Shown piece by piece: positions 1 through 53,922 of a stretch of 53,922 bases of DNA (the first letter of the stretch is position 1; every line of letters starts with the position of its first letter). The DNA comes from Gloeomargarita sp. SKYB120 (GTDB lineage: Bacteria; Cyanobacteriota; Cyanobacteriia; Gloeomargaritales; Gloeomargaritaceae): assembly GCA_025062155.1 (NCBI GenBank), contig JANXAM010000015.1, forward strand, positions 1-53,922, written 5' to 3'. Made by a program: the position numbers and the translations under genes. The notes below the pieces were generated by a model. That model searched no databases, had not been told where the DNA came from, and was given only the letters and a program-made list of their open reading frames with translations.

Positions 1-723
1 CCCATGGGCGGTCCCGATCAGTTGCACGCCTCGCTCGGCAATGGTGCGAGCCGCCAGCGCCTCCAGTTCCGTACCAATTTCGTCAATAATGATGGCCTCG
101 GGCATGTGGTTTTCCACCGCCTCGATCATCACCTGGTGCTGCAGTTCGGGCCGGGCCACCTGCATCCGCCGCGCGCGGCCAATCGCAGGGTGAGGAATGT
201 CGCCATCGCCGGCAATTTCGTTCGACGTGTCAATGATGACCACCCGTTTGCCCAGGTCATCGGCCAGCACCCGCGCAATTTCCCGCAGGGCGGTGGTTTT
301 GCCGACACCCGGTCGTCCCAGAAGCAGGATGGATTGCCCCGTTTCCACCAAGTCGCGGATCATGTTGACCGTGCCGAACACCGCCCGTCCCACTCGGCAG
401 GTCAGGCCAATAATTTTCCCCTGGCGGTTGCGGATGCCGCTAATCCGGTGCAAGGTGCGCTCGATGCCCGCCCGGTTGTCGCCGCTGAATTCTCCCACCC
501 GTTCAATGGCGTAGTCCAGGTCGGCCCGCGTCACCGCCTCCTCGTGCAAGTACTCAGTATGGTTGGGGAAACGGGCCTCTGGGCGACGTCCCAAATCCAA
601 GACAATCTCAATAACTTCTGAACGCTGGGGATGGTACTCAAGGGGTTGGCGAATCGAAGGTGGCAGGATAGCCAACAGGGCGTCTAAATCGTCAGTCACT
701 GAAAAGCACTCAGGGTAAGCCAT
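1..723 (-). CDS. Ycf45-like AAA ATPase / R3H-type protein, partial (runs off the left edge)
   Basis: The first 241 residues of a gene that continues past the window edge. The minus-strand reading begins [18 protein letters not shown] and carries a Walker A motif GRPGVGKTT, a Walker B-like [10 protein letters not shown] and a sensor region GTAHG. This is the SpoIIIAA/Ycf45 architecture: cyanobacterial and plastid ATPases with a ring NTPase core and usually a C-terminal R3H nucleic-acid-binding domain, which here would lie outside the window. Family role is poorly defined (RNA/DNA-associated ATPase). The ATG at 721-723 is the first in frame. It is divergent from rpe, so the two share the 724-875 promoter region. 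Confidence 0.85.
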
Positions 724-875
724 GTCTAGGCACCCGTAGAAAAGCCATTGGTGCGATTAACTACATATCTAGCATGGGATGGCAGCTTTCGACTAGCACA
801 CCATGCCCTGAAAATTTTTCGATTGGTCTCATGTTTCCCACTACACTAGAGAAGGGACAGCGAGAGAATGGAGCT

Positions 876-1565
876 ATGACCAGCAAACCGGTGGTGGTGG
901 CACCATCAATCCTATCGGCCGATTTCAGTCGCCTTGGGGCGGAAGTCCAAGCGGTGGACGCTGCCGGTGCGGATTGGATTCACGTGGACGTGATGGATGG
1001 CCGGTTTGTACCCAACATCACGATTGGCCCCTTGGTGGTGGAGGCCCTGCGCCCTGTGACGGCCAAACCGCTGGATGTGCATTTGATGATTGTGGAGCCG
1101 GAACGGTACGTGGCCGATTTTGCCAAGGCTGGCGCTGACATTATTTCGGTCCACGCTGAGAGCAGTGCCACCATTCACCTGCATCGCACCCTCATGCAAA
1201 TCAAGGAGTTGGGCAAGCAAGCCGGCGTGGTCCTCAACCCGGCCAGTCCCCTGGAGCTGATCACCTACGTGCTGGACATCGTGGATTTGGTGTTGATCAT
1301 GAGCGTCAATCCAGGGTTTGGCGGCCAGAGCTTTATTCCCCAGGTGGTGCCGAAAATTCGCCGCCTGCGCCAGATGTGCGATGAGCGGGGGCTAGACCCC
1401 TGGATCGAGGTGGACGGGGGACTCAAGGCGAGCAATACCTGGCAGGTGCTCGAAGCTGGTGCCAACGCCATCGTGGCGGGTTCGGCGGTATTCAAAGCGC
1501 CGGATTATCGGGCAGCGATTGAGGGGATTCGCCATTCGCGCCGGCCAGAACTGGTCACAGCCTAA
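876..1565 (+). CDS. rpe: Ribulose-phosphate 3-epimerase
   Basis: A 229-residue TIM-barrel enzyme that interconverts ribulose 5-phosphate and xylulose 5-phosphate in the Calvin cycle and pentose phosphate pathway. The N-terminus [16 protein letters not shown], the metal/catalytic segment [14 protein letters not shown], the central [15 protein letters not shown] and WIEVDGG are family signatures, and the length is normal. The reading frame is open from 774, but the ATG at 876 places the conserved start correctly; the upstream extension has no family resemblance. It lies 58 bp before an M23 peptidase gene on the same strand, so the two may be co-transcribed. Confidence 0.96.
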
Positions 1566-1623
1566 CGGTTGCCCTTGCGCGGTCGCTGGAGTATAGTGCA
1601 TTCCAGGTGGGCGGATACGGTGC

Positions 1624-2172
1624 ATGCAGTGGTGGCGAGGAGTAATGGGCCTGCTGGTGACGGCGGGTCTGGTAGGCTGGCCTTGGCCAAGTCAACCGCA
1701 GCGGGTGACGGTGGGCGGTTGGCATCAAGCGTCATTTCCGCTTGAGCAATTTTTGGGTTACACATCGCCCTTTGGGCCTCGCGGCGACGAGTTCCACTAC
1801 GGGTTAGATATTGCGGCGCCGGAAGGGAGCTACGTTCGCAACTGGTGGGTTGGGCAAGTGGTGGAGGTCCGCCAGGATGGCTACTGCGGTACAACGGTGG
1901 TCATTGCGTCAGGTCGCTGGCGGCACATCTACTGCCACTTGCGGGGCCAACCGCGCCAGTATCGCGGTCTTGCTTACCTCGACGACCCTGGCAGTGGTCT
2001 CCTGCTTCGGGAAGGGCAATGGGTTGCTACCGGCGCGCGCATCGGTCGGGTGGGGATGACGGGTCGCACGACAGGACCTCATCTGCACTGGGGGCTTCAG
2101 TACGACGGTCGTTGGATTGACCCGGCTCTCATCCTGCGGGCGATGTACAGCCAACGGCAAGCGCAACGGTGA
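1624..2172 (+). CDS. M23-family peptidase (LytM-like), exported
   Basis: A 182-residue protein with a hydrophobic N-terminal segment (about residues 5-21) that looks like a signal or anchor sequence, then an M23/LytM zinc endopeptidase fold. The zinc-site motifs are present: HxxxD at H58-D62 (FHYGLD) and HxH at H153/H155 (GPHLHWG), with H105 as the likely catalytic base. Such enzymes cut peptidoglycan cross-links in the periplasm or act as regulators of wall hydrolases. It is shorter than many M23 proteins because there is no LysM or coiled-coil region. Its stop is 4 bp from the convergent pentapeptide gene stop. Confidence 0.88.
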   Translation: MQWWRGVMGLLVTAGLVGWPWPSQPQRVTVGGWHQASFPLEQFLGYTSPFGPRGDEFHYGLDIAAPEGSYVRNWWVGQVVEVRQDGYCGTTVVIASGRWRHIYCHLRGQPRQYRGLAYLDDPGSGLLLREGQWVATGARIGRVGMTGRTTGPHLHWGLQYDGRWIDPALILRAMYSQRQAQR

Positions 2173-2176
2173 TGGG

Positions 2177-2878
2177 TTAGGTTTCCCAGCTCACTTCGGT
2201 CAGGTCAGCGCCTTGGACATCCGCCAGCAGCAATTGGGTTTGAAAAAAATGGCCTTGGCGCAGGTTGGCATGGCGCAAGGACGCCTTGAACAGGTTTGCC
2301 CCGCTCCAATCCACCCCTTCGCATTCGGCATAGTCCAAACAGGCATGGGCCAGGTCGGCGTTGACCAGGTTGGCGCCAGTTAAATTTGCGCCCCGCAAAT
2401 GGGCCCCCACCAAAATGGCATTGGTCAGCATGGCTCTGGAGGCATTCACGCCCTGCATCAGGGCCTTGGATAAGTTGGCTCCCACCCAGTCCACGCCGCG
2501 ACAATTGGCCTGGTGTAAAATCACGCCAGTCAGGTCCGCGAGACGAAAGACAGCGTTGCGCAAAATGGCTCCGGTCAAATTGCACCAACTCAAGTCGGCG
2601 CTGGCAAAATGCGCCCCGGCAAACACTGCTTGGGAGCAATCGCTCTGGGGGAGTTTAGCCCGATAAAAGTTGCTGTCGCGCAGACAGGCCCCCTGGAGAC
2701 AGGAACCCGCCAGATTTACCATGTAGAACACCGCGCCCGTCAAATCGGCTTCAGTGAGATTGAGCCCCGGCAAATGGGTTTGGACAACAATAATCCCCTG
2801 CAAATTGCACCTGCTGAAGTCCCGTTCTCCTTGGGCGTAGCGCTCCAGAAAATCATCAGAAGCCAGCGGCGTTGCCAC
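2177..2878 (-). CDS. Pentapeptide-repeat protein
   Basis: A 233-residue protein made almost entirely of A(D/N)Lxx pentapeptide repeats (for example ADLTGAVFYMVNLAGS, ANLTGANLVNADLAH), roughly from residue 40 to 228. These fold as a right-handed quadrilateral beta-helix. Cyanobacteria carry many such proteins; most have no known function and act by protein binding. The N-terminal 35 residues (MATPLASDDFLERYAQGERDF) look like the cap usual for the family. No signal peptide or transmembrane helix is visible, so it is probably cytoplasmic. Converges on the M23 peptidase gene. Confidence 0.9.
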   Translation of the reverse strand: MATPLASDDFLERYAQGERDFSRCNLQGIIVVQTHLPGLNLTEADLTGAVFYMVNLAGSCLQGACLRDSNFYRAKLPQSDCSQAVFAGAHFASADLSWCNLTGAILRNAVFRLADLTGVILHQANCRGVDWVGANLSKALMQGVNASRAMLTNAILVGAHLRGANLTGANLVNADLAHACLDYAECEGVDWSGANLFKASLRHANLRQGHFFQTQLLLADVQGADLTEVSWET

Positions 2879-2934
2879 AGTTGCCTGTCCTGAGGGCCGT
2901 TGTTCCTCATCTTAACGTCGCATTCTGGGAAAGC

Positions 2935-3300
2935 TTAGAAAAACAAGTTGTCCAAGGACAACACCGCCCGATTGCCCCGTTCCAGTTCCCCTAGCAGGCG
3001 GTTCAACTGCACCCAGACCAGCCAGGTCGTCAAAACCGCCAAGCCCACCGCCGCCCCCAACGACCATTGCCAGGGAAATCCAAAGATATAGAGACCAGCG
3101 GTCAAAAACCCTGTTATGCCCCCATTAATGCCAATGACGGGCAAGCGCAGTTGTTGCCGCAGGTCTGCGAGGGTGCGGGTCGAATGCTGGGTCTGCCAGG
3201 ACTGAACCGCCTGCCTGAGCAGGGCATTCAAGGCGCTGCCGGAGGCTAGGGCGGCCAGTAGCCCCATTAGTAGCAACAGATACGGAGGTTCTCCGTACAC
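2935..3300 (-). CDS. Small hypothetical membrane protein
   Basis: A 121-residue protein with an N-terminal hydrophobic helix (LLLLMGLLAALASGSALNALL) and a pair of hydrophobic segments in the second half (about 53-90), so probably three membrane spans with a basic loop between. I do not recognise the family. The longest frame starts at a GTG (3300); an ATG at 3267 is an alternative that would shorten the first helix. It begins 15 bp after the LpxB-like gene and is probably its operon partner. Confidence 0.6.
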   Translation of the reverse strand: MYGEPPYLLLLMGLLAALASGSALNALLRQAVQSWQTQHSTRTLADLRQQLRLPVIGINGGITGFLTAGLYIFGFPWQWSLGAAVGLAVLTTWLVWVQLNRLLGELERGNRAVLSLDNLFF

Positions 3301-3315
3301 CCGCTCGACCTACAC

Positions 3316-4566
3316 CTACGTTTTATCTATCCTACCATCGCGCAGGAGCTGGGCCACCATTTCTGCCAGGGCTTGGTCTGCTCCCGCTGGCCCCCGCAGT
3401 TGTAACAGTTCCCGCCGCATCTGGTCCAAACGCTCGGGGTGCTGCAGGTACTCGCCAATCAGGTGTCCCACTGTCTCCGGTGCGATGGCTCCCACGAGTT
3501 CCGGCACGACCATCCGGCCCGCCCACCGATTGGGCCAGGCAAGCAAGCCCAGGCGCTCCCGTTGCCACCGTCCGTACAGCGCGGCAAAGACGGGTCCAAG
3601 GCCCGGCAAGTTGGCCAGAATTCCCGCCACACCATCCCACGCCCGCGCGATGTTCCCCAAGCCCTGGTGGGTGAGCAACAAGACAAGCATGGGCACGCCC
3701 AACGCGCCCAGCTCCGCTGTGTTGGCCCCGACCGTCGTTACGCATAGCCAGCACTGTTGCAGAACGTCGTAGGCGGGGAATTGGGTCACCAACCGCACCC
3801 GCACGCCGTTTTCTAGAACAAAGGCAGGCTCGGGTTCGGAAACCAGGGTCGCCGAGCGCCACTGGAGTCGCCTAAGCAGGGGATTGGTTTGCGGGTCGGC
3901 ATAGCGGGCCAAATCGGTCACGGTCAAGGTCGGCGCGACGGGAAGGACAAAGGTCAGGTCGGGATAGCGTTCCCCCAACCACGCTGCCAGCGTGAGACAG
4001 AAGGGGACGCCCTGGGTGAGTTTGCAGGCTTTGGAGCCAGGTAACAAACCGATCTGGCGCTGGGGAAGCGCGGGTTTTTCCCAGGCCCGGGCCGCTGCCA
4101 CAATCAAGTCCCCCACTACGCGTGCCCGCTGCCGGTAGCGGGGAGGAACCTGGGCCAGTAAATGGGGTTGCGCCAGCGCCAGACCGCTAAACCAGCCAGG
4201 CCAGCGCACCCGCACCTCTGCGTAGGCTAGAGTCGGGTAGCCCAAGCGCCAGCCGCACACCAGGGTGTAAAAAGGGTCGCCCCCCAAAAACAAGACCACA
4301 CCGCGCGGCAACCAATCCCAAGCGTCGGCGGTTTGTCCCCAGAGCAAAAACGGCCAGAAATGCTGCGCCGCCTGCACGCGCGTGACGCCTGGCATCTGGG
4401 TCAAAAGGCGGGTTTCCGTGCCGGTGCTGTGGGGACAAGGGGATAACACCACGGAAATGCGCAGGTGCTCGCCCCAGGTCCGCCACAACTGCTGGACAAC
4501 TGGGCGCACCCAGGTCGCCACTTCCCCCGGCCCATTGGTCAGGATGAGAACGTCCGCCTCCGGCAT
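3316..4566 (-). CDS. Lipid-A-disaccharide synthase-related glycosyltransferase (LpxB-like)
   Basis: A 416-residue protein resembling the cyanobacterial 'lipid-A-disaccharide synthase-related' family rather than LpxB itself. It opens with DVLILTNGPGEVATWVRPV, the GT-B donor-side start, and has the C-terminal nucleotide-sugar binding region CWLCVTTVGANTAELGALGVPMLVLL. The substrate is unknown; LpxB proper joins UDP-2,3-diacylglucosamine to lipid X, but members of this branch have not been assigned. Its ATG directly follows the stop of the DUF3067 gene (TAG then ATG, no gap), so the two are translationally linked. A small membrane protein follows 15 bp on. Confidence 0.75.
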   Translation of the reverse strand: MPEADVLILTNGPGEVATWVRPVVQQLWRTWGEHLRISVVLSPCPHSTGTETRLLTQMPGVTRVQAAQHFWPFLLWGQTADAWDWLPRGVVLFLGGDPFYTLVCGWRLGYPTLAYAEVRVRWPGWFSGLALAQPHLLAQVPPRYRQRARVVGDLIVAAARAWEKPALPQRQIGLLPGSKACKLTQGVPFCLTLAAWLGERYPDLTFVLPVAPTLTVTDLARYADPQTNPLLRRLQWRSATLVSEPEPAFVLENGVRVRLVTQFPAYDVLQQCWLCVTTVGANTAELGALGVPMLVLLLTHQGLGNIARAWDGVAGILANLPGLGPVFAALYGRWQRERLGLLAWPNRWAGRMVVPELVGAIAPETVGHLIGEYLQHPERLDQMRRELLQLRGPAGADQALAEMVAQLLRDGRIDKT

Positions 4567-4887
4567 CTACCCTGGTTCTCCGAGCCATTCCACCGCCCGC
4601 TGCCCCAGGGACAAGGGCAAACTCACGGCTCGCCCTAAACGTGGTCGTTCCCGCGTTTGTTCCAGCCACTGCCACACTTGGTCCACCACCTGCCACTCGT
4701 GCAGATGTAGCAGGATGTGCTGTAGATGGGCGAGGTACTCCTCTTCGCTCAGGGGGAATGACGCCTGCTCCAAGTAACGCCACATGACCTGAAAGTAAAC
4801 TCGGTCCCGCAGGCGCCGCAGTTGCACATCGTAGGCATGCCCCCACTTGCGCTGCAGGAGCTGCCGCAAGTCCTGTGCCGTTTTCAT
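4567..4887 (-). CDS. DUF3067 family protein
   Basis: A 106-residue protein of the DUF3067 family found in cyanobacteria and plant plastids. The characteristic pieces are the start LLQRKWGHAYDVQLRR, the centre QVMWRYLEQASFPLSEEEY and the end TRERPRLGRAVSLPLSLG. No catalytic function is known. It starts 25 bp after the stop of the CnfR-like regulator and abuts the LpxB-like gene, so a transcript from the cnfR promoter could read into this operon. Confidence 0.85.
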   Translation of the reverse strand: MKTAQDLRQLLQRKWGHAYDVQLRRLRDRVYFQVMWRYLEQASFPLSEEEYLAHLQHILLHLHEWQVVDQVWQWLEQTRERPRLGRAVSLPLSLGQRAVEWLGEPG

Positions 4888-4912
4888 CCCGGCCCTCCGG
4901 TTGGCTCCCCCT

Positions 4913-6412
4913 CTATCCTAATCCGGCTCCAGCGCTGGCGGGGTCGGGTAGCTGGTTCAATACCGTTTGGAGTAGGGCCATGTCTTGGGGTTTGAGCCGG
5001 TAGCGGCCCGATTCAATATCCCGCAGCCAGCTTTGACTTTTGTTGAGTAGGGCGCAAAGTTGACGCTGACTGAGCCTCTTCTGGAGACGCGCCTGTTTCA
5101 CGAAGGTGCCGGTGAGACCCGCCGGAGTCGGCAAGTTCGGCTGGGTTGAACGCTCCTTGGGCGGCGCTTTTGCAGGCCAGTCGGCGGGGAATGCCGTCAC
5201 CTGCACAGCGGCGTTGACCAACTGCACCCACTTCTGCTTGGAGTTGGTTTTGGGTGCCGGCGCTTGGGTCATCCAATACTCCAACGCTTCTTCGGGGTCA
5301 TCGGGGACTTCTTGGGCACTAGCCCACCAGGGCCAAAGGGCGCGCGGGTAAAACGGCTCGGCAAGCAGGGGCCGGAAACCGTAGTCGAACAGAGGCGCCA
5401 AATCGGCTTCAAACCCAGCCATGAGCTGGCGACGCAGGTTGGCTTGGTGCCAGGCCGACTGGAGCAAGGTATCCCCATAGACCAGCTTGAGCAAAGTGGC
5501 CACCTTGGTCTGGGGTTCTCGCCGCAGCCGCAACTGAAACAGGAAGTACAGCAGCAGCACCACCGCCCCTGGATGCCGTTTCCACAGGTGCATGACCTGC
5601 GGCGCTAAGGAGCGGGGCAACCAACCGTACTGGTAATAGGCCGTTTTTTGGCGGGCCTGCTCGCGGTTGAGAAAGTAGGTGGCCCAGGGACCAGCAAACA
5701 CCTGAAACGACAGGCCGCTCAAGTACGTTGAGCCGTCTTTCGCAGTGGCGATGTGATAGGTCGGGGTGATGCGCCACAGGGGGGCAAACGGGAGATGAAC
5801 CGCCGGGATTTGCCCTCGCCGTTGCCAGGACACTTCCACTTCTAAGGCCGCTGCTTGCCGCATCCAGGCCTCGATGAGCAGGAGTTTTCGCAGGCGGTTC
5901 AGGTCCTTGCGCTGCGGCCATCCCAAAAACTCGGCAACCAGTCGGTCGTTGAGCACCAGGGCTTCCTCCCAGGGGCGGGACTTCTGGGTTGCGCAGGCGG
6001 CCAGCAACAGGTGCATCGTCACCACCCGCATGTCCCGCTGCTCCCAGTCGGCGCGGGGTAACCGGTAGCGCAACCGGCCCGAGGGTCCCTGGTACTCCCA
6101 AACCAGGAAACCGTTGTCCTCGCGCCATGCGTGGTAGGGTCGCTGGGTCATCAAATGACAGGCTTGCCAGATCACCAAACAGGAAGCAAAGGGCGTGTTG
6201 CGACCGTTCTGGTAGAGGGCTACATTCGGCGCAGGAACCGCTGTGGTCGCAGGGCGACCGTGGGGCAACGTTAGTAACTGACTCAAACACTGGTAACTCT
6301 GATTACAAACTACCGCCGTTTCAGTCAACGCACGGTCACAATGGACATTCAGGTTGAATTCACCGCAACTTGACACAGGACACGTATTCAACATGGATTC
6401 TGCCTGCGCCAT
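4913..6412 (-). CDS. cnfR: CnfR/PatB-like nif transcriptional activator with degenerate ferredoxin module
   Basis: A 499-residue protein. The C-terminus (about 430-488) is an XRE-type helix-turn-helix (RLSQRQLCALLNKSQSWLRD) of the kind ending PatB/CnfR, the master activator of nif genes in cyanobacteria under low oxygen. The segment LYQNGRNTPFASCLVIWQAC (67-86) and the following WEYQG...LRYRLP region also match that family as I remember it. CnfR normally begins with a bacterial-type ferredoxin holding two 4Fe-4S clusters; here no CxxCxxC is present, only Cys11, 16, 25, 36 and 42. Nothing upstream in other frames restores it. It sits 176 bp behind nifZ on the same strand. Start at 6412; an ATG at 6394 is the alternative. 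Identity is from remembered motifs, not a search. Confidence 0.72.
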   Translation of the reverse strand: MAQAESMLNTCPVSSCGEFNLNVHCDRALTETAVVCNQSYQCLSQLLTLPHGRPATTAVPAPNVALYQNGRNTPFASCLVIWQACHLMTQRPYHAWREDNGFLVWEYQGPSGRLRYRLPRADWEQRDMRVVTMHLLLAACATQKSRPWEEALVLNDRLVAEFLGWPQRKDLNRLRKLLLIEAWMRQAAALEVEVSWQRRGQIPAVHLPFAPLWRITPTYHIATAKDGSTYLSGLSFQVFAGPWATYFLNREQARQKTAYYQYGWLPRSLAPQVMHLWKRHPGAVVLLLYFLFQLRLRREPQTKVATLLKLVYGDTLLQSAWHQANLRRQLMAGFEADLAPLFDYGFRPLLAEPFYPRALWPWWASAQEVPDDPEEALEYWMTQAPAPKTNSKQKWVQLVNAAVQVTAFPADWPAKAPPKERSTQPNLPTPAGLTGTFVKQARLQKRLSQRQLCALLNKSQSWLRDIESGRYRLKPQDMALLQTVLNQLPDPASAGAGLG

Positions 6413-6449
6413 CGCTGTTCTCCTGCGTGACCAGCCAATTCAGAATGGG

Positions 6450-6466
6450 ATTTCCTATCAGGAAAT
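6450..6466. promoter_or_regulatory. Palindrome upstream of cnfR (candidate operator)
   Basis: ATTTCCTATCAGGAAAT is a perfect inverted repeat with 7-bp arms around a 3-nt centre, 38-54 bp before the cnfR ATG. It has no U-run and lies in the promoter window, so an operator is more likely than a terminator. The binding protein is unknown. Confidence 0.45.
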
Positions 6467-6495
6467 TTAGGGTTTGATAGCCGTCAGGTTTTGTA

Positions 6496-6510
6496 ACTTG
6501 CCAGACAAGT
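6496..6510. promoter_or_regulatory. Second inverted repeat upstream of cnfR
   Basis: ACTTGCCAGACAAGT has 5-bp perfect arms around a 5-nt spacer and lies about 85-100 bp before the cnfR start. With the palindrome at 6450-6466 it suggests a regulated promoter in the 176-bp gap after nifZ. Confidence 0.35.
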
Positions 6511-6588
6511 ATCAACGATTTTCAGGTTTTTTTAACGTTAGTGGTTGATGGTCAAGCGACTGGCGTTTGTGAACGAAGGACAGCTGAC

Positions 6589-6873
6589 CTAGCTCCCAAC
6601 CGAGCCATCGTCCGGCGGCTCCAGGCTTTCCAACTCGTGGCCGCGACACCCCACAACAATTCCCAATTCCACAAAGTGGACGCTGTAGATGTAAAACGCC
6701 TGCAAAAACGTGCCAATGCCCACTACGTAGCCCACTGCCCCTTTGCGCGCTAGGACTTCCCGCGCGCCCCGCCCGATAAAGGTGCCGTCGTTGCGAACCG
6801 TGCGGGTAAGGCGCACCTTTTGGCCCAGTTCAAACTGTGGCGGCGCATCTAATTCGCTAGAGCGGCGGTCCAT
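6589..6873 (-). CDS. nifZ: Nitrogen fixation protein NifZ
   Basis: A 94-residue NifZ, needed for maturation of the nitrogenase MoFe-protein P-cluster. Family features are [19 protein letters not shown], the [19 protein letters not shown] core and [17 protein letters not shown]. The ATG at 6873 overlaps the last 25 bp of nifV; a longer open frame to 6996 is nifV antisense-frame sequence and is not credible. nifV-nifZ is the normal cyanobacterial pair. nifT, often next, is absent; a 176-bp gap leads to cnfR instead. Confidence 0.9.
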
Positions 6874-7988
6874 AACGCCTGCACTTGACGCGCAATGGTC
6901 AGCAATTCCGATAAGGACAGGCCGCCCTTGTGACGGGTCGCCCGCCGGCGCACAATTGCCAAAATCGCTCGGGCCTGCTCCAGGGTGACCGTACAACCAG
7001 CCTGCTGCAACACATGGCGCAGCGCATGGGTACCCGAGTGTTTGCCAATTACCAGTTGTCGCTGGCGTCCCACCAGCTCTGGGGGATAGAGTTCATAGGT
7101 GGTTGGGTTTGCCAAAATCCCGTGGGCGTGGATGCCCGACTCGTGGGCAAAGGCGTTTTCCCCCACAATAGCCTTGCAGGGTGCTGGCTGGCAGTTGGCC
7201 GCCTGAGCCACCCGCTGGGACAGCTCCCATAGGCGCCTGGTGTCAATGGGCAAAGGCGAACCGTACAGGGTTTTGAGCGCCACCACCACTTCCTCCAAGG
7301 CGGCGTTCCCAGCCCGTTCCCCCAGGCCATTGACCGTGGTATTGACCGAGCGCGCGCCCGCCTTGACCCCCGCCAGGGCGTTAGCCGTCGCCATACCCAA
7401 GTCGTCGTGGGTGTGCATCTCCACAGGAATCTCCAGCGCACTCGTCAATTGGCGCACCCGTTCGTAGGTCAGGAAGGGGTCCAAGCACCCAACCGTATCA
7501 CAAAAACGAAACCGCTCGGCGCCCCAGGCTTGGGCGTAGCTGGCCACCTCTAGCACAAAGTCAGGGTCGGCGCGGGAACTGTCCTCCCCGCCCACCGCCA
7601 CAAACAACCCGTGGGATTTCGCAAATTCGATACACGCTCGCAGTTGCTGGAGCATCCTCCAGCGGTCGCCGCCGAATTTGACCGCAATCTGGACCTCTGA
7701 CACCGGCACCGAAATATGCACCCGCTGCAGCCCGCACGCAATCGATGCCTGCACATCTTCTATCCGACAGCGGTTCCAGCCCAGGAGTTGAGCCGGCAGA
7801 CCGGCACGGACAATCTGTTGAATGGCTTGGGCTTCGTCACCGCCCATCGCCGGAATACCGATTTCCAGTTCAGGAACGCCGATTTCAGCTAGCAGTCGGG
7901 CAATCGCCAGCTTTTCCTCAACGGTAAAAGCCACGCCCGCCGCCTGTTCCCCATCTCGCAACGTCGTGTCGTTGATCCAGACCTTCAT
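6849..7988 (-). CDS. nifV: Homocitrate synthase NifV
   Basis: A 379-residue enzyme that condenses acetyl-CoA with 2-oxoglutarate to give homocitrate, the organic ligand of FeMo-cofactor. The HMGL-like TIM barrel starts [18 protein letters not shown] and has the metal-binding [19 protein letters not shown] and the [14 protein letters not shown] loop; the C-terminal regulatory-type stretch contains [13 protein letters not shown]. The frame is open to 8105, but the ATG at 7988 fits the family start and has GGTAGGG just upstream. It follows a 32-residue peptide gene with a 2-bp gap. Confidence 0.95.
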
Positions 7989-7990
7989 CC

Positions 7991-8089
7991 CTACCGAAAC
8001 AGGTGCTGGATGAACCACCAAATCGCCGCCGTGTAGAGACATAGAAAGCCAAGGAAACACACAAAATTCACAACCGTGATAGCCGTCAT
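7991..8089 (-). CDS. 32-aa single-span membrane peptide between the Asr1405-like gene and nifV
   Basis: A short frame reading [19 protein letters not shown] then [13 protein letters not shown] and a stop. It is one hydrophobic helix with a WW aromatic belt and a basic end, typical of a real small membrane protein. Its ATG overlaps the TGA of the preceding Asr1405-like gene (ATGA), and it ends 2 bp before the nifV ATG, so three genes are tightly coupled. In Anabaena PCC 7120 a short gene, asr1406, lies at the equivalent place between asr1405 and nifV; equivalence is my inference from position. Function unknown. Confidence 0.65.
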
Positions 8090-8346
8090 AGGATTTCGCC
8101 TCCACGCGCAGCGCAACTATGCCAACAGCGTTCCAACCACTCCACTTGTTGCCGGCGCGATGTCAGGAAACGAAATAGAACCATGGATACCAGTATCGCT
8201 TCCAGTGCATTTTTGATTTCAATCCGCAGGGAACCATCGTTTAGGCATTCACAGTGAATCCCAAAGTCCTGCAGCCGAGAGCGCACACTCCAGCGCTCCC
8301 CCACCGGTACTGTTTCAACATGGTCCATCAGAATAGCATCCCACAT
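8086..8346 (-). CDS. Asr1405/Asl0597 family protein
   Basis: An 86-residue protein found beside nifV in diazotrophic cyanobacteria. The family pattern is visible: a start near the HTH-like [17 protein letters not shown], a middle [12 protein letters not shown] and an end [13 protein letters not shown]. The frame is open to 8565, but the ATG at 8346 has GGAG 9 bp upstream and gives the usual family length; the extra N-terminal residues look like leader DNA read through. Function is unknown. It heads the leftward arm asr1405-like, 32-aa peptide, nifV, nifZ. Confidence 0.78.
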
Positions 8347-8924
8347 CGCTGAATACTCCGTTGGGGCTGTTGTCTCCGTTATATCAAATGCCCCGCTGCT
8401 GGACCCGACCGGCGCCCAGCTTATTCTTAGGCTGATTGCGGTGTACTCAACCAAACGCATCAACCGCTTCAGGCCGTTGCCAAGGGAGTTTGCCGCTAGG
8501 AAGGACAGAGCTAGACTTGGGATGAACCTGAATTTTACAGGCGCGATATTGGTATTTTTATTCATCTAAACTGGTATCCTTGCACTCAGAGGATTCCTCT
8601 GTTCCTACCCCTGATTATCTCCTCCCGTCGCCAGTCAAACATCGCATTTTAAGATTGATTTTAGTATTCCATTTAACAGTTTAGATTGTTCATGTTATAT
8701 TTGATACCAAACGGGGCTAGGGATAGACGTTAGGCGAGTGCATTTTAGGGTAACTTCTCTGGAGAAAATAGGGTTTTTGCCGGCTAGAAATTCCCGTTTG
8801 CCAGTTCAACAAAAAGCCTTTTGTCCCGCCAGTCGGGAGTTTCAGGTCTGAGTACATCTTTAATTAGCTGAATAGAGAATTTTGGCGGGGCCATCTGGGG
8901 CCAAAAAAGGGCGGTGTTATAACG
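8347..8924. promoter_or_regulatory. Divergent regulatory region between the nifV and nifB arms
   Basis: A 578-bp stretch without a convincing gene, AT-richer than its surroundings around 8640-8720. It must carry the promoters of both nif arms and is the natural place for CnfR binding. I found no exact NtcA box (GTA-N8-TAC); the closest is GTATTCCATTTAAC near 8665, with one mismatch. A hairpin lies just before nifB. Confidence 0.6.
8880..8906 (+). promoter_or_regulatory. Hairpin in the nifB leader
   Basis: TTTTGGC and GCCAAAA form a 7-bp stem around a 13-nt GC-rich loop, ending 18 bp before the first nifB ATG. It may stabilise the 5' end of the long nif transcript or be part of an operator. 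Confidence 0.35.
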
Positions 8925-10379
8925 ATGGCATCCAATGGCGAGGCCCCAACCATGGCATCCGAAACCGTAAAAAGTTGTAGCTGTACCCAGCAAGGGCTGG
9001 CCGATGCCTTAGCCCAACGCGATGCCCGTTTACAGGCGCGCATTGCGAAACACCCTTGCTACAGCGAAGAGGCGCATCACCACTACGCCCGCATGCACGT
9101 GGCCGTCGCGCCCGCCTGCAACATCCAGTGCAATTACTGCAACCGCAAGTACGACTGCGCTAACGAAAGCCGCCCTGGGGTGGTCAGCGAAGTCCTGACG
9201 CCGGAGGAGGCCCTGCGCAAAGTGCTGGTGATTGCCGGCAAAATTCCCCAGTTGACGGTGGTGGGCATTGCCGGGCCGGGGGACCCGCTGGCCAATCCCA
9301 AGCAGACCTTTCGCACGTTTGAATTGCTGGCGGAACACGTGCCCGATATCAAGCTGTGTCTTTCGACCAACGGCTTGAATTTGCCGGACTATGTAGACCG
9401 GATTAAAGCCCTGAACATTGACCACGTCACGATTACCATCAACGCCATTGACCCCGACATTGCCGTGCGGATTTACCCCTGGATTCGCTGGCAACGCAAA
9501 CGCATTTACGGCAAAGAAGCGGTCAAGATTTTGCTGGAGCGGCAAATGGAAGGACTGCAGGCGCTTCAGGAGGCCGATATTCTCTGCAAAGTGAATTCGG
9601 TCATGATTCCGGGAATTAACGACGAGCACCTGCTGGAGGTCAACCGAGTCATCCGGGAAAAGGGCGCTTTTATCCACAACATCATGCCCCTGATTTCGGC
9701 GCCAGAACACGGCACGTACTTCGGCCTGACGGGTCAGCGGGGACCCACGCCCCAAGAGCTGAAGGCGCTGCAGGATAAATGCGCCGCTGGGATGAGGGTC
9801 ATGCGCCATTGTCGCCAGTGCCGGGCGGATGCCATTGGGCTATTGGGCGAAGACCGTTCCCAGGAATTCACCAAGCAGAAGTTCATGACCATGCCGGTTG
9901 AGTACGACCCAGAAAAACGCCGTTTGCACCAAACCCGCATTGAACTAGAACGCCAAGTCATGGCCCAGAAGAAAGCGCAACTGCGCCCGCAGACCACCCA
10001 ACCCACACCGGCCATCCTGGTGGCGGTCGCCAGTAAAGGCGGTGGCTTGGTGAATCAACATTTCGGCCATGCCAAGGAATTCATGGTTTACGAGGTGGAC
10101 GGGCAAGGGGCGCGGTTTGTCGGTCATCGCAAGGTGGCCCAGTACTGCCAAGGCGGCTACGGGGAAGAAGCCACCATGACCCACATCTTGCAGGCCATCG
10201 GCGATTGTCAAGCTGTCTTGTGCGCCAAAATCGGCCCCTGTCCCCAAGAAAAACTACGCCAAGCGGGCATCGAACCGGTGGAGGACTACGACCTGATTGA
10301 GGTGGTGGCCCGCAAGTTCTATGACCGCTGGCTGGCTCAGCACAAGGAGGTGGGTTATGCCCTACAAAACGCCGAATGA
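8925..10379 (+). CDS. nifB: FeMo-cofactor biosynthesis radical-SAM protein NifB
   Basis: A 484-residue enzyme that fuses two 4Fe-4S clusters and inserts carbon to make the 8Fe NifB-co precursor of FeMo-co. The SAM cluster motif CNIQCNYC has Cys65, 69 and 72, followed by [11 protein letters not shown]; further signatures are [13 protein letters not shown] and [18 protein letters not shown]. Residues from about 365 on form a NifX-like cofactor-binding domain ([17 protein letters not shown]). Two starts carry the same ATGGCATCC: 8925 and 8952. The second has GCGAGG 8 bp upstream and may be the true one. First gene of the rightward nif operon; overlaps the fdxN-like gene by 23 bp. Confidence 0.96.
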
Positions 10380-10635
10380 ATATATGAGCTGGACGGAATG
10401 CCAGGCCCGCTGTCCCAAAGGGGCGATTAAAAAAGCTAACCACCACTACTGGTGGGACCAGCGCCTGTGCGACCGCTGCCAGGGCCAAGGGGAATACCGC
10501 TGCGGCGGCATTTTTGAAAACAATTGCCCCTACCAGCTCGAAGACATCAACAGCTACTGGCGCCAGTGGTTTAGCGAATACCAGCAACGGCTGGCCCAGT
10601 TGCGGGAACGTCAACTCGTCGGAGGTCGCCGATGA
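10357..10635 (+). CDS. fdxN: FdxN-like nif ferredoxin with six rather than eight cysteines
   Basis: A 92-residue protein at the fdxN position between nifB and nifS. The CPKGAI motif, [11 protein letters not shown] and the C-terminal [16 protein letters not shown] match cyanobacterial FdxN. A normal FdxN has two CxxCxxCxxxC-type motifs for two 4Fe-4S clusters. Here the first motif keeps only Cys15 and Cys19, with Tyr9 and Trp12 where cysteines are expected. The second keeps Cys38, Cys41, Cys49 and Cys57, but with 7 residues between the last two instead of 3. At most one standard cluster looks possible. AAGGAGG precedes the ATG; the stop overlaps the nifS start (ATGA). Confidence 0.75.
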
Positions 10636-11837
10636 ATGTCATCTACCTGGATAACAACGCCACAACGGCGGTTGCCCCAGAAGTCCTAGAGGCCATGCTG
10701 CCCTACCTGACCACCTACTACGGCAACCCGTCCAGCATGCACAGCTTTGGCGGCCAGGTGGCCAAGGCGCTCAAAACGGCGCGGGAGCAGGTGGCGGACC
10801 TGATTGGGGCGACGCCGACCGAAGTGATTTTCACCAGCGGCGGCACCGAGGGCAATAACACAGCCATCCGCTCGGCCCTAGCCAGCTTTCCCGACCGGCG
10901 GCACATTATCACGACTCAGGTTGAACACGCCTGCGTGCTGAACCTGTGCAAGCGCTTGGAGAAGGAGGGCTATCGTGTCACCTACCTGTCGGTGGACCGG
11001 CGGGGGCAATTGGACCTGCTGGAGCTGGAGGCGGCCCTGACTGGGGACACGGCGCTGGTGTCGGTGATGTACGCCAACAACGAAACCGGGGTGCTGTTTC
11101 CCATTGACGCCATTGGCGACCTGGTGAAGTCCTACGGGGCGTTGTTCCACGTGGATGCGGTGCAAGCGGTGGGCAAAGTCCCTATCCATCTACAGAACAG
11201 CCCGATTGATTTCCTGACGCTGTCGGGGCACAAGTTCCACGCGCCCAAGGGGGTTGGTGCCCTGTTTGTGCGCCGGGGGGTTCCCTTTCGGCCCTGGCTC
11301 ATCGGCGGTCACCAGGAACGCAACCGGCGCGGCGGCACGGAAAACGTGGCGGGCATCGTGGGGCTGGGTCAGGCGGCGGTTTTAGCCAAGCACCACCTGA
11401 CGGCAATGACCACGCAGGTGCAGGCGCTGCGGAACCGGTTGGAGCAAGCCATCCTGGCGACTATCCCTGACGTAGTGGTCAACGGCCAGGGGAGTCCCCG
11501 TTTACCCAACACCAGCAACATCGGGTTCAAGTACATCGAAGGGGAAGCCATCCTGCTGCTGCTGGACCGGGAAGGCATTTGCGCGTCGTCGGGGTCGGCT
11601 TGCACGTCGGATTCCCTGGAGCCGTCCCACGTGTTGAAGGCGATGGGCGTGCCCTACAGCGTCCTGCACGGCTCGATTCGCTTTAGCCTGTCGCGCTATA
11701 CCACAGCGGCGGAGGTGGAACGGTTGCTGGCGGTGCTGCCGGGGATTGTGGCCCAACTGCGGTCTCTATCGCCCTTTACGGATGACGAGAGCGACTGGCT
11801 GGAACAACGCACCCACGCGCTGCTGGCGGCGGGTTAG
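10632..11837 (+). CDS. nifS: Cysteine desulfurase NifS
   Basis: A 401-residue PLP enzyme that strips sulfur from cysteine for nitrogenase Fe-S clusters. The PLP lysine is Lys201 in LSGHKFHAPKG, the pocket His is in TQVEHACV, and the persulfide cysteine is Cys324 in ASSGSACTSDSLEPSHVL. The N-terminus IYLDNNATTAVAPEV is standard. It overlaps the fdxN-like stop by 4 bp and is followed 10 bp later by nifU, so the sulfur donor and its scaffold are made together. Confidence 0.97.
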   Translation: MNVIYLDNNATTAVAPEVLEAMLPYLTTYYGNPSSMHSFGGQVAKALKTAREQVADLIGATPTEVIFTSGGTEGNNTAIRSALASFPDRRHIITTQVEHACVLNLCKRLEKEGYRVTYLSVDRRGQLDLLELEAALTGDTALVSVMYANNETGVLFPIDAIGDLVKSYGALFHVDAVQAVGKVPIHLQNSPIDFLTLSGHKFHAPKGVGALFVRRGVPFRPWLIGGHQERNRRGGTENVAGIVGLGQAAVLAKHHLTAMTTQVQALRNRLEQAILATIPDVVVNGQGSPRLPNTSNIGFKYIEGEAILLLLDREGICASSGSACTSDSLEPSHVLKAMGVPYSVLHGSIRFSLSRYTTAAEVERLLAVLPGIVAQLRSLSPFTDDESDWLEQRTHALLAAG

Positions 11838-11847
11838 GAGGTTGGTT

Positions 11848-12678
11848 ATGTGGGACTACAGCGACAAGGTTTTGGAGCACTTCTATCACCCCCGTAACCA
11901 GGGAGTGATCGAGGACACGGGCGACCCAGCCTTTGCCGTGGTCACCGGTGAAGTCGGGAGCCTGGCCTGCGGCGACGCCCTGCGCCTGCACCTAAAAATC
12001 GAACGGGCCAGCGAGCGGATTGTGGAGGCCAGGTTCCAAACCTTCGGTTGCACCAGCGCCATCGCGTCGTCGTCGGCGCTGACGGAAATGGTCAAGGGAC
12101 GCACCCTGGAGGAGGCCCTGGCCATTACCAATCAGGACATTGCCGATTACCTGGGCGGGTTGCCCCCGCAGAAAATGCACTGCTCCGTGATGGGCCAGGA
12201 AGCCCTGGAGCAGGCCATTTACAAGTACCGGGGCGTGGCGGTGCCGGTGCAGCACAAGAACGACAGTCCCCTGGTGTGTACCTGCTTTGGGGTGAGCGAG
12301 GAACGCATTCGTAAGGTGATCCGGGACAATCGCCTGACCACCGTGGAAGCGGTCACCCATTACATCAAAGCAGGAGGTGGCTGCGGGATGTGCCGCGACG
12401 CCATTGCCGACCTTTTAGCCCAGACCGTCATGCCCCCGCGCTTGACCACGGTGCAAAAAATCAACCGCATCCAGGCCGTCCTGAGCACACTGCGCCCCTA
12501 TTTCCAGCAAGACGGTGGCGATGTGGAGTTGGTTGAAGTCGAGGGCGACCAGGTCTGGGTGCAACTGACCGGTGCTTGCGGCGATTGCAGCAGCCGTTGG
12601 ACCACCTTGAAGGAGGTCATCGAAGCGCGGTTGCGCCAGGAGGTGTGGCCGACGCTGGTGGTGGAAGCCGTGTCGTAA
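11848..12678 (+). CDS. nifU: Fe-S scaffold protein NifU
   Basis: A 276-residue three-domain scaffold on which NifS-derived sulfur and iron are assembled. Domain 1 is IscU-like with Cys41, Cys68 and Cys112. Domain 2 is the 2Fe-2S domain with CTCFGVS (Cys144, 146) and GGGCGMC (Cys179, 182). Domain 3 is the Nfu domain with CGDC near the end. The frame is open from 11746, but the ATG at 11848 follows TTAGGAGG and gives the family start MWDYSDKVLEHFYHPRN. All cluster ligands of the full-length type are present. Confidence 0.97.
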   Translation: MWDYSDKVLEHFYHPRNQGVIEDTGDPAFAVVTGEVGSLACGDALRLHLKIERASERIVEARFQTFGCTSAIASSSALTEMVKGRTLEEALAITNQDIADYLGGLPPQKMHCSVMGQEALEQAIYKYRGVAVPVQHKNDSPLVCTCFGVSEERIRKVIRDNRLTTVEAVTHYIKAGGGCGMCRDAIADLLAQTVMPPRLTTVQKINRIQAVLSTLRPYFQQDGGDVELVEVEGDQVWVQLTGACGDCSSRWTTLKEVIEARLRQEVWPTLVVEAVS

Positions 12679-12722
12679 CGCAGGAGATGGTCATGTGCCG
12701 AGGTGGCGTGCCGGGTGAACGG

Positions 12723-12761
12723 TCGCCCCCATCGCAACCACCGTTGACCCGGGGGGAGCGA
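12723..12761 (+). promoter_or_regulatory. Structured hairpin between nifU and nifH
   Basis: TCGCCCCC pairs with GGGG(A)GCGA (one bulge), and a smaller CAAC-CACC-GTTG hairpin sits in the loop. It lies 46 bp upstream of the nifH ATG with no U-run. It may be an RNA processing or stabilising element at the 5' end of nifHDK mRNA. Confidence 0.45.
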
Positions 12762-12765
12762 TTAA

Positions 12766-13689
<924 letters not shown>

Positions 13690-13696
13690 CTCCCCC

Positions 13697-13736
13697 GGCA
13701 TCCGGCCCTTTCCAGCACTGGCGGGGGTTGGATGCC
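13697..13736 (+). promoter_or_regulatory. Hairpin between nifH and nifD
   Basis: GGCATCC (13697-13703) pairs perfectly with GGATGCC (13730-13736); the loop holds further GC-rich pairing. There is no U-run, so it is not an intrinsic terminator. Such hairpins after nifH in other diazotrophs protect nifH mRNA and raise NifH over NifDK. Confidence 0.5.
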
Positions 13737-13770
13737 CAGCCCACATCCATCCATCGTGGAGGACCCAACC

Positions 13771-15234
13771 ATGACCAGCGTTTATCAAGAGCGAAAACAA
13801 GTCATTCAGGACGTGCTGGCGGCCTACCCGGAAAAGACCCGCAAAAAACGCCAAAAGCACTTGAACGTTCTCGAGGAGGGCAAATCCGACTGCGGGGTCA
13901 AGTCCAATATCAAATCCATTCCCGGCGTCATGACCACGCGCGGCTGCGCCTATGCCGGTTCCAAAGGGGTGGTCTGGGGACCGGTGAAGGACGTCATCCA
14001 CATCAGCCACGGCCCAGTAGGCTGCGGGTACTACTCCTGGTCCGGTCGCCGCAACTACTACGTGGGCACCACTGGGGTAGACACCTTCGTCACCATGCAG
14101 TTCACCACCGACTTCCAGGAACGGGACATCGTGTTTGGGGGGGACAAGAAACTGGCCAAAGCCCTGGACGAGCTGGCCACCCTGTTCCCCTTGGCCAAGG
14201 GCATCACCATCGAGTCCGAATGCCCGATTGGCTTGATTGGGGATGACATTGAAGCCGTGGCGCGGCACAAGACCAAAGACCTGGGCAAGCTGGTGGTGCC
14301 GGTGCGGTGCGAAGGTTTCCGGGGCGTTTCCCAGTCTCTCGGCCACCACATCGCCAACGACACCATCCGCGACTGGGTCTTTCCCGCCTACGACAAACTC
14401 AGCAACGACGAGCTGGGTTACACGCCGTCGCCCTACGACATCGCCATCATCGGCGACTACAACATCGGGGGCGATGCCTGGGCGTCGCGCATCCTGCTGG
14501 AGGAAATCGGCCTGCGGGTGGTGTGCCAGTTCTCCGGCGACTGCACGCTCCAGGAGATGAAGTTAGCGCCCCGGGTCAAGCTGAACCTGATCCACTGCTA
14601 CCGCTCCATGAATTACCTGTGCCGGCACATGGAGGAGAAGTACGGCATCCCCTGGGTGGAGTACAACTTCTTTGGGCCGACGGAAATTGCCAACTCCCTG
14701 CGCAAGATTGCGTCCTACTTCGACGCCACCATCCAGGAGAAGGCGGAAGCAGTCATTGCCAAGTACCAACCCCAGGCCGATGCAGTGATTGCCAAGTACC
14801 GCCCGCGGCTGGAGGGCAAGCGGGTGATGATCATGGTGGGGGGCCTGCGCCCGCGTCACGTGATCCCCGCCTTCCGGGATTTGGGGATGGAGGTCATCGG
14901 CACTGGCTATGAATTTGGCCACAGCGACGACTACCAGCGCACCACCCACTACGCCGACCCTGGCACGGTCATCTACGACGACGTCACGGCCTATGAATTT
15001 GAGGAATTCGCCCGCCGGTTGCATCCCGATCTGATTGCGTCGGGCATCAAGGAGAAATACGTCTTCCAGAAGATGGCCCTGCCATTTCGCCAGATGCACT
15101 CGTGGGACTACTCCGGCCCCTACCACGGCTACGATGGCTTTGCCGTTTTCGCCCGCGATATGGACCTGGCCCTGAACAGTCCCACCTGGGGGTTGGTCAA
15201 AGCGCCCTGGAAAACCCACACCGACACCGTTTGA
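13771..15234 (+). CDS. nifD: Nitrogenase MoFe protein alpha chain NifD
   Basis: A 487-residue alpha subunit of dinitrogenase. P-cluster ligands are Cys59 (GCAYAG), Cys85 ([10 protein letters not shown]) and Cys151 (SECPIG). FeMo-co is held by Cys276 ([10 protein letters not shown]) and His443 ([10 protein letters not shown]), and the substrate-site histidine is in SLGHHIAND (192/193). All key residues of a molybdenum nitrogenase are present. The frame opens at 13732, but the ATG at 13771 has GTGGAGGA upstream and the family N-terminus. nifD is continuous: no excision element interrupts it, unlike in some heterocystous species. Confidence 0.98.
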
Positions 15235-15246
15235 GGGAGGACTGCC

Positions 15247-16776
15247 ATGTCTCAAAACGTCAACGCCATTCAGGACCACGTCCAGCTTTTTCACCAGCCG
15301 GAGTACCAGGAACTCTTTGAGCGCAAGCGCCAGTTTGAGGCCTGCCCCAGCCCTGAAGAAGTGCAGCGGGTAGCCGAGTGGACCAAAACCTGGGACTACC
15401 GGGAGAAAAACTTCGCCCGCGAGGCCATCACCATCAACCCCGCCAAAGCCTGCCAGCCGCTAGGGGCCATCTTTGCCGCTGCCGGGTTTGAGCAAACGCT
15501 GCCCTTTGTGCATGGGTCCCAGGGGTGTGTGGCCTACTTCCGCACCCACCTGACCCGCAACTACAAGGAACCCTTTGCCGCCGTGTCCACTTCCATGACG
15601 GAAGATGCAGCGGTGTTTGGGGGACTCCAGAACATGATTGAGGGGCTGATGAACGCCTATGCGCTCTACAAACCCAAGATGATCGCCGTCTGCACCACCT
15701 GCATGGCGGAGGTAATTGGGGACGACCTGGGGGCTTTCATCACCACCGCTAAAAACGAGGGGGCGCTTCCGGCTGACGTGCCCGTGCCCTACGCCCATAC
15801 GCCCAGCTTTGTCGGCTCCCACATTGACGGCTACGACAACATGCTCAAGGCCATCCTGCAGACCCTGGAGGGCAAGAAAGGGGACAGCACGGGCAAATTG
15901 AACTTCATTCCTGGCTTTGACCCCTACATCGCCAATATCCGGGAGCTGCGGCGGATGCTCACCCTGATGGACATCCCCCACACCATCCTGGCGGACAATT
16001 CCGACACCTTCGATTCACCCAACACCGGCCACTACGTGCTGTACCACGGGCGGACCACGCTGCAGGAGACCGCCCAGGCGATCAACGCGGAGGCCACCGT
16101 CGCGTTACAGGCCTACTCCACGGAAAAGACGCGGGATTTCATCCAGACGGTCTGGCAACAGCCCACCTGTGTGCTGCGCCCGTTTGGGATTCAGGGGACG
16201 GATGCCTTTTTGATGAAGCTTTCCAAGCTCACCGGCAAACCCATTCCCCCCGAGTTAGAGGTCGAGCGGGGCCGAGCGGTGGATGCGATGACGGACTCCC
16301 AGGCCTGGTTGCACGGCAAACGCTTTGCCATCTACGGCGACCCCGACCTGGTGTTGTCCCTGTTGGCGTTCACCCTGGAGATGGGGATGGAACCCGTACA
16401 CATCGTGGTGACCAACAGCAACGAAGCCTTTGAGCAGGAAGCCAAGGAGCTGTTGGCCCGCTATCCCAACGGTGGGGAAGCAACGGTCTGGGGTGGCAAG
16501 GACCTGTGGCACCTGCGCTCGCTGCTGTTTACCGAACCCGTGGACCTGCTGATTGGCAACTCCTACGGCAAATACCTGTGGCGGGATACGAAAACGCCCC
16601 TGGTGCGCATTGGTTACCCCATTTTCGACCGGCATCACCTGCACCGCTATCCCACCTTGGGCTACCAAGGGGCGATTAACCTGCTCAACTGGCTGGTGAA
16701 TACGGTGCTGGACGAACTCGACCGGCAAACCATTCTTCCCGCCAAGACCGACTTCTCCTTTGACCTGATCCGCTGA
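15247..16776 (+). CDS. nifK: Nitrogenase MoFe protein beta chain NifK
   Basis: A 509-residue beta subunit that shares the P-cluster with NifD. Ligand regions are AKACQPLGA, HGSQGCVAYFRTHL and VCTTCMAEVIGDD. It carries the N-terminal extension (HVQLFHQPEYQELFERKRQFE) typical of molybdenum-type NifK that wraps the alpha subunit. GGAGG precedes the ATG 12 bp after nifD. Full length and intact. Confidence 0.97.
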   Translation: MSQNVNAIQDHVQLFHQPEYQELFERKRQFEACPSPEEVQRVAEWTKTWDYREKNFAREAITINPAKACQPLGAIFAAAGFEQTLPFVHGSQGCVAYFRTHLTRNYKEPFAAVSTSMTEDAAVFGGLQNMIEGLMNAYALYKPKMIAVCTTCMAEVIGDDLGAFITTAKNEGALPADVPVPYAHTPSFVGSHIDGYDNMLKAILQTLEGKKGDSTGKLNFIPGFDPYIANIRELRRMLTLMDIPHTILADNSDTFDSPNTGHYVLYHGRTTLQETAQAINAEATVALQAYSTEKTRDFIQTVWQQPTCVLRPFGIQGTDAFLMKLSKLTGKPIPPELEVERGRAVDAMTDSQAWLHGKRFAIYGDPDLVLSLLAFTLEMGMEPVHIVVTNSNEAFEQEAKELLARYPNGGEATVWGGKDLWHLRSLLFTEPVDLLIGNSYGKYLWRDTKTPLVRIGYPIFDRHHLHRYPTLGYQGAINLLNWLVNTVLDELDRQTILPAKTDFSFDLIR

Positions 16777-16783
16777 AGACCCC

Positions 16784-18178
16784 ATGTTTCGGACCCAGAT
16801 CAACCAGCTTTTGACGGAACCGGCTTGCCCCCACAACCACCACCAGCACGGGGACCAGAAAAACCGGAGCTGTCGGCAACAGGCCAAACCGGGGGCGGCC
16901 CAGGGTGGATGCGCCTTTGACGGGGCCAGTATTACCCTGGTGCCGATTACCGACGCCGCCCACCTGGTGCATGGCCCCATCGCCTGTGCCGGCAATTCCT
17001 GGGGTACGCGCGGGAGTGGGTCGTCCGGCCCCCTGCTGTTTCGGACGGGTTTCACCACCGACCTGACCGAGCAGGACATTATTTTTGGGGGCGAAAAGCG
17101 GCTCTACCGGGCCATCCAGGAGATTGCTGAGCGCTACCGGCCCGCCGCCATCTTTGTCTATTGCACCTGCGTGCCGGCCCTGACGGGGGAAGATGTGGTG
17201 GCGGTGTGCCAGGCGGCCCGGGAAAAGGTGGGGTTGCCGGTGATTCCCGTCATGGCGCCGGGGTTTGTGGGGGGGAAAAACCTGGGCAATCGTCTGGCTG
17301 GGGAAGCCCTGCTGGAGTACGTCATCGGCACGGGGGAACCGCCAGCGGTGGGCCGCTTCGCCATCAATCTCATCGGCGAGTACAACATTGCCGGGGAACT
17401 GTGGGACGTCTTGCCCCTGTTTGAGCGGTTGGGGATTCAGGTGCTGGCGAAAATCACCGGCGATGCCCGCTACCGGGAAATCACCTACGCCCACCGCGCC
17501 CACTTGAACCTGGTGATCTGCGCCAAGGCCCTGCTGAACGTGGCGCGCAAGATGCAGGAGCGCTACGGCATTCCCTACATCGAGGGCTCGTTTTACGGCC
17601 TGGGAGAGATGAACCGCTGCCTGCGGCAAGTGGCCCAGCATTTCCAGGACCCCGACCTGAGCGCACGGGTGGAGGCCCTGATTGCCGAGGAAACCCAGCG
17701 TCTGGAGCAGGACCTTGCCCCCTACCGCGCCAAGCTCCAAGGCAAGCGGGTGGTACTCTACACCGGCGGCGTCAAAAGCTGGTCGGTGATTGCGGCGGCC
17801 CAGGATTTGGGTATGCGCGTGGTTGCTAGCAGCACTCGCAAAAGCACGGCTGAGGACAAAGCCCGCATCCAGCAACTGTTGGGGGACGAGGGCGTGCTCA
17901 TCGAAGGCGGCGGCACCCAGGAACTGCTGGAGGTGATTCGTCGCACCCGCGCTGACCTGTTGATTGCCGGCGGTCGCAACCAATACACCGCACTCAAAGC
18001 TGGGATTCCCTTTCTGGACATCAACCAGGAACGGCACCACGGTTACGCCGGCTACCGGGGCCTGGTGACCCTGGCGCGGGAGTTGACCCATGCCCTGTAC
18101 AGCCCCGTGTGGACCCACTTGCGGCAACCGGCTCCCTGGGAGGAGGACCTGCGTTATGGCTCGGATACAAGTACCTGA
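16784..18178 (+). CDS. nifE: FeMo-co assembly scaffold NifE
   Basis: A 464-residue NifD paralogue which, with NifN, forms the scaffold where NifB-co receives molybdenum and homocitrate. Recognisable parts are the N-terminal CRQQAKPGAAQGGCAFDGA, the VHGPIACAGNSWGTRG loop, FVYCTCVPALTGED and YIEGSFYGLGEMN. It begins 8 bp after nifK and its end overlaps the start of nifN by 23 bp, so NifE and NifN are probably made in equal amounts. Confidence 0.96.
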   Translation: MFRTQINQLLTEPACPHNHHQHGDQKNRSCRQQAKPGAAQGGCAFDGASITLVPITDAAHLVHGPIACAGNSWGTRGSGSSGPLLFRTGFTTDLTEQDIIFGGEKRLYRAIQEIAERYRPAAIFVYCTCVPALTGEDVVAVCQAAREKVGLPVIPVMAPGFVGGKNLGNRLAGEALLEYVIGTGEPPAVGRFAINLIGEYNIAGELWDVLPLFERLGIQVLAKITGDARYREITYAHRAHLNLVICAKALLNVARKMQERYGIPYIEGSFYGLGEMNRCLRQVAQHFQDPDLSARVEALIAEETQRLEQDLAPYRAKLQGKRVVLYTGGVKSWSVIAAAQDLGMRVVASSTRKSTAEDKARIQQLLGDEGVLIEGGGTQELLEVIRRTRADLLIAGGRNQYTALKAGIPFLDINQERHHGYAGYRGLVTLARELTHALYSPVWTHLRQPAPWEEDLRYGSDTST

Positions 18179-19433
18179 ACGCGCCGTTGCGATCAATCCC
18201 TTGAAACTCAGCCCGCCGCTGGGGGCTGCCCTGGCTTTCCTGGGCATCAAAGGCGCACTGCCCCTGCTGCACGGTTCCCAAGGGTGTACCGCCTTTGCCA
18301 AGGTGATGCTGGTGCGCCATTTCCGGGAGGCGATTCCGCTGGCCACGACGGCGCTCACCGAAGTCAGCACCATCCTGGGGGGCGAGGACAACATCCGCCA
18401 GAGCCTGGAAACCCTGCTCGCCAAAGCCCAACCCCAACTCATTGGCCTATGCTCGACCGCTCTTGCCGAAACCCGTGGGGAAGACATTGCCGGCATTTTG
18501 CGGCAACTGCACTTGCCCATTCCCGTTATTTACGCCTGCGCGCCGGACTTTGGCGGTTCCCTGAGCGACGGGTACAGCCAAGCGGTGGAGGCCATCATCC
18601 GGGAACTCCCCCAACCGGGGCCGCTGCTGGCCGACCAGGTGACAGTGCTGGCGGGTCCCGACCTGACCCCAGGGGAGGTCGCCGACGTGAAGGCCCTGAT
18701 CCAAGCCTTTGGTTTAACCCCCATCGTCATCCCCGACCTTTCCACATCCTTGGATGGACACTGGGCCAATGGCTACCACAGCGTCACCACCGGGGGCACG
18801 TCCCTGGCGGAACTGCGCGCAGCCGGACGCTCTGCTCACGTGCTGGTGATTGGCCAATCCCTGCGCCGGGCTGCCGAGCAATGGCGCGAGCGCTTCCAGG
18901 TGCCCTATACCTTGGTGCCGGGGGTGACTGGGCTGGCCGCCAGCGATGACCTGCTGCGCTGCCTGATGGCCTGGAGTGGCCAGAGCGTGCCTGCCCTGTA
19001 CCGCCAGCAGCGACGACAACTGCTGGATGCCATGCTCGATACCCACTTTTACCTGGGCGGCAAACGGGTAGCTCTGGCTTTGGAACCCAACCAGCTTTTT
19101 GTCATGAGTCACTTTTTGGCGAGCATGGGGATGGAAATCCAGGCGGCGGTCTCCCCCACGCGGGCCGACTGGTTAGCGGACCTGCCCTGCGAAACGGTCA
19201 TTGTTGGCGACCTGAGCGACTTGCAACAGCACGCCCCTGGCGCCGATGTACTCATCAGCAATTGCCGTGCAGCGCCGATTGCTCAGGCGTTGGGCCTGCC
19301 CCTGTTGCGCATGGGCCTGCCGATTTGGGACCGGTTGGGCTATCACCTGCGTTCCTACGTGGGTTACCGGGGCACCGCCCAGTTGCTATTTGACTTGAGC
19401 AATTTGCTCTTGGAAACTCCCCATCACCCCTAG
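18156..19433 (+). CDS. nifN: FeMo-co assembly scaffold NifN
   Basis: A 425-residue NifK paralogue and partner of NifE. Family features: AVAINPLKLSPPLGAALAFLGI, LLHGSQGCTAFAKVMLVRHFRE, GLCSTALAETRGEDI and the C-terminal LRMGLPIWDRLGYHLRSYVGYRGT. The open frame extends to 18090, but the ATG at 18156 has GGAGGA upstream and gives the correct start inside the nifE end. nifE and nifN are separate genes here, not fused as in some cyanobacteria. Confidence 0.96.
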   Translation: MARIQVPERAVAINPLKLSPPLGAALAFLGIKGALPLLHGSQGCTAFAKVMLVRHFREAIPLATTALTEVSTILGGEDNIRQSLETLLAKAQPQLIGLCSTALAETRGEDIAGILRQLHLPIPVIYACAPDFGGSLSDGYSQAVEAIIRELPQPGPLLADQVTVLAGPDLTPGEVADVKALIQAFGLTPIVIPDLSTSLDGHWANGYHSVTTGGTSLAELRAAGRSAHVLVIGQSLRRAAEQWRERFQVPYTLVPGVTGLAASDDLLRCLMAWSGQSVPALYRQQRRQLLDAMLDTHFYLGGKRVALALEPNQLFVMSHFLASMGMEIQAAVSPTRADWLADLPCETVIVGDLSDLQQHAPGADVLISNCRAAPIAQALGLPLLRMGLPIWDRLGYHLRSYVGYRGTAQLLFDLSNLLLETPHHP

Positions 19434-19452
19434 ACCTTATGGAGGTGTTGTC

Positions 19453-19848
19453 ATGAAAGTTGCCTTTGCCACCACCGACGGGGAACACATCAACGCCCAC
19501 TTTGGCTGGGCCAGGCTCCTGTCGGTGTACGAAGTCACGCCCGAGGGCTATCGCCTGGTGGAGCACCACCCTTTTCCTACCGGCACCGAAGACGGCAACG
19601 AGGACAAGCTCGTGCCGAAGCTGGAATTTCTCAAAACCCACCCTGACTGCAAGATTGTGTACGTCGCCGCGATTGGGGGGAGTGCTGCCGCCCGCCTGGT
19701 CAACCAGGGGGTGATGCCAGTGAAATCCCGCTCAGAAGCCGACCCCATCTCGGCCACCCTGGACCACCTGGTGCGCACCCTGCAGGGCAACCCACCCCCC
19801 TGGTTACGTAAAGCCCTCGGCACCAAACCCGCTTTTACGGAGGACTAG
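19453..19848 (+). CDS. nifX: NifX, FeMo-co/NifB-co carrier
   Basis: A 131-residue small cofactor-binding protein of the NifX/NafY type, thought to shuttle NifB-co and VK-cluster between NifB and NifEN. Typical motifs: VAFATTDGEHINAHFGWARLLSVYEV and VYVAAIGGSAAARLVNQGVMPVK. GGAGGTG precedes the ATG 19 bp after nifN. The same fold recurs as the C-terminal domain of NifB in this window. Confidence 0.94.
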   Translation: MKVAFATTDGEHINAHFGWARLLSVYEVTPEGYRLVEHHPFPTGTEDGNEDKLVPKLEFLKTHPDCKIVYVAAIGGSAAARLVNQGVMPVKSRSEADPISATLDHLVRTLQGNPPPWLRKALGTKPAFTED

Positions 19849-19852
19849 ACCC

Positions 19853-20308
19853 ATGAGCACCACCACCAGCCCCATCGTGGCATCTCCTTTTTTACAAACT
19901 CTTGTGGCCCAATACCGCGCCCAGGACCCCTACGGCATTTACGCTTCCTGGAGCGACGAGCGTTTCCTGCAACCCTACGTGCTCACCAAAGAACAGAAGC
20001 GCCAGATTTCCCTAGACCAGCCGGTGGACCCCGCCACCCGCGAGCGCATCACCCGCTTTTACAGCGCCATTGCCCGTCTCATTGAGCAGCAGCGGGGTAA
20101 GCTCACGCAGGTGGTGATTTCCCTCCACGACGAGGGCTTTGGCTGGGCCTTGATTTTCAGCGGGCGACTGTTGCTGGTGGCCCGTCCTCTGCGGGATGCC
20201 CAGCGCTTTGGGTTTGCGTCCCTGGAGCAGATGGCCCAGGCGGGTGAAAAGGACGTGCAAAATGCCCTGGCGCTCATTGACCGCTTTCCTGCTGTTACGG
20301 AGGTGTAG
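19853..20308 (+). CDS. NifX-associated nitrogen fixation protein (DUF269)
   Basis: A 151-residue protein of the DUF269 family, nearly always next to nifX. Visible signatures are [25 protein letters not shown] and the block [20 protein letters not shown]...[25 protein letters not shown]. It is a proposed nif accessory factor of unknown mechanism. It starts 4 bp after nifX and ends 2 bp before nifW, so it is in the operon. Confidence 0.92.
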
Positions 20309-20310
20309 CC

Positions 20311-20634
20311 ATGACCGGCACTTGGGAGCAATTCCAACGGCTGACTGACGCCGAAGATTACTTCCACTTCTTTGGGCTGCCCTATGACCCGCGGGTGGTC
20401 AACGTCTACCGCCTGCACATCCTGCGCAAGTTTGGCCTGCTCAAAGAGGCCATTGACCAGCAAACGACCGACCTGCAGGAGCGGCTCACGCATTACCGCA
20501 CGGCGCTGGAGACCGCCTACCAGACCTTTCTTACTTCTTCAGCCCAGGAGCAAAAGCTGTTCAAGGTATTCCAGCAACCCGCTCCCCACGTGGTGCTGCT
20601 ATCCGACCTCGTCGAGGCGCCCACCCATGGTTGA
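20311..20634 (+). CDS. nifW: Nitrogenase-stabilising protein NifW
   Basis: A 107-residue NifW, which associates with the MoFe protein and protects or matures it. The pattern [31 protein letters not shown] and the C-terminal QEQKLFKVF are family marks. GGAGGTGTAGCC precedes the ATG. Its last 8 bp overlap the hesA start in another frame. Confidence 0.93.
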
Positions 20635-21379
20635 ACTGTCTGCCCAAGAACGCGAGCGGTATCGCCGGCAAATGCAACTTCCTCACTTTGGGGAAACGGG
20701 GCAGTTAGCCCTCAAGCGCACCCGTGTCCTGGTCACCGGCGTGGGGGGGTTGGGTGGTACGGTAGCGCTGTATTTGGCCGCCGCCGGCATTGGCCAGCTC
20801 ATCCTGGTGCGGGGCGGGGACCTACGCTGGGACGACCTGAACCGCCAAGTGCTCATGACCGAGGACTGGATAGGCCGGCCTCGCGTCTGGAAAGCCAAAG
20901 ACACCCTGCACGCCTTCAACCCAGGGGTGGCGATTGAGGCCGTCCCCGACTCTCTCACTGACGCCAACCGGCGGGAACTGGTGGCCCGTTGCGACCTGGC
21001 GGTGGATTGTGCCCACAACTTCGAGGAGCGGGCCTTGCTCAATCGCACCTGCGTCGAACAGGGCAAACCGATGGTGGAGGCGGCAATGGACGAGATGACC
21101 GCCTACCTGACCACCCTCGTGCCAGGACAAACCCCTTGTTTGCAGTGCCTGTTTCCCGAATTTCCCCCTTGGGATAAATACGGGTTTGGCGTGCTGGGGG
21201 CCGTGGCCGGAACCCTGGCGTGCCTGGCTGCCCTAGAGGTCATCAAATACGTGACCGGTTGCGCGCCGGCGTTGTGCGGAGAATTGCTGGTCATGCATCT
21301 GAACATCCTCACCTTTCGCAAATACCGTCTGTACCGCGAGCCGGCCTGTCCGGTTTGCAGCTCACTGTTTCAGCGTTAG
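20627..21379 (+). CDS. hesA: HesA, ThiF/MoeB-type adenylyltransferase
   Basis: A 250-residue E1-like enzyme of the ThiF/MoeB superfamily found in cyanobacterial nif clusters; suggested to act in molybdenum-cofactor or sulfur chemistry for nitrogenase. It has the ATP-binding [21 protein letters not shown], the aspartate region [17 protein letters not shown] and two zinc CxxC pairs, CLQC and CPVC. The long open frame starts at 20372, but that part runs in the wrong frame through nifW; ATG 20627 gives the family N-terminus [18 protein letters not shown]. Confidence 0.94.
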
Positions 21380-21389
21380 GAGACCTGCC

Positions 21390-21713
21390 ATGGACATTAC
21401 ACCCCAAGCCCAAGACCGGCTCCGGTCATTGCTCAGCGCCCATCCCGGGTGCGTCTATCGCCTGCGGGTCGTGCCAGGAGGGTGCCAGGGCTATACCTAC
21501 GACCTCAAGCTCGTGCGTCAGCCGGAGCCTGACGACCTAGTGCCACCCTTTCCCGACCTGCCGCTCTACATCGAGCGCCGCAGCGCGCCCTACCTAGAGG
21601 AGGTCGTCCTAGACTACGTGGACGGGCTGTTCAACCGCGGCTTTATCTTCCAACATCCTTACCGCTGTCACTGCGGTCAGTCCTTTGCCCCCTCGTCCTG
21701 TCCCAGCCGCTAG
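21390..21713 (+). CDS. hesB: HesB/IscA-type Fe-S carrier
   Basis: A 107-residue A-type carrier that delivers Fe-S clusters. The three family cysteines are visible: one in VPGGCQGYTYDL and two in the C-terminal CHCGQSF. The start TPQAQDRLRSLL is standard. It follows hesA by 10 bp with a good GGAG. Its TAG stop shares the palindromic CTAG with the stop of the opposing Mop gene, so the two genes meet tail to tail with a 4-bp overlap. Confidence 0.93.
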   Translation: MDITPQAQDRLRSLLSAHPGCVYRLRVVPGGCQGYTYDLKLVRQPEPDDLVPPFPDLPLYIERRSAPYLEEVVLDYVDGLFNRGFIFQHPYRCHCGQSFAPSSCPSR

Positions 21714-21943
21714 TCAACCGCCACCAGCACGTCCGACGCCTTGATCACGGCGTAGGCTTCCTTCCCCAACGTCAGCCCTAGCTTCTCACAGGACGCTCTC
21801 GTGATGAGTGCTGTGACCTCAATCCCAGGCGCAATCTCCAGGGTGACCTCGGCAATCACCATCCCCGTGACAATATTTTTGACCTTGCCCTTCAGGACAT
21901 TCCGCGCACTGATTTGCACCTCGTTATCCCGCGTTACGACCAT
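21710..21943 (-). CDS. Small molybdenum-binding (Mop/TOBE) protein, antisense inside the nif operon
   Basis: A 77-residue protein made of one Mop domain ([38 protein letters not shown]...[12 protein letters not shown]). Mop domains bind molybdate and occur as stand-alone stores ('molbindins') or at the end of ModC. It lies on the strand opposite to hesB and fdxB, in the middle of the nif operon. The open frame reaches 21967, but that ATG overlaps the fdxB ATG on the other strand; ATG 21943 is more plausible, though no good ribosome site is seen. Confidence 0.85.
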
Positions 21944-21965
21944 CCATTCTAGAGGAGAATGCATC

Positions 21966-22262
21966 ATGACTTACTTAACCGGTTTAACCCAAGGCGGCCA
22001 CGTCTGGACCCCCTACTTTGTCCAGGCCATTGACATGACCCGCTGCTTGGGGTGTGGCCGTTGTCTCAAAGTTTGTGGCCGCAACGTCTTGCATCTCCAG
22101 GCGGTCAACGAAGACTTCGAGTTTGTGGATGAGGACGAAGAGGAAAGCGAACGCAAGGTGATGACCATTGCCCATCCCGAATGGTGCATTGGTTGTCAAG
22201 CCTGCGCTCGCATTTGTCCTAAAAACTGCTACACCCACGCCCCCCAATTGGTGACTACATAA
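21966..22262 (+). CDS. fdxB: Nif-specific ferredoxin (2[4Fe-4S], FdxB type)
   Basis: A 98-residue ferredoxin with two complete motifs, [11 protein letters not shown] near residues 25-35 and [15 protein letters not shown] near 75-90, separated by an acidic insert (DEDEEESER). This is the 'ferredoxin III, nif-specific' form and a candidate electron carrier to NifH or donor to NifB. Unlike the FdxN-like protein after nifB, all eight cysteines are here. GAGGAG lies about 10 bp before the ATG at 21966. A strong hairpin follows its stop. Confidence 0.92.
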
Positions 22263-22310
22263 CCTTCGTCGTCAGGGATAACTCCCTCGAAGGACCCATG
22301 AGACTTTTTT
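22263..22310 (+). terminator. Terminator-like hairpin after fdxB
   Basis: Nested stems CCTTCG/CGAAGG (22263-22268 with 22288-22293) and AGGGA-TAAC-TCCCT (22274-22287) start directly after the fdxB stop. A T6 run follows at 22305-22310, 11 nt beyond the stem, which is further than ideal. It probably ends the nif operon or protects its 3' end. Confidence 0.65.
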
Positions 22311-22606
22311 CAGGCTAAGATACACCTGCTGAAGCCCAACATATTACGGCGTGTCATCCCTTGGGTGGTAGGACAAAGCCCTGTCTTTATTTCTGTTTTT
22401 GACAACACTGGATCAGCTGTCTAGGTTATGAGAAAAGGAATGAAAATTTGTCCCACAACTTGCATATAACTACCGCTCAATAGTTGGCTAAACAAGTCCA
22501 AAATTTGTACAATAGACTACAGAATTTTTTCCGGTCTCTTTGCACCATATTTTATGGAGAATATCATTGCGATGGCGGCTAGAATTATTTGAAAAACTGT
22601 TAATGT
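22311..22606 (+). promoter_or_regulatory. modA upstream region
   Basis: About 300 bp of AT-rich sequence with no gene. It contains a perfect NtcA box and a TAN3T-type -10 hexamer, described separately, and separates the nif operon from the molybdate transporter genes. Confidence 0.6.
22507..22520 (+). promoter_or_regulatory. Candidate NtcA box upstream of modA
   Basis: GTACAATAGACTAC is an exact GTA-N8-TAC match to the binding site of NtcA, the global nitrogen regulator of cyanobacteria. TATTTT at 22548-22553 fits a TAN3T -10 box; the 27-bp spacing is slightly longer than the usual 20-24. modA starts 87 bp downstream of the box. Confidence 0.6.
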
Positions 22607-23422
22607 ATGGCTAGGAAATGGTGCCGTTTGCTTCTATTTATATTGGCATTTTTGATGGGGATTGGCGGGGCGGTTATCGTCCACCAAGGCAAGCCGGTTG
22701 CAGTGACCACAGGGAAACAACCCATCACCCTTGTGGTTTCAGCAGCAGCAGACTTGAAATATGTCTTTCCAGAGATCGGCCAGCAGTGGGAGCAGGAAAC
22801 AGGAAACAAGGTAACGTTTAACTTTGGTTCGACGGGGCAATTAGCCCATCAGATTGAACGGGGAGTGCCGGTGGATTTGTTTGCTGCGGCCAATCGTAAA
22901 TTTATCGAAGATCTGGATAAAAAAGGGCTGATTTATTCCGACAGTAAGGCGCTCTACGGCGTGGGGCGAATTACCCTGTGGCAACGACCTGATAGCCGCC
23001 AGGAATTGCGAACGTTAAACGACCTGATGCGACCAGGTGTCAAACGCGTGGCAATTGCGAACCCTGACCATGCGCCTTACGGAGTAGCTGCCAGGGAAGC
23101 CCTGCAAAGTGTGGGAATTTGGAGCGCCATTCAACCCAAGCTAGTGTTCGGTGAAAATGTGCGGCAGACCCAGCAGTATGCAGAAACAGGCAATGTAGAT
23201 GCAGCAATTGTGGCGCTATCCATCAGTGTTAATAGACCAGGGAAATGGACGTTGATCCCCGACCATTTGCACAGGCCCCTTGAGCAGATGCTGGCCATTC
23301 CCAAAAGTGCGCGCCATCCGGAACTGGCCAAGCAGTTTGCGGCATTTATCAATGGACAAAAGGGAAGAGCGTTAATGCGCAAGTACGGGTTTGTGTTACC
23401 AGGGGAGAAACTCATCTCATGA
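22607..23422 (+). CDS. modA: Molybdate ABC transporter, binding protein ModA
   Basis: A 271-residue periplasmic molybdate-binding protein. It begins with a signal/anchor helix (about 6-27: LLLFILAFLMGIGGAVIV), then ITLVVSAAADLKYVFPEIG, the family opening with the serine ligand, FNFGSTGQLAHQIERGVPVDLFAAAN and a C-terminal GFVLPGEKL. It captures molybdate for ModBC and so feeds FeMo-co synthesis. Base composition is lower in GC than the nif genes. Its stop overlaps the modB ATG (ATGA). Confidence 0.95.
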   Translation: MARKWCRLLLFILAFLMGIGGAVIVHQGKPVAVTTGKQPITLVVSAAADLKYVFPEIGQQWEQETGNKVTFNFGSTGQLAHQIERGVPVDLFAAANRKFIEDLDKKGLIYSDSKALYGVGRITLWQRPDSRQELRTLNDLMRPGVKRVAIANPDHAPYGVAAREALQSVGIWSAIQPKLVFGENVRQTQQYAETGNVDAAIVALSISVNRPGKWTLIPDHLHRPLEQMLAIPKSARHPELAKQFAAFINGQKGRALMRKYGFVLPGEKLIS

Positions 23423-24132
23423 TCTGGCAACCGGCGCTGCTTTCGCTGCAAGTGATTGCCCTCGCAAGTGTGTTGATTTTAATCTTGGGCTTGAGCCTAG
23501 GAATCTTTCTAGCTCGCCAGCGATTTCCTGGGCAGATTTTTGTGTCCACCTTGCTCAATTTGCCGCTGGTGTTGCCGCCGAGTGTGGTGGGTTATTTGCT
23601 CCTGCTGGCGCTGGGGCGTGGCAGTCCCTTAAAAGAGTGGTTTGGCATTGATTTGCTCTTTACGTGGCAAGCAGGCGCGATTGCTTCGGCGGTGGTGGCG
23701 CTCCCGTTGATGGTGGAATCTACTCGCGCGGCCATTGCCAATGTGAATCCGGAACTAGAAGCCGCCGCCCGTACGTTGGGTTCACCAGAGTGGGAAGTGC
23801 TATGGCGAATCACCATTCCCCTGGCCTATCGCGGTATCCTGGCGGGTTTTGGGTTGAGTGTGGCGCGAGGTCTGGGGGAATTTGGGGCCACGTTGATGGT
23901 CGCCGGTAGCATCCCTGGACGCACCCAAACCTTGCCCCTGGCGATTTACGATGCGGTGCAGATGCAACGGTACGACCTGGCGAACTGGATGGTGTTGATC
24001 ATGACTGGCATTGCCTTTATGGTGCTGTGGTGGGTGCGGCACATCGAAGCGCATCAACCCCAGAGTCAACGTTTCCCTGATCACTGTCATGTCCCTGGTC
24101 GTTCACATCCAAAAACACCTGCCCCATTATGA
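23419..24132 (+). CDS. modB: Molybdate ABC transporter, permease ModB
   Basis: A 237-residue inner-membrane permease with about five spans (near 10-30, 43-65, 80-98, 130-150, 190-206). The ABC-coupling EAA loop is visible as EAAARTLGSPEWEVLWRITIPLAYRGILAG, and GLSVARGLGEFGATLMVAGSIPGRTQTLP is diagnostic for ModB. The last 25 residues are hydrophilic and overlap modC by 44 bp in another frame. In some cyanobacteria modB and modC are fused; here they are separate. Confidence 0.94.
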   Translation: MIWQPALLSLQVIALASVLILILGLSLGIFLARQRFPGQIFVSTLLNLPLVLPPSVVGYLLLLALGRGSPLKEWFGIDLLFTWQAGAIASAVVALPLMVESTRAAIANVNPELEAAARTLGSPEWEVLWRITIPLAYRGILAGFGLSVARGLGEFGATLMVAGSIPGRTQTLPLAIYDAVQMQRYDLANWMVLIMTGIAFMVLWWVRHIEAHQPQSQRFPDHCHVPGRSHPKTPAPL

Positions 24133-25156
24133 CCTGGAAGTGAACTTTTCGCTTGAGCAGGGAACGCTCGGTATTCTGGGGAGTTCAGGGTCGGGCAAAA
24201 GTATGACGTTGCGCTGTATCGCCGGTATTGAAACACCAACGCAGGGCATGATTCGATTGCACAACCGCATCCTGTATGATTCACGAAAGAGAATCAATCT
24301 CCCTAGTCGCCAGCGTAGAGTGGGTTTTTTATTCCAAAACTATGCGCTCTTTCCGCACCTGACAGTTGCCCAAAACATTGCCTATGGGTTGCGGGGTTTA
24401 TCGCCACAAGCGGTGCGTCAACGGGTTGGGGAGCAATTGGAAAAGATGCAGCTTTTGGGCTTGGAGAACCGTTACCCCCAGCAATTATCGGGTGGTCAAC
24501 AGCAACGGGTTGCCCTGGCCAGAGCTTTGGCCCCTGCACCAGATATTTTGCTCTTGGATGAACCGTTTTCCGCTTTGGATACGCACCTGCGCAGTGAGTT
24601 GGAAAAACAACTCGTTAAAACCCTAGCAACCTATCCAGGGCTGACGCTGTTTGTGAGTCATAATCTGGAGGAAATTTATCGGGTCTGTCAAAAACTCCTG
24701 GTTCTTGATCAAGGCAAGGTGGTGGCGGTTGGGGATAAACAAGCAATTTTTGACCACCCTGACACCTTAACGGTCGCCCAACTTACCGGTTGTAAAAACT
24801 ACTCTCGTATTGAAAGCGTAGGTCCTGCAACCGTTTATGCCTTGGATTGGGGCTGCATGTTGCAAACAGAAGATAGAGTTTTACCCGAACATACTCACAT
24901 CAGCATCCGGGCGCATCACATTACTTTTTTGGACACCCCTGACCAGCCCAATACCTTTCCAGCCTGGGCGGTGTGGACGAGTGAAACACCTCATCGGATG
25001 ACGATTTATCTCAAGCTCAAAGAACCGCCGGCAAACGCTGATGATTACCATCTGCAAGCGGAAGTATTCAAAGAGAAATGGCGACATCTCCAAGGTCTTC
25101 CTTGCCCGTGGTTTGTGAGCTTACACCCCCAGCAATTGCGATTACTTAAACCCTAG
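24089..25156 (+). CDS. modC: Molybdate ABC transporter, ATPase ModC
   Basis: A 355-residue ATPase that powers ModB. Walker A GSSGSGKS is at 31-38, the signature LSGGQQQR at 133-140 and Walker B ILLLDEP at 153-159, with FVSHNLEE as the H-loop region. The C-terminal third (about 235-355) is a diverged regulatory region resembling a TOBE/Mop domain only weakly; the separate Mop gene at 21710-21943 may do part of that job. The frame opens at 24011, but ATG 24089 fits the family start. Confidence 0.93.
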   Translation: MSLVVHIQKHLPHYDLEVNFSLEQGTLGILGSSGSGKSMTLRCIAGIETPTQGMIRLHNRILYDSRKRINLPSRQRRVGFLFQNYALFPHLTVAQNIAYGLRGLSPQAVRQRVGEQLEKMQLLGLENRYPQQLSGGQQQRVALARALAPAPDILLLDEPFSALDTHLRSELEKQLVKTLATYPGLTLFVSHNLEEIYRVCQKLLVLDQGKVVAVGDKQAIFDHPDTLTVAQLTGCKNYSRIESVGPATVYALDWGCMLQTEDRVLPEHTHISIRAHHITFLDTPDQPNTFPAWAVWTSETPHRMTIYLKLKEPPANADDYHLQAEVFKEKWRHLQGLPCPWFVSLHPQQLRLLKP

Positions 25157-25287
25157 CCATCAAAAAACCAGGAGCGGGGCTGTGATGACCAGAATAGATG
25201 ACTTAGCTACAAATGGCTTTCCTTTCTTCCTTAGTTGGCCTGGGCGTGTTACTATCAAGTGAGTAGCTTTATACCGGTAAAAAACGC

Positions 25288-25821
25288 TTGCCGCTGGGAA
25301 CGCTAGGGATTGTTGCAGGGGGAGTCCTGACGCTGGTGGGGTTGGCCGCCTATTTCGCCAATCAACCGACGTTGAATCTAGCGGGCTTTTTCTACGGGAT
25401 TCCCTTGCTGTTGGGAGGACTGGCCCTCAAAGCCGCAGAATTGCCGCCGGTGCCCTGGTTACGACCGACTCCTCCACAGGTCAAAGCGCAACGGCGCCAG
25501 GCCACTCTCACCCAAACCCAGATTCGCCAGGAAGTCACCCGCTATCGCTACGGGGAAAAGGCCCATCTCGCCCAAGCGTTCGAGCGTTTGCAACTAGGGA
25601 AAACGGAGATGGAATGGCCGGTGCTGGTCGGGATTCACGAGGAATTGCGCGACGGGCGTTATACCCTGGTACTGACATTTGATTCGCCAGCAGTGCCCTT
25701 GGCAACATGGCAAGCCAAACAGGAGAAACTCACAAGCTTTTTTGGCCCGGACATTGAAGTAGCCTTGGCGCAACCAGAGCCGGCGTTGGTGGAGTTGGCA
25801 TTGATAAGCACGCGGGCGTAA
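25288..25821 (+). CDS. DUF2854 family membrane protein
   Basis: A 177-residue protein of a family shared by cyanobacteria and plastids. Two N-terminal hydrophobic helices (4-25 and 31-49, ending FYGIPLLLGGLALKAAEL) are followed by a soluble domain. The family normally starts with an ATG a few codons further up; here the first in-frame start is a TTG at 25288, and a TAG lies at 25264, so the start has either moved to TTG or been damaged. Function unknown. Confidence 0.8.
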   Translation: MPLGTLGIVAGGVLTLVGLAAYFANQPTLNLAGFFYGIPLLLGGLALKAAELPPVPWLRPTPPQVKAQRRQATLTQTQIRQEVTRYRYGEKAHLAQAFERLQLGKTEMEWPVLVGIHEELRDGRYTLVLTFDSPAVPLATWQAKQEKLTSFFGPDIEVALAQPEPALVELALISTRA

Positions 25822-26080
25822 AGTGCGATAGGAGGCTAAAGGAGTTGGGCTTTGTCCGGCAAGGATATCGGTGTCCTCGGTAGCTCGGATATTGCCTATA
25901 AAACTTTTAAGTTGTCGCACACAGGTAGCGGCCAGCCCCGTAACTGGAAGAGCTTCAGTCGTCTTTTATGTCAAAGCATTACGTGCTTGGCTATAGACTC
26001 GTAGTAGGAATACCGACGAAGAGCAACGCCAGAACATCTTAGGCTGACAAAGGCGTCCCCCCGCTTCGCTATTGGGGATG

Positions 26081-27043
26081 TCAATTCACCGCCACCGGAC
26101 GGGCCGCACGCACAGCTTTGAACATCCCAAATCGGCATAACCCGGTGCCAAAGGCCCAGCGCATCAACAGAAATGTTGGCACTTCCCGCAGGGATTTTAT
26201 CAACCCGATGAGTCCAAACCGCGCGATGCCCTCCGGTCGCACGACCCCTTGCCAGATGCTATCGAGCCAGGAGGGGAGGGTCGCCCGCGTCCAATCGGCT
26301 GTAATCACTTTGCCCTCCACCAGTCCTGTTGCCTCCAGCGCCTCGGCAAACTCTTCGATACTGGCAAATGCCGGATGCGACCACTGATCGAGCAACTGGC
26401 GCATGACGAATTTCTCCAAGGGATTGAGAGGTTTTTGCCGGTCATCCCGCTGGTTCCAATCCGCTACGACCAGGAGACCGCCCGGTTTCAACACTCGCAT
26501 CATTTCCCAGGCAAAGCGCTGTTTGTCGGGGATATGAGGACCCGCCTCCACCGACCACACCACGTCAAAGCACTCGTCGGGAAAAGGCATGGCCAGCGCA
26601 TCCGCCACCTGAAACGTAACCGGCAAATCGGGAGGCGTCAGCTCCTGCGCCCGTTTGACCTGTTCAGGGCTGAGGGTAATTCCGGTGACGACAAACCCGT
26701 AGTCTCGCGCCAGGAGACGACTGCTTCCGCCAATACCGCACCCGACATCCAGCACCGTTGTCCCCGGCGGCAACCGGTCTAACCCGGCCCAGCGCACCAT
26801 CTCATAAACAAAATCCACCTTGGCCTGGCGGAAGTCCTTGCGCCGAGGAGGGTCGCCATAATGCCCTAGATGAATGTGCTCACCCCAGTAAAACTCCAAG
26901 ATGCCGTCGCGCGTCCAATCGTCGTAAGAACGGGCCACCGACGCGGGTGATTCGTACTTGCGCGGGAAAAGGAAGTATAAGGCAAGACCGATGATGATGA
27001 AGGCAAGCAGTAAGCTGAATGTGGCTAGGAAGAACTGGAACAT
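26081..27043 (-). CDS. MPBQ/MSBQ methyltransferase (tocopherol/plastoquinone pathway)
   Basis: A 320-residue SAM-dependent methyltransferase close in memory to Synechocystis Sll0418, which methylates 2-methyl-6-phytyl- and solanesyl-benzoquinol in tocopherol and plastoquinone synthesis. An N-terminal membrane anchor (4-26) precedes YDDWTRDGILEFYWGEHIHLGHYGDPP, motif I VLDVGCGIGGSSRLLA, VWSVEAGPHIPD and LLVVADWNQRDDRQKPL, all family marks. The ATG at 27043 begins directly with the anchor. It is divergent from the glycosyltransferase gene at 27123. Confidence 0.88.
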   Translation of the reverse strand: MFQFFLATFSLLLAFIIIGLALYFLFPRKYESPASVARSYDDWTRDGILEFYWGEHIHLGHYGDPPRRKDFRQAKVDFVYEMVRWAGLDRLPPGTTVLDVGCGIGGSSRLLARDYGFVVTGITLSPEQVKRAQELTPPDLPVTFQVADALAMPFPDECFDVVWSVEAGPHIPDKQRFAWEMMRVLKPGGLLVVADWNQRDDRQKPLNPLEKFVMRQLLDQWSHPAFASIEEFAEALEATGLVEGKVITADWTRATLPSWLDSIWQGVVRPEGIARFGLIGLIKSLREVPTFLLMRWAFGTGLCRFGMFKAVRAARPVAVN

Positions 27044-27122
27044 ACCGCGTCGGGACGGGGTTGCAGGCTCTTGCTAGTGTAGCATCTCTAGCCAGGAGCT
27101 GCTGGCGTGCTAGAGTGGGGCC

Positions 27123-28208
27123 ATGGACAGAACGAAACCCGCGCATCTTTACGTTGCGATTAGCGATCACGGGCTTGGTCATGTGACACGCACCCTGGCC
27201 ATCGTGGCTGAAGTTCGTCGCCGCCAGCCGCAGGTGCGAATCACCCTGGCTACAACCGCCGCCGTATCGGATCTGAAAGCCTACTTGCCGCCGCCGTTTA
27301 CCCATCGTCTGGTGCGCTTGGATGTGGGGGTCCGCCAGCGGGATAGCCTAACCCAGGATGTGACAGCTACCCGCCAAGCATTGGAAGCTCTGCTCAGCCA
27401 AGCGGAGGACTGCATCGCCCAAGAGGTAGCCTATATGCGGGCGACAGGGGTCAATCTCATCTTTGCGGATATTCCAGCGCTGGCGGGTTTGATGGCACGG
27501 GCTGCAGGAATTCCCTGTCTGATGTCGGGCAATTTCGGGTGGGACTTCATCTACCGGCAATGGGGTGGGGTGTTTGTGGAACTGGCAGACCGGTACGCCG
27601 AGGGCTATCGCTATTGTCATCACCTGTTCCGAGTGCCCTTTTGTGAGCCGATGGCCGAGTTTCCCCGGATTACCGATGTAGGGTTGACGGGACAGTGGCC
27701 GCGCTTTGCCCCAGAGCAGGTGCGAGCGCAGCTCGAAGTGGACACGCCCCCTGAGCGCACGGTGCTGTTTGCCTTTGGCGGCTTTGGGTTGCGGAACATT
27801 CCCTACGATGCACTCCAGCGGTTCAGCGATTGGTGTTTTTTGGTGTTTGACCCGCAAGCGCCGGCCTTGCCCTACCTGCGGCCCTGTTTTCAGACCCCCT
27901 ATCGCCCCGTGGATGTGATGCCCCTGTGCGGCCGGGTGGTGACCAAACCCGGTTACAGCACCTATTCCGAAGCCTACCGGCTGGGGGTGCCGATTTACTC
28001 CCTGGAGCGCCAGGGGTTTGCCGAGGCGGAGCTACTCCTGCAGGGCCTTCGCAAGTATAGCTACCACCGGGTAATTGCTGTTGCCGATTTCTACGCCCAT
28101 CCCTGGGAATTTCTCGCCTTAGACCCGTGCCCGCCCCAGACGGCCGACCGCCTGGCTACGGATGGCAATGAAACGGTCGCCCAAGCTCTCCTCGAGCACT
28201 TGTCCTAA
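27123..28208 (+). CDS. GT28-like glycosyltransferase family protein
   Basis: A 361-residue protein with a GT-B fold. It opens with LYVAISDHGLGHVTRTLAIVAEVRRRQP, the donor-lobe start with its GHxxR motif shared with MurG/MGDG-synthase-like enzymes and the N-terminal part of L-arabinokinase. The C-terminal VMPLCGRVVTKPGYSTYSEAYRLGVPIYSLER is the nucleotide-sugar binding region. The exact substrate is not visible in the sequence. It is followed 41 bp later by the HlyD-type adaptor gene. Confidence 0.75.
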   Translation: MDRTKPAHLYVAISDHGLGHVTRTLAIVAEVRRRQPQVRITLATTAAVSDLKAYLPPPFTHRLVRLDVGVRQRDSLTQDVTATRQALEALLSQAEDCIAQEVAYMRATGVNLIFADIPALAGLMARAAGIPCLMSGNFGWDFIYRQWGGVFVELADRYAEGYRYCHHLFRVPFCEPMAEFPRITDVGLTGQWPRFAPEQVRAQLEVDTPPERTVLFAFGGFGLRNIPYDALQRFSDWCFLVFDPQAPALPYLRPCFQTPYRPVDVMPLCGRVVTKPGYSTYSEAYRLGVPIYSLERQGFAEAELLLQGLRKYSYHRVIAVADFYAHPWEFLALDPCPPQTADRLATDGNETVAQALLEHLS

Positions 28209-28249
28209 GGGCACCTTTACAATTTGGTAAAGATTTAGCAGACCCGCCG

Positions 28250-29536
28250 ATGACCCTTCTGCGTTGGGTGGACAAACGCCTCAAAATGGCGCCCCACTGG
28301 CTGGGTGTGGGAGTGATGGGCGCTCTGGTGCTGGTGGGCACGGGCCTTTGGCTAGGGAATCGGCGCGGCGTCGGGACTTTAGAAGTAGACGCCCTGACCG
28401 TACCAGCAACGCTACGGGACTTAACGGTGCGTATCCCCGCCAGTGGCCGGATTGAACCTCGCCGGCGGGTGAACCTGAGTCCCAAGACGCCAGGGCTGTT
28501 GGTCGCGCTGTACGTGCAGCAAGGCGACCGGGTCCGAGCTGGACAAATCATCGCGCGGATGGATGATGCGGAATTACAAGCTCGCAAACAACAGGCCCTG
28601 GCCAACCTGGCGCAAGCCCAAGCCCGGTTAGCCGAGTTGGAGCGGGGAAGTCGTCCCGAAGAAATCGCCCAGGCGCAGGCCCAAGTGCAAGCGGCGCAAG
28701 CTCGTTATGAACTGGCGCGTCAACGCCGGCAGCGCAATGAAGAGCTATTTGCCCAAGGGGCCATCGCCCTGGATGCCCTGGAGGCCGCCCGCACTGAAGA
28801 AGCCACTGCCCTAGCGGTCTTGCAGGAAGCCCAGCGCCGATTGGAATTGCTCCGGCGAGGGAATCGCCCCGAGGTGATTGCCCAAGCGCGTGCCCAGGTG
28901 GCGGCTGCCCAGGCCCAACTGCAAACTCTCCGCGTCCAAATTGCCGATACCGTGATCCGGGCGCCCTTTGCCGGTGTCATCACCCAGCGCTATGCCTCGG
29001 TGGGGGCGTTTGTCACCCCCAGCAGTTTCACGTCGGCTACTTCTTCAGCCGTGTCAAGTTCGATTGTGGCGCTCGCCAGCGAGTTGGAAATGGTGGCCCG
29101 TGTGGCTGAGACCGACATCAGCCGCATTCAACCAGGGCAAGCCGTTGAAATTACCGCCGACGCCTATCCTGGTGAGACGTTTTACGGGCGAGTCGCTTTG
29201 ATTGCGCCCGAGGCGGTGGTGGAGCAGAACGTGACCTTTTTTGAGGTGCGGGTGCGACTCACCAGTGGCCAAAACCGTTTGCGGGCGGGCATGAATGTGG
29301 ATGCCGTTTTTATCGGCGAACGCTTGCCTCAAGCGTTGACTGTGCCAACAGTGGCGGTGGTGACCGAACGAGGGAAAACAGGGGTCCTAGTGCCGGATGC
29401 CCAAGGAAGACCCAGGTTTCAGCCGGTAGTGCTCGGGGTCACGCTGAATGAGTACACGCAGGTGTTGAAAGGTTTACAACCTGGGACGCGGGTGTTCGTA
29501 GATGTGCCGCGCGGGATGTTCCCGAGTCGTTCGTAG
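28250..29536 (+). CDS. HlyD/RND-type periplasmic adaptor protein
   Basis: A 428-residue membrane-fusion protein. A single N-terminal span (about 17-36) is followed by the lipoyl half-motif (RIPASGRIEPRRRVNLSPKTPG), a long coiled coil rich in Ala/Gln (about 100-235; repeated AQAQARLAELERGSRPEEIAQAQA), the second lipoyl half DTVIRAPFAGVITQRYASVG, and beta-barrel domains. Such adaptors bridge ABC or RND pumps to an outer-membrane channel. No pump gene is adjacent: an IS remnant follows, so its partners may be elsewhere or lost. Confidence 0.88.
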   Translation: MTLLRWVDKRLKMAPHWLGVGVMGALVLVGTGLWLGNRRGVGTLEVDALTVPATLRDLTVRIPASGRIEPRRRVNLSPKTPGLLVALYVQQGDRVRAGQIIARMDDAELQARKQQALANLAQAQARLAELERGSRPEEIAQAQAQVQAAQARYELARQRRQRNEELFAQGAIALDALEAARTEEATALAVLQEAQRRLELLRRGNRPEVIAQARAQVAAAQAQLQTLRVQIADTVIRAPFAGVITQRYASVGAFVTPSSFTSATSSAVSSSIVALASELEMVARVAETDISRIQPGQAVEITADAYPGETFYGRVALIAPEAVVEQNVTFFEVRVRLTSGQNRLRAGMNVDAVFIGERLPQALTVPTVAVVTERGKTGVLVPDAQGRPRFQPVVLGVTLNEYTQVLKGLQPGTRVFVDVPRGMFPSRS

Positions 29537-29594
29537 CCGTTGTAGCTGAGTCATCTACGCAGGGCGCGGCTCCATCTTTGGTTTTCCGGTAGTG

Positions 29595-29910
29595 CTATGT
29601 AAGTAATGATGCATTATAGTAGTGGATGAAGTTGAATATAATGCCGATGTGATTTTCTAGGTTTTTAGAAAAGGACAGAGTTTTCCTCATCAAGCGACTA
29701 ACTCGCCGCCTAAGAGTGTTGTTGAAGCGCTCAATCAAGGACGTCTTACCACTCCCTTTGACACCGACTTCGTGTTGAGATTTTGGAATCACCCGCCGAT
29801 AAACTGGCCAAGAATCAGTATAAAATTTTGCCCGTTTTCGCCAAACAATTGGCACTCTCTTCCATAACTTTTTTTGCTGTCTCTATGCTTCTGTCTCCCC
29901 CACAGGCGGC
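29595..29910 (-). mobile_element. IS1-family transposase remnant
   Basis: The C-terminal part of an IS1-type DDE transposase. The 86-residue frame (29855-29595) contains FYTDSWPVYRRVIP, IERFNNTLRRRVSRLMRKTLSFSK and IIFNFIHYYN. Upstream the coding continues as KKLWKRVP, but the preceding GDRSIETAKK lies in another frame; the switch is at a run of seven A (29867-29873 region). The 5' half is missing: a 103-bp fold-back repeat begins at 29911. It is not a functional element as it stands. Confidence 0.75.
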
Positions 29911-30013
29911 TATAGCCAAGCCATCTATGGTTGTCAGCGCTTGAGTCCCAGCGCACGGCCTGGCCTTTGGGTTTTCTCTCCTCTCTCTGACAAACTAAAG
30001 CAGCTTAGCTATA
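29911..30013 (-). repeat. 103-bp fold-back element, type B, copy B2
   Basis: Exactly 103 bp with ends TATAGC/GCTATA and internal TTTGTCAG...CTGACAA arms, read on the minus strand. The core GCTGACAACCATAGATGGC is identical to copy B1 at 50794-50896. It borders the truncated IS1 transposase on one side and a partial B copy on the other. Confidence 0.8.
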
Positions 30014-30050
30014 ACTTGACTGTAACAACCTGAAGCTGCTCAGCTATAGC
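30014..30050 (-). repeat. Partial type-B fold-back element
   Basis: About 37 bp matching only the first part of a type-B element (TATAGCTGAGCAGCTTC on the minus strand). It shares its TATAGC end with the neighbouring type-A copy at 30045. Confidence 0.55.
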
Positions 30051-30125
30051 AGAAAACATTTGAGTTAGCGTACTTGAGCAGCAGGCAAGGCAAAAGCGTC
30101 AAGGTTTCCAGTTGCTGCCCATGCC
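30045..30125 (-). repeat. Type-A fold-back element, copy A3, entering the nanE 3' end
   Basis: About 81 bp nearly identical (minus strand) to 50697-50776, including GCAGCAACTGGAAACCTTGA and CTTTTGCCTTGCCTGCTGCT. The outer 22 bp at the nanE side are missing. The copy supplies the last codons and stop of nanE. Confidence 0.8.
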
Positions 30126-30809
30126 AGAATTACCTACCGGCGCCAATGCTGTCACGAACCAGCGGGTGATTTCCACCGGACGAGTAATTGCAGAACCGAC
30201 GACGACGGCATAGGCGCCAGCCTCCATGGCTTGCCGAGCTTGGGCAGGCGTGCGGATCCGACCTTCGGCAATCACCGGTCGGGAGACCTGCTGACGCAAT
30301 TGCCGGATCAACTCCAAGTCAGGTGTGTCTAGCGATTGATGTTCCGTCGCTGGTGTGTATCCCGATAGGGTCGTGGCGATATAGTCGGCTCCGGCGGCGG
30401 CGGCGGCAACTCCCGCCTCGACAGTATCCACATCAGCCACAAGTAACGTATGGGGCCATTGCTGCTTTATCCGGCGCACGAACTCCGTTCCTGTTATCCC
30501 CTGGGGTCGCACCCGCCAAGTGGCATCTACGGCAATCACATCAGCGCCGGCTTGGATTAACGCCTGGACATCGGCCAGCGACTCTGTAATCAACACCCGG
30601 CCATCGGGATAAGCGCTTTTCGTTAGGGCAATAATCGGCACCGCGACGTGGGGACGTACGGCTTTTACGTTGTTTACGCCACACAACCGCACGGCCACTG
30701 CACCTCCGAGCACCGCCGCTTCCGCAAACGCCCGGATAAACGTCTCACCGTAAAAGGGACTCCCCGGTTCGGCTTGGCAAGACACAATCAATCCCGGCAG
30801 CAACCCCAT
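30099..30809 (-). CDS. nanE: N-acetylmannosamine-6-phosphate 2-epimerase, C-terminus altered
   Basis: A 236-residue TIM-barrel epimerase converting ManNAc-6-P to GlcNAc-6-P. Family features: GLIVSCQAEPGSPFYG, the catalytic-region VPIIALTKSAYPDG and DVIAVDATWRVRPQG, LVADVDTVEAGVAAAAAGADYIATTLSGYT and VIAEGRIRTPAQA. The domain is complete to about residue 225. The last eight residues (GMGSNWKP) and the stop are encoded by a type-A repeat, so the native end was replaced by an insertion or recombination. It starts 3 bp after purH on the same strand and is probably co-transcribed. Confidence 0.88.
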   Translation of the reverse strand: MGLLPGLIVSCQAEPGSPFYGETFIRAFAEAAVLGGAVAVRLCGVNNVKAVRPHVAVPIIALTKSAYPDGRVLITESLADVQALIQAGADVIAVDATWRVRPQGITGTEFVRRIKQQWPHTLLVADVDTVEAGVAAAAAGADYIATTLSGYTPATEHQSLDTPDLELIRQLRQQVSRPVIAEGRIRTPAQARQAMEAGAYAVVVGSAITRPVEITRWFVTALAPVGNSGMGSNWKP

Positions 30810-30812
30810 CGC

Positions 30813-32351
30813 TCAGTGGTAGAAATGACGAACGCCCGTAAACACCATGGCCACACCTGCGGCATCGGCGGCCTGGATGGACTCGCTATCGCGTAAACTA
30901 CCCCCCGGTTGCACGATGGCGGTAATGCCTGCAGCGGCAGCAGCTTGCACCGAATCGCCAAACGGGAAAAAGCCATCGCTGGCTAAAACCGCTCCCTGCG
31001 CCTGTTCCCCGGCCTGCGCCAGCGCTAGTCGCACCGACCCCACCCGATTGGTTTGTCCTGCGCCAATTCCCAGCGTTACTCCCTGCTTTGCCACCACAAT
31101 GGCGTTGGATTTCACGCCTTTGACCACCCGCCAGGCAAACACCAAATCGAGCCACTCCGTCTGTGTCGGGGCGCGCTGGGTCACCACTTGCCACTGCTGG
31201 GGTTGCACAGGGGCGACATCCGGCGTCTGCACTAAAAACCCGCCGCTAATCATCCGTACTTCCGCCAAGGGCCTTTCCTGCAGCTGGGGCAGCACCAGCA
31301 CCCGCACTTTACTTTTGCGTTGCAGGATTGCCCGCGCGTCATCTGTACAACCAGGGGCCACAATGCACTCCAGGAATAACTCAGTCATGGCCTGGGCGGT
31401 CGCCGCATCCAAGGGTTGATTCACCGCTACAATACCCCCAAACGCCGAAACCGGGTCGGCCTGCACCGCTCGCTGGTATGCTGTGAGTAAATCGTCTGCA
31501 CAGGCGACACCGCAGGGATTGGCGTGCTTGATAATCACCGCGGTGGGTTGCTCCAAGGGAAATTCGGCAATGAGCCGGCGGGCGGCTTCTAAGTCCACCA
31601 GATTGTTAAAACTTAATTCCTTGCCCTGGAGTTGTTGCGCCTTGCACCAACCGGTCGGTTCATTCCCTGTGCGATACCAGGCTGCCTGTTGATGGGGGTT
31701 TTCGCCATAGCGCAAGGGCTGCACTAATGTCCCGTAACACGCCCAGTAGGGGGGCCACGGTTCGGCGGGTTCGGTGAGATAGGCGGCAATCTGCTGGTCG
31801 TATTGACTGGTATGCCAAAAGGCTTGGGCGGCGCAGGCTTGGCGAAATGCCTGGGTGGTCTGGCCCTGGTGCGCCCGCAAATGCGCGAGAAATTCGGGGT
31901 ATTGCTGGGGGTTGCACAATACGGTTACAAAGGCATGGTTTTTCGCCGCTGCTCGCAACAGGGCTGGCCCGCCAATATCAATTTGCTCTACGGCATCGGC
32001 GAGGGTGGTGTCGGGTTGCTGGATGGTCTGGGTAAAGGGGTACAAATTCACCACCACTAAGTCAATCGGCGCAATGGCCAACCGTTGTAAATCCGCCACA
32101 TCCTGAGCAACATCCCGCCGCGCCAGGATACCCCCGTGAATTTTGGGATGCAACGTTTTAACTCGCCCCCCCAATATCTCCGGCGACCCGGTGTATTCAG
32201 CGACTTCCGTCACAGGTAATCCTGCCGCCCGCAACGTCCGCGCCGTACCCCCGCTGCTGAGCAGTTCATAGCCAAATTCCTGAACCAGCGCCTGGGCCAG
32301 TTCCACCAAGCCGGTTTTATCACTGACGCTGAGCAGGGCTTTTCTGGTCAT
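30813..32351 (-). CDS. purH: Bifunctional AICAR transformylase / IMP cyclohydrolase
   Basis: A 512-residue enzyme for the last two steps of IMP synthesis. The N-terminal MGS-like cyclohydrolase domain (1 to about 195) begins ALLSVSDKTGLVELAQALV and has the STGGT-type loop SSGGTARTLRAAG. The C-terminal AICARFT domain carries YGENPHQQAAWY, KELSFNNLVDLEAA, IIKHANPCGVA and SDGFFPFGDSVQAAAAAGI. Full length with all motifs. It is downstream of the 227-aa hypothetical gene with an 8-bp gap. Confidence 0.97.
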   Translation of the reverse strand: MTRKALLSVSDKTGLVELAQALVQEFGYELLSSGGTARTLRAAGLPVTEVAEYTGSPEILGGRVKTLHPKIHGGILARRDVAQDVADLQRLAIAPIDLVVVNLYPFTQTIQQPDTTLADAVEQIDIGGPALLRAAAKNHAFVTVLCNPQQYPEFLAHLRAHQGQTTQAFRQACAAQAFWHTSQYDQQIAAYLTEPAEPWPPYWACYGTLVQPLRYGENPHQQAAWYRTGNEPTGWCKAQQLQGKELSFNNLVDLEAARRLIAEFPLEQPTAVIIKHANPCGVACADDLLTAYQRAVQADPVSAFGGIVAVNQPLDAATAQAMTELFLECIVAPGCTDDARAILQRKSKVRVLVLPQLQERPLAEVRMISGGFLVQTPDVAPVQPQQWQVVTQRAPTQTEWLDLVFAWRVVKGVKSNAIVVAKQGVTLGIGAGQTNRVGSVRLALAQAGEQAQGAVLASDGFFPFGDSVQAAAAAGITAIVQPGGSLRDSESIQAADAAGVAMVFTGVRHFYH

Positions 32352-32359
32352 CCGGCGGG

Positions 32360-33043
32360 TTAACCTTGACGTTCCCGGTACACCCCGTCCACCAGTTCTA
32401 CGCCCCGGAAGGGATGCCCCAGCAGCCGATACCGTAACCGGTTATTCACTTCGGATAAACCGTGTTTTTTGTGGTGGGCCTTGACCCGTTCCAGATTGGC
32501 TACGTACCAGTCTTGAGCCGTGCGCCGGTCACATTGGGCCTGCATTTCCAGTACAGCAATGTCAATGTAAACCCGGTGATTGGGGTCTTCGACCTGGTCG
32601 TTGTACGCGGTAAGCATGTTGAACGCCTGTTCCACCGTCAACACGTGGGGTGATGGCGATTTGTCGGGGTGAATTTGCAACATCAAGCCATATTTAATCA
32701 ACTCCCGCAGGCTCTTGCCCGAACTGGCCATTAACTGCTCGACAGCGGCCCGGTCTTCTGGTGTCAGTCCTAGGGCGTCCAGCGTGAGTTCACCAGCAGC
32801 TTGGCCTTTGGATTGGTGGTAACTGGCAACTAACAAATCAATCACCTGCGCCGGTGAGAGATGCAGCGTTTGGGCCAATTCCGCCACCCCCTTGTGAACC
32901 GGTTGGGTCGTTGGGTCGTCCAGTTTCGCCAGCAAAAAGCTCAACACATCGTTCCAGGAACCCCCCAGTTGCGACTTGAGTTCGCTGAGCCGCTGGTATT
33001 CGTCATCCGTCGGTGCAAAGGAAATTTTCGTGGTCATGCGCAC
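32360..33043 (-). CDS. Conserved hypothetical protein, 227 aa
   Basis: A hydrophilic, helical protein with no membrane segment. The N-terminus (TKISFAPTDDEYQRLSELKSQLGGSWNDVLSFLL) resembles a ribbon-helix-helix DNA-binding stretch, and the C-terminal DRRTAQDWYVANLERVKAHHKKHGL looks like a second helical module. I do not recognise the family. Start taken at 33043; a methionine two codons later is equally possible. It is just upstream of purH and divergent from holB; the two genes overlap only if the longer holB frame is used. Confidence 0.6.
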   Translation of the reverse strand: MRMTTKISFAPTDDEYQRLSELKSQLGGSWNDVLSFLLAKLDDPTTQPVHKGVAELAQTLHLSPAQVIDLLVASYHQSKGQAAGELTLDALGLTPEDRAAVEQLMASSGKSLRELIKYGLMLQIHPDKSPSPHVLTVEQAFNMLTAYNDQVEDPNHRVYIDIAVLEMQAQCDRRTAQDWYVANLERVKAHHKKHGLSEVNNRLRYRLLGHPFRGVELVDGVYRERQG

Positions 33044-33072
33044 CCCTTGCCGGTTCGTCCATACTTCATATT

Positions 33073-33978
33073 ATGGGTGGTAACGCGCCGTTTGACCCAC
33101 CGGTGTTGCGTTTTTTTCAGCCGGTGCGGGGGCAATCCCTAGCTGTGCAGCTATTGACCCAGGCGTTGGTCCAGCAGCGCGTGGCGCCAGCCTATTTGTT
33201 TCAGGGGCCAGCGGGCGTCGGTAAGGCGTTAACGGCGCGATGTTTTGCCCACGCCCTCCTAGGGTCTGGGAGTCACCACCCCGATTTGTTGTGGGTGCAA
33301 CCAGGAGAAACAACCCGTCTCCAGCCACCGCAAATCCGTATCGAACAAGTGCGGGAAATCAGTGAATTTGTGAGTCGCACTCCCTGGCAAAGCAACCGTT
33401 CGCTAGTGGTGATTGAATCAGCCCAGTGCCTAACCGAACCGGCCCAAGACGCCCTGTTAAAAACGTTGGAAGAACCAGGTCATAGTCATGTGCTCTTGCT
33501 GGCCGACCGCCCGGATGAACTGCTCCAAACCATTCGTTCCCGCTGCCAGATTATTCCCTTTTATCCCCTGGCGACCGACGATTTATTGGCGGTTTTGGAT
33601 GAACAAGGTTACCGCGACATCCGACAAAAGCCGGAGTTACTAGCCTTAGCGGGTGGTTCTCCCGGCGCCGCCATCACCCATTGGCAGCAATGGCAAGCGC
33701 TCCCCCCTGACCTGCAATCTTGCTTGGAAACAACTCCCCCGACATTGGCGCAGGCGTTGGAACTGGCCCGGCATTTAACCCAAACCCTAGAACCGGCCAC
33801 GCAACTGTGGTTAACTGACTATTTGCAGATGTATTACTGGCGGCGGTATCCGCAACCGGAACTGGTGCAAATCTGGGAGCAAACGCGCCAAGCCCTGCTC
33901 AATTATGTGCAACCCCAACTAGTGTGGGAAGTCGCCTGGCTGCGGTTGTATCAATGGCACTCACGCCAATCCAGATGA
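33073..33978 (+). CDS. holB: DNA polymerase III delta' subunit
   Basis: A 301-residue clamp-loader subunit. The Walker A-like loop is FQGPAGVGKALTARCFAHALL; the segment LVVIESAQCLTEPAQDALLKTLEEPG and the sensor LLQTIRSRCQIIPFYPL are typical delta'. It lacks the zinc-finger cysteines of DnaX/bacterial delta', as often in cyanobacteria. The ATG at 33073 is preferred over the open frame from 33013, which would overlap the divergent gene. Confidence 0.88.
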   Translation: MGGNAPFDPPVLRFFQPVRGQSLAVQLLTQALVQQRVAPAYLFQGPAGVGKALTARCFAHALLGSGSHHPDLLWVQPGETTRLQPPQIRIEQVREISEFVSRTPWQSNRSLVVIESAQCLTEPAQDALLKTLEEPGHSHVLLLADRPDELLQTIRSRCQIIPFYPLATDDLLAVLDEQGYRDIRQKPELLALAGGSPGAAITHWQQWQALPPDLQSCLETTPPTLAQALELARHLTQTLEPATQLWLTDYLQMYYWRRYPQPELVQIWEQTRQALLNYVQPQLVWEVAWLRLYQWHSRQSR

Positions 33979-34019
33979 AATGACAGAATCTTGGCATAGC
34001 CCACCCTCGGAGCAGTGGT

Positions 34020-34451
34020 ATGCGTGGCTTCTCTATTGCAATTGTTGCCGTTGCTGCATTGGCCATTGGTGGGATAATCATTGGTTTCTATAGCATCTAC
34101 ACGCAACTCATCGCCCATTTTTTCGAGGGAGCGAGTATCACAAGCATGAAAGCTCGTTTCTCAACCCCTTTGATGACGTTGGAAATCCTATCCTTAGTAG
34201 CAGGTTTGGTATTTTTGTCTATCCATTTACTTTATTGGATTGGCATGTCCAATCGTAACCATCCGGCATATCGTGGCCTGACTCAATTTGTTAATAGCAT
34301 TTCCCCGTCAATTGCGGTATTATTTCAAAGGCAAATTCTGGGTTTGGGGATTGGGATGTGTGGCAGATATCCTATGTCAGTCATTGTCCTGATGGCGTTT
34401 GAGAAATGGGCTGAGATTGTCAGGAAGAAGCGCTTGTTTTATTCTAGTTAA
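34020..34451 (+). CDS. Hypothetical membrane protein, 143 aa
   Basis: Two clear hydrophobic helices (about 5-28 and 51-75) and a weaker third near 98-125. The C-terminus is basic (KWAEIVRKKRLFYSS). I recognise no family. There is no strong ribosome site. It sits 41 bp after holB and 29 bp before the next gene on the same strand. Confidence 0.5.
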   Translation: MRGFSIAIVAVAALAIGGIIIGFYSIYTQLIAHFFEGASITSMKARFSTPLMTLEILSLVAGLVFLSIHLLYWIGMSNRNHPAYRGLTQFVNSISPSIAVLFQRQILGLGIGMCGRYPMSVIVLMAFEKWAEIVRKKRLFYSS

Positions 34452-34480
34452 GAACGATGAACCGATAAGGAAATCCACCC

Positions 34481-35467
34481 ATGACCGAACCCTTGGCTTT
34501 GGGAATTTTGGGATATGGCGGTTTGGGGCAGGCGATGGCCCGTCTCGTATCACGGCGGCAGCAGGTGCGTTGGGTCGCTGTAGCCGACCGTAAAGGGTAT
34601 GCGTTTCATCCCGATGGTTTATCCCCCGCCCACTGTCAAAAGGTCTATAGCGAACGGGGGTCTGTCGGCTACTTGGAACCAGGGGGCGTCCTGAGCGACG
34701 ACAGTCTGGGTGAACTGATAGCTCAACCCGGCATCCAGGCGTACTTCCTGGCCCTGCCCAATTTGCCGAATACCTTCATGGCGGAGGTGGCTCGCCGCTT
34801 TTTGAGCAAGGGATGGCGGGGGGTACTGGTGGATGCCCTCAAACGCACCAGCGCGGTGGAACAGCTACGGCAACTCCAGGCGGATTTCCAGGCGGGGGGC
34901 ATTACCTATCTCACTGGTTGCGGGGCAACACCTGGGTTACTTACAGCAGCGGCGGCGCTGGCAGCCCACAGCTACGAAGAAATCCTGAGCGTCGAAATTC
35001 GCTTTGGGGTGGGCATCGCCAACTGGGAAGCTTATCGAGCCACTATTCGTGAGGACATTGCCCATCTCCCCGGCTACGACGTGGCCAAAGCCCAAGCCAT
35101 GACCGACGAAGAAATCAATGCCCTGCTAGACCAAACCGACGGCAAGTTGTACCTGGAGAACATGGAACACGCCGACGATGTGATTTTGGAATGGGCCGGG
35201 ATCTGCCCCCGAGAGCGCGTGACGGTGGGCGGCGTTGTGGATACCCGCAACCCCTGCAAACCCATTAGCACCCACGTCAAAATTACGGGCCGCACCTTTG
35301 AAGGCAAAATTTCCACCCACACCTTCACCCTGGGGGACGAGACCAGCATGGCGGCAAATGTCTGCGGCCCGGCGCTGGGGTATCTGCAAGCGGGTTGGCA
35401 CTTACATCAACAGGGGCATTACGGGCTGTTCACCTGCGCCGAGGTCATGCCCCGCTGGGTATGCTAA
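34481..35467 (+). CDS. Saccharopine dehydrogenase-like oxidoreductase
   Basis: A 328-residue cyanobacterial oxidoreductase. The N-terminus [17 protein letters not shown] is a GxGxxG dinucleotide-binding site; [26 protein letters not shown] and [23 protein letters not shown] are conserved in this family. It is annotated by resemblance to saccharopine dehydrogenase-type enzymes; the actual substrate is not known. Its 3' end converges on the decayed EEP nuclease at 35445. Confidence 0.75.
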
Positions 35468-36010
35468 CAGCCCGCACAGGCCGGTGGTCGCTGTAAGTGG
35501 CGCGGTGAGCAGGACGACAATACTCCGGTTCGGGGTACAAAATATCGCTGGCTGCGGGTCAGTTCTGAGCGACGCAAACACAAAGTCCAGCACCGAGTTG
35601 ATTGGGGTTGAAATCAAAGCCCGCATCCTGTTGAAATATCCCAGTCAAAACCAGCGGCAAGGTCTGGGTGCGCGCCCATTCGTTGAGCAATTGGGCCTGT
35701 TGATGCCGACGACTCGCCGTTTGCCCATTGCCCCGATGCAAATTGCCGAGCCGGTCGAAATTCAAACTCCACCACCATTGATGTGCTCCAGTTCCTCGTG
35801 TTGCAGGTAGGTCAATGGGCATCGTAGAGTATCTGCTCTCGGAGCGTCCCAGCAACCAGCGGTAGTCCCATTGGCTCGCCTGTCGAAACATTTTCATCCA
35901 GGCGTTGCTTTCCACTTCGGAAAACCCCCAGACATGCACCTGCTAGCCCTGCAGGTCTGCGCTTCCCGATTCCACGTTAAACACGGCGACGAATCCACCA
36001 GCAGCAGCGT
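35445..36010 (-). pseudogene. Decayed endonuclease/exonuclease/phosphatase (EEP) family gene
   Basis: Read on the minus strand, pieces of one EEP protein appear in order but in different frames: VAVFNVESGSADLQG then a TAG, VHVWGFSEVESNAWMKMFRQAS and WLLGRS, then NLHRGNGQTASRRHQQAQLL followed by NEWARTQTLPLVLTG, and finally [12 protein letters not shown]. The FNVES, SEVE and SDHRPV motifs are hallmarks. A stop, a deletion of the central part and a late frameshift make it non-functional. It lies directly after the 453-aa beta-propeller gene on the same strand. Confidence 0.72.
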
Positions 36011-36030
36011 CAGAATTGCTCAACCCGTCT

Positions 36031-37392
36031 TCATGGTAACCAGCGGGGCTGTCGTCCCCAGAGACCCAAGTCCTGCGGCTGTTGACCCACCGGATTGGCG
36101 CCCAACGGGAGTCGCCACAGGTGCCCGTTCATCTCCAGCAACATCTGGCGGCCATCGGGAGAAAGGGCCATGTGGGGAGGCGTCGGGTCGGCAAATTGCA
36201 CCAGCGGCAGGATTTGCTTCGTTGGTATGACAATGGCGGCCAAGTATGGTAACTCCTGAAAATTGGTGGTTTCACTTGCTTCCGTTGCCAGCACGTACAC
36301 CCAGGGCCGGCGTGGGTCAAAACAGGCGCTCAAAATCGAACCGCGCAACCGCAGCAACTCCTGCTCCTGTGTCTCACCCACTAGAAACAGCGAACGGGTG
36401 AAATCGCTGTTGAACTTCACCATCAAGGCCCGTGTACCCCGCCGGTCAAACTCTAGCAACTGGCCGAATTTGGGTAAAAACTCCAGCGGTGCCGCGTCCG
36501 GCTGCAACGGCATCAAAGCCAGACCTTGACCCTTGGCCATCACCAAATTCTGACCATCCGGCGTCACCCGGAAATCGCCCTCCAGACCAACTGCCAATGC
36601 CCGCCGGTCACCCTGCAAACTCACCTGCCACAGGCCCGAAGGCGTCCCAGGCGCCAAACCTGCCCGCGCCACAATGAGCTTTTGACCATCCGGCGCCAGG
36701 TCAAACTTCAAGTTCTGAAACCCTTCGCTGGGCAATATCGTGGCCACCTGACCCGCTTCCCGACGGGGGGGCGTTCCCTCCGGCGTGGCATACTGCAAGC
36801 CCGTCGTCACCGTGTAAATGGCCACTGCAACGGCGGGGTCGCCCTGTTTCTGGGCGCTGAACACAATCCGATCCGCCTGGGGCAAAGGTTGGGCGTCCAA
36901 CACGACCAATTCGGGGGGCGTCAACACCCGGTGCGTTCCCTGGGTCAGATTGTGCAACACCAGGCGTCCGGCCTCATCCCCTTGCGTTCCCACGTAGATA
37001 AACGCCTGGTCCCGCGTCCGAAACCGGCCTGTAAAGGGTTCCATCTCTCGCCCTTGACCAAACTTATCCTGTGCGCCAGTGATTGTCACCTGGTAAGCCT
37101 GACCGTAGGGCGCTGGTTCGAGCAGCGTGTAGGCCATTTGCCGTCCCGCCCAACTCACCTTGCCCCGCAACTCCGGCGTGATGCGCAACCCCTGTTCCAC
37201 CGTGCGGGTGTTCATCGGGCGATTGAAGGTCAAGATAAACGCCTGGTCCTGCGCCCCGATGACCCGTTCCTGCCAGGAGAACTGCTGCACGCGCGGGCGC
37301 GACCGGTCGCCACCGCTGAGCAACAACACCGTCACCAGCGCCAGGAGAATCAAAACCGTCACCGCCGCCCGGTCCAATGGCTGTTTGAGCAT
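36031..37392 (-). CDS. Membrane-anchored Ig-like / beta-propeller protein
   Basis: A 453-residue protein. An N-terminal span (about 8-24, VTVLILLALVTVLLLSG) is followed by an SbsA-type Ig-like domain (about 35-125: FILTFNRPMNTRTVEQGLRITPELRGKVSW) and a WD40/TolB-like propeller to the end (repeats such as LAPDGQKLIVARAG, VTPDGQNLVMAKG, LSPDGRQMLLEMNG). The open frame extends to 37524, but ATG 37392 starts right at the anchor and lies 19 bp after the preceding gene. Probably a periplasmic binding or scaffold protein; role unknown. Confidence 0.7.
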   Translation of the reverse strand: MLKQPLDRAAVTVLILLALVTVLLLSGGDRSRPRVQQFSWQERVIGAQDQAFILTFNRPMNTRTVEQGLRITPELRGKVSWAGRQMAYTLLEPAPYGQAYQVTITGAQDKFGQGREMEPFTGRFRTRDQAFIYVGTQGDEAGRLVLHNLTQGTHRVLTPPELVVLDAQPLPQADRIVFSAQKQGDPAVAVAIYTVTTGLQYATPEGTPPRREAGQVATILPSEGFQNLKFDLAPDGQKLIVARAGLAPGTPSGLWQVSLQGDRRALAVGLEGDFRVTPDGQNLVMAKGQGLALMPLQPDAAPLEFLPKFGQLLEFDRRGTRALMVKFNSDFTRSLFLVGETQEQELLRLRGSILSACFDPRRPWVYVLATEASETTNFQELPYLAAIVIPTKQILPLVQFADPTPPHMALSPDGRQMLLEMNGHLWRLPLGANPVGQQPQDLGLWGRQPRWLP

Positions 37393-37411
37393 CACCTGCG
37401 TCCCTTGAGCC

Positions 37412-37789
37412 TCAAATGGATTCAGCGTTAGCCGTTTTGGAACGGCGTGTGCGCCCCCGGTACTCAGATTTACGGCGTAACCCCAGCGCCTGCACCTGCA
37501 GCGAATCTCGTCCGTACTGGGCAATCACTTGCTCTTTCGCTCCCAGGATCAAGTTATGGAATCGCCATTCACTGCGGTTGGCCTCATCCCGCGCCGCCTT
37601 GGCTGCTGCCAACGCCTGAACCTCTAAAGCCTGTTTTTCCTTCATCGTTTGCAGCGCTTCCTGAAGCACCTCCTTCCGGTAGGCCGGATTACTTGGGTTG
37701 TAATCGGGAAACGCCAGCAGCGCCGCCAAGGCCTCCTGGTCCGCCTGGAGCAAAGCTGGCCTTAAACGCCGCGTCTCGTCTTTTGCCAT
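37412..37789 (-). CDS. Hypothetical coiled-coil protein, 125 aa
   Basis: A highly charged helical protein: residues 40-90 are a probable coiled coil (ALQTMKEKQALEVQALAAAK), and the C-terminus is basic (RRKSEYRGRTRRSKT). No membrane segment or known motif. ATG 37789 (MAKDETRRL) is chosen over the open frame start at 37807. It is the first gene of a pair with the propeller protein. Confidence 0.6.
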   Translation of the reverse strand: MAKDETRRLRPALLQADQEALAALLAFPDYNPSNPAYRKEVLQEALQTMKEKQALEVQALAAAKAARDEANRSEWRFHNLILGAKEQVIAQYGRDSLQVQALGLRRKSEYRGRTRRSKTANAESI

Positions 37790-38349
37790 ACCACACCCCC
37801 GCCACATAATACCACTAACAATCTACCTTTTAGCCAAGTAAATGTAAAGCAAAAATTATCTGTACTGGCTTTTAGCCTATCTAGATTAGTCAATAATGCA
37901 AGACAGCTAAAGCATAAGCCAGGGATATTATTTAATCGCATTTCTATCTTAAAGCTAAATCGAGTAGGCGTAAAGCAAGCGCTGACTTGGCGATAAAGTA
38001 GTTGGTTGCATGGATATTGTTGCAGTCATTCTATCAGGTTTAGTGCGTACCAGTGGGGGAGCCAGGGGTTTCTAACGCCCGCCCGTGCTCTTTCCCAGGA
38101 TGCAGCAGAAAATTTTCCATCGAACCAAGGGCAATGACGCCTGGCAAGCTGCTCCTTCAAACTCCATCTGTTTTCATCAATTTTCTTAGGTTTAATATGC
38201 ATAGAATTTAACTAGAAAACATTAAGCTTTATCTAGTCTAAAAAATCTGCCCAAGATTGACAATGAATAAGCCGTTGGTTAGATTGGGTTTGTGGAAATT
38301 AGGGGCATCAATTGGTCGGCAAAATTTGTGTTGAGTTTAAGGGAAGGTT
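37790..38349. other. AT-rich intergenic region
   Basis: About 560 bp between divergent genes with no open frame of interest on either strand and no obvious hairpin or repeat. It must contain the promoters of both neighbours. AT content is clearly higher than in the flanking coding DNA. I see nothing else in it. Confidence 0.6.
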
Positions 38350-39903
38350 ATGAACCAGATTACAATTCTTCGACAGCTAGAAACAGCTTTGCAGGACCCC
38401 TGTTTAGTCTTACAGGTGGCTTCGGCGGCTCCCTATCTCCAAGTGGTAGTTAACCGCACGGGCGACCGTCCCGATTACCCCGCCCTCAGCCGTCGAATTG
38501 CTGAGCTAGTCGGACAGATGGACTTGCCGGAAATCCAGTACGTCGCTGTTTATGGGCGCGTGTACGGACAAGAGGAAGTTGAGTATGAAGAAAGCCTACC
38601 CCTTCTCAAAACGCCGGTCACTGCGCCCTCCACTGAAAATCCGTTTGTTGCCGCCGCTGCTGAACCCGAGCCATTTACTCTCTCCAAGTATTGTTTCACC
38701 CGCAATCGGAGTTTATTAACTGCCAGCCTGCCCAGTCCCAAGTTATCCATTGCCGAGTTGATTCGAGATTTTCATGGGTTTACGGATACGGAGAAGCAAG
38801 CCATTTTGGAGGAACTAGGGAAGTTTTTGCGGAATCCCGATGCAGTGAACACCCAAACCTGGTCGGAAACAATGCGGGCCTGGTTAGGGCGGGCGCGTTC
38901 CTTCTCTGATGAAGATATGCGCAGTTTTGCCATTTGGATGAGCCGCTATTGCGCCAACCCAGAGAAGACTTTAGAGACAGTGCAGGCGACGATTCAAGCC
39001 GCTAAAGAAGCAGAAAGAGAACGCCGGCGCCAGGAACGGGAAGCTCGCTTGGCAGAACCGAAAGGCTCTCTATCAGTCCCCAGTAGCCGTCGGTCATCTG
39101 TTCCCCCAACCGCAACGCGCTCTAGCTCTAGCCATCAATCAAGCGTCAATTCGTTGACCATAGCATTTTCTCTTCTCTTCTTATTCACCTTGACAATTGG
39201 CATTACAATTTTTGGCCAAGCAATTACCCTTTCAATCTCTATCCTAAGTAAGCTTATTTTTTTACTGTCTCTCCTTGGCGGGTGGTATCTTAGCCTATGC
39301 AATGAAGTACAGTTTTTGATAATTGGTCGCATGAGCGCAAAGGCTCTAGTTACTCACATTGTGTTGTTGGTTTTGGCTCTGATTCCAGGGACAATTGTTT
39401 ACTTTATTACACTCTTATTTCTTCCCTGGGTGGCCTATGGTTTGGTTGGTGGCTTAGCTGGCGCTTGGATTGGGAGTATTTGTCGTTCAATCGTACGGAT
39501 CATAGGTGATCCGGAAGAATATGAACTAATGAAGTATGCTCGTTTTAGAGGTCTAGCAATGTACGTAGTGGGAGTAAGTTTTTTAGGCATTCTCATAGCA
39601 ACTTTTGGGGGATTTCTCTTGCGGCTAAGCCGTCCTAATCCTGAAATTGCCTTGCCTCGTGCAAAGCTAGATGGTTTTTCAGAAGCAACTTGCGCGCAAC
39701 TAGTTGAGCGTGTGGAAAGGGAACGTGTAACTGTAGAAGATGTCATTGACTTACTAGGGGACAACGCGACCATTGAGACTGACATTCTCAGCGGCGAGAC
39801 GACTTACACCTGGGATTATGCCAATGCAAAAATTGTATTGGCGACTGAAGGTGCTAGCCCAAGCGCTGTTGTGGATAGAGTGCTCACTTGTGAGCAAAAG
39901 TGA
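38350..39903 (+). CDS. Hypothetical multi-domain membrane protein, 517 aa
   Basis: Residues 1-80 form a conserved-looking soluble domain (ILRQLETALQDPCLVLQVAS). A basic, Arg/Glu-rich linker (about 215-265) leads to four or five membrane helices (270-440). The C-terminal 80 residues (LDGFSEATCAQLVERVERERVT...YTWDYANAKIVLATEGASPSAVVDRVLTC) resemble the small SmpA/DUF3862-type fold. Part of this end is repeated downstream at 40067-40312. GGAAGG lies before the ATG. Function unknown. Confidence 0.65.
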   Translation: MNQITILRQLETALQDPCLVLQVASAAPYLQVVVNRTGDRPDYPALSRRIAELVGQMDLPEIQYVAVYGRVYGQEEVEYEESLPLLKTPVTAPSTENPFVAAAAEPEPFTLSKYCFTRNRSLLTASLPSPKLSIAELIRDFHGFTDTEKQAILEELGKFLRNPDAVNTQTWSETMRAWLGRARSFSDEDMRSFAIWMSRYCANPEKTLETVQATIQAAKEAERERRRQEREARLAEPKGSLSVPSSRRSSVPPTATRSSSSHQSSVNSLTIAFSLLFLFTLTIGITIFGQAITLSISILSKLIFLLSLLGGWYLSLCNEVQFLIIGRMSAKALVTHIVLLVLALIPGTIVYFITLLFLPWVAYGLVGGLAGAWIGSICRSIVRIIGDPEEYELMKYARFRGLAMYVVGVSFLGILIATFGGFLLRLSRPNPEIALPRAKLDGFSEATCAQLVERVERERVTVEDVIDLLGDNATIETDILSGETTYTWDYANAKIVLATEGASPSAVVDRVLTCEQK

Positions 39904-40066
39904 AGAGATAGGCAAGAGTGAAGGGAAGCTACTTGCTTGACCCCATTCACCTTTTAGAGTGGCAAGAAATCCTAGAACTGATAGGAAAATTTGAGGTTTT
40001 TTTCTATGGAGACTTTCAACCAGCTAAATAGGCGGGTAAAAAGCGGCCATTTTACGGTACAATAAT

Positions 40067-40312
40067 TTGCTTGAGGCTAAACCCACTGCTACAGAAGTCA
40101 TCTCCGTCCATCTTGAGATGGGATCTAAAGGTTTCAAAACAAATCCAAAGTTAGAAACGCCGGCCCATATTTGGGAGTACGATAATGCCGAAGTTGTGTT
40201 ACTAGCTGATGGGAAAGAATCGAGTGCTGTTGTGAAAAAGGTGGCTAGATGTATAGTCGGTGAGCAAGGCAAATTTCCAGGCAAGAGCTGGGTCGGTTTC
40301 GATGAATATTGA
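40067..40312 (+). pseudogene. Diverged copy of the C-terminal domain of the preceding gene
   Basis: The 81-residue frame contains AHIWEYDNAEVVLLADGKESSAVVKKVARC, which lines up with TYTWDYANAKIVLATEGASPSAVVDRVLTC of the 517-aa protein. Only the last domain is present and the first start is a TTG with no ribosome site, so it looks like the remnant of a tandem duplicate rather than an active gene. The 163 bp before it contain nothing I recognise. Confidence 0.5.
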
Positions 40313-40370
40313 CGACTATTTAGCTTTAGCAGTCTAAAATGACAAAAGGAGGAACTTCAGAAGGTAAACG

Positions 40371-41045
40371 ATGCGAGCATTTGTAGCTGGCGCAACGGGA
40401 CAGACAGGGCGCAGGATTGTCCAGGAACTCCGCAAGCGGGGGGTTGCTGTGCGCGCAGGCGTGCGGGATATGGACCGGGCCAACCAAATTCTTCCGGCAG
40501 ATGTAGAACTGGTGCTGATGGATGTCACCAAGCCCGAAACACTCCCCAAAGCAGTTGCCGGCTGTGATGTAGTGTTGTGTGCGACGGGAGCGCGGCCCTC
40601 GTTCAACGTCACAGAACCCTGGGCGGTGGATTGCTGCGGCACCCAAAATCTGGTGGATGTGGCCAAGTTTCACAAGGTGCAGCATTTTGTGCTGGTGTCT
40701 TCATTGTGCGTCTCTCAGTTCTTCCATCCCCTGAACTTGTTTTGGTTTATTTTGTATTGGAAAAAGCAGGCGGAACTGTATTTGCAAAACAGCGGGTTGA
40801 CTTATACGATTGTGCGACCGGGGGGCTTATTGAATGAGGACATCCCCGGAGGATTAGTGATTCAAGGACCGGATACGCTGTTTGAGGGGCGGATTCCCCG
40901 GCAAAAAGTAGCACAGGTGTGTGTCGAAGCGCTGCATCAACCGGCAGCCCGGAACGGCATTTTTGAAATCATTACCCGCCCTGAGCAGCCTGAATCGCCG
41001 CCGGAGTGCTGGTTTTCACAGGTTGCCGTTGCGAGCCGCCAGTAG
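40371..41045 (+). CDS. Atypical SDR NAD(P)-binding protein (NmrA/Ycf39-like)
   Basis: A 224-residue Rossmann-fold protein starting AFVAGATGQTGRRIVQELRKRGV with the GxxGxxG pattern of atypical short-chain dehydrogenases. DVVLCATGARPS and LTYTIVRPGGLLNE complete the fold. Relatives act in photosystem or chlorophyll assembly or as Tic62-like redox proteins; the role here is not known. AGGAGG lies before the ATG. Its last 30 bp overlap the 3' end of psb30 on the other strand. Confidence 0.85.
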   Translation: MRAFVAGATGQTGRRIVQELRKRGVAVRAGVRDMDRANQILPADVELVLMDVTKPETLPKAVAGCDVVLCATGARPSFNVTEPWAVDCCGTQNLVDVAKFHKVQHFVLVSSLCVSQFFHPLNLFWFILYWKKQAELYLQNSGLTYTIVRPGGLLNEDIPGGLVIQGPDTLFEGRIPRQKVAQVCVEALHQPAARNGIFEIITRPEQPESPPECWFSQVAVASRQ

Positions 41046-41132
41046 GAAAATCACCGCCGGTCCCGCTAGAATAATTAGGGCAATGATAATCAATTGCACC
41101 AGCGTTTCCCAGTTCTCCAGCAGTGCGGCCAT
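41016..41132 (-). CDS. psb30: Photosystem II protein Psb30 (Ycf12)
   Basis: A 38-residue single-span PSII subunit. The minus strand reads MAALLENWETLVQLIIIALI followed by ILAGPAVIFLLAARNGNL; the VxLIxLAGPAVIFLL core is diagnostic. It sits at the PSII periphery near PsbJ and cytochrome b559 and stabilises the complex. GGGAGGG is 4 bp from the ATG. The gene is short enough to be missed by length-limited gene calling. The stop lies inside the end of the convergent SDR gene. Confidence 0.9.
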   Translation of the reverse strand: MAALLENWETLVQLIIIALIILAGPAVIFLLAARNGNL

Positions 41133-41242
41133 AGACTCCCTCCCAGACGAACACCCAGCCAGTCATTGTAGGGGAAGCGGGTTACAGCCAGCTCAATCGC
41201 TACAAGATGTTTTATAAAAAGAGAGAGGTGTGAGGAGCGCCG

Positions 41243-42100
41243 ATGCGACGGTGGTGGCGTTGGCTGGCTTGGACCATTCTCGCTCTGTTTTGGCTGGCAG
41301 CGACTCAGGCGTGGGGATGGTGGCGAAAACCGGCTGAGACGCCTTTGATTAGCCAACTTTCGCCCCTACCGGCAGGGCCAGGGCTGTGCCCACCAGGATT
41401 GTCACCAGCGAAATCGTGGCCCAAGTACCAGCCCCGTGAAGAAACAGCCTTTGTGCATCCCAGTAACTACGGCTTGCGGCACCGGCTAGATGCAGAAGGG
41501 CAACCGATTGACTACGCGCCGCTGATTGTGCTTCACGAGACGGCTGGCCCCGCTGATGCCGCCATTAGCCTGTTCCAGACAGACCACACGGGTCGGGACG
41601 ATTTGCAGGTGAGTTACCACGTGCTCATCCGCCGCGATGGGACGGTGGTGTACCTGGTGCCGCCGGAGTTTCGCGCCTACGGAGCAGCGCCGTCCTCCTT
41701 TCGCGGAGAAGCGGTAAAAACCAACCCCAACGGCGTGTTTTCTGTCAATAACTTTGCCTATCACATCTCGTTGGAGTCACCAGTGGATGGCTACTACCGC
41801 CCACCCCAACCGTCACTGACTCCCCAGCCGAATGGAGTAAGAACCACGAAACCTGAGCCGAGTCCAACACCGCCGGCTAATCCCCTGGTTCATAGCGGTT
41901 ACACCGACGCCCAGTACCAATCGCTGGCGTGGTTGATTGCCAAAACCTGTGTGCCTTGGGAACGCATCACCACCCACAAAGCGGTGGATACGTCTGGCAC
42001 GCGCGTAGACCCCCGCAGTTTCGACTGGCGCAAATTCCGCCGCTACCTAAACCAATACCCCCGCCGCCGGGAAATTTTCTTCGGCTTTCATAATGAATAG
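41243..42100 (+). CDS. N-acetylmuramoyl-L-alanine amidase (Amidase_2 family)
   Basis: A 285-residue exported amidase. After an N-terminal hydrophobic helix (8-26) comes the amidase-2/PGRP fold: LIVLHETAG (H98 zinc ligand), YHVLIRRDGTVVYLV, FAYHISLES, ITTHKAVDTSGTRVDP carrying the second histidine and the aspartate ligand. It cleaves the amide between muramic acid and the peptide stem. A Pro-rich insert (about 190-215) is unusual for the core domain. GTGAGGAG precedes the ATG. Confidence 0.88.
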   Translation: MRRWWRWLAWTILALFWLAATQAWGWWRKPAETPLISQLSPLPAGPGLCPPGLSPAKSWPKYQPREETAFVHPSNYGLRHRLDAEGQPIDYAPLIVLHETAGPADAAISLFQTDHTGRDDLQVSYHVLIRRDGTVVYLVPPEFRAYGAAPSSFRGEAVKTNPNGVFSVNNFAYHISLESPVDGYYRPPQPSLTPQPNGVRTTKPEPSPTPPANPLVHSGYTDAQYQSLAWLIAKTCVPWERITTHKAVDTSGTRVDPRSFDWRKFRRYLNQYPRRREIFFGFHNE

Positions 42101-42159
42101 CCCCTTGCTGGAACGGGAACATCCTGGGTAAAGTAAGACTCAAAACGGTGCGTTAAGGG

Positions 42160-45100
42160 GTGGGTTCGGTGCGTCTACGATTCTGGGGAGCGATACTTGC
42201 TGGCTTTTTAGCACTACCAGGCGGAGTTTCATGGGCGCAGTCCATCACACCAGCTAACGACGGCACCGGCACCCAGGTCCAGCGCTTTGACAACCGCTAC
42301 GACATCAGCGGCGGACGCCAAGCCGGACGCAATCTCTTCCACAGTTTTGGCCTGTTTAACCTTGACCCAGGCCACATCGCCAACTTTCTAGCCAACCCGA
42401 GCCTGCGCAACATCCTGGCGCGGGTTACAGGGGGGTCAGCGTCCTTCATCAATGGTTTGATTCAAGTCACCGGCGGCACCCCCAACCTGTACTTGATGAA
42501 TCCGGCGGGGATTTTGTTTGGTTCCCAGGCGACGTTGCATGTACCGGCGGCGTTTGTGGCTACAACGGCCAACCGGATTGTGTTTCCAGGGGGAAGTTTT
42601 TCGGCCTACGGCCCCAACGACTACAGCCAACTCACGGGCGACCCCGTTGGTTTTGGGTTTGACCGCAAGAATCCGGCGGCGATTATCAACGAGGGGAAAC
42701 TGACGGTGAACCCTGGTCAGGGTGTGGGGCTAGTGGGTGGACAAGTCATCAACACAGGAACCATTCAAGCGCCGGGGGGAACTATCACCATCGCCGCCGT
42801 GCCGGGAGAAAATCTGGTGCGCCTGTCAGTGCCGGGACAGGTGCTCAGTTTGGAATTTCATCCCCAGCAACTGGCCCAAGCAGTGGACGACCAAGGCCAG
42901 CTTCCCGTAACGCGCTTGCCAGAGTTGCTCACGGGGACCCAAACCCTTACTCCCCACGCTGATGGGACGATTAGTGTAGCTGGTTCCAACGTCAGAATCC
43001 CGATGCAGCCAGGAACAGCCGTGGTTTCAGGGCGAGTGGACGTTTCTGCGCCAGACCGTCCGGGAGGTCAGGTGGGCATCTTTAGCCAACGGGTGGCTCT
43101 TGTTAGGGGTGAAGCAAATGCTTCTGGCGAAACCGGCGGAGGACATGTTCTCATCGGAGGTGAGTTTCAGGGACGCGGGCCAGTTCCCAACGCGGAATAC
43201 ACGTTTGTGGACTGGGATGTCATCCTTCGCGCGGATGCAATCAACGCTGGCCATGGGGGCCGGGTGATTGTCTGGGCTGATAAAACGACGGATTTTCGAG
43301 GAACAATCACGGCTAGAGGTGGTCAAACAGCAGGTGATGGGGGTTTTGTTGAAGTCTCAGGTAAGGAAAATTTACGCTTTACTGGGCGGGTGGATACATC
43401 GGCACCGAAGGGTCGGCCAGGTACCCTGTTGCTAGACCCAGAAAATATCCTTGTGGTAGCGGGGACAGGTGCAAATGACTCCGAGTTATTGGATAATCAA
43501 ATTCTCTTTAGTGATGCGCCAGGAGCCACCTTCACAATTGGGGCGTCTAGACTGCTAGAACAACTGCGCTCAAACAGCGTTTTCTTACAAGCCACTAACA
43601 ATATCGAATTTAATACTGAACTCAGTGGTTCTTCAGAGTTCCCTACTACCTTGTTTGCCGAAGCCGGCAATAATATTGATGCAAGGGGAGATATTTTGTT
43701 CAGCAATATTGGCATAAATTTTGATGCAAGGAATAGCATTTCACTCAGAAACTTAAGGGCTGAGAGTGTTTTCTTACGGACACAAGGGTCAACGACAATT
43801 GGCAACATTGCATCGCAAGGTAGGGTGGACATCCGTACTGAAGGGAGTATTACTATCGGGGATATTAGTGCGGGTGCGGATGTTATTGTGTTTAGTGGTT
43901 TCAGGAATAGGGATCTCAGCTTTAGGCTTGCTCCAGGTATTGGTGACAGGCCGATTCAAATCTATGAGTCGGTGAACTTTTCAGGACGGGGAGGAGACAT
44001 TCAAGTTGGTAACGTGACCACAAGTGGTGATGAGCTTTGGATTGCTACCGGCAGAGGTAGTGTGCGGACAGGTAATCTGATAAACACTTATGATGGTCCT
44101 TTCTTAAAATATATTGATGTCTATGCACCAGACTTGGTAGAAACAGGGTTCATTGATACCCGAACACCGAATGGAGTCGGTGGTGATGTCTGGTTACTGA
44201 GCCGAGGAGATGTCCGTGTTACCCGCACCAATTCCGATGGTTTTAGCATTGATACCCGTGGCAGCGTGCGCGGTGGCGATATTTTGATTCGATACGGGCC
44301 GGGCAATCAATTTACGGTTGGGAATGCCGCAATCAATGGCACTGCAGGGGGCATCACTACCGGTGAATTTTTGGTTACACCACCCCAGCAATTCGTCGGC
44401 CTACAGCTCGGCACTCAACGACCTGGAACGATTCAGATTGGGGACCCTGATGAGTCTCTGCTGCTAAAAGACTTGTTTGCCTTGCTGTTTGAAATTCTGG
44501 ATTTCAGCCTGGAGGACTTCGGTGACTTCGTGCTCGCAAGTCCTTTTGTCATTGCCCAAGCGTTGGCGGCTGGCGACTACGGCGCAATTATCAACTTGGA
44601 CAATTTGTTTGGGAGTGAGTTTAATCGGGCACTGGGAAGCAAGGCCATCAATAATCTCAATACGGTTGATGAAGTCGGTGAAATGCTCAGCCGGTTGGCG
44701 CAGGAGACGGGGAAGAAACCGGCGATTGTGTACCTGATGGTCGATGAACAGCAGTTGACCATTGCTGCGTTGACGCCAGGGAGCCGGGCTGCAAAGGCGT
44801 CAAGTCTTGTAGCTTCCACAACCCTGGGGGTGGCACAAAGTAACGACCAAACGCAACCAATTGTCCGGGGCCTTCCCGAAGCAAGACGCTCCCAGGTGAT
44901 ACCCGTTGTTGAACGCTTCTTGAACACCCTGCGCGACCCCCGCCTGCGCACTAGTGACGCCTATCTCAAAGATGCCCAACAGTTGTACCGCTGGTTGATT
45001 GCGCCGATTGAACCGGAACTGCGGGCGCGCGGGATTGAAACGTTGATGTTTTCCCTGGATAGCGGTTTGCGCCTGTTGCCCCTGGCGGCGCTGCACGATG

Positions 45101-45855
45101 GCCGACAATTCCTGGTGGAAAAATACAGCCTGTCCCTGATTCCCAGCGTCAACTTGATTGATACCCGCTATCGCCCACTCCGCAATGTGCCGGTACTGGC
45201 AATGGGCGCCGATACCTTTGCCGACCAGGCTCCCTTGCCGGCGGTGCCGGTGGAGCTGCAACTGATTACTGACATCTGGCCAGGGCGCCGGTTCTTGAAT
45301 CAGGAATTCACGGTGGAACGGCTGACGCAAGAACGCCGGCAAACGGGGTATCCGATTGTGCATCTGGCTACTCACGCAGATTTTGCACCTGGACGGTTGG
45401 AGAATTCCTACATTGAGTTTGGGAATAACCAGCGGTTGTTGTTTCCCCAACTGCGCCGGTTGCCGTTACGGGAACCCAATCCAGTGGAGTTACTGACCTT
45501 GAGTGCCTGTCGCACGGCGGTGGGGGATGCCACCGCTGAATTGGGTTTTGCGGGTTTGGCGGTGCAGACGGGGGCCAAAAGTGCCCTGGCGTCGCTGTGG
45601 TATGTGTCGGACGAAGGGACGCTGGCGCTGATGAACGAGTTTTACCGGAACTTGCAGCAGGCGCCCATCAAGGCGGAGGCGCTACGCCAGGCCCAGATAG
45701 CGCTGTTACGGGGGCAAGTAGTGTTCAAGGGTGGGGAGTTGCGCAGTGTGCGTGGGAATGTACCGGTGCCCCCTGCAATTGCCCAGCGAGGTGACCAGCC
45801 CCTGAACCATCCCTACTACTGGGCCGGATTTACCCTGATTGGGAGTCCGTGGTGA
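42160..45855 (+). CDS. Filamentous-haemagglutinin / CHAT-domain protein
   Basis: A 1231-residue secreted protein. A GTG start (42160, or 42169 in frame) precedes a signal peptide ending near GGVSWAQS. Residues about 25-160 are the TPS/haemagglutinin activity domain (NPAGILFGSQATLHVPAAFV); a long beta-helix of repeats follows to about 770. The last 330 residues are a CHAT caspase-like domain with LATHAD as the His motif and LLTLSACRTAVGD as the Cys motif, plus ALASLWYVSDEGT. TPR repeats usually found before CHAT are not evident. It overlaps the LOG gene end by 26 bp. Confidence 0.9.
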   Translation: MGSVRLRFWGAILAGFLALPGGVSWAQSITPANDGTGTQVQRFDNRYDISGGRQAGRNLFHSFGLFNLDPGHIANFLANPSLRNILARVTGGSASFINGLIQVTGGTPNLYLMNPAGILFGSQATLHVPAAFVATTANRIVFPGGSFSAYGPNDYSQLTGDPVGFGFDRKNPAAIINEGKLTVNPGQGVGLVGGQVINTGTIQAPGGTITIAAVPGENLVRLSVPGQVLSLEFHPQQLAQAVDDQGQLPVTRLPELLTGTQTLTPHADGTISVAGSNVRIPMQPGTAVVSGRVDVSAPDRPGGQVGIFSQRVALVRGEANASGETGGGHVLIGGEFQGRGPVPNAEYTFVDWDVILRADAINAGHGGRVIVWADKTTDFRGTITARGGQTAGDGGFVEVSGKENLRFTGRVDTSAPKGRPGTLLLDPENILVVAGTGANDSELLDNQILFSDAPGATFTIGASRLLEQLRSNSVFLQATNNIEFNTELSGSSEFPTTLFAEAGNNIDARGDILFSNIGINFDARNSISLRNLRAESVFLRTQGSTTIGNIASQGRVDIRTEGSITIGDISAGADVIVFSGFRNRDLSFRLAPGIGDRPIQIYESVNFSGRGGDIQVGNVTTSGDELWIATGRGSVRTGNLINTYDGPFLKYIDVYAPDLVETGFIDTRTPNGVGGDVWLLSRGDVRVTRTNSDGFSIDTRGSVRGGDILIRYGPGNQFTVGNAAINGTAGGITTGEFLVTPPQQFVGLQLGTQRPGTIQIGDPDESLLLKDLFALLFEILDFSLEDFGDFVLASPFVIAQALAAGDYGAIINLDNLFGSEFNRALGSKAINNLNTVDEVGEMLSRLAQETGKKPAIVYLMVDEQQLTIAALTPGSRAAKASSLVASTTLGVAQSNDQTQPIVRGLPEARRSQVIPVVERFLNTLRDPRLRTSDAYLKDAQQLYRWLIAPIEPELRARGIETLMFSLDSGLRLLPLAALHDGRQFLVEKYSLSLIPSVNLIDTRYRPLRNVPVLAMGADTFADQAPLPAVPVELQLITDIWPGRRFLNQEFTVERLTQERRQTGYPIVHLATHADFAPGRLENSYIEFGNNQRLLFPQLRRLPLREPNPVELLTLSACRTAVGDATAELGFAGLAVQTGAKSALASLWYVSDEGTLALMNEFYRNLQQAPIKAEALRQAQIALLRGQVVFKGGELRSVRGNVPVPPAIAQRGDQPLNHPYYWAGFTLIGSPW

Positions 45856-46336
45856 GTCGTGTGCTGATGTAACTGATGACTTCGTCGGGGGTTTGCGCTA
45901 GGTGAACCTGCGGTGAAAGGTGCTGGAAAAAGGTTTGCGCCACTAGGGGCATCTCCAGCAGAATCACCGGTTTGCCGAACTTGATGGCCAAAGCCAGCTC
46001 GGAGGTCGTACCGGCTCCCCATCCACAACCCACCACCACTTGGCTTGCTAGCACGTTAATCACGTTGCGGGCCTGCCCCAATCCCGTCGGGATCACAATG
46101 TCCAACTCGGGAACGGCTGCTGCAGGCGTCGCTTCCGGCAGGATACCGATGGTAAGTCCGCCCGCTTGGTGTGCGCCCACCGTTGCTGCCCGCATGACAC
46201 CGACGTTGCGACCGCCAGTCAACAACACCCAACCAGCGCGGGCAATTTTTTCCCCTAATACTCTGGCAACGCGGCAAATGTCGGGGCTGGCTCCTTCTCC
46301 TGGCCCCATGACGCCCACAATGACCCTACGGCTCAA
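45830..46336 (-). CDS. LOG/TIGR00725-type nucleotide-binding protein
   Basis: A 168-residue SLOG-superfamily protein. VIVGVMGPGE, AGWVLLTGGRNVGVMRAATVGAHQAGGLTIGILP and ASQVVVGCGWGAGTTSELALAIKFGKPVILL fit the TIGR00725 family related to cytokinin-activating LOG phosphoribohydrolases. The PGGxGTxxE motif is changed to WGAGTTSE, so LOG activity is uncertain. It starts at a TTG overlapping the end of the DUF1825 gene by 11 bp, so translation is probably coupled. Confidence 0.8.
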   Translation of the reverse strand: MSRRVIVGVMGPGEGASPDICRVARVLGEKIARAGWVLLTGGRNVGVMRAATVGAHQAGGLTIGILPEATPAAAVPELDIVIPTGLGQARNVINVLASQVVVGCGWGAGTTSELALAIKFGKPVILLEMPLVAQTFFQHLSPQVHLAQTPDEVISYISTRLTTDSQSG

Positions 46337-46643
46337 TTTCCCGCTTCATCCGTTCCAGCGCTTGCTTCATCTGGTCAAACATCTGCTGGGGCGTCAGGCC
46401 AAACCGCTCCAGAAAGGTCTCCAACTGCTTATAGGTCAGCTTGGCCATGAAGTCGTCCGACAGCTCCACTCGCTTCATAAAAATCCGGTACCGCTCCAGC
46501 AGGTTTTCCATCTGCTCGATGTACAGCCGCTTGCCCTCCCGGTCAAACTTGCCATACTGACTGCCCAACTGCAACAGGTTTTGATAGTCCTGGAAAATCT
46601 GGCGAGCCTCCGACTGCACAATCTCCGAGTCAAAAAAACTCAT
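46326..46643 (-). CDS. DUF1825 family protein
   Basis: A 105-residue cyanobacterial protein: FFDSEIVQSEARQIFQDYQNLLQLGSQYGKFDREGK and LLERYRIFMKRVELSDDFMAKLT are typical of DUF1825. It is helical and soluble with unknown function. The ATG at 46643 (MSFFDSE) is preferred over one 9 bp upstream. First gene of a pair with the LOG-type gene; divergent from the small gene at 46860. Confidence 0.87.
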   Translation of the reverse strand: MSFFDSEIVQSEARQIFQDYQNLLQLGSQYGKFDREGKRLYIEQMENLLERYRIFMKRVELSDDFMAKLTYKQLETFLERFGLTPQQMFDQMKQALERMKREIEP

Positions 46644-46775
46644 AGGCGCCAACCTGCTCTAACTCCGCTTTCTTTCACCTTAACGCCTAGCCAGCGCCCC
46701 CTGGAGTGGGGAAATCCGCCATCCCCGCCGTTTGTGACAGTTTTTTACGACCCCTGTGGACAAATCCCCTAAAAA

Positions 46776-46797
46776 TTCTGTATCATTGGATACAGAA
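46776..46797. promoter_or_regulatory. Perfect 22-bp palindrome, candidate operator
   Basis: Arms TTCTGTATC and GATACAGAA (9 bp, perfect) flank ATTG. It lies 63 bp upstream of the small gene at 46860 and 133 bp from the divergent DUF1825 start, in a promoter position. The binding protein is unknown. It does not match NtcA, LexA or Zur sites that I know. Confidence 0.55.
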
Positions 46798-46859
46798 AGG
46801 TAAGATAATTTCCTGCAGAGAGCAACGACCACATCACGTCAGGCGGAGGGACAGGAACG

Positions 46860-47057
46860 ATGGACATGCAACAACGGGCACGGCTACTGATGGTGCAACG
46901 GACGGCCCAGATCCGGAATCGGCAGCAAAGTCTGTTAGGCCGGACGGCGGCGGAAGCGGGAGTTCACCAACTGCCGGGTTACTTTGGCCATATCCAAGGA
47001 AAGGTGCAACCGACGTTTCGCATTGACTACGACCACGGGCCGAGCGCTCTGAGCTAG
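46860..47057 (+). CDS. Small conserved-looking protein, 65 aa
   Basis: A basic helical N-terminus (QRARLLMVQRTAQIRNRQQ) and an aromatic C-terminus (YFGHIQGKVQPTFRIDYDHG). No membrane segment. I think similar small proteins occur in other cyanobacteria but cannot name the family. It has its own promoter region with a 22-bp palindrome upstream and a strong terminator just after, so it is a monocistronic unit. GGAGGGACAGGAACG precedes the ATG. Confidence 0.6.
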   Translation: MDMQQRARLLMVQRTAQIRNRQQSLLGRTAAEAGVHQLPGYFGHIQGKVQPTFRIDYDHGPSALS

Positions 47058-47083
47058 GTCGAGTCTTCAGATTAGGGCAGCGA

Positions 47084-47111
47084 GGGGTAGTCTGACTACC
47101 CCCTATTTTTG
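47084..47111 (+). terminator. Rho-independent terminator
   Basis: GGGGTAGT-CTG-ACTACCCC forms an 8-bp perfect stem with a 3-nt loop, followed by CTATTTTTG. It lies 27 bp after the stop of the 65-aa gene and before tRNA-Lys. Confidence 0.88.
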
Positions 47112-47162
47112 TTGGTTTCCTAAGGAAAAATTGAAATTATGTTAAACTGGAGCACTGGACGC

Positions 47163-47234
47163 GGGTCGGTAGCTCAGCGGTAGAGCACTCGGCTTTTAAC
47201 CGATTGGCCCTGGGTTCGATCCCCAGCCGACCCA
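47163..47234 (+). tRNA. tRNA-Lys (anticodon TTT)
   Basis: A 72-nt cloverleaf: acceptor GGGTCGG/CCGACCC, D stem GCTC/GAGC, anticodon loop CTTTTAA with TTT at 47195-47197, T arm CTGGG-TTCGATC-CCCAG, discriminator A. The 3' CCA is not encoded. One anticodon-stem pair is imperfect (CTCGG/CCGAT). Confidence 0.93.
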
Positions 47235-47298
47235 TGGAGAAAGCTACAGCCGTTTTGGGTAGCGCTAAGATACGGGTGAAACCATTTGGGCACAGCGT

Positions 47299-48459
47299 AT
47301 GGCTTGGGACGGAAACTATATCAAGTGCCCGCAATGTAGTTATGACCGGAATCCTATCGGTGCGTCCAGGTGTGAAATTTGTGGTTATCGGCTGAAAAAG
47401 CGTTTTCCGATTGTTCCTGTCATAGCGACGATAGTGGGTGCTGTCGTCCTAGGCGCAGGGGGATTTTGGGTCTTGACCCAGGTGGCCCGGCAAACGTCAG
47501 GGACGGCTGCCACGCCCGCAGCGGGTCCAAGCGTCACACCAACACCGGTGGCTGTAACCCCTGTTGCGCCGGCGGGTCAGTCGTCTGGCATCACCATCGT
47601 CTCCCGCTTGGCGGATGTACCGGATGTGCCGGCGGGGACGTTCAATTACGGGGGTTCCACCACGTTTGCGCCCCTGCGGGCCGACTGGATTAACCAGCGC
47701 ATTTACCAGGCCCATCCCCAGTTCCGGCTGCGCTACGTAGAACCGCCGGGGGGGAAACCCGGCTCCGGTGCTGGGATTCAGATGTTGCTCGAGGGTCAGC
47801 TCTCCATCGCCCAGTCGTCGCGACCCCTCAAGGATGAAGAATTTCGCCGGGCGCAGCTCCGGGGGTTTCGGCTCGAGCAGGTGGCCATCGCTTTTGACGC
47901 GCTGGCGATTTATGTGCATCCCCAGGTGAGAGCAGCCTTGCCAGGGCTGACGGTCGCCCAGGTGCGGGAGATTTTCACAGGCCGAGTAACGAATTGGCGA
48001 CAGGTAGGCGGCCCAAATTTGCCGGTGGTGCCCTTTAGCCGCAATCTGCAAGCAGGGGGAACGGTGGACTTTTTCAAAGAGACGGTGCTGCTGGGGGATT
48101 CGCTGGGGCCAAATGTGCGAGAAATCCGCGATACCACCCATTCGTTGCGTCAGGTGGGTAAGACGCCGGGCGGGGTCGGGTACGCCACGGTTTCGGAGGT
48201 GGTGCGTCAGGAAATGGTGCGCATTGTGCCGATTGCCAAAGGGCCAGGAGCGCCTTACGTAGCGCCAGACCTCAACGGTCAGCAGGTGAATTTGGATGTC
48301 ATTACCAACGGCGCTTACCCGATCACCCGGCGGTTATTTATCATCATCAAGCGGGATGGGACGTTAGACGAAAAAGCCAGTGTGGCCTATGCCAATTTGT
48401 TTCTCAGTGATGAGGGACAACAGTTGGTGAAGGAAGCGGGTTTTGCGCCTCTACGTTAG
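47299..48459 (+). CDS. Zinc-ribbon, membrane-anchored PstS-like binding protein (copy 1)
   Basis: A 386-residue protein. A zinc ribbon at the N-terminus uses CPQC (10, 13) and CEIC (25, 28), a single span follows (36-58), then a Pro/Thr linker and a phosphate-binding-type periplasmic domain from about 110 (TFNYGGSTTFAPLR, QSSRPLKDEEF, VREIFTGRVTNWRQVGGP, VVPFSRNLQAGGT, FLSDEGQQLVKEAGF). The ribbon would face the cytoplasm and the binding domain the periplasm. A close copy follows. Substrate may be phosphate; there are no pst genes nearby. Confidence 0.8.
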   Translation: MAWDGNYIKCPQCSYDRNPIGASRCEICGYRLKKRFPIVPVIATIVGAVVLGAGGFWVLTQVARQTSGTAATPAAGPSVTPTPVAVTPVAPAGQSSGITIVSRLADVPDVPAGTFNYGGSTTFAPLRADWINQRIYQAHPQFRLRYVEPPGGKPGSGAGIQMLLEGQLSIAQSSRPLKDEEFRRAQLRGFRLEQVAIAFDALAIYVHPQVRAALPGLTVAQVREIFTGRVTNWRQVGGPNLPVVPFSRNLQAGGTVDFFKETVLLGDSLGPNVREIRDTTHSLRQVGKTPGGVGYATVSEVVRQEMVRIVPIAKGPGAPYVAPDLNGQQVNLDVITNGAYPITRRLFIIIKRDGTLDEKASVAYANLFLSDEGQQLVKEAGFAPLR

Positions 48460-48517
48460 GTAGCAAACTTTAGCAGGATGCGGCTAAGATACGAGTGGAA
48501 CTGTTCGGGTGCTGGAG

Positions 48518-49702
48518 ATGACCCAGGACTACAGTTACGACAAGTGCCCCCAGTGCGGCTACGACCGGAATCCCCTTGGCGCCCGCAAGTGTGAGATTTG
48601 TGGCTATTCCCTGAAGAAAGGGTTGCCAGTGGTGCCGGTTCTGATGACATTGGCGGGAGTTGCCGTGTTAGGGGGTGGAGGGTACTGGCTCGTGACTCAG
48701 TTGATGCGGCCAGCACCAGTGGTCACCTCGTCGCCGAACCCCAATGCGACGGTTGCGCCCGCGCGTCCTGACCCGAGCGGAAATCCCCCAGCACCGGTGG
48801 CTGTAACCCCTGTTGCGCCGGCGGGTCAGTCGCCTGGCATCACCATCGTCTCCCGCTTGGCGGATGTACCGGATGTGCCAGCAGGGACGTTCAATTACGG
48901 GGGTTCCACCACGTTTGCGCCCTTGCGGTCGGAGCGGATCAACCAGGCAATCTATCAGGCCCATCCTCAGTTCCGGTTGCGCTATGTGGAACCGCCAGGG
49001 GGGAAACCCGGTTCCGGTGCCGGGATTGAAATGCTCATTAATGGTCAACTAGCAATTGCCCAGTCGTCGCGACCCCTGAAGGATGAGGAATTTCAACGCG
49101 CCCAGACACGGGGGTTCCGCCTCGAGCAAGTCCCCATCGCGAACGACGCGATTGCCATCTACGTGAATCCCCAGGTCAAAATCCCTGGCTTAACCGTGGC
49201 GCAGGTGCGGGAGATTTTCACAGGCCGAGTAACGAATTGGCGGCAGGTGGGCGGCCCCGATTTGCCGGTGGTGCCCTTTAGCCGCAATCTGCAAGCCGGG
49301 GGAACGGTGGACTTTTTCAAAGAAGCGGTGCTGCTTAATAACCCCCTAGGGCCGAACGTCCGCGAACCCCGTGATACAACAGATTCCCTACGCAAGGTTG
49401 GGGCAACGCCGGGAGGAGTTGGTTACGCGACGGTTTCCGAGGTGGTGCGCCAGGAGATGGTGCGCATTGTGCCGATTGCCAAGGAGGCGGGCGCTCCCTA
49501 CGTTGCACCTGACATCAACGGTCGGGAGGTCAATTTGGAAGTACTCACCAACGGCACCTATCCCATTACCCGTCGTCTTTTTCTCATCATCAAGCGCGAT
49601 GGAACGATTGATGAAAAAGCCAGCGTCGCCTACGCCAATTTCTTTCTCAGCGATGAGGGCCAACGCCTGATTAAAGAAGCGGGTTTTGCGCCGTTGCGGT
49701 GA
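48518..49702 (+). CDS. Zinc-ribbon, membrane-anchored PstS-like binding protein (copy 2)
   Basis: A 394-residue tandem duplicate of the preceding gene with the same order: zinc ribbon (Cys10, 13, 25, 28), one span (35-58), linker and PstS-like domain. ATG 48518 gives cysteine positions identical to copy 1. The domains are very similar even in DNA (TCCCGCTTGGCGGATGTACC shared). The binding loops differ: copy 2 has NDAIAIYVNPQVKIPG for FDALAIYVHPQVRAALPG. The leader also resembles that of copy 1, so the promoter was duplicated. Confidence 0.8.
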   Translation: MTQDYSYDKCPQCGYDRNPLGARKCEICGYSLKKGLPVVPVLMTLAGVAVLGGGGYWLVTQLMRPAPVVTSSPNPNATVAPARPDPSGNPPAPVAVTPVAPAGQSPGITIVSRLADVPDVPAGTFNYGGSTTFAPLRSERINQAIYQAHPQFRLRYVEPPGGKPGSGAGIEMLINGQLAIAQSSRPLKDEEFQRAQTRGFRLEQVPIANDAIAIYVNPQVKIPGLTVAQVREIFTGRVTNWRQVGGPDLPVVPFSRNLQAGGTVDFFKEAVLLNNPLGPNVREPRDTTDSLRKVGATPGGVGYATVSEVVRQEMVRIVPIAKEAGAPYVAPDINGREVNLEVLTNGTYPITRRLFLIIKRDGTIDEKASVAYANFFLSDEGQRLIKEAGFAPLR

Positions 49703-49747
49703 TGTTAATGTTAAATAAGCTAGGACGGGTTTTCCCCTTGGATTCTG

Positions 49748-50569
49748 GTGCAAATTTCTTTTCTATCAGCTTTACTCCCCGAAGTTGTTGAACTACCCCC
49801 ACCGTTGAAATGGGCTGGTGGTAAGCGCTGGTTAGTCCCCACGCTGAAATCCCTGTGGCAACCCTACTCGTCCTTCCGGCTAGTGGAACCCTTTGTGGGC
49901 GGCTTGGCGATTGCTTTGGGGTTGCGTCCCCAGCGGGCGCTACTAAATGACATCAATCCCCATCTCATCAACTTCTATCGCCAACTGCAAAACGGTTTAG
50001 TGATTGATTTGCCGATGGAAAATAACGCTGCCTGTTACTACAGACACCGGCAAAAATTTAACGAGTTGATTGCGAACCACCAGGCTAATACTCCCCTGGC
50101 AGCCGCCCTTTTTTACTATCTCAACCGGACCGGATACAATGGCCTTTGTCGCTTCAACCGCCAGGGTCAGTTTAATGTGCCGTTTGGTCGTTATCGCGTG
50201 ATCCATTACCGCAGCAATTTTCTGGAATACCAGCCCTTGCTCCAGCGCTGGGAATTCCGTTGTGGTGATTTTGGTGATTTGGAGTTGGAACCTACCGATT
50301 TTATCTACGCTGACCCTCCCTACGATGTGGAGTTCACCAGTTATAGCCAGGAGGACTTTGGTTGGAAGGACCAGGTGCGCCTGGCCCACTGGTTAGCTCA
50401 GCATCCGGGTCCAGTTGTAGCCTCGAATCAAGCGACCGATAGAATAATCCGCCTGTACCGTGATTTGGGGTTTTACGTGCAGGTGGTGGAAGCTCCACGC
50501 ATGATTGCCTGCAATGGCGACCGGTCGCCGGCAAGAGAGATACTGGCAATGAAGTTGGCTCGTGAATAG
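49748..50569 (+). CDS. dam: DNA adenine methylase (Dam/DpnM type)
   Basis: A 273-residue N6-adenine methyltransferase of the D12 class. The SAM motif is KWAGGKR (21-27) followed by FVEPFVGG-like LVEPFVGGLAI; LLNDINPHLINFYR and the catalytic DPPY (189-192) with YNGLCRFNRQGQFNVPFG are typical. Dam relatives methylate GATC. A GTG start at 49748 is used. No restriction endonuclease gene is adjacent, so it is probably an orphan methylase. Fold-back repeats begin 104 bp downstream. Confidence 0.9.
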   Translation: MQISFLSALLPEVVELPPPLKWAGGKRWLVPTLKSLWQPYSSFRLVEPFVGGLAIALGLRPQRALLNDINPHLINFYRQLQNGLVIDLPMENNAACYYRHRQKFNELIANHQANTPLAAALFYYLNRTGYNGLCRFNRQGQFNVPFGRYRVIHYRSNFLEYQPLLQRWEFRCGDFGDLELEPTDFIYADPPYDVEFTSYSQEDFGWKDQVRLAHWLAQHPGPVVASNQATDRIIRLYRDLGFYVQVVEAPRMIACNGDRSPAREILAMKLARE

Positions 50570-50673
50570 AGGATGAGAAGCGGTCAAGTGTTTCAATCCC
50601 TGATTATCCCTGTCCTGCAACAGAATGGTTATTCATTCACGCCTCAATATGCTCTCAGTCCTGGCCTTGCTGG

Positions 50674-50776
50674 TATAGCTAAGCACACAATGTTCGGCAT
50701 GAGCAGCAACTGGAAACCTTGACGCTTTTGCCTTGCCTGCTGCTCAAGTACGCCAACTTAAATGTTGTCTGCTATA
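50674..50776 (+). repeat. 103-bp fold-back element, type A, copy A1
   Basis: Ends TATAGC/GCTATA; internal arms GAGCAGC/GCTGCTC. Exactly 103 bp. Its right two-thirds are nearly identical to copy A3 in the nanE end. First of three consecutive elements after the dam gene. Confidence 0.85.
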
Positions 50777-50793
50777 TACCTGTTTCACTAAAA

Positions 50794-50896
50794 TATAGCT
50801 GAGCAGCTTCGGTTTGTCAGGGCGATGGCAGGAAACCCCAAGGTGGAGCTGCGCCCTGCGACCCAAGAGCTGACAACCATAGATGGCCCAGCTATA
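50794..50896 (+). repeat. 103-bp fold-back element, type B, copy B1
   Basis: Ends TATAGCTG/AGCTATA and internal TTGTCAG/CTGACAA arms, so most of the element can fold into a long hairpin. Exactly 103 bp; same family as B2 at 29911-30013. Confidence 0.85.
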
Positions 50897-50943
50897 GCAG
50901 CAGATGTCTGGAACAGCCCAAGAAAAGGCACCATTTGAAGTTA

Positions 50944-51046
50944 TATAGCTAAGCACACAATGCTTGACATAGGCGGCAACCGGAACCCTACATGTTTCGC
51001 TGTTGGTTGCTTCCCAGGCGCAACAACCTAAATGTTTCCTGCTATA
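50944..51046 (+). repeat. 103-bp fold-back element, type A, copy A2
   Basis: Starts TATAGCTAAGCACACAATG like A1 but its middle has diverged. Exactly 103 bp, ends GCTATA. It supplies the first codons of the small frame at 51032. Confidence 0.8.
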
Positions 51047-51238
51047 AAGCTTATTCATGCCATTCAAAATTTCGGGTTTCCCTACGCCTATCTCATTCTG
51101 GGTGGCCCAGGTTGGAACAGCAATATTCAATCTTTCTACCTGGGGGGAAACCTCAGTACTTACATTCCTCAGGCTCACCGCGTTCGACTAATGGATATAG
51201 GAAATTTTATTGCCTTAGCTAACAGTCGGAAACTGTAA
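51032..51238 (+). CDS. Doubtful small frame or gene remnant
   Basis: A 68-residue frame whose ATG and first five codons come from the end of repeat A2. The rest (IQNFGFPYAYLILGGPGWN...) looks protein-like but matches nothing I know. Most likely the 3' remnant of a gene cut by the repeat. Confidence 0.3.
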   Translation: MFPAIKLIHAIQNFGFPYAYLILGGPGWNSNIQSFYLGGNLSTYIPQAHRVRLMDIGNFIALANSRKL

Positions 51239-51295
51239 ATTTACGCGCCAGTAACGTTCTCATTTGGGAAATTTTTGACTCTGCCACGCCGCCCA

Positions 51296-51364
51296 TATAG
51301 CCAAGCGACTTTAGTTTGTCAGAGTGAAAACCAGGGTTGGAGCTTCGCCCTGCAACTCGCTATA
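51296..51364 (+). repeat. Short (69-bp) type-B fold-back element
   Basis: TATAGCC...GCTATA with the type-B landmarks TTTAGTTTGTCAGAG and GGAGCTTCGCCCTGC but lacking the last third. Lies 5 bp beyond the stop of the membrane-protein gene on the minus strand. Confidence 0.7.
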
Positions 51365-51368
51365 TCCT

Positions 51369-51677
51369 TCAGCGGCTTTGGACTCCAGCTTCCCACCACC
51401 AGGCCACACCTGCTACCAGCACGTTCACAACCGGTAGGAGCGAAGAGTAAAACGCCCACCGTTGCCAGCGCCGCCAAAAACATAGCCAGCTTACGATGAC
51501 AGCCGACCCTAACGTCCCTGGTAAGGTCCACACGGCCCCTACTAGTAACCGTTGGGCTGCTGTGCGCGCCTCGGTCCATCCTAGCATCCCCCTTGCAAAG
51601 GCTGGCAACACAACCGCTATCAACATACTTGCCCAGACCACCGTCATCAGAATCAGGTACAGCCGCAACAACTTCAT
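51369..51677 (-). CDS. Hypothetical membrane protein, 102 aa
   Basis: Three hydrophobic segments (about 4-28, 45-62 and 74-93: LLRLYLILMTVVWASMLIAVV, TLPGTLGSAVIVSWLCFW, FYSSLLPVVNVLVAGVAW) separated by short basic loops. I recognise no family. ATG 51677 (MKLLRLYLI) is chosen over the longer frame from 51704. Its TGA is followed within 5 bp by a repeat element, so the C-terminus may have been altered. Confidence 0.55.
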   Translation of the reverse strand: MKLLRLYLILMTVVWASMLIAVVLPAFARGMLGWTEARTAAQRLLVGAVWTLPGTLGSAVIVSWLCFWRRWQRWAFYSSLLPVVNVLVAGVAWWWEAGVQSR

Positions 51678-51779
51678 AAAAAATTCGACATAGCCCACTC
51701 CCAAGATTTATCAAACCACACTATCTCAAGCGTCGGGAATCCCTTAGGGTAACCGAAGCTGCAAGATTCAACCTGCGCC

Positions 51780-51866
51780 GATAGCTAAGCTACCTCAGTT
51801 TGTCGAAGAGATCATTGGAAAATCAAGAACGGGCTTGCGTTCCAAAGGACCATGAGCATGAACAAC
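51780..51866 (+). repeat. Diverged type-B fold-back element
   Basis: GATAGCTAAGCTACCTCAGTTTGTC matches the start of type-B copies; the far end CTTAGCGAT is a mutated version of the terminal repeat and runs into the stop of the gene at 51867. Boundaries approximate. Confidence 0.5.
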
Positions 51867-52283
51867 TTAGCGATAAATGACCTTTTCTGCTACCTTCCAA
51901 TAACGGGAAAATCGTTGCAAATCCATGTCGGGCGTGCATGGTACCAACACCGGCGCCGATAAAACTTCTACTTCTAACATTTGCGCCAATTCTCGGCAGC
52001 ACTGTTTGAAACGGGGACTAGGGCTGCTCGTCGTCACTACTTTTTGCGCTCCTTTTTCCTGGGCAAAGGCACAAATTTCGGCGACGACATGACCCCGGCG
52101 AATTTCCACCGGCAACTCCAGCAGGCATTCGTAAATAAAAACGATGCGCTTGCGGCTAATCCGCCACTCTCGCAGCAATTCGTCATCCCAAACCCACACT
52201 GCTGGCGCATTGGGGTAAGCCGCCAGAGCGGGATTGGTAGGACTCAAGCTATCGCCGTGTACCCAGACGATGGGGGTCGGCAT
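51867..52283 (-). CDS. Photolyase/cryptochrome N-terminal (antenna) domain-like protein
   Basis: A 138-residue alpha/beta protein resembling the antenna-binding domain of DNA photolyases: PIVWVHGDSLSPTNPAL, AVWVWDDELLREWRISRKRIVFIYECL and QKVVTTSSPSPRFKQCCRELA. It stands alone as a separate gene after, not before, its probable partner, the FAD domain encoded at 52249-53067, with a 35-bp overlap. ATG 52283 (MPTPIVWV) is preferred; 52313 is possible. The stop TAA lies at the edge of a decayed repeat, so the C-terminus could be altered. Confidence 0.6.
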   Translation of the reverse strand: MPTPIVWVHGDSLSPTNPALAAYPNAPAVWVWDDELLREWRISRKRIVFIYECLLELPVEIRRGHVVAEICAFAQEKGAQKVVTTSSPSPRFKQCCRELAQMLEVEVLSAPVLVPCTPDMDLQRFSRYWKVAEKVIYR

Positions 52284-53067
52284 GGGGAAACAGGCGCTGG
52301 GCGAGTTGTTCATAGCTCCCCCGAAAGGGACAAGTAGTGCGACCATCGTGGGGACAGGCCTCACACCAGCGACGGCGGCTGTAGCGGGCCAAATTCTCCT
52401 GATTGAAATAGTAGGGTTTGTGGCTAAACGTGCTGGCCACCCACTGCCACGACAAGTTATTGCTAGCTGGGTCCCCGTCGAGCAGATGCTCTAGAAACCA
52501 GCGCGCCCCCGCTTGCCACTTCACTCGCCGCCAATGCACCACGTAAGCCGCTAGCCACAGGCGCACATGATTGTGTAGGTAACCCGTGTCCTGGAGTTCG
52601 CGGCTGAAGCTGTCAATACACAGCAACCCCGTGCTGGCGTCAGGAATATCTCCAGGCAAGTCATCGGCGTAGTCCTCCGGCTGCCACCCGGTTTTGTAGG
52701 GTTCCCGGTCCTCCCAGATGCCGTCGCCCCATTGGTCGTACAGCGTTTGCCAGTACGCACGCCAGGCCAATTGCCGCACCAATGGTTCCGCCACCTTCCA
52801 AGAGTACCCTTGTTGCTGCAACCAGTCCCGCACTTCCACCAGAGTCAACACGCCGTGCCGGAGATAGGGCGACAGGCGGGTGACGGTTCCATCCAGATAA
52901 TTGCGGGTATCCCCGTAGGTCTCTGGTTGGATGGTCGCCAGTTGGGCCAACGCAGCCTGCCGCCCGCCGCGTATCGGACTCACTGGCCCTGTGGCTTCAG
53001 GAAATTCCTGGGCGATGTAAGCCACTAACGCTTCCCGCGTGGCAAAGTCCCGGCGCAGGGTGGTCAT
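52249..53067 (-). CDS. Photolyase/cryptochrome FAD-binding domain protein
   Basis: A 272-residue protein equal to the helical FAD domain of photolyases without the N-terminal antenna domain. Marks: YLDGTVTRLSPYLRHGVLTL, the aromatic QLAWRAYWQTLYDQWG, HNHVRLWLAAYVVHWRRVKW and NNLSWQWVASTFSHKPYYFNQENLARYS. The C-terminal WCEACPHDGRTTCPF has three cysteines like a small metal or Fe-S site and is not in classic photolyases. Its ATG overlaps the rnj stop (ATGA), so it is in the same transcript. Confidence 0.8.
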   Translation of the reverse strand: MTTLRRDFATREALVAYIAQEFPEATGPVSPIRGGRQAALAQLATIQPETYGDTRNYLDGTVTRLSPYLRHGVLTLVEVRDWLQQQGYSWKVAEPLVRQLAWRAYWQTLYDQWGDGIWEDREPYKTGWQPEDYADDLPGDIPDASTGLLCIDSFSRELQDTGYLHNHVRLWLAAYVVHWRRVKWQAGARWFLEHLLDGDPASNNLSWQWVASTFSHKPYYFNQENLARYSRRRWCEACPHDGRTTCPFRGSYEQLAQRLFPHADPHRLGTRR

Positions 53068-53922
53068 AGGGTCGCCACTTCACTCCGGCGCTTGCGGCTC
53101 CGGCGTTGGGTGTCCTCAGTTGCTGGCGCAGTCGTAGGCGTGGGCGTTTGCAGCAGGAAGATAAGCAGGGGTTGACTTTTGAACTCCCGCCGGATGAGCC
53201 GCTGCAGAGCCGACTCCAGGGCATCCCGCAGTCCTGTCCAGTCAATTTCGGTGCCATTGACGGCGAATTCCGACCAGCGCTCTTGTACCGTTTGGGTGAG
53301 CGTGTCGTGAACCAGTTGCCGCAGCGCGTTCGTGGATAGGGTCGTCACTACACCCCGGATATGGACTTCCGGCATAGCCCAGAGTTGTCCCTGGCCGTCA
53401 ATCGCCGCCGCCACTGTAACCACGCCTTCACCCGCCAACTGTTGCCGGTCCTGGAGCACCTGACCGCTGACAATCCCATCGCCTGACGCATCCACCAGTT
53501 CAATGCCCGCCTTCACCCGGTCCACCACCTGTATCCGGTCCGGCGTCAGTTCAATGACATCCCCGTTGTCCACAATCACGATATTTTCCTTGGGGATGCC
53601 CAGCGCCTGGGCCGTCTCGCTGTGTTTGACCAGCATCCGGTGCTCGCCGTGAATCGGGATAAAGAACTTGGGCTTGGTCAGGGCCAGCATAAGTTTTTGG
53701 TCCTCCTGGCATCCGTGGCCCGACACGTGAATCCCCCGCTCCTTGCCGTAAATCACCTTGGCCCCCTGGGCCATGAGCTTGTCAATTGTATTGACCACCG
53801 CAATCGTGTTGCCCGGGATGGGGTTGGCCGAAAACACCACCGTATCCGTTGGGCGAATCTGGATGTCCTTGTGCTCGCGGTTGGCGATGCGCGTTAGGGC
53901 TGACAACGGCTCCCCTTGCGAC
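53064..53922 (-). CDS. rnj: Ribonuclease J, C-terminal part (runs off the right edge)
   Basis: The last 285 residues of an RNase J (metallo-beta-lactamase/beta-CASP RNase). The visible part starts SQGEPLSALTRIANREHKDIQ, continues through the beta-CASP region (VVFSANPIPGNTIAVVNTIDKL), the motif HVSGHGCQEDQKLML and the KFFIPIHGEHRMLVKH segment carrying a metal-ligand histidine, and ends in a cyanobacterial basic tail (RRSRKRRSEVATL). It makes 5'-3' exo- and endonucleolytic cuts in mRNA decay. The N-terminal metallo-beta-lactamase half lies outside. It is followed by the FAD-domain gene. Confidence 0.93.
   Translation of the reverse strand, partial: SQGEPLSALTRIANREHKDIQIRPTDTVVFSANPIPGNTIAVVNTIDKLMAQGAKVIYGKERGIHVSGHGCQEDQKLMLALTKPKFFIPIHGEHRMLVKHSETAQALGIPKENIVIVDNGDVIELTPDRIQVVDRVKAGIELVDASGDGIVSGQVLQDRQQLAGEGVVTVAAAIDGQGQLWAMPEVHIRGVVTTLSTNALRQLVHDTLTQTVQERWSEFAVNGTEIDWTGLRDALESALQRLIRREFKSQPLLIFLLQTPTPTTAPATEDTQRRSRKRRSEVATL

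Follow-up and report, generated by a model that had tools for sequence, protein, structure and literature searches.

Gloeomargarita is an early-branching cyanobacterial genus which, among living organisms, has been proposed to stand nearest to the ancestor of plastids. It is this genus, and not Thermostichus, to which the locus belongs, so that the Thermostichus comparison named in the earlier note is not applicable. A regulatory gene in the nif region of Gloeomargarita sp. SKYB120 raises the question of how the CnfR activator can be arranged when its N-terminal ferredoxin module is missing. In literature, this 2[4Fe-4S] module is treated as universal in CnfR and as the likely route of oxygen control of cyanobacterial nitrogen fixation, the published view being that every CnfR carries two 4Fe-4S sites (PMC8510180). 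Gloeomargarita as a genus has the activator, undamaged in six of seven genomes, without the module, and provides a natural experiment on whether the module is oxygen-sensing or only structural. Moreover, an activator needing fewer clusters would be of interest for moving nif genes into plastids. All coordinates refer to the window, i.e., the whole stretch of 53,922 nucleotides that was analysed (contig JANXAM010000015.1).

Identity of the cnfR gene

The gene and its neighbors on the nif side are the following.

4913..6412, minus strand: cnfR ortholog, 499 aa, stop at 4913 and ATG at 6412, without the N-terminal 2[4Fe-4S] ferredoxin module
4949..5137, minus strand: C-terminal HTH of XRE type (residues 426-488), its recognition helix KSQSWxRDIE being of CnfR type (Pfam match and helix alignment)
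6266..6412, minus strand: remodelled N-terminal segment, residues 1-49, with C11-P12, C16, C25, C36 and C42
6849..8105, minus strand: nifV, homocitrate synthase (TIGR02660 over cut-off), next to cnfR and separated from it by a short NifZ-like ORF
8442..8857: four GAGTRCA boxes, candidate CnfR operators, at 8442 (minus), 8581 (minus), 8736 (plus) and 8850 (plus), upstream of nifB
8925..10379, plus strand: nifB (TIGR01290 over cut-off)

Judged by its core, its helix and its gene context, the 499-aa protein is a CnfR/PatB ortholog. The core is about 40% identical to that of ferredoxin-bearing CnfRs outside the genus (maximum 41%), and the recognition helix KSQSWxRD is the same in the Gloeomargarita protein and in CnfR, while the plasmid paralogs do not have it. 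A tree, built in two analyses, placed the protein within CnfR. Together with the adjacency to nifV and nifB, these results confirm the identity that the earlier note had read from the letters, and a search for a second full CnfR in the source genome (2.48 Mb, 96% complete) gave a single copy. The sole Pfam matches of the protein are HTH_31/HTH_3 at residues 435-486; an NCBIfam search gave no matching CnfR model, and a PDB sequence search returned weak HTH-like matches and nothing else. Within the order, cnfR and nifB co-occur in the same six of eight genomes. The other two (G241 and G390) have neither gene, and the NifH/ChlL family model finds one full-length match in each of them, scoring under the NifH level. 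The best explanation is that Gloeomargarita CnfR acts as the nif master activator, with a requirement for nif expression as its predicted role.

Like the CnfR/PatB proteins of Leptolyngbya boryana and Anabaena/Nostoc, the Gloeomargarita protein has the core, the XRE HTH with KSQSWxRD, the link to nif, GAGTRCA upstream of nifB and C85, a residue that all 50 aligned ferredoxin-bearing CnfRs have. Unlike them, it lacks both [4Fe-4S] motifs, carries C11/C36/C42 and has gained C78 and C140 in the core, two residues found in every CnfR of the genus and hardly anywhere else.

Loss of the ferredoxin module

The N-terminal cysteines of the source protein are exactly C11, C16, C25, C36 and C42, and CxxC is absent. 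Pfam finds no Fer4 match in this protein, whereas two typical CnfR N-termini do match Fer4 models. When CxxCxxCxxxC was searched in all frames of both strands around the 5′ end of cnfR, none was found, which excludes a start-site or frameshift artefact; in the whole window the motif occurs only twice, both times in one distant ORF, fdxB. The motifs are also absent from CnfR in all seven nif-bearing Gloeomargarita genomes, and this common pattern rules out sequencing error or chance. For the source protein, the list of cysteines and the lack of CxxC are as first described from the sequence of this locus; the loss of both ferredoxin motifs is borne out by Pfam and by seven genomes as well. On the evidence of these sequences, Gloeomargarita CnfR does not carry the two [4Fe-4S] sites stated for all CnfR (PMC8510180). 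The anatomy of a CnfR without ferredoxin module in this genus is solid, and such a form is undescribed in the literature searched.

Cysteines retained in the N-terminal segment

The segment that takes the place of the ferredoxin diverges fast, with a mean pairwise identity among the seven congeners of 34% in the N-terminal 49 residues vs 66% in the core. Apart from the start Met, all seven nevertheless agree at five positions, i.e., C11, P12, C36, C42 and L43. Cysteine makes up 8.2% of the segment vs 1.1% of the remaining protein. With dN/dS at 0.21-0.27 (core: 0.10), the segment is under purifying selection, and it is not a product of random decay. C16 is not conserved among the congeners. 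C25 is common to the source genome and G387 only; these two do not have the extra cysteine (C8) that the five other genomes carry three residues ahead of C11. Because C8 and C25 swap between sub-lineages, four conserved cysteines are kept per genome, in the layout C-x2-C-P...C-x5-C or C-P...C25...C-x5-C.

In a profile comparison of this N-terminus with the ferredoxin, no similarity was detectable, as 30 of 100 column shuffles scored as high; the remaining cysteines are therefore not assignable to the old ligand positions. Their spacing matches none of the metal-binding families with which it was compared, and an AlphaFold model from five sequences, with a mean pLDDT of 52, is too poor to show the cysteines converging.

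FdxN and FdxB

Two further ferredoxin genes lie in the window.

10357..10635, plus strand: fdxN, homologous to the module that CnfR has lost, with three of the four cluster-I ligands replaced (Y, W, F) and the cluster-II ligands kept
21801..22262, plus strand: fdxB, nif-specific ferredoxin III (NCBIfam model over cut-off), in which neither CxxCxxCxxxC motif is disrupted

In every nif-bearing congener, FdxN, a free ferredoxin encoded beside nifB, is the one clear match to the ferredoxin of CnfR. The homology follows from the fact that FdxN, used as query, also matches the N-terminus of other CnfRs. In all seven Gloeomargarita genomes, Y, W and F stand at three cluster-I cysteine positions and all four cluster-II ligands are present, while all eight ligands occur in 21 of the 22 readable FdxN sequences of other cyanobacteria. 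Two clusters are assumed for cyanobacterial FdxN (PMC6616624); the Gloeomargarita protein, as far as its sequence tells, has a single complete ligand set. The losses in CnfR and FdxN, with FdxB intact, mean that both bacterial-type ferredoxin modules of the nif system have been reduced together.

Candidate operators upstream of nifB

GAGTRCA is also present upstream of nifB in genomes with a ferredoxin-bearing CnfR. In five other diazotrophs for which the full 850-bp region is available, it occurs 1-5 times, compared to 0.2 expected by shuffling; it is absent in a sixth, where the region is only 260 bp. The longer form TGAGTRCA is found 78 times in the 2.48-Mb source genome, three of them within a 415-bp stretch upstream of nifB. 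The boxes are putative CnfR sites. A small ORF (window 8086-8565, minus strand) lies between nifV and nifB, in a region that aligns in most congeners.

Proposed function of the remodelled activator

In diazotrophic Gloeomargarita, the N-terminal 2[4Fe-4S] ferredoxin would have shrunk to some 50 residues, with four cysteines kept per genome. These most likely hold one metal centre, which would be a single Fe-S cluster or, less likely, Zn, and which would still gate activation by redox state or oxygen. CnfR would bind the GAGTRCA boxes upstream of nifB via the recognition helix that it has in common with other CnfRs. We give roughly an even chance to this reading, i.e., a working activator with its ferredoxin reduced to one remodelled four-cysteine metal site that still gates activation. 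The different cluster geometry suggested by the earlier note is still the best inference, each genome having kept four conserved cysteines; against a metal site it counts that seven sequences are few. As C78 and C140 are invariant in the genus, the site, if real, may include both, or these extra cysteines may be incidental. A similar ligand economy is seen in the oxygen-responsive regulators ChlR and FNR, which hold a cluster on few cysteines (Cys-x4-6-Cys-Pro in ChlR; PMC4500134), but their folds are unrelated and the resemblance is in spacing only. It is possible, though doubtful, that the genus has a novel type of nif activator, in which a two-cluster sensor was rebuilt as a one-site four-cysteine sensor whose fourth ligand moved in evolution, in step with the one-cluster FdxN, and that at least one or two further lineages of cyanobacteria underwent similar reductions.

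Alternatively, sensing may simply have been lost, leaving a constitutively competent CnfR. The timing of cnfR expression (nitrogen status, day-night cycle) would then confine nif to anoxic periods, and the N-terminal cysteines would be structural or incidental. This would agree with the lack of detectable ferredoxin similarity in the N-terminus. Nor is an intact ferredoxin proof of oxygen control: in Anabaena variabilis, CnfR1 activates with or without oxygen in spite of its intact ferredoxin, and CnfR2 does not act regardless of oxygen (PMC8510180). Caution is therefore needed with the statement, made at the outset for known CnfR, that the ferredoxin module senses oxygen, which is unproven. 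Still, such a loss is unlikely, since a fast-diverging segment has kept five invariant positions, three of them cysteines, and four conserved cysteines per genome. In L. boryana, deletion of the cluster-binding region of CnfR abolishes nifB expression (PMC8510180), so that plain loss should be costly unless compensated.

Sensing could also rely on a separate ferredoxin, as the earlier note had considered. The idea survives, but the FdxN-like protein that it named has itself lost cluster I in the genus. In its specific form, sensing would have moved to FdxN, which would bind CnfR and supply the cluster. FdxN is the one clear homolog of the CnfR ferredoxin in these genomes and has changed in step with CnfR, yet fdxN is located downstream of nifB, the expression of which needs CnfR in the strains studied, making an FdxN-dependent start-up circular. 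Moreover, the role attributed to FdxN is in NifB-co synthesis (PMC6911178; PMC6616624), and neither a fusion nor interaction evidence links it to CnfR, so that we hold this transfer to be very unlikely. That cnfR is decaying and non-functional is extremely improbable. In VI4D9 (G388), an insertion sequence interrupts cnfR and nifH is broken in two, and the nif cluster of this genome looks decaying for that reason; however, the gene is intact in the other six genomes, dN/dS in its core is near 0.10, and the HTH and the operator boxes are conserved.

Distribution of reduced forms and direction of change

In 386 genomes of the phylum, surveyed together with the order-mates, 73 sequences with the CnfR helix were found. 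Both ferredoxin motifs are present in 66 of them, a hand-corrected count in which L013, L023, L024 and L071 carry both motifs. The seven exceptions are five Gloeomargarita proteins, one from G116 and one N-terminal truncation. Two further congeners stand outside the 73, i.e., G388 with its split copy and SM2_2_1, which was found separately. Of the CnfR orthologs inspected that have both the helix and a full-length N-terminus, just one outside the genus does not have the two cysteine motifs. In G116 (L063), the ferredoxin is half-eroded (CC-x6-CP...CxxxCP), the KRGRYK linker is kept, and the genome has a divergent nifB. Genus g2 (four genomes; L112, L113) has a CnfR-like protein without ferredoxin and without HTH beside a divergent nif cluster, and this protein has clustered cysteines at its N-terminus (CxxCPxxC...C). 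The cysteine clusters of G116 and g2, retained although the ferredoxin is missing, count in favour of the metal-site reading.

The best tree places the genus beside the ferredoxin-bearing L003, L007, L011 and L075 (support 87/91 in one tree and 92/94 in the other). As Gloeomargarita is thereby nested among ferredoxin-bearing CnfRs, the loss of the ferredoxin reads as derived, which is favoured, not proven. In the opposite scenario, the ferredoxin-less form is ancestral and the other lineages gained their ferredoxin by fusion with FdxN. A tree that unites all ferredoxin-bearing CnfRs in a single clade is not rejected by an AU test (p 0.158), and the outgroup plasmid paralogs lack the module as well. 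These CnfR-like XRE proteins of Gloeocapsa sp. PCC 7428 and Leptolyngbya sp. NIES-3755 have the same core and HTH, but differ by an identity of only 28-29%, another recognition helix, a basic N-terminus and a location beside plasmid partition genes. Besides the best tree, both the lost ligands in the FdxN of the genus and the linker still present in the half-eroded module of G116 argue against ancestral absence, which makes it quite unlikely.

Other observations on nif regions

In L112 and L113, nifB is 47-48% identical and split, and two PII-like nifI genes are apparently present (NifI judged by eye). In G129 (L064), a CnfR-like fragment covers only query residues 240-490; its N-terminal half was not found nearby, and nifB is ordinary. 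The insertion that interrupts cnfR in VI4D9 (L049) is roughly 1.1 kb long and has a transposase-like ORF of 355 aa; the 9 bp GAATGCGGC are duplicated on either side of it.

Window 8981-23296, which holds the nif tract beginning at the 5′ end of nifB, is 98.65% identical to SKYG116 (G386, L046) over 14.3 kb. In cnfR, nifV and the nifB promoter region, the two genomes reach a similarity of only about 72% or cannot be aligned. The nif structural genes have apparently been exchanged between species, with the regulator and the promoter left in place, assembly chimerism being the other possible source of this pattern.
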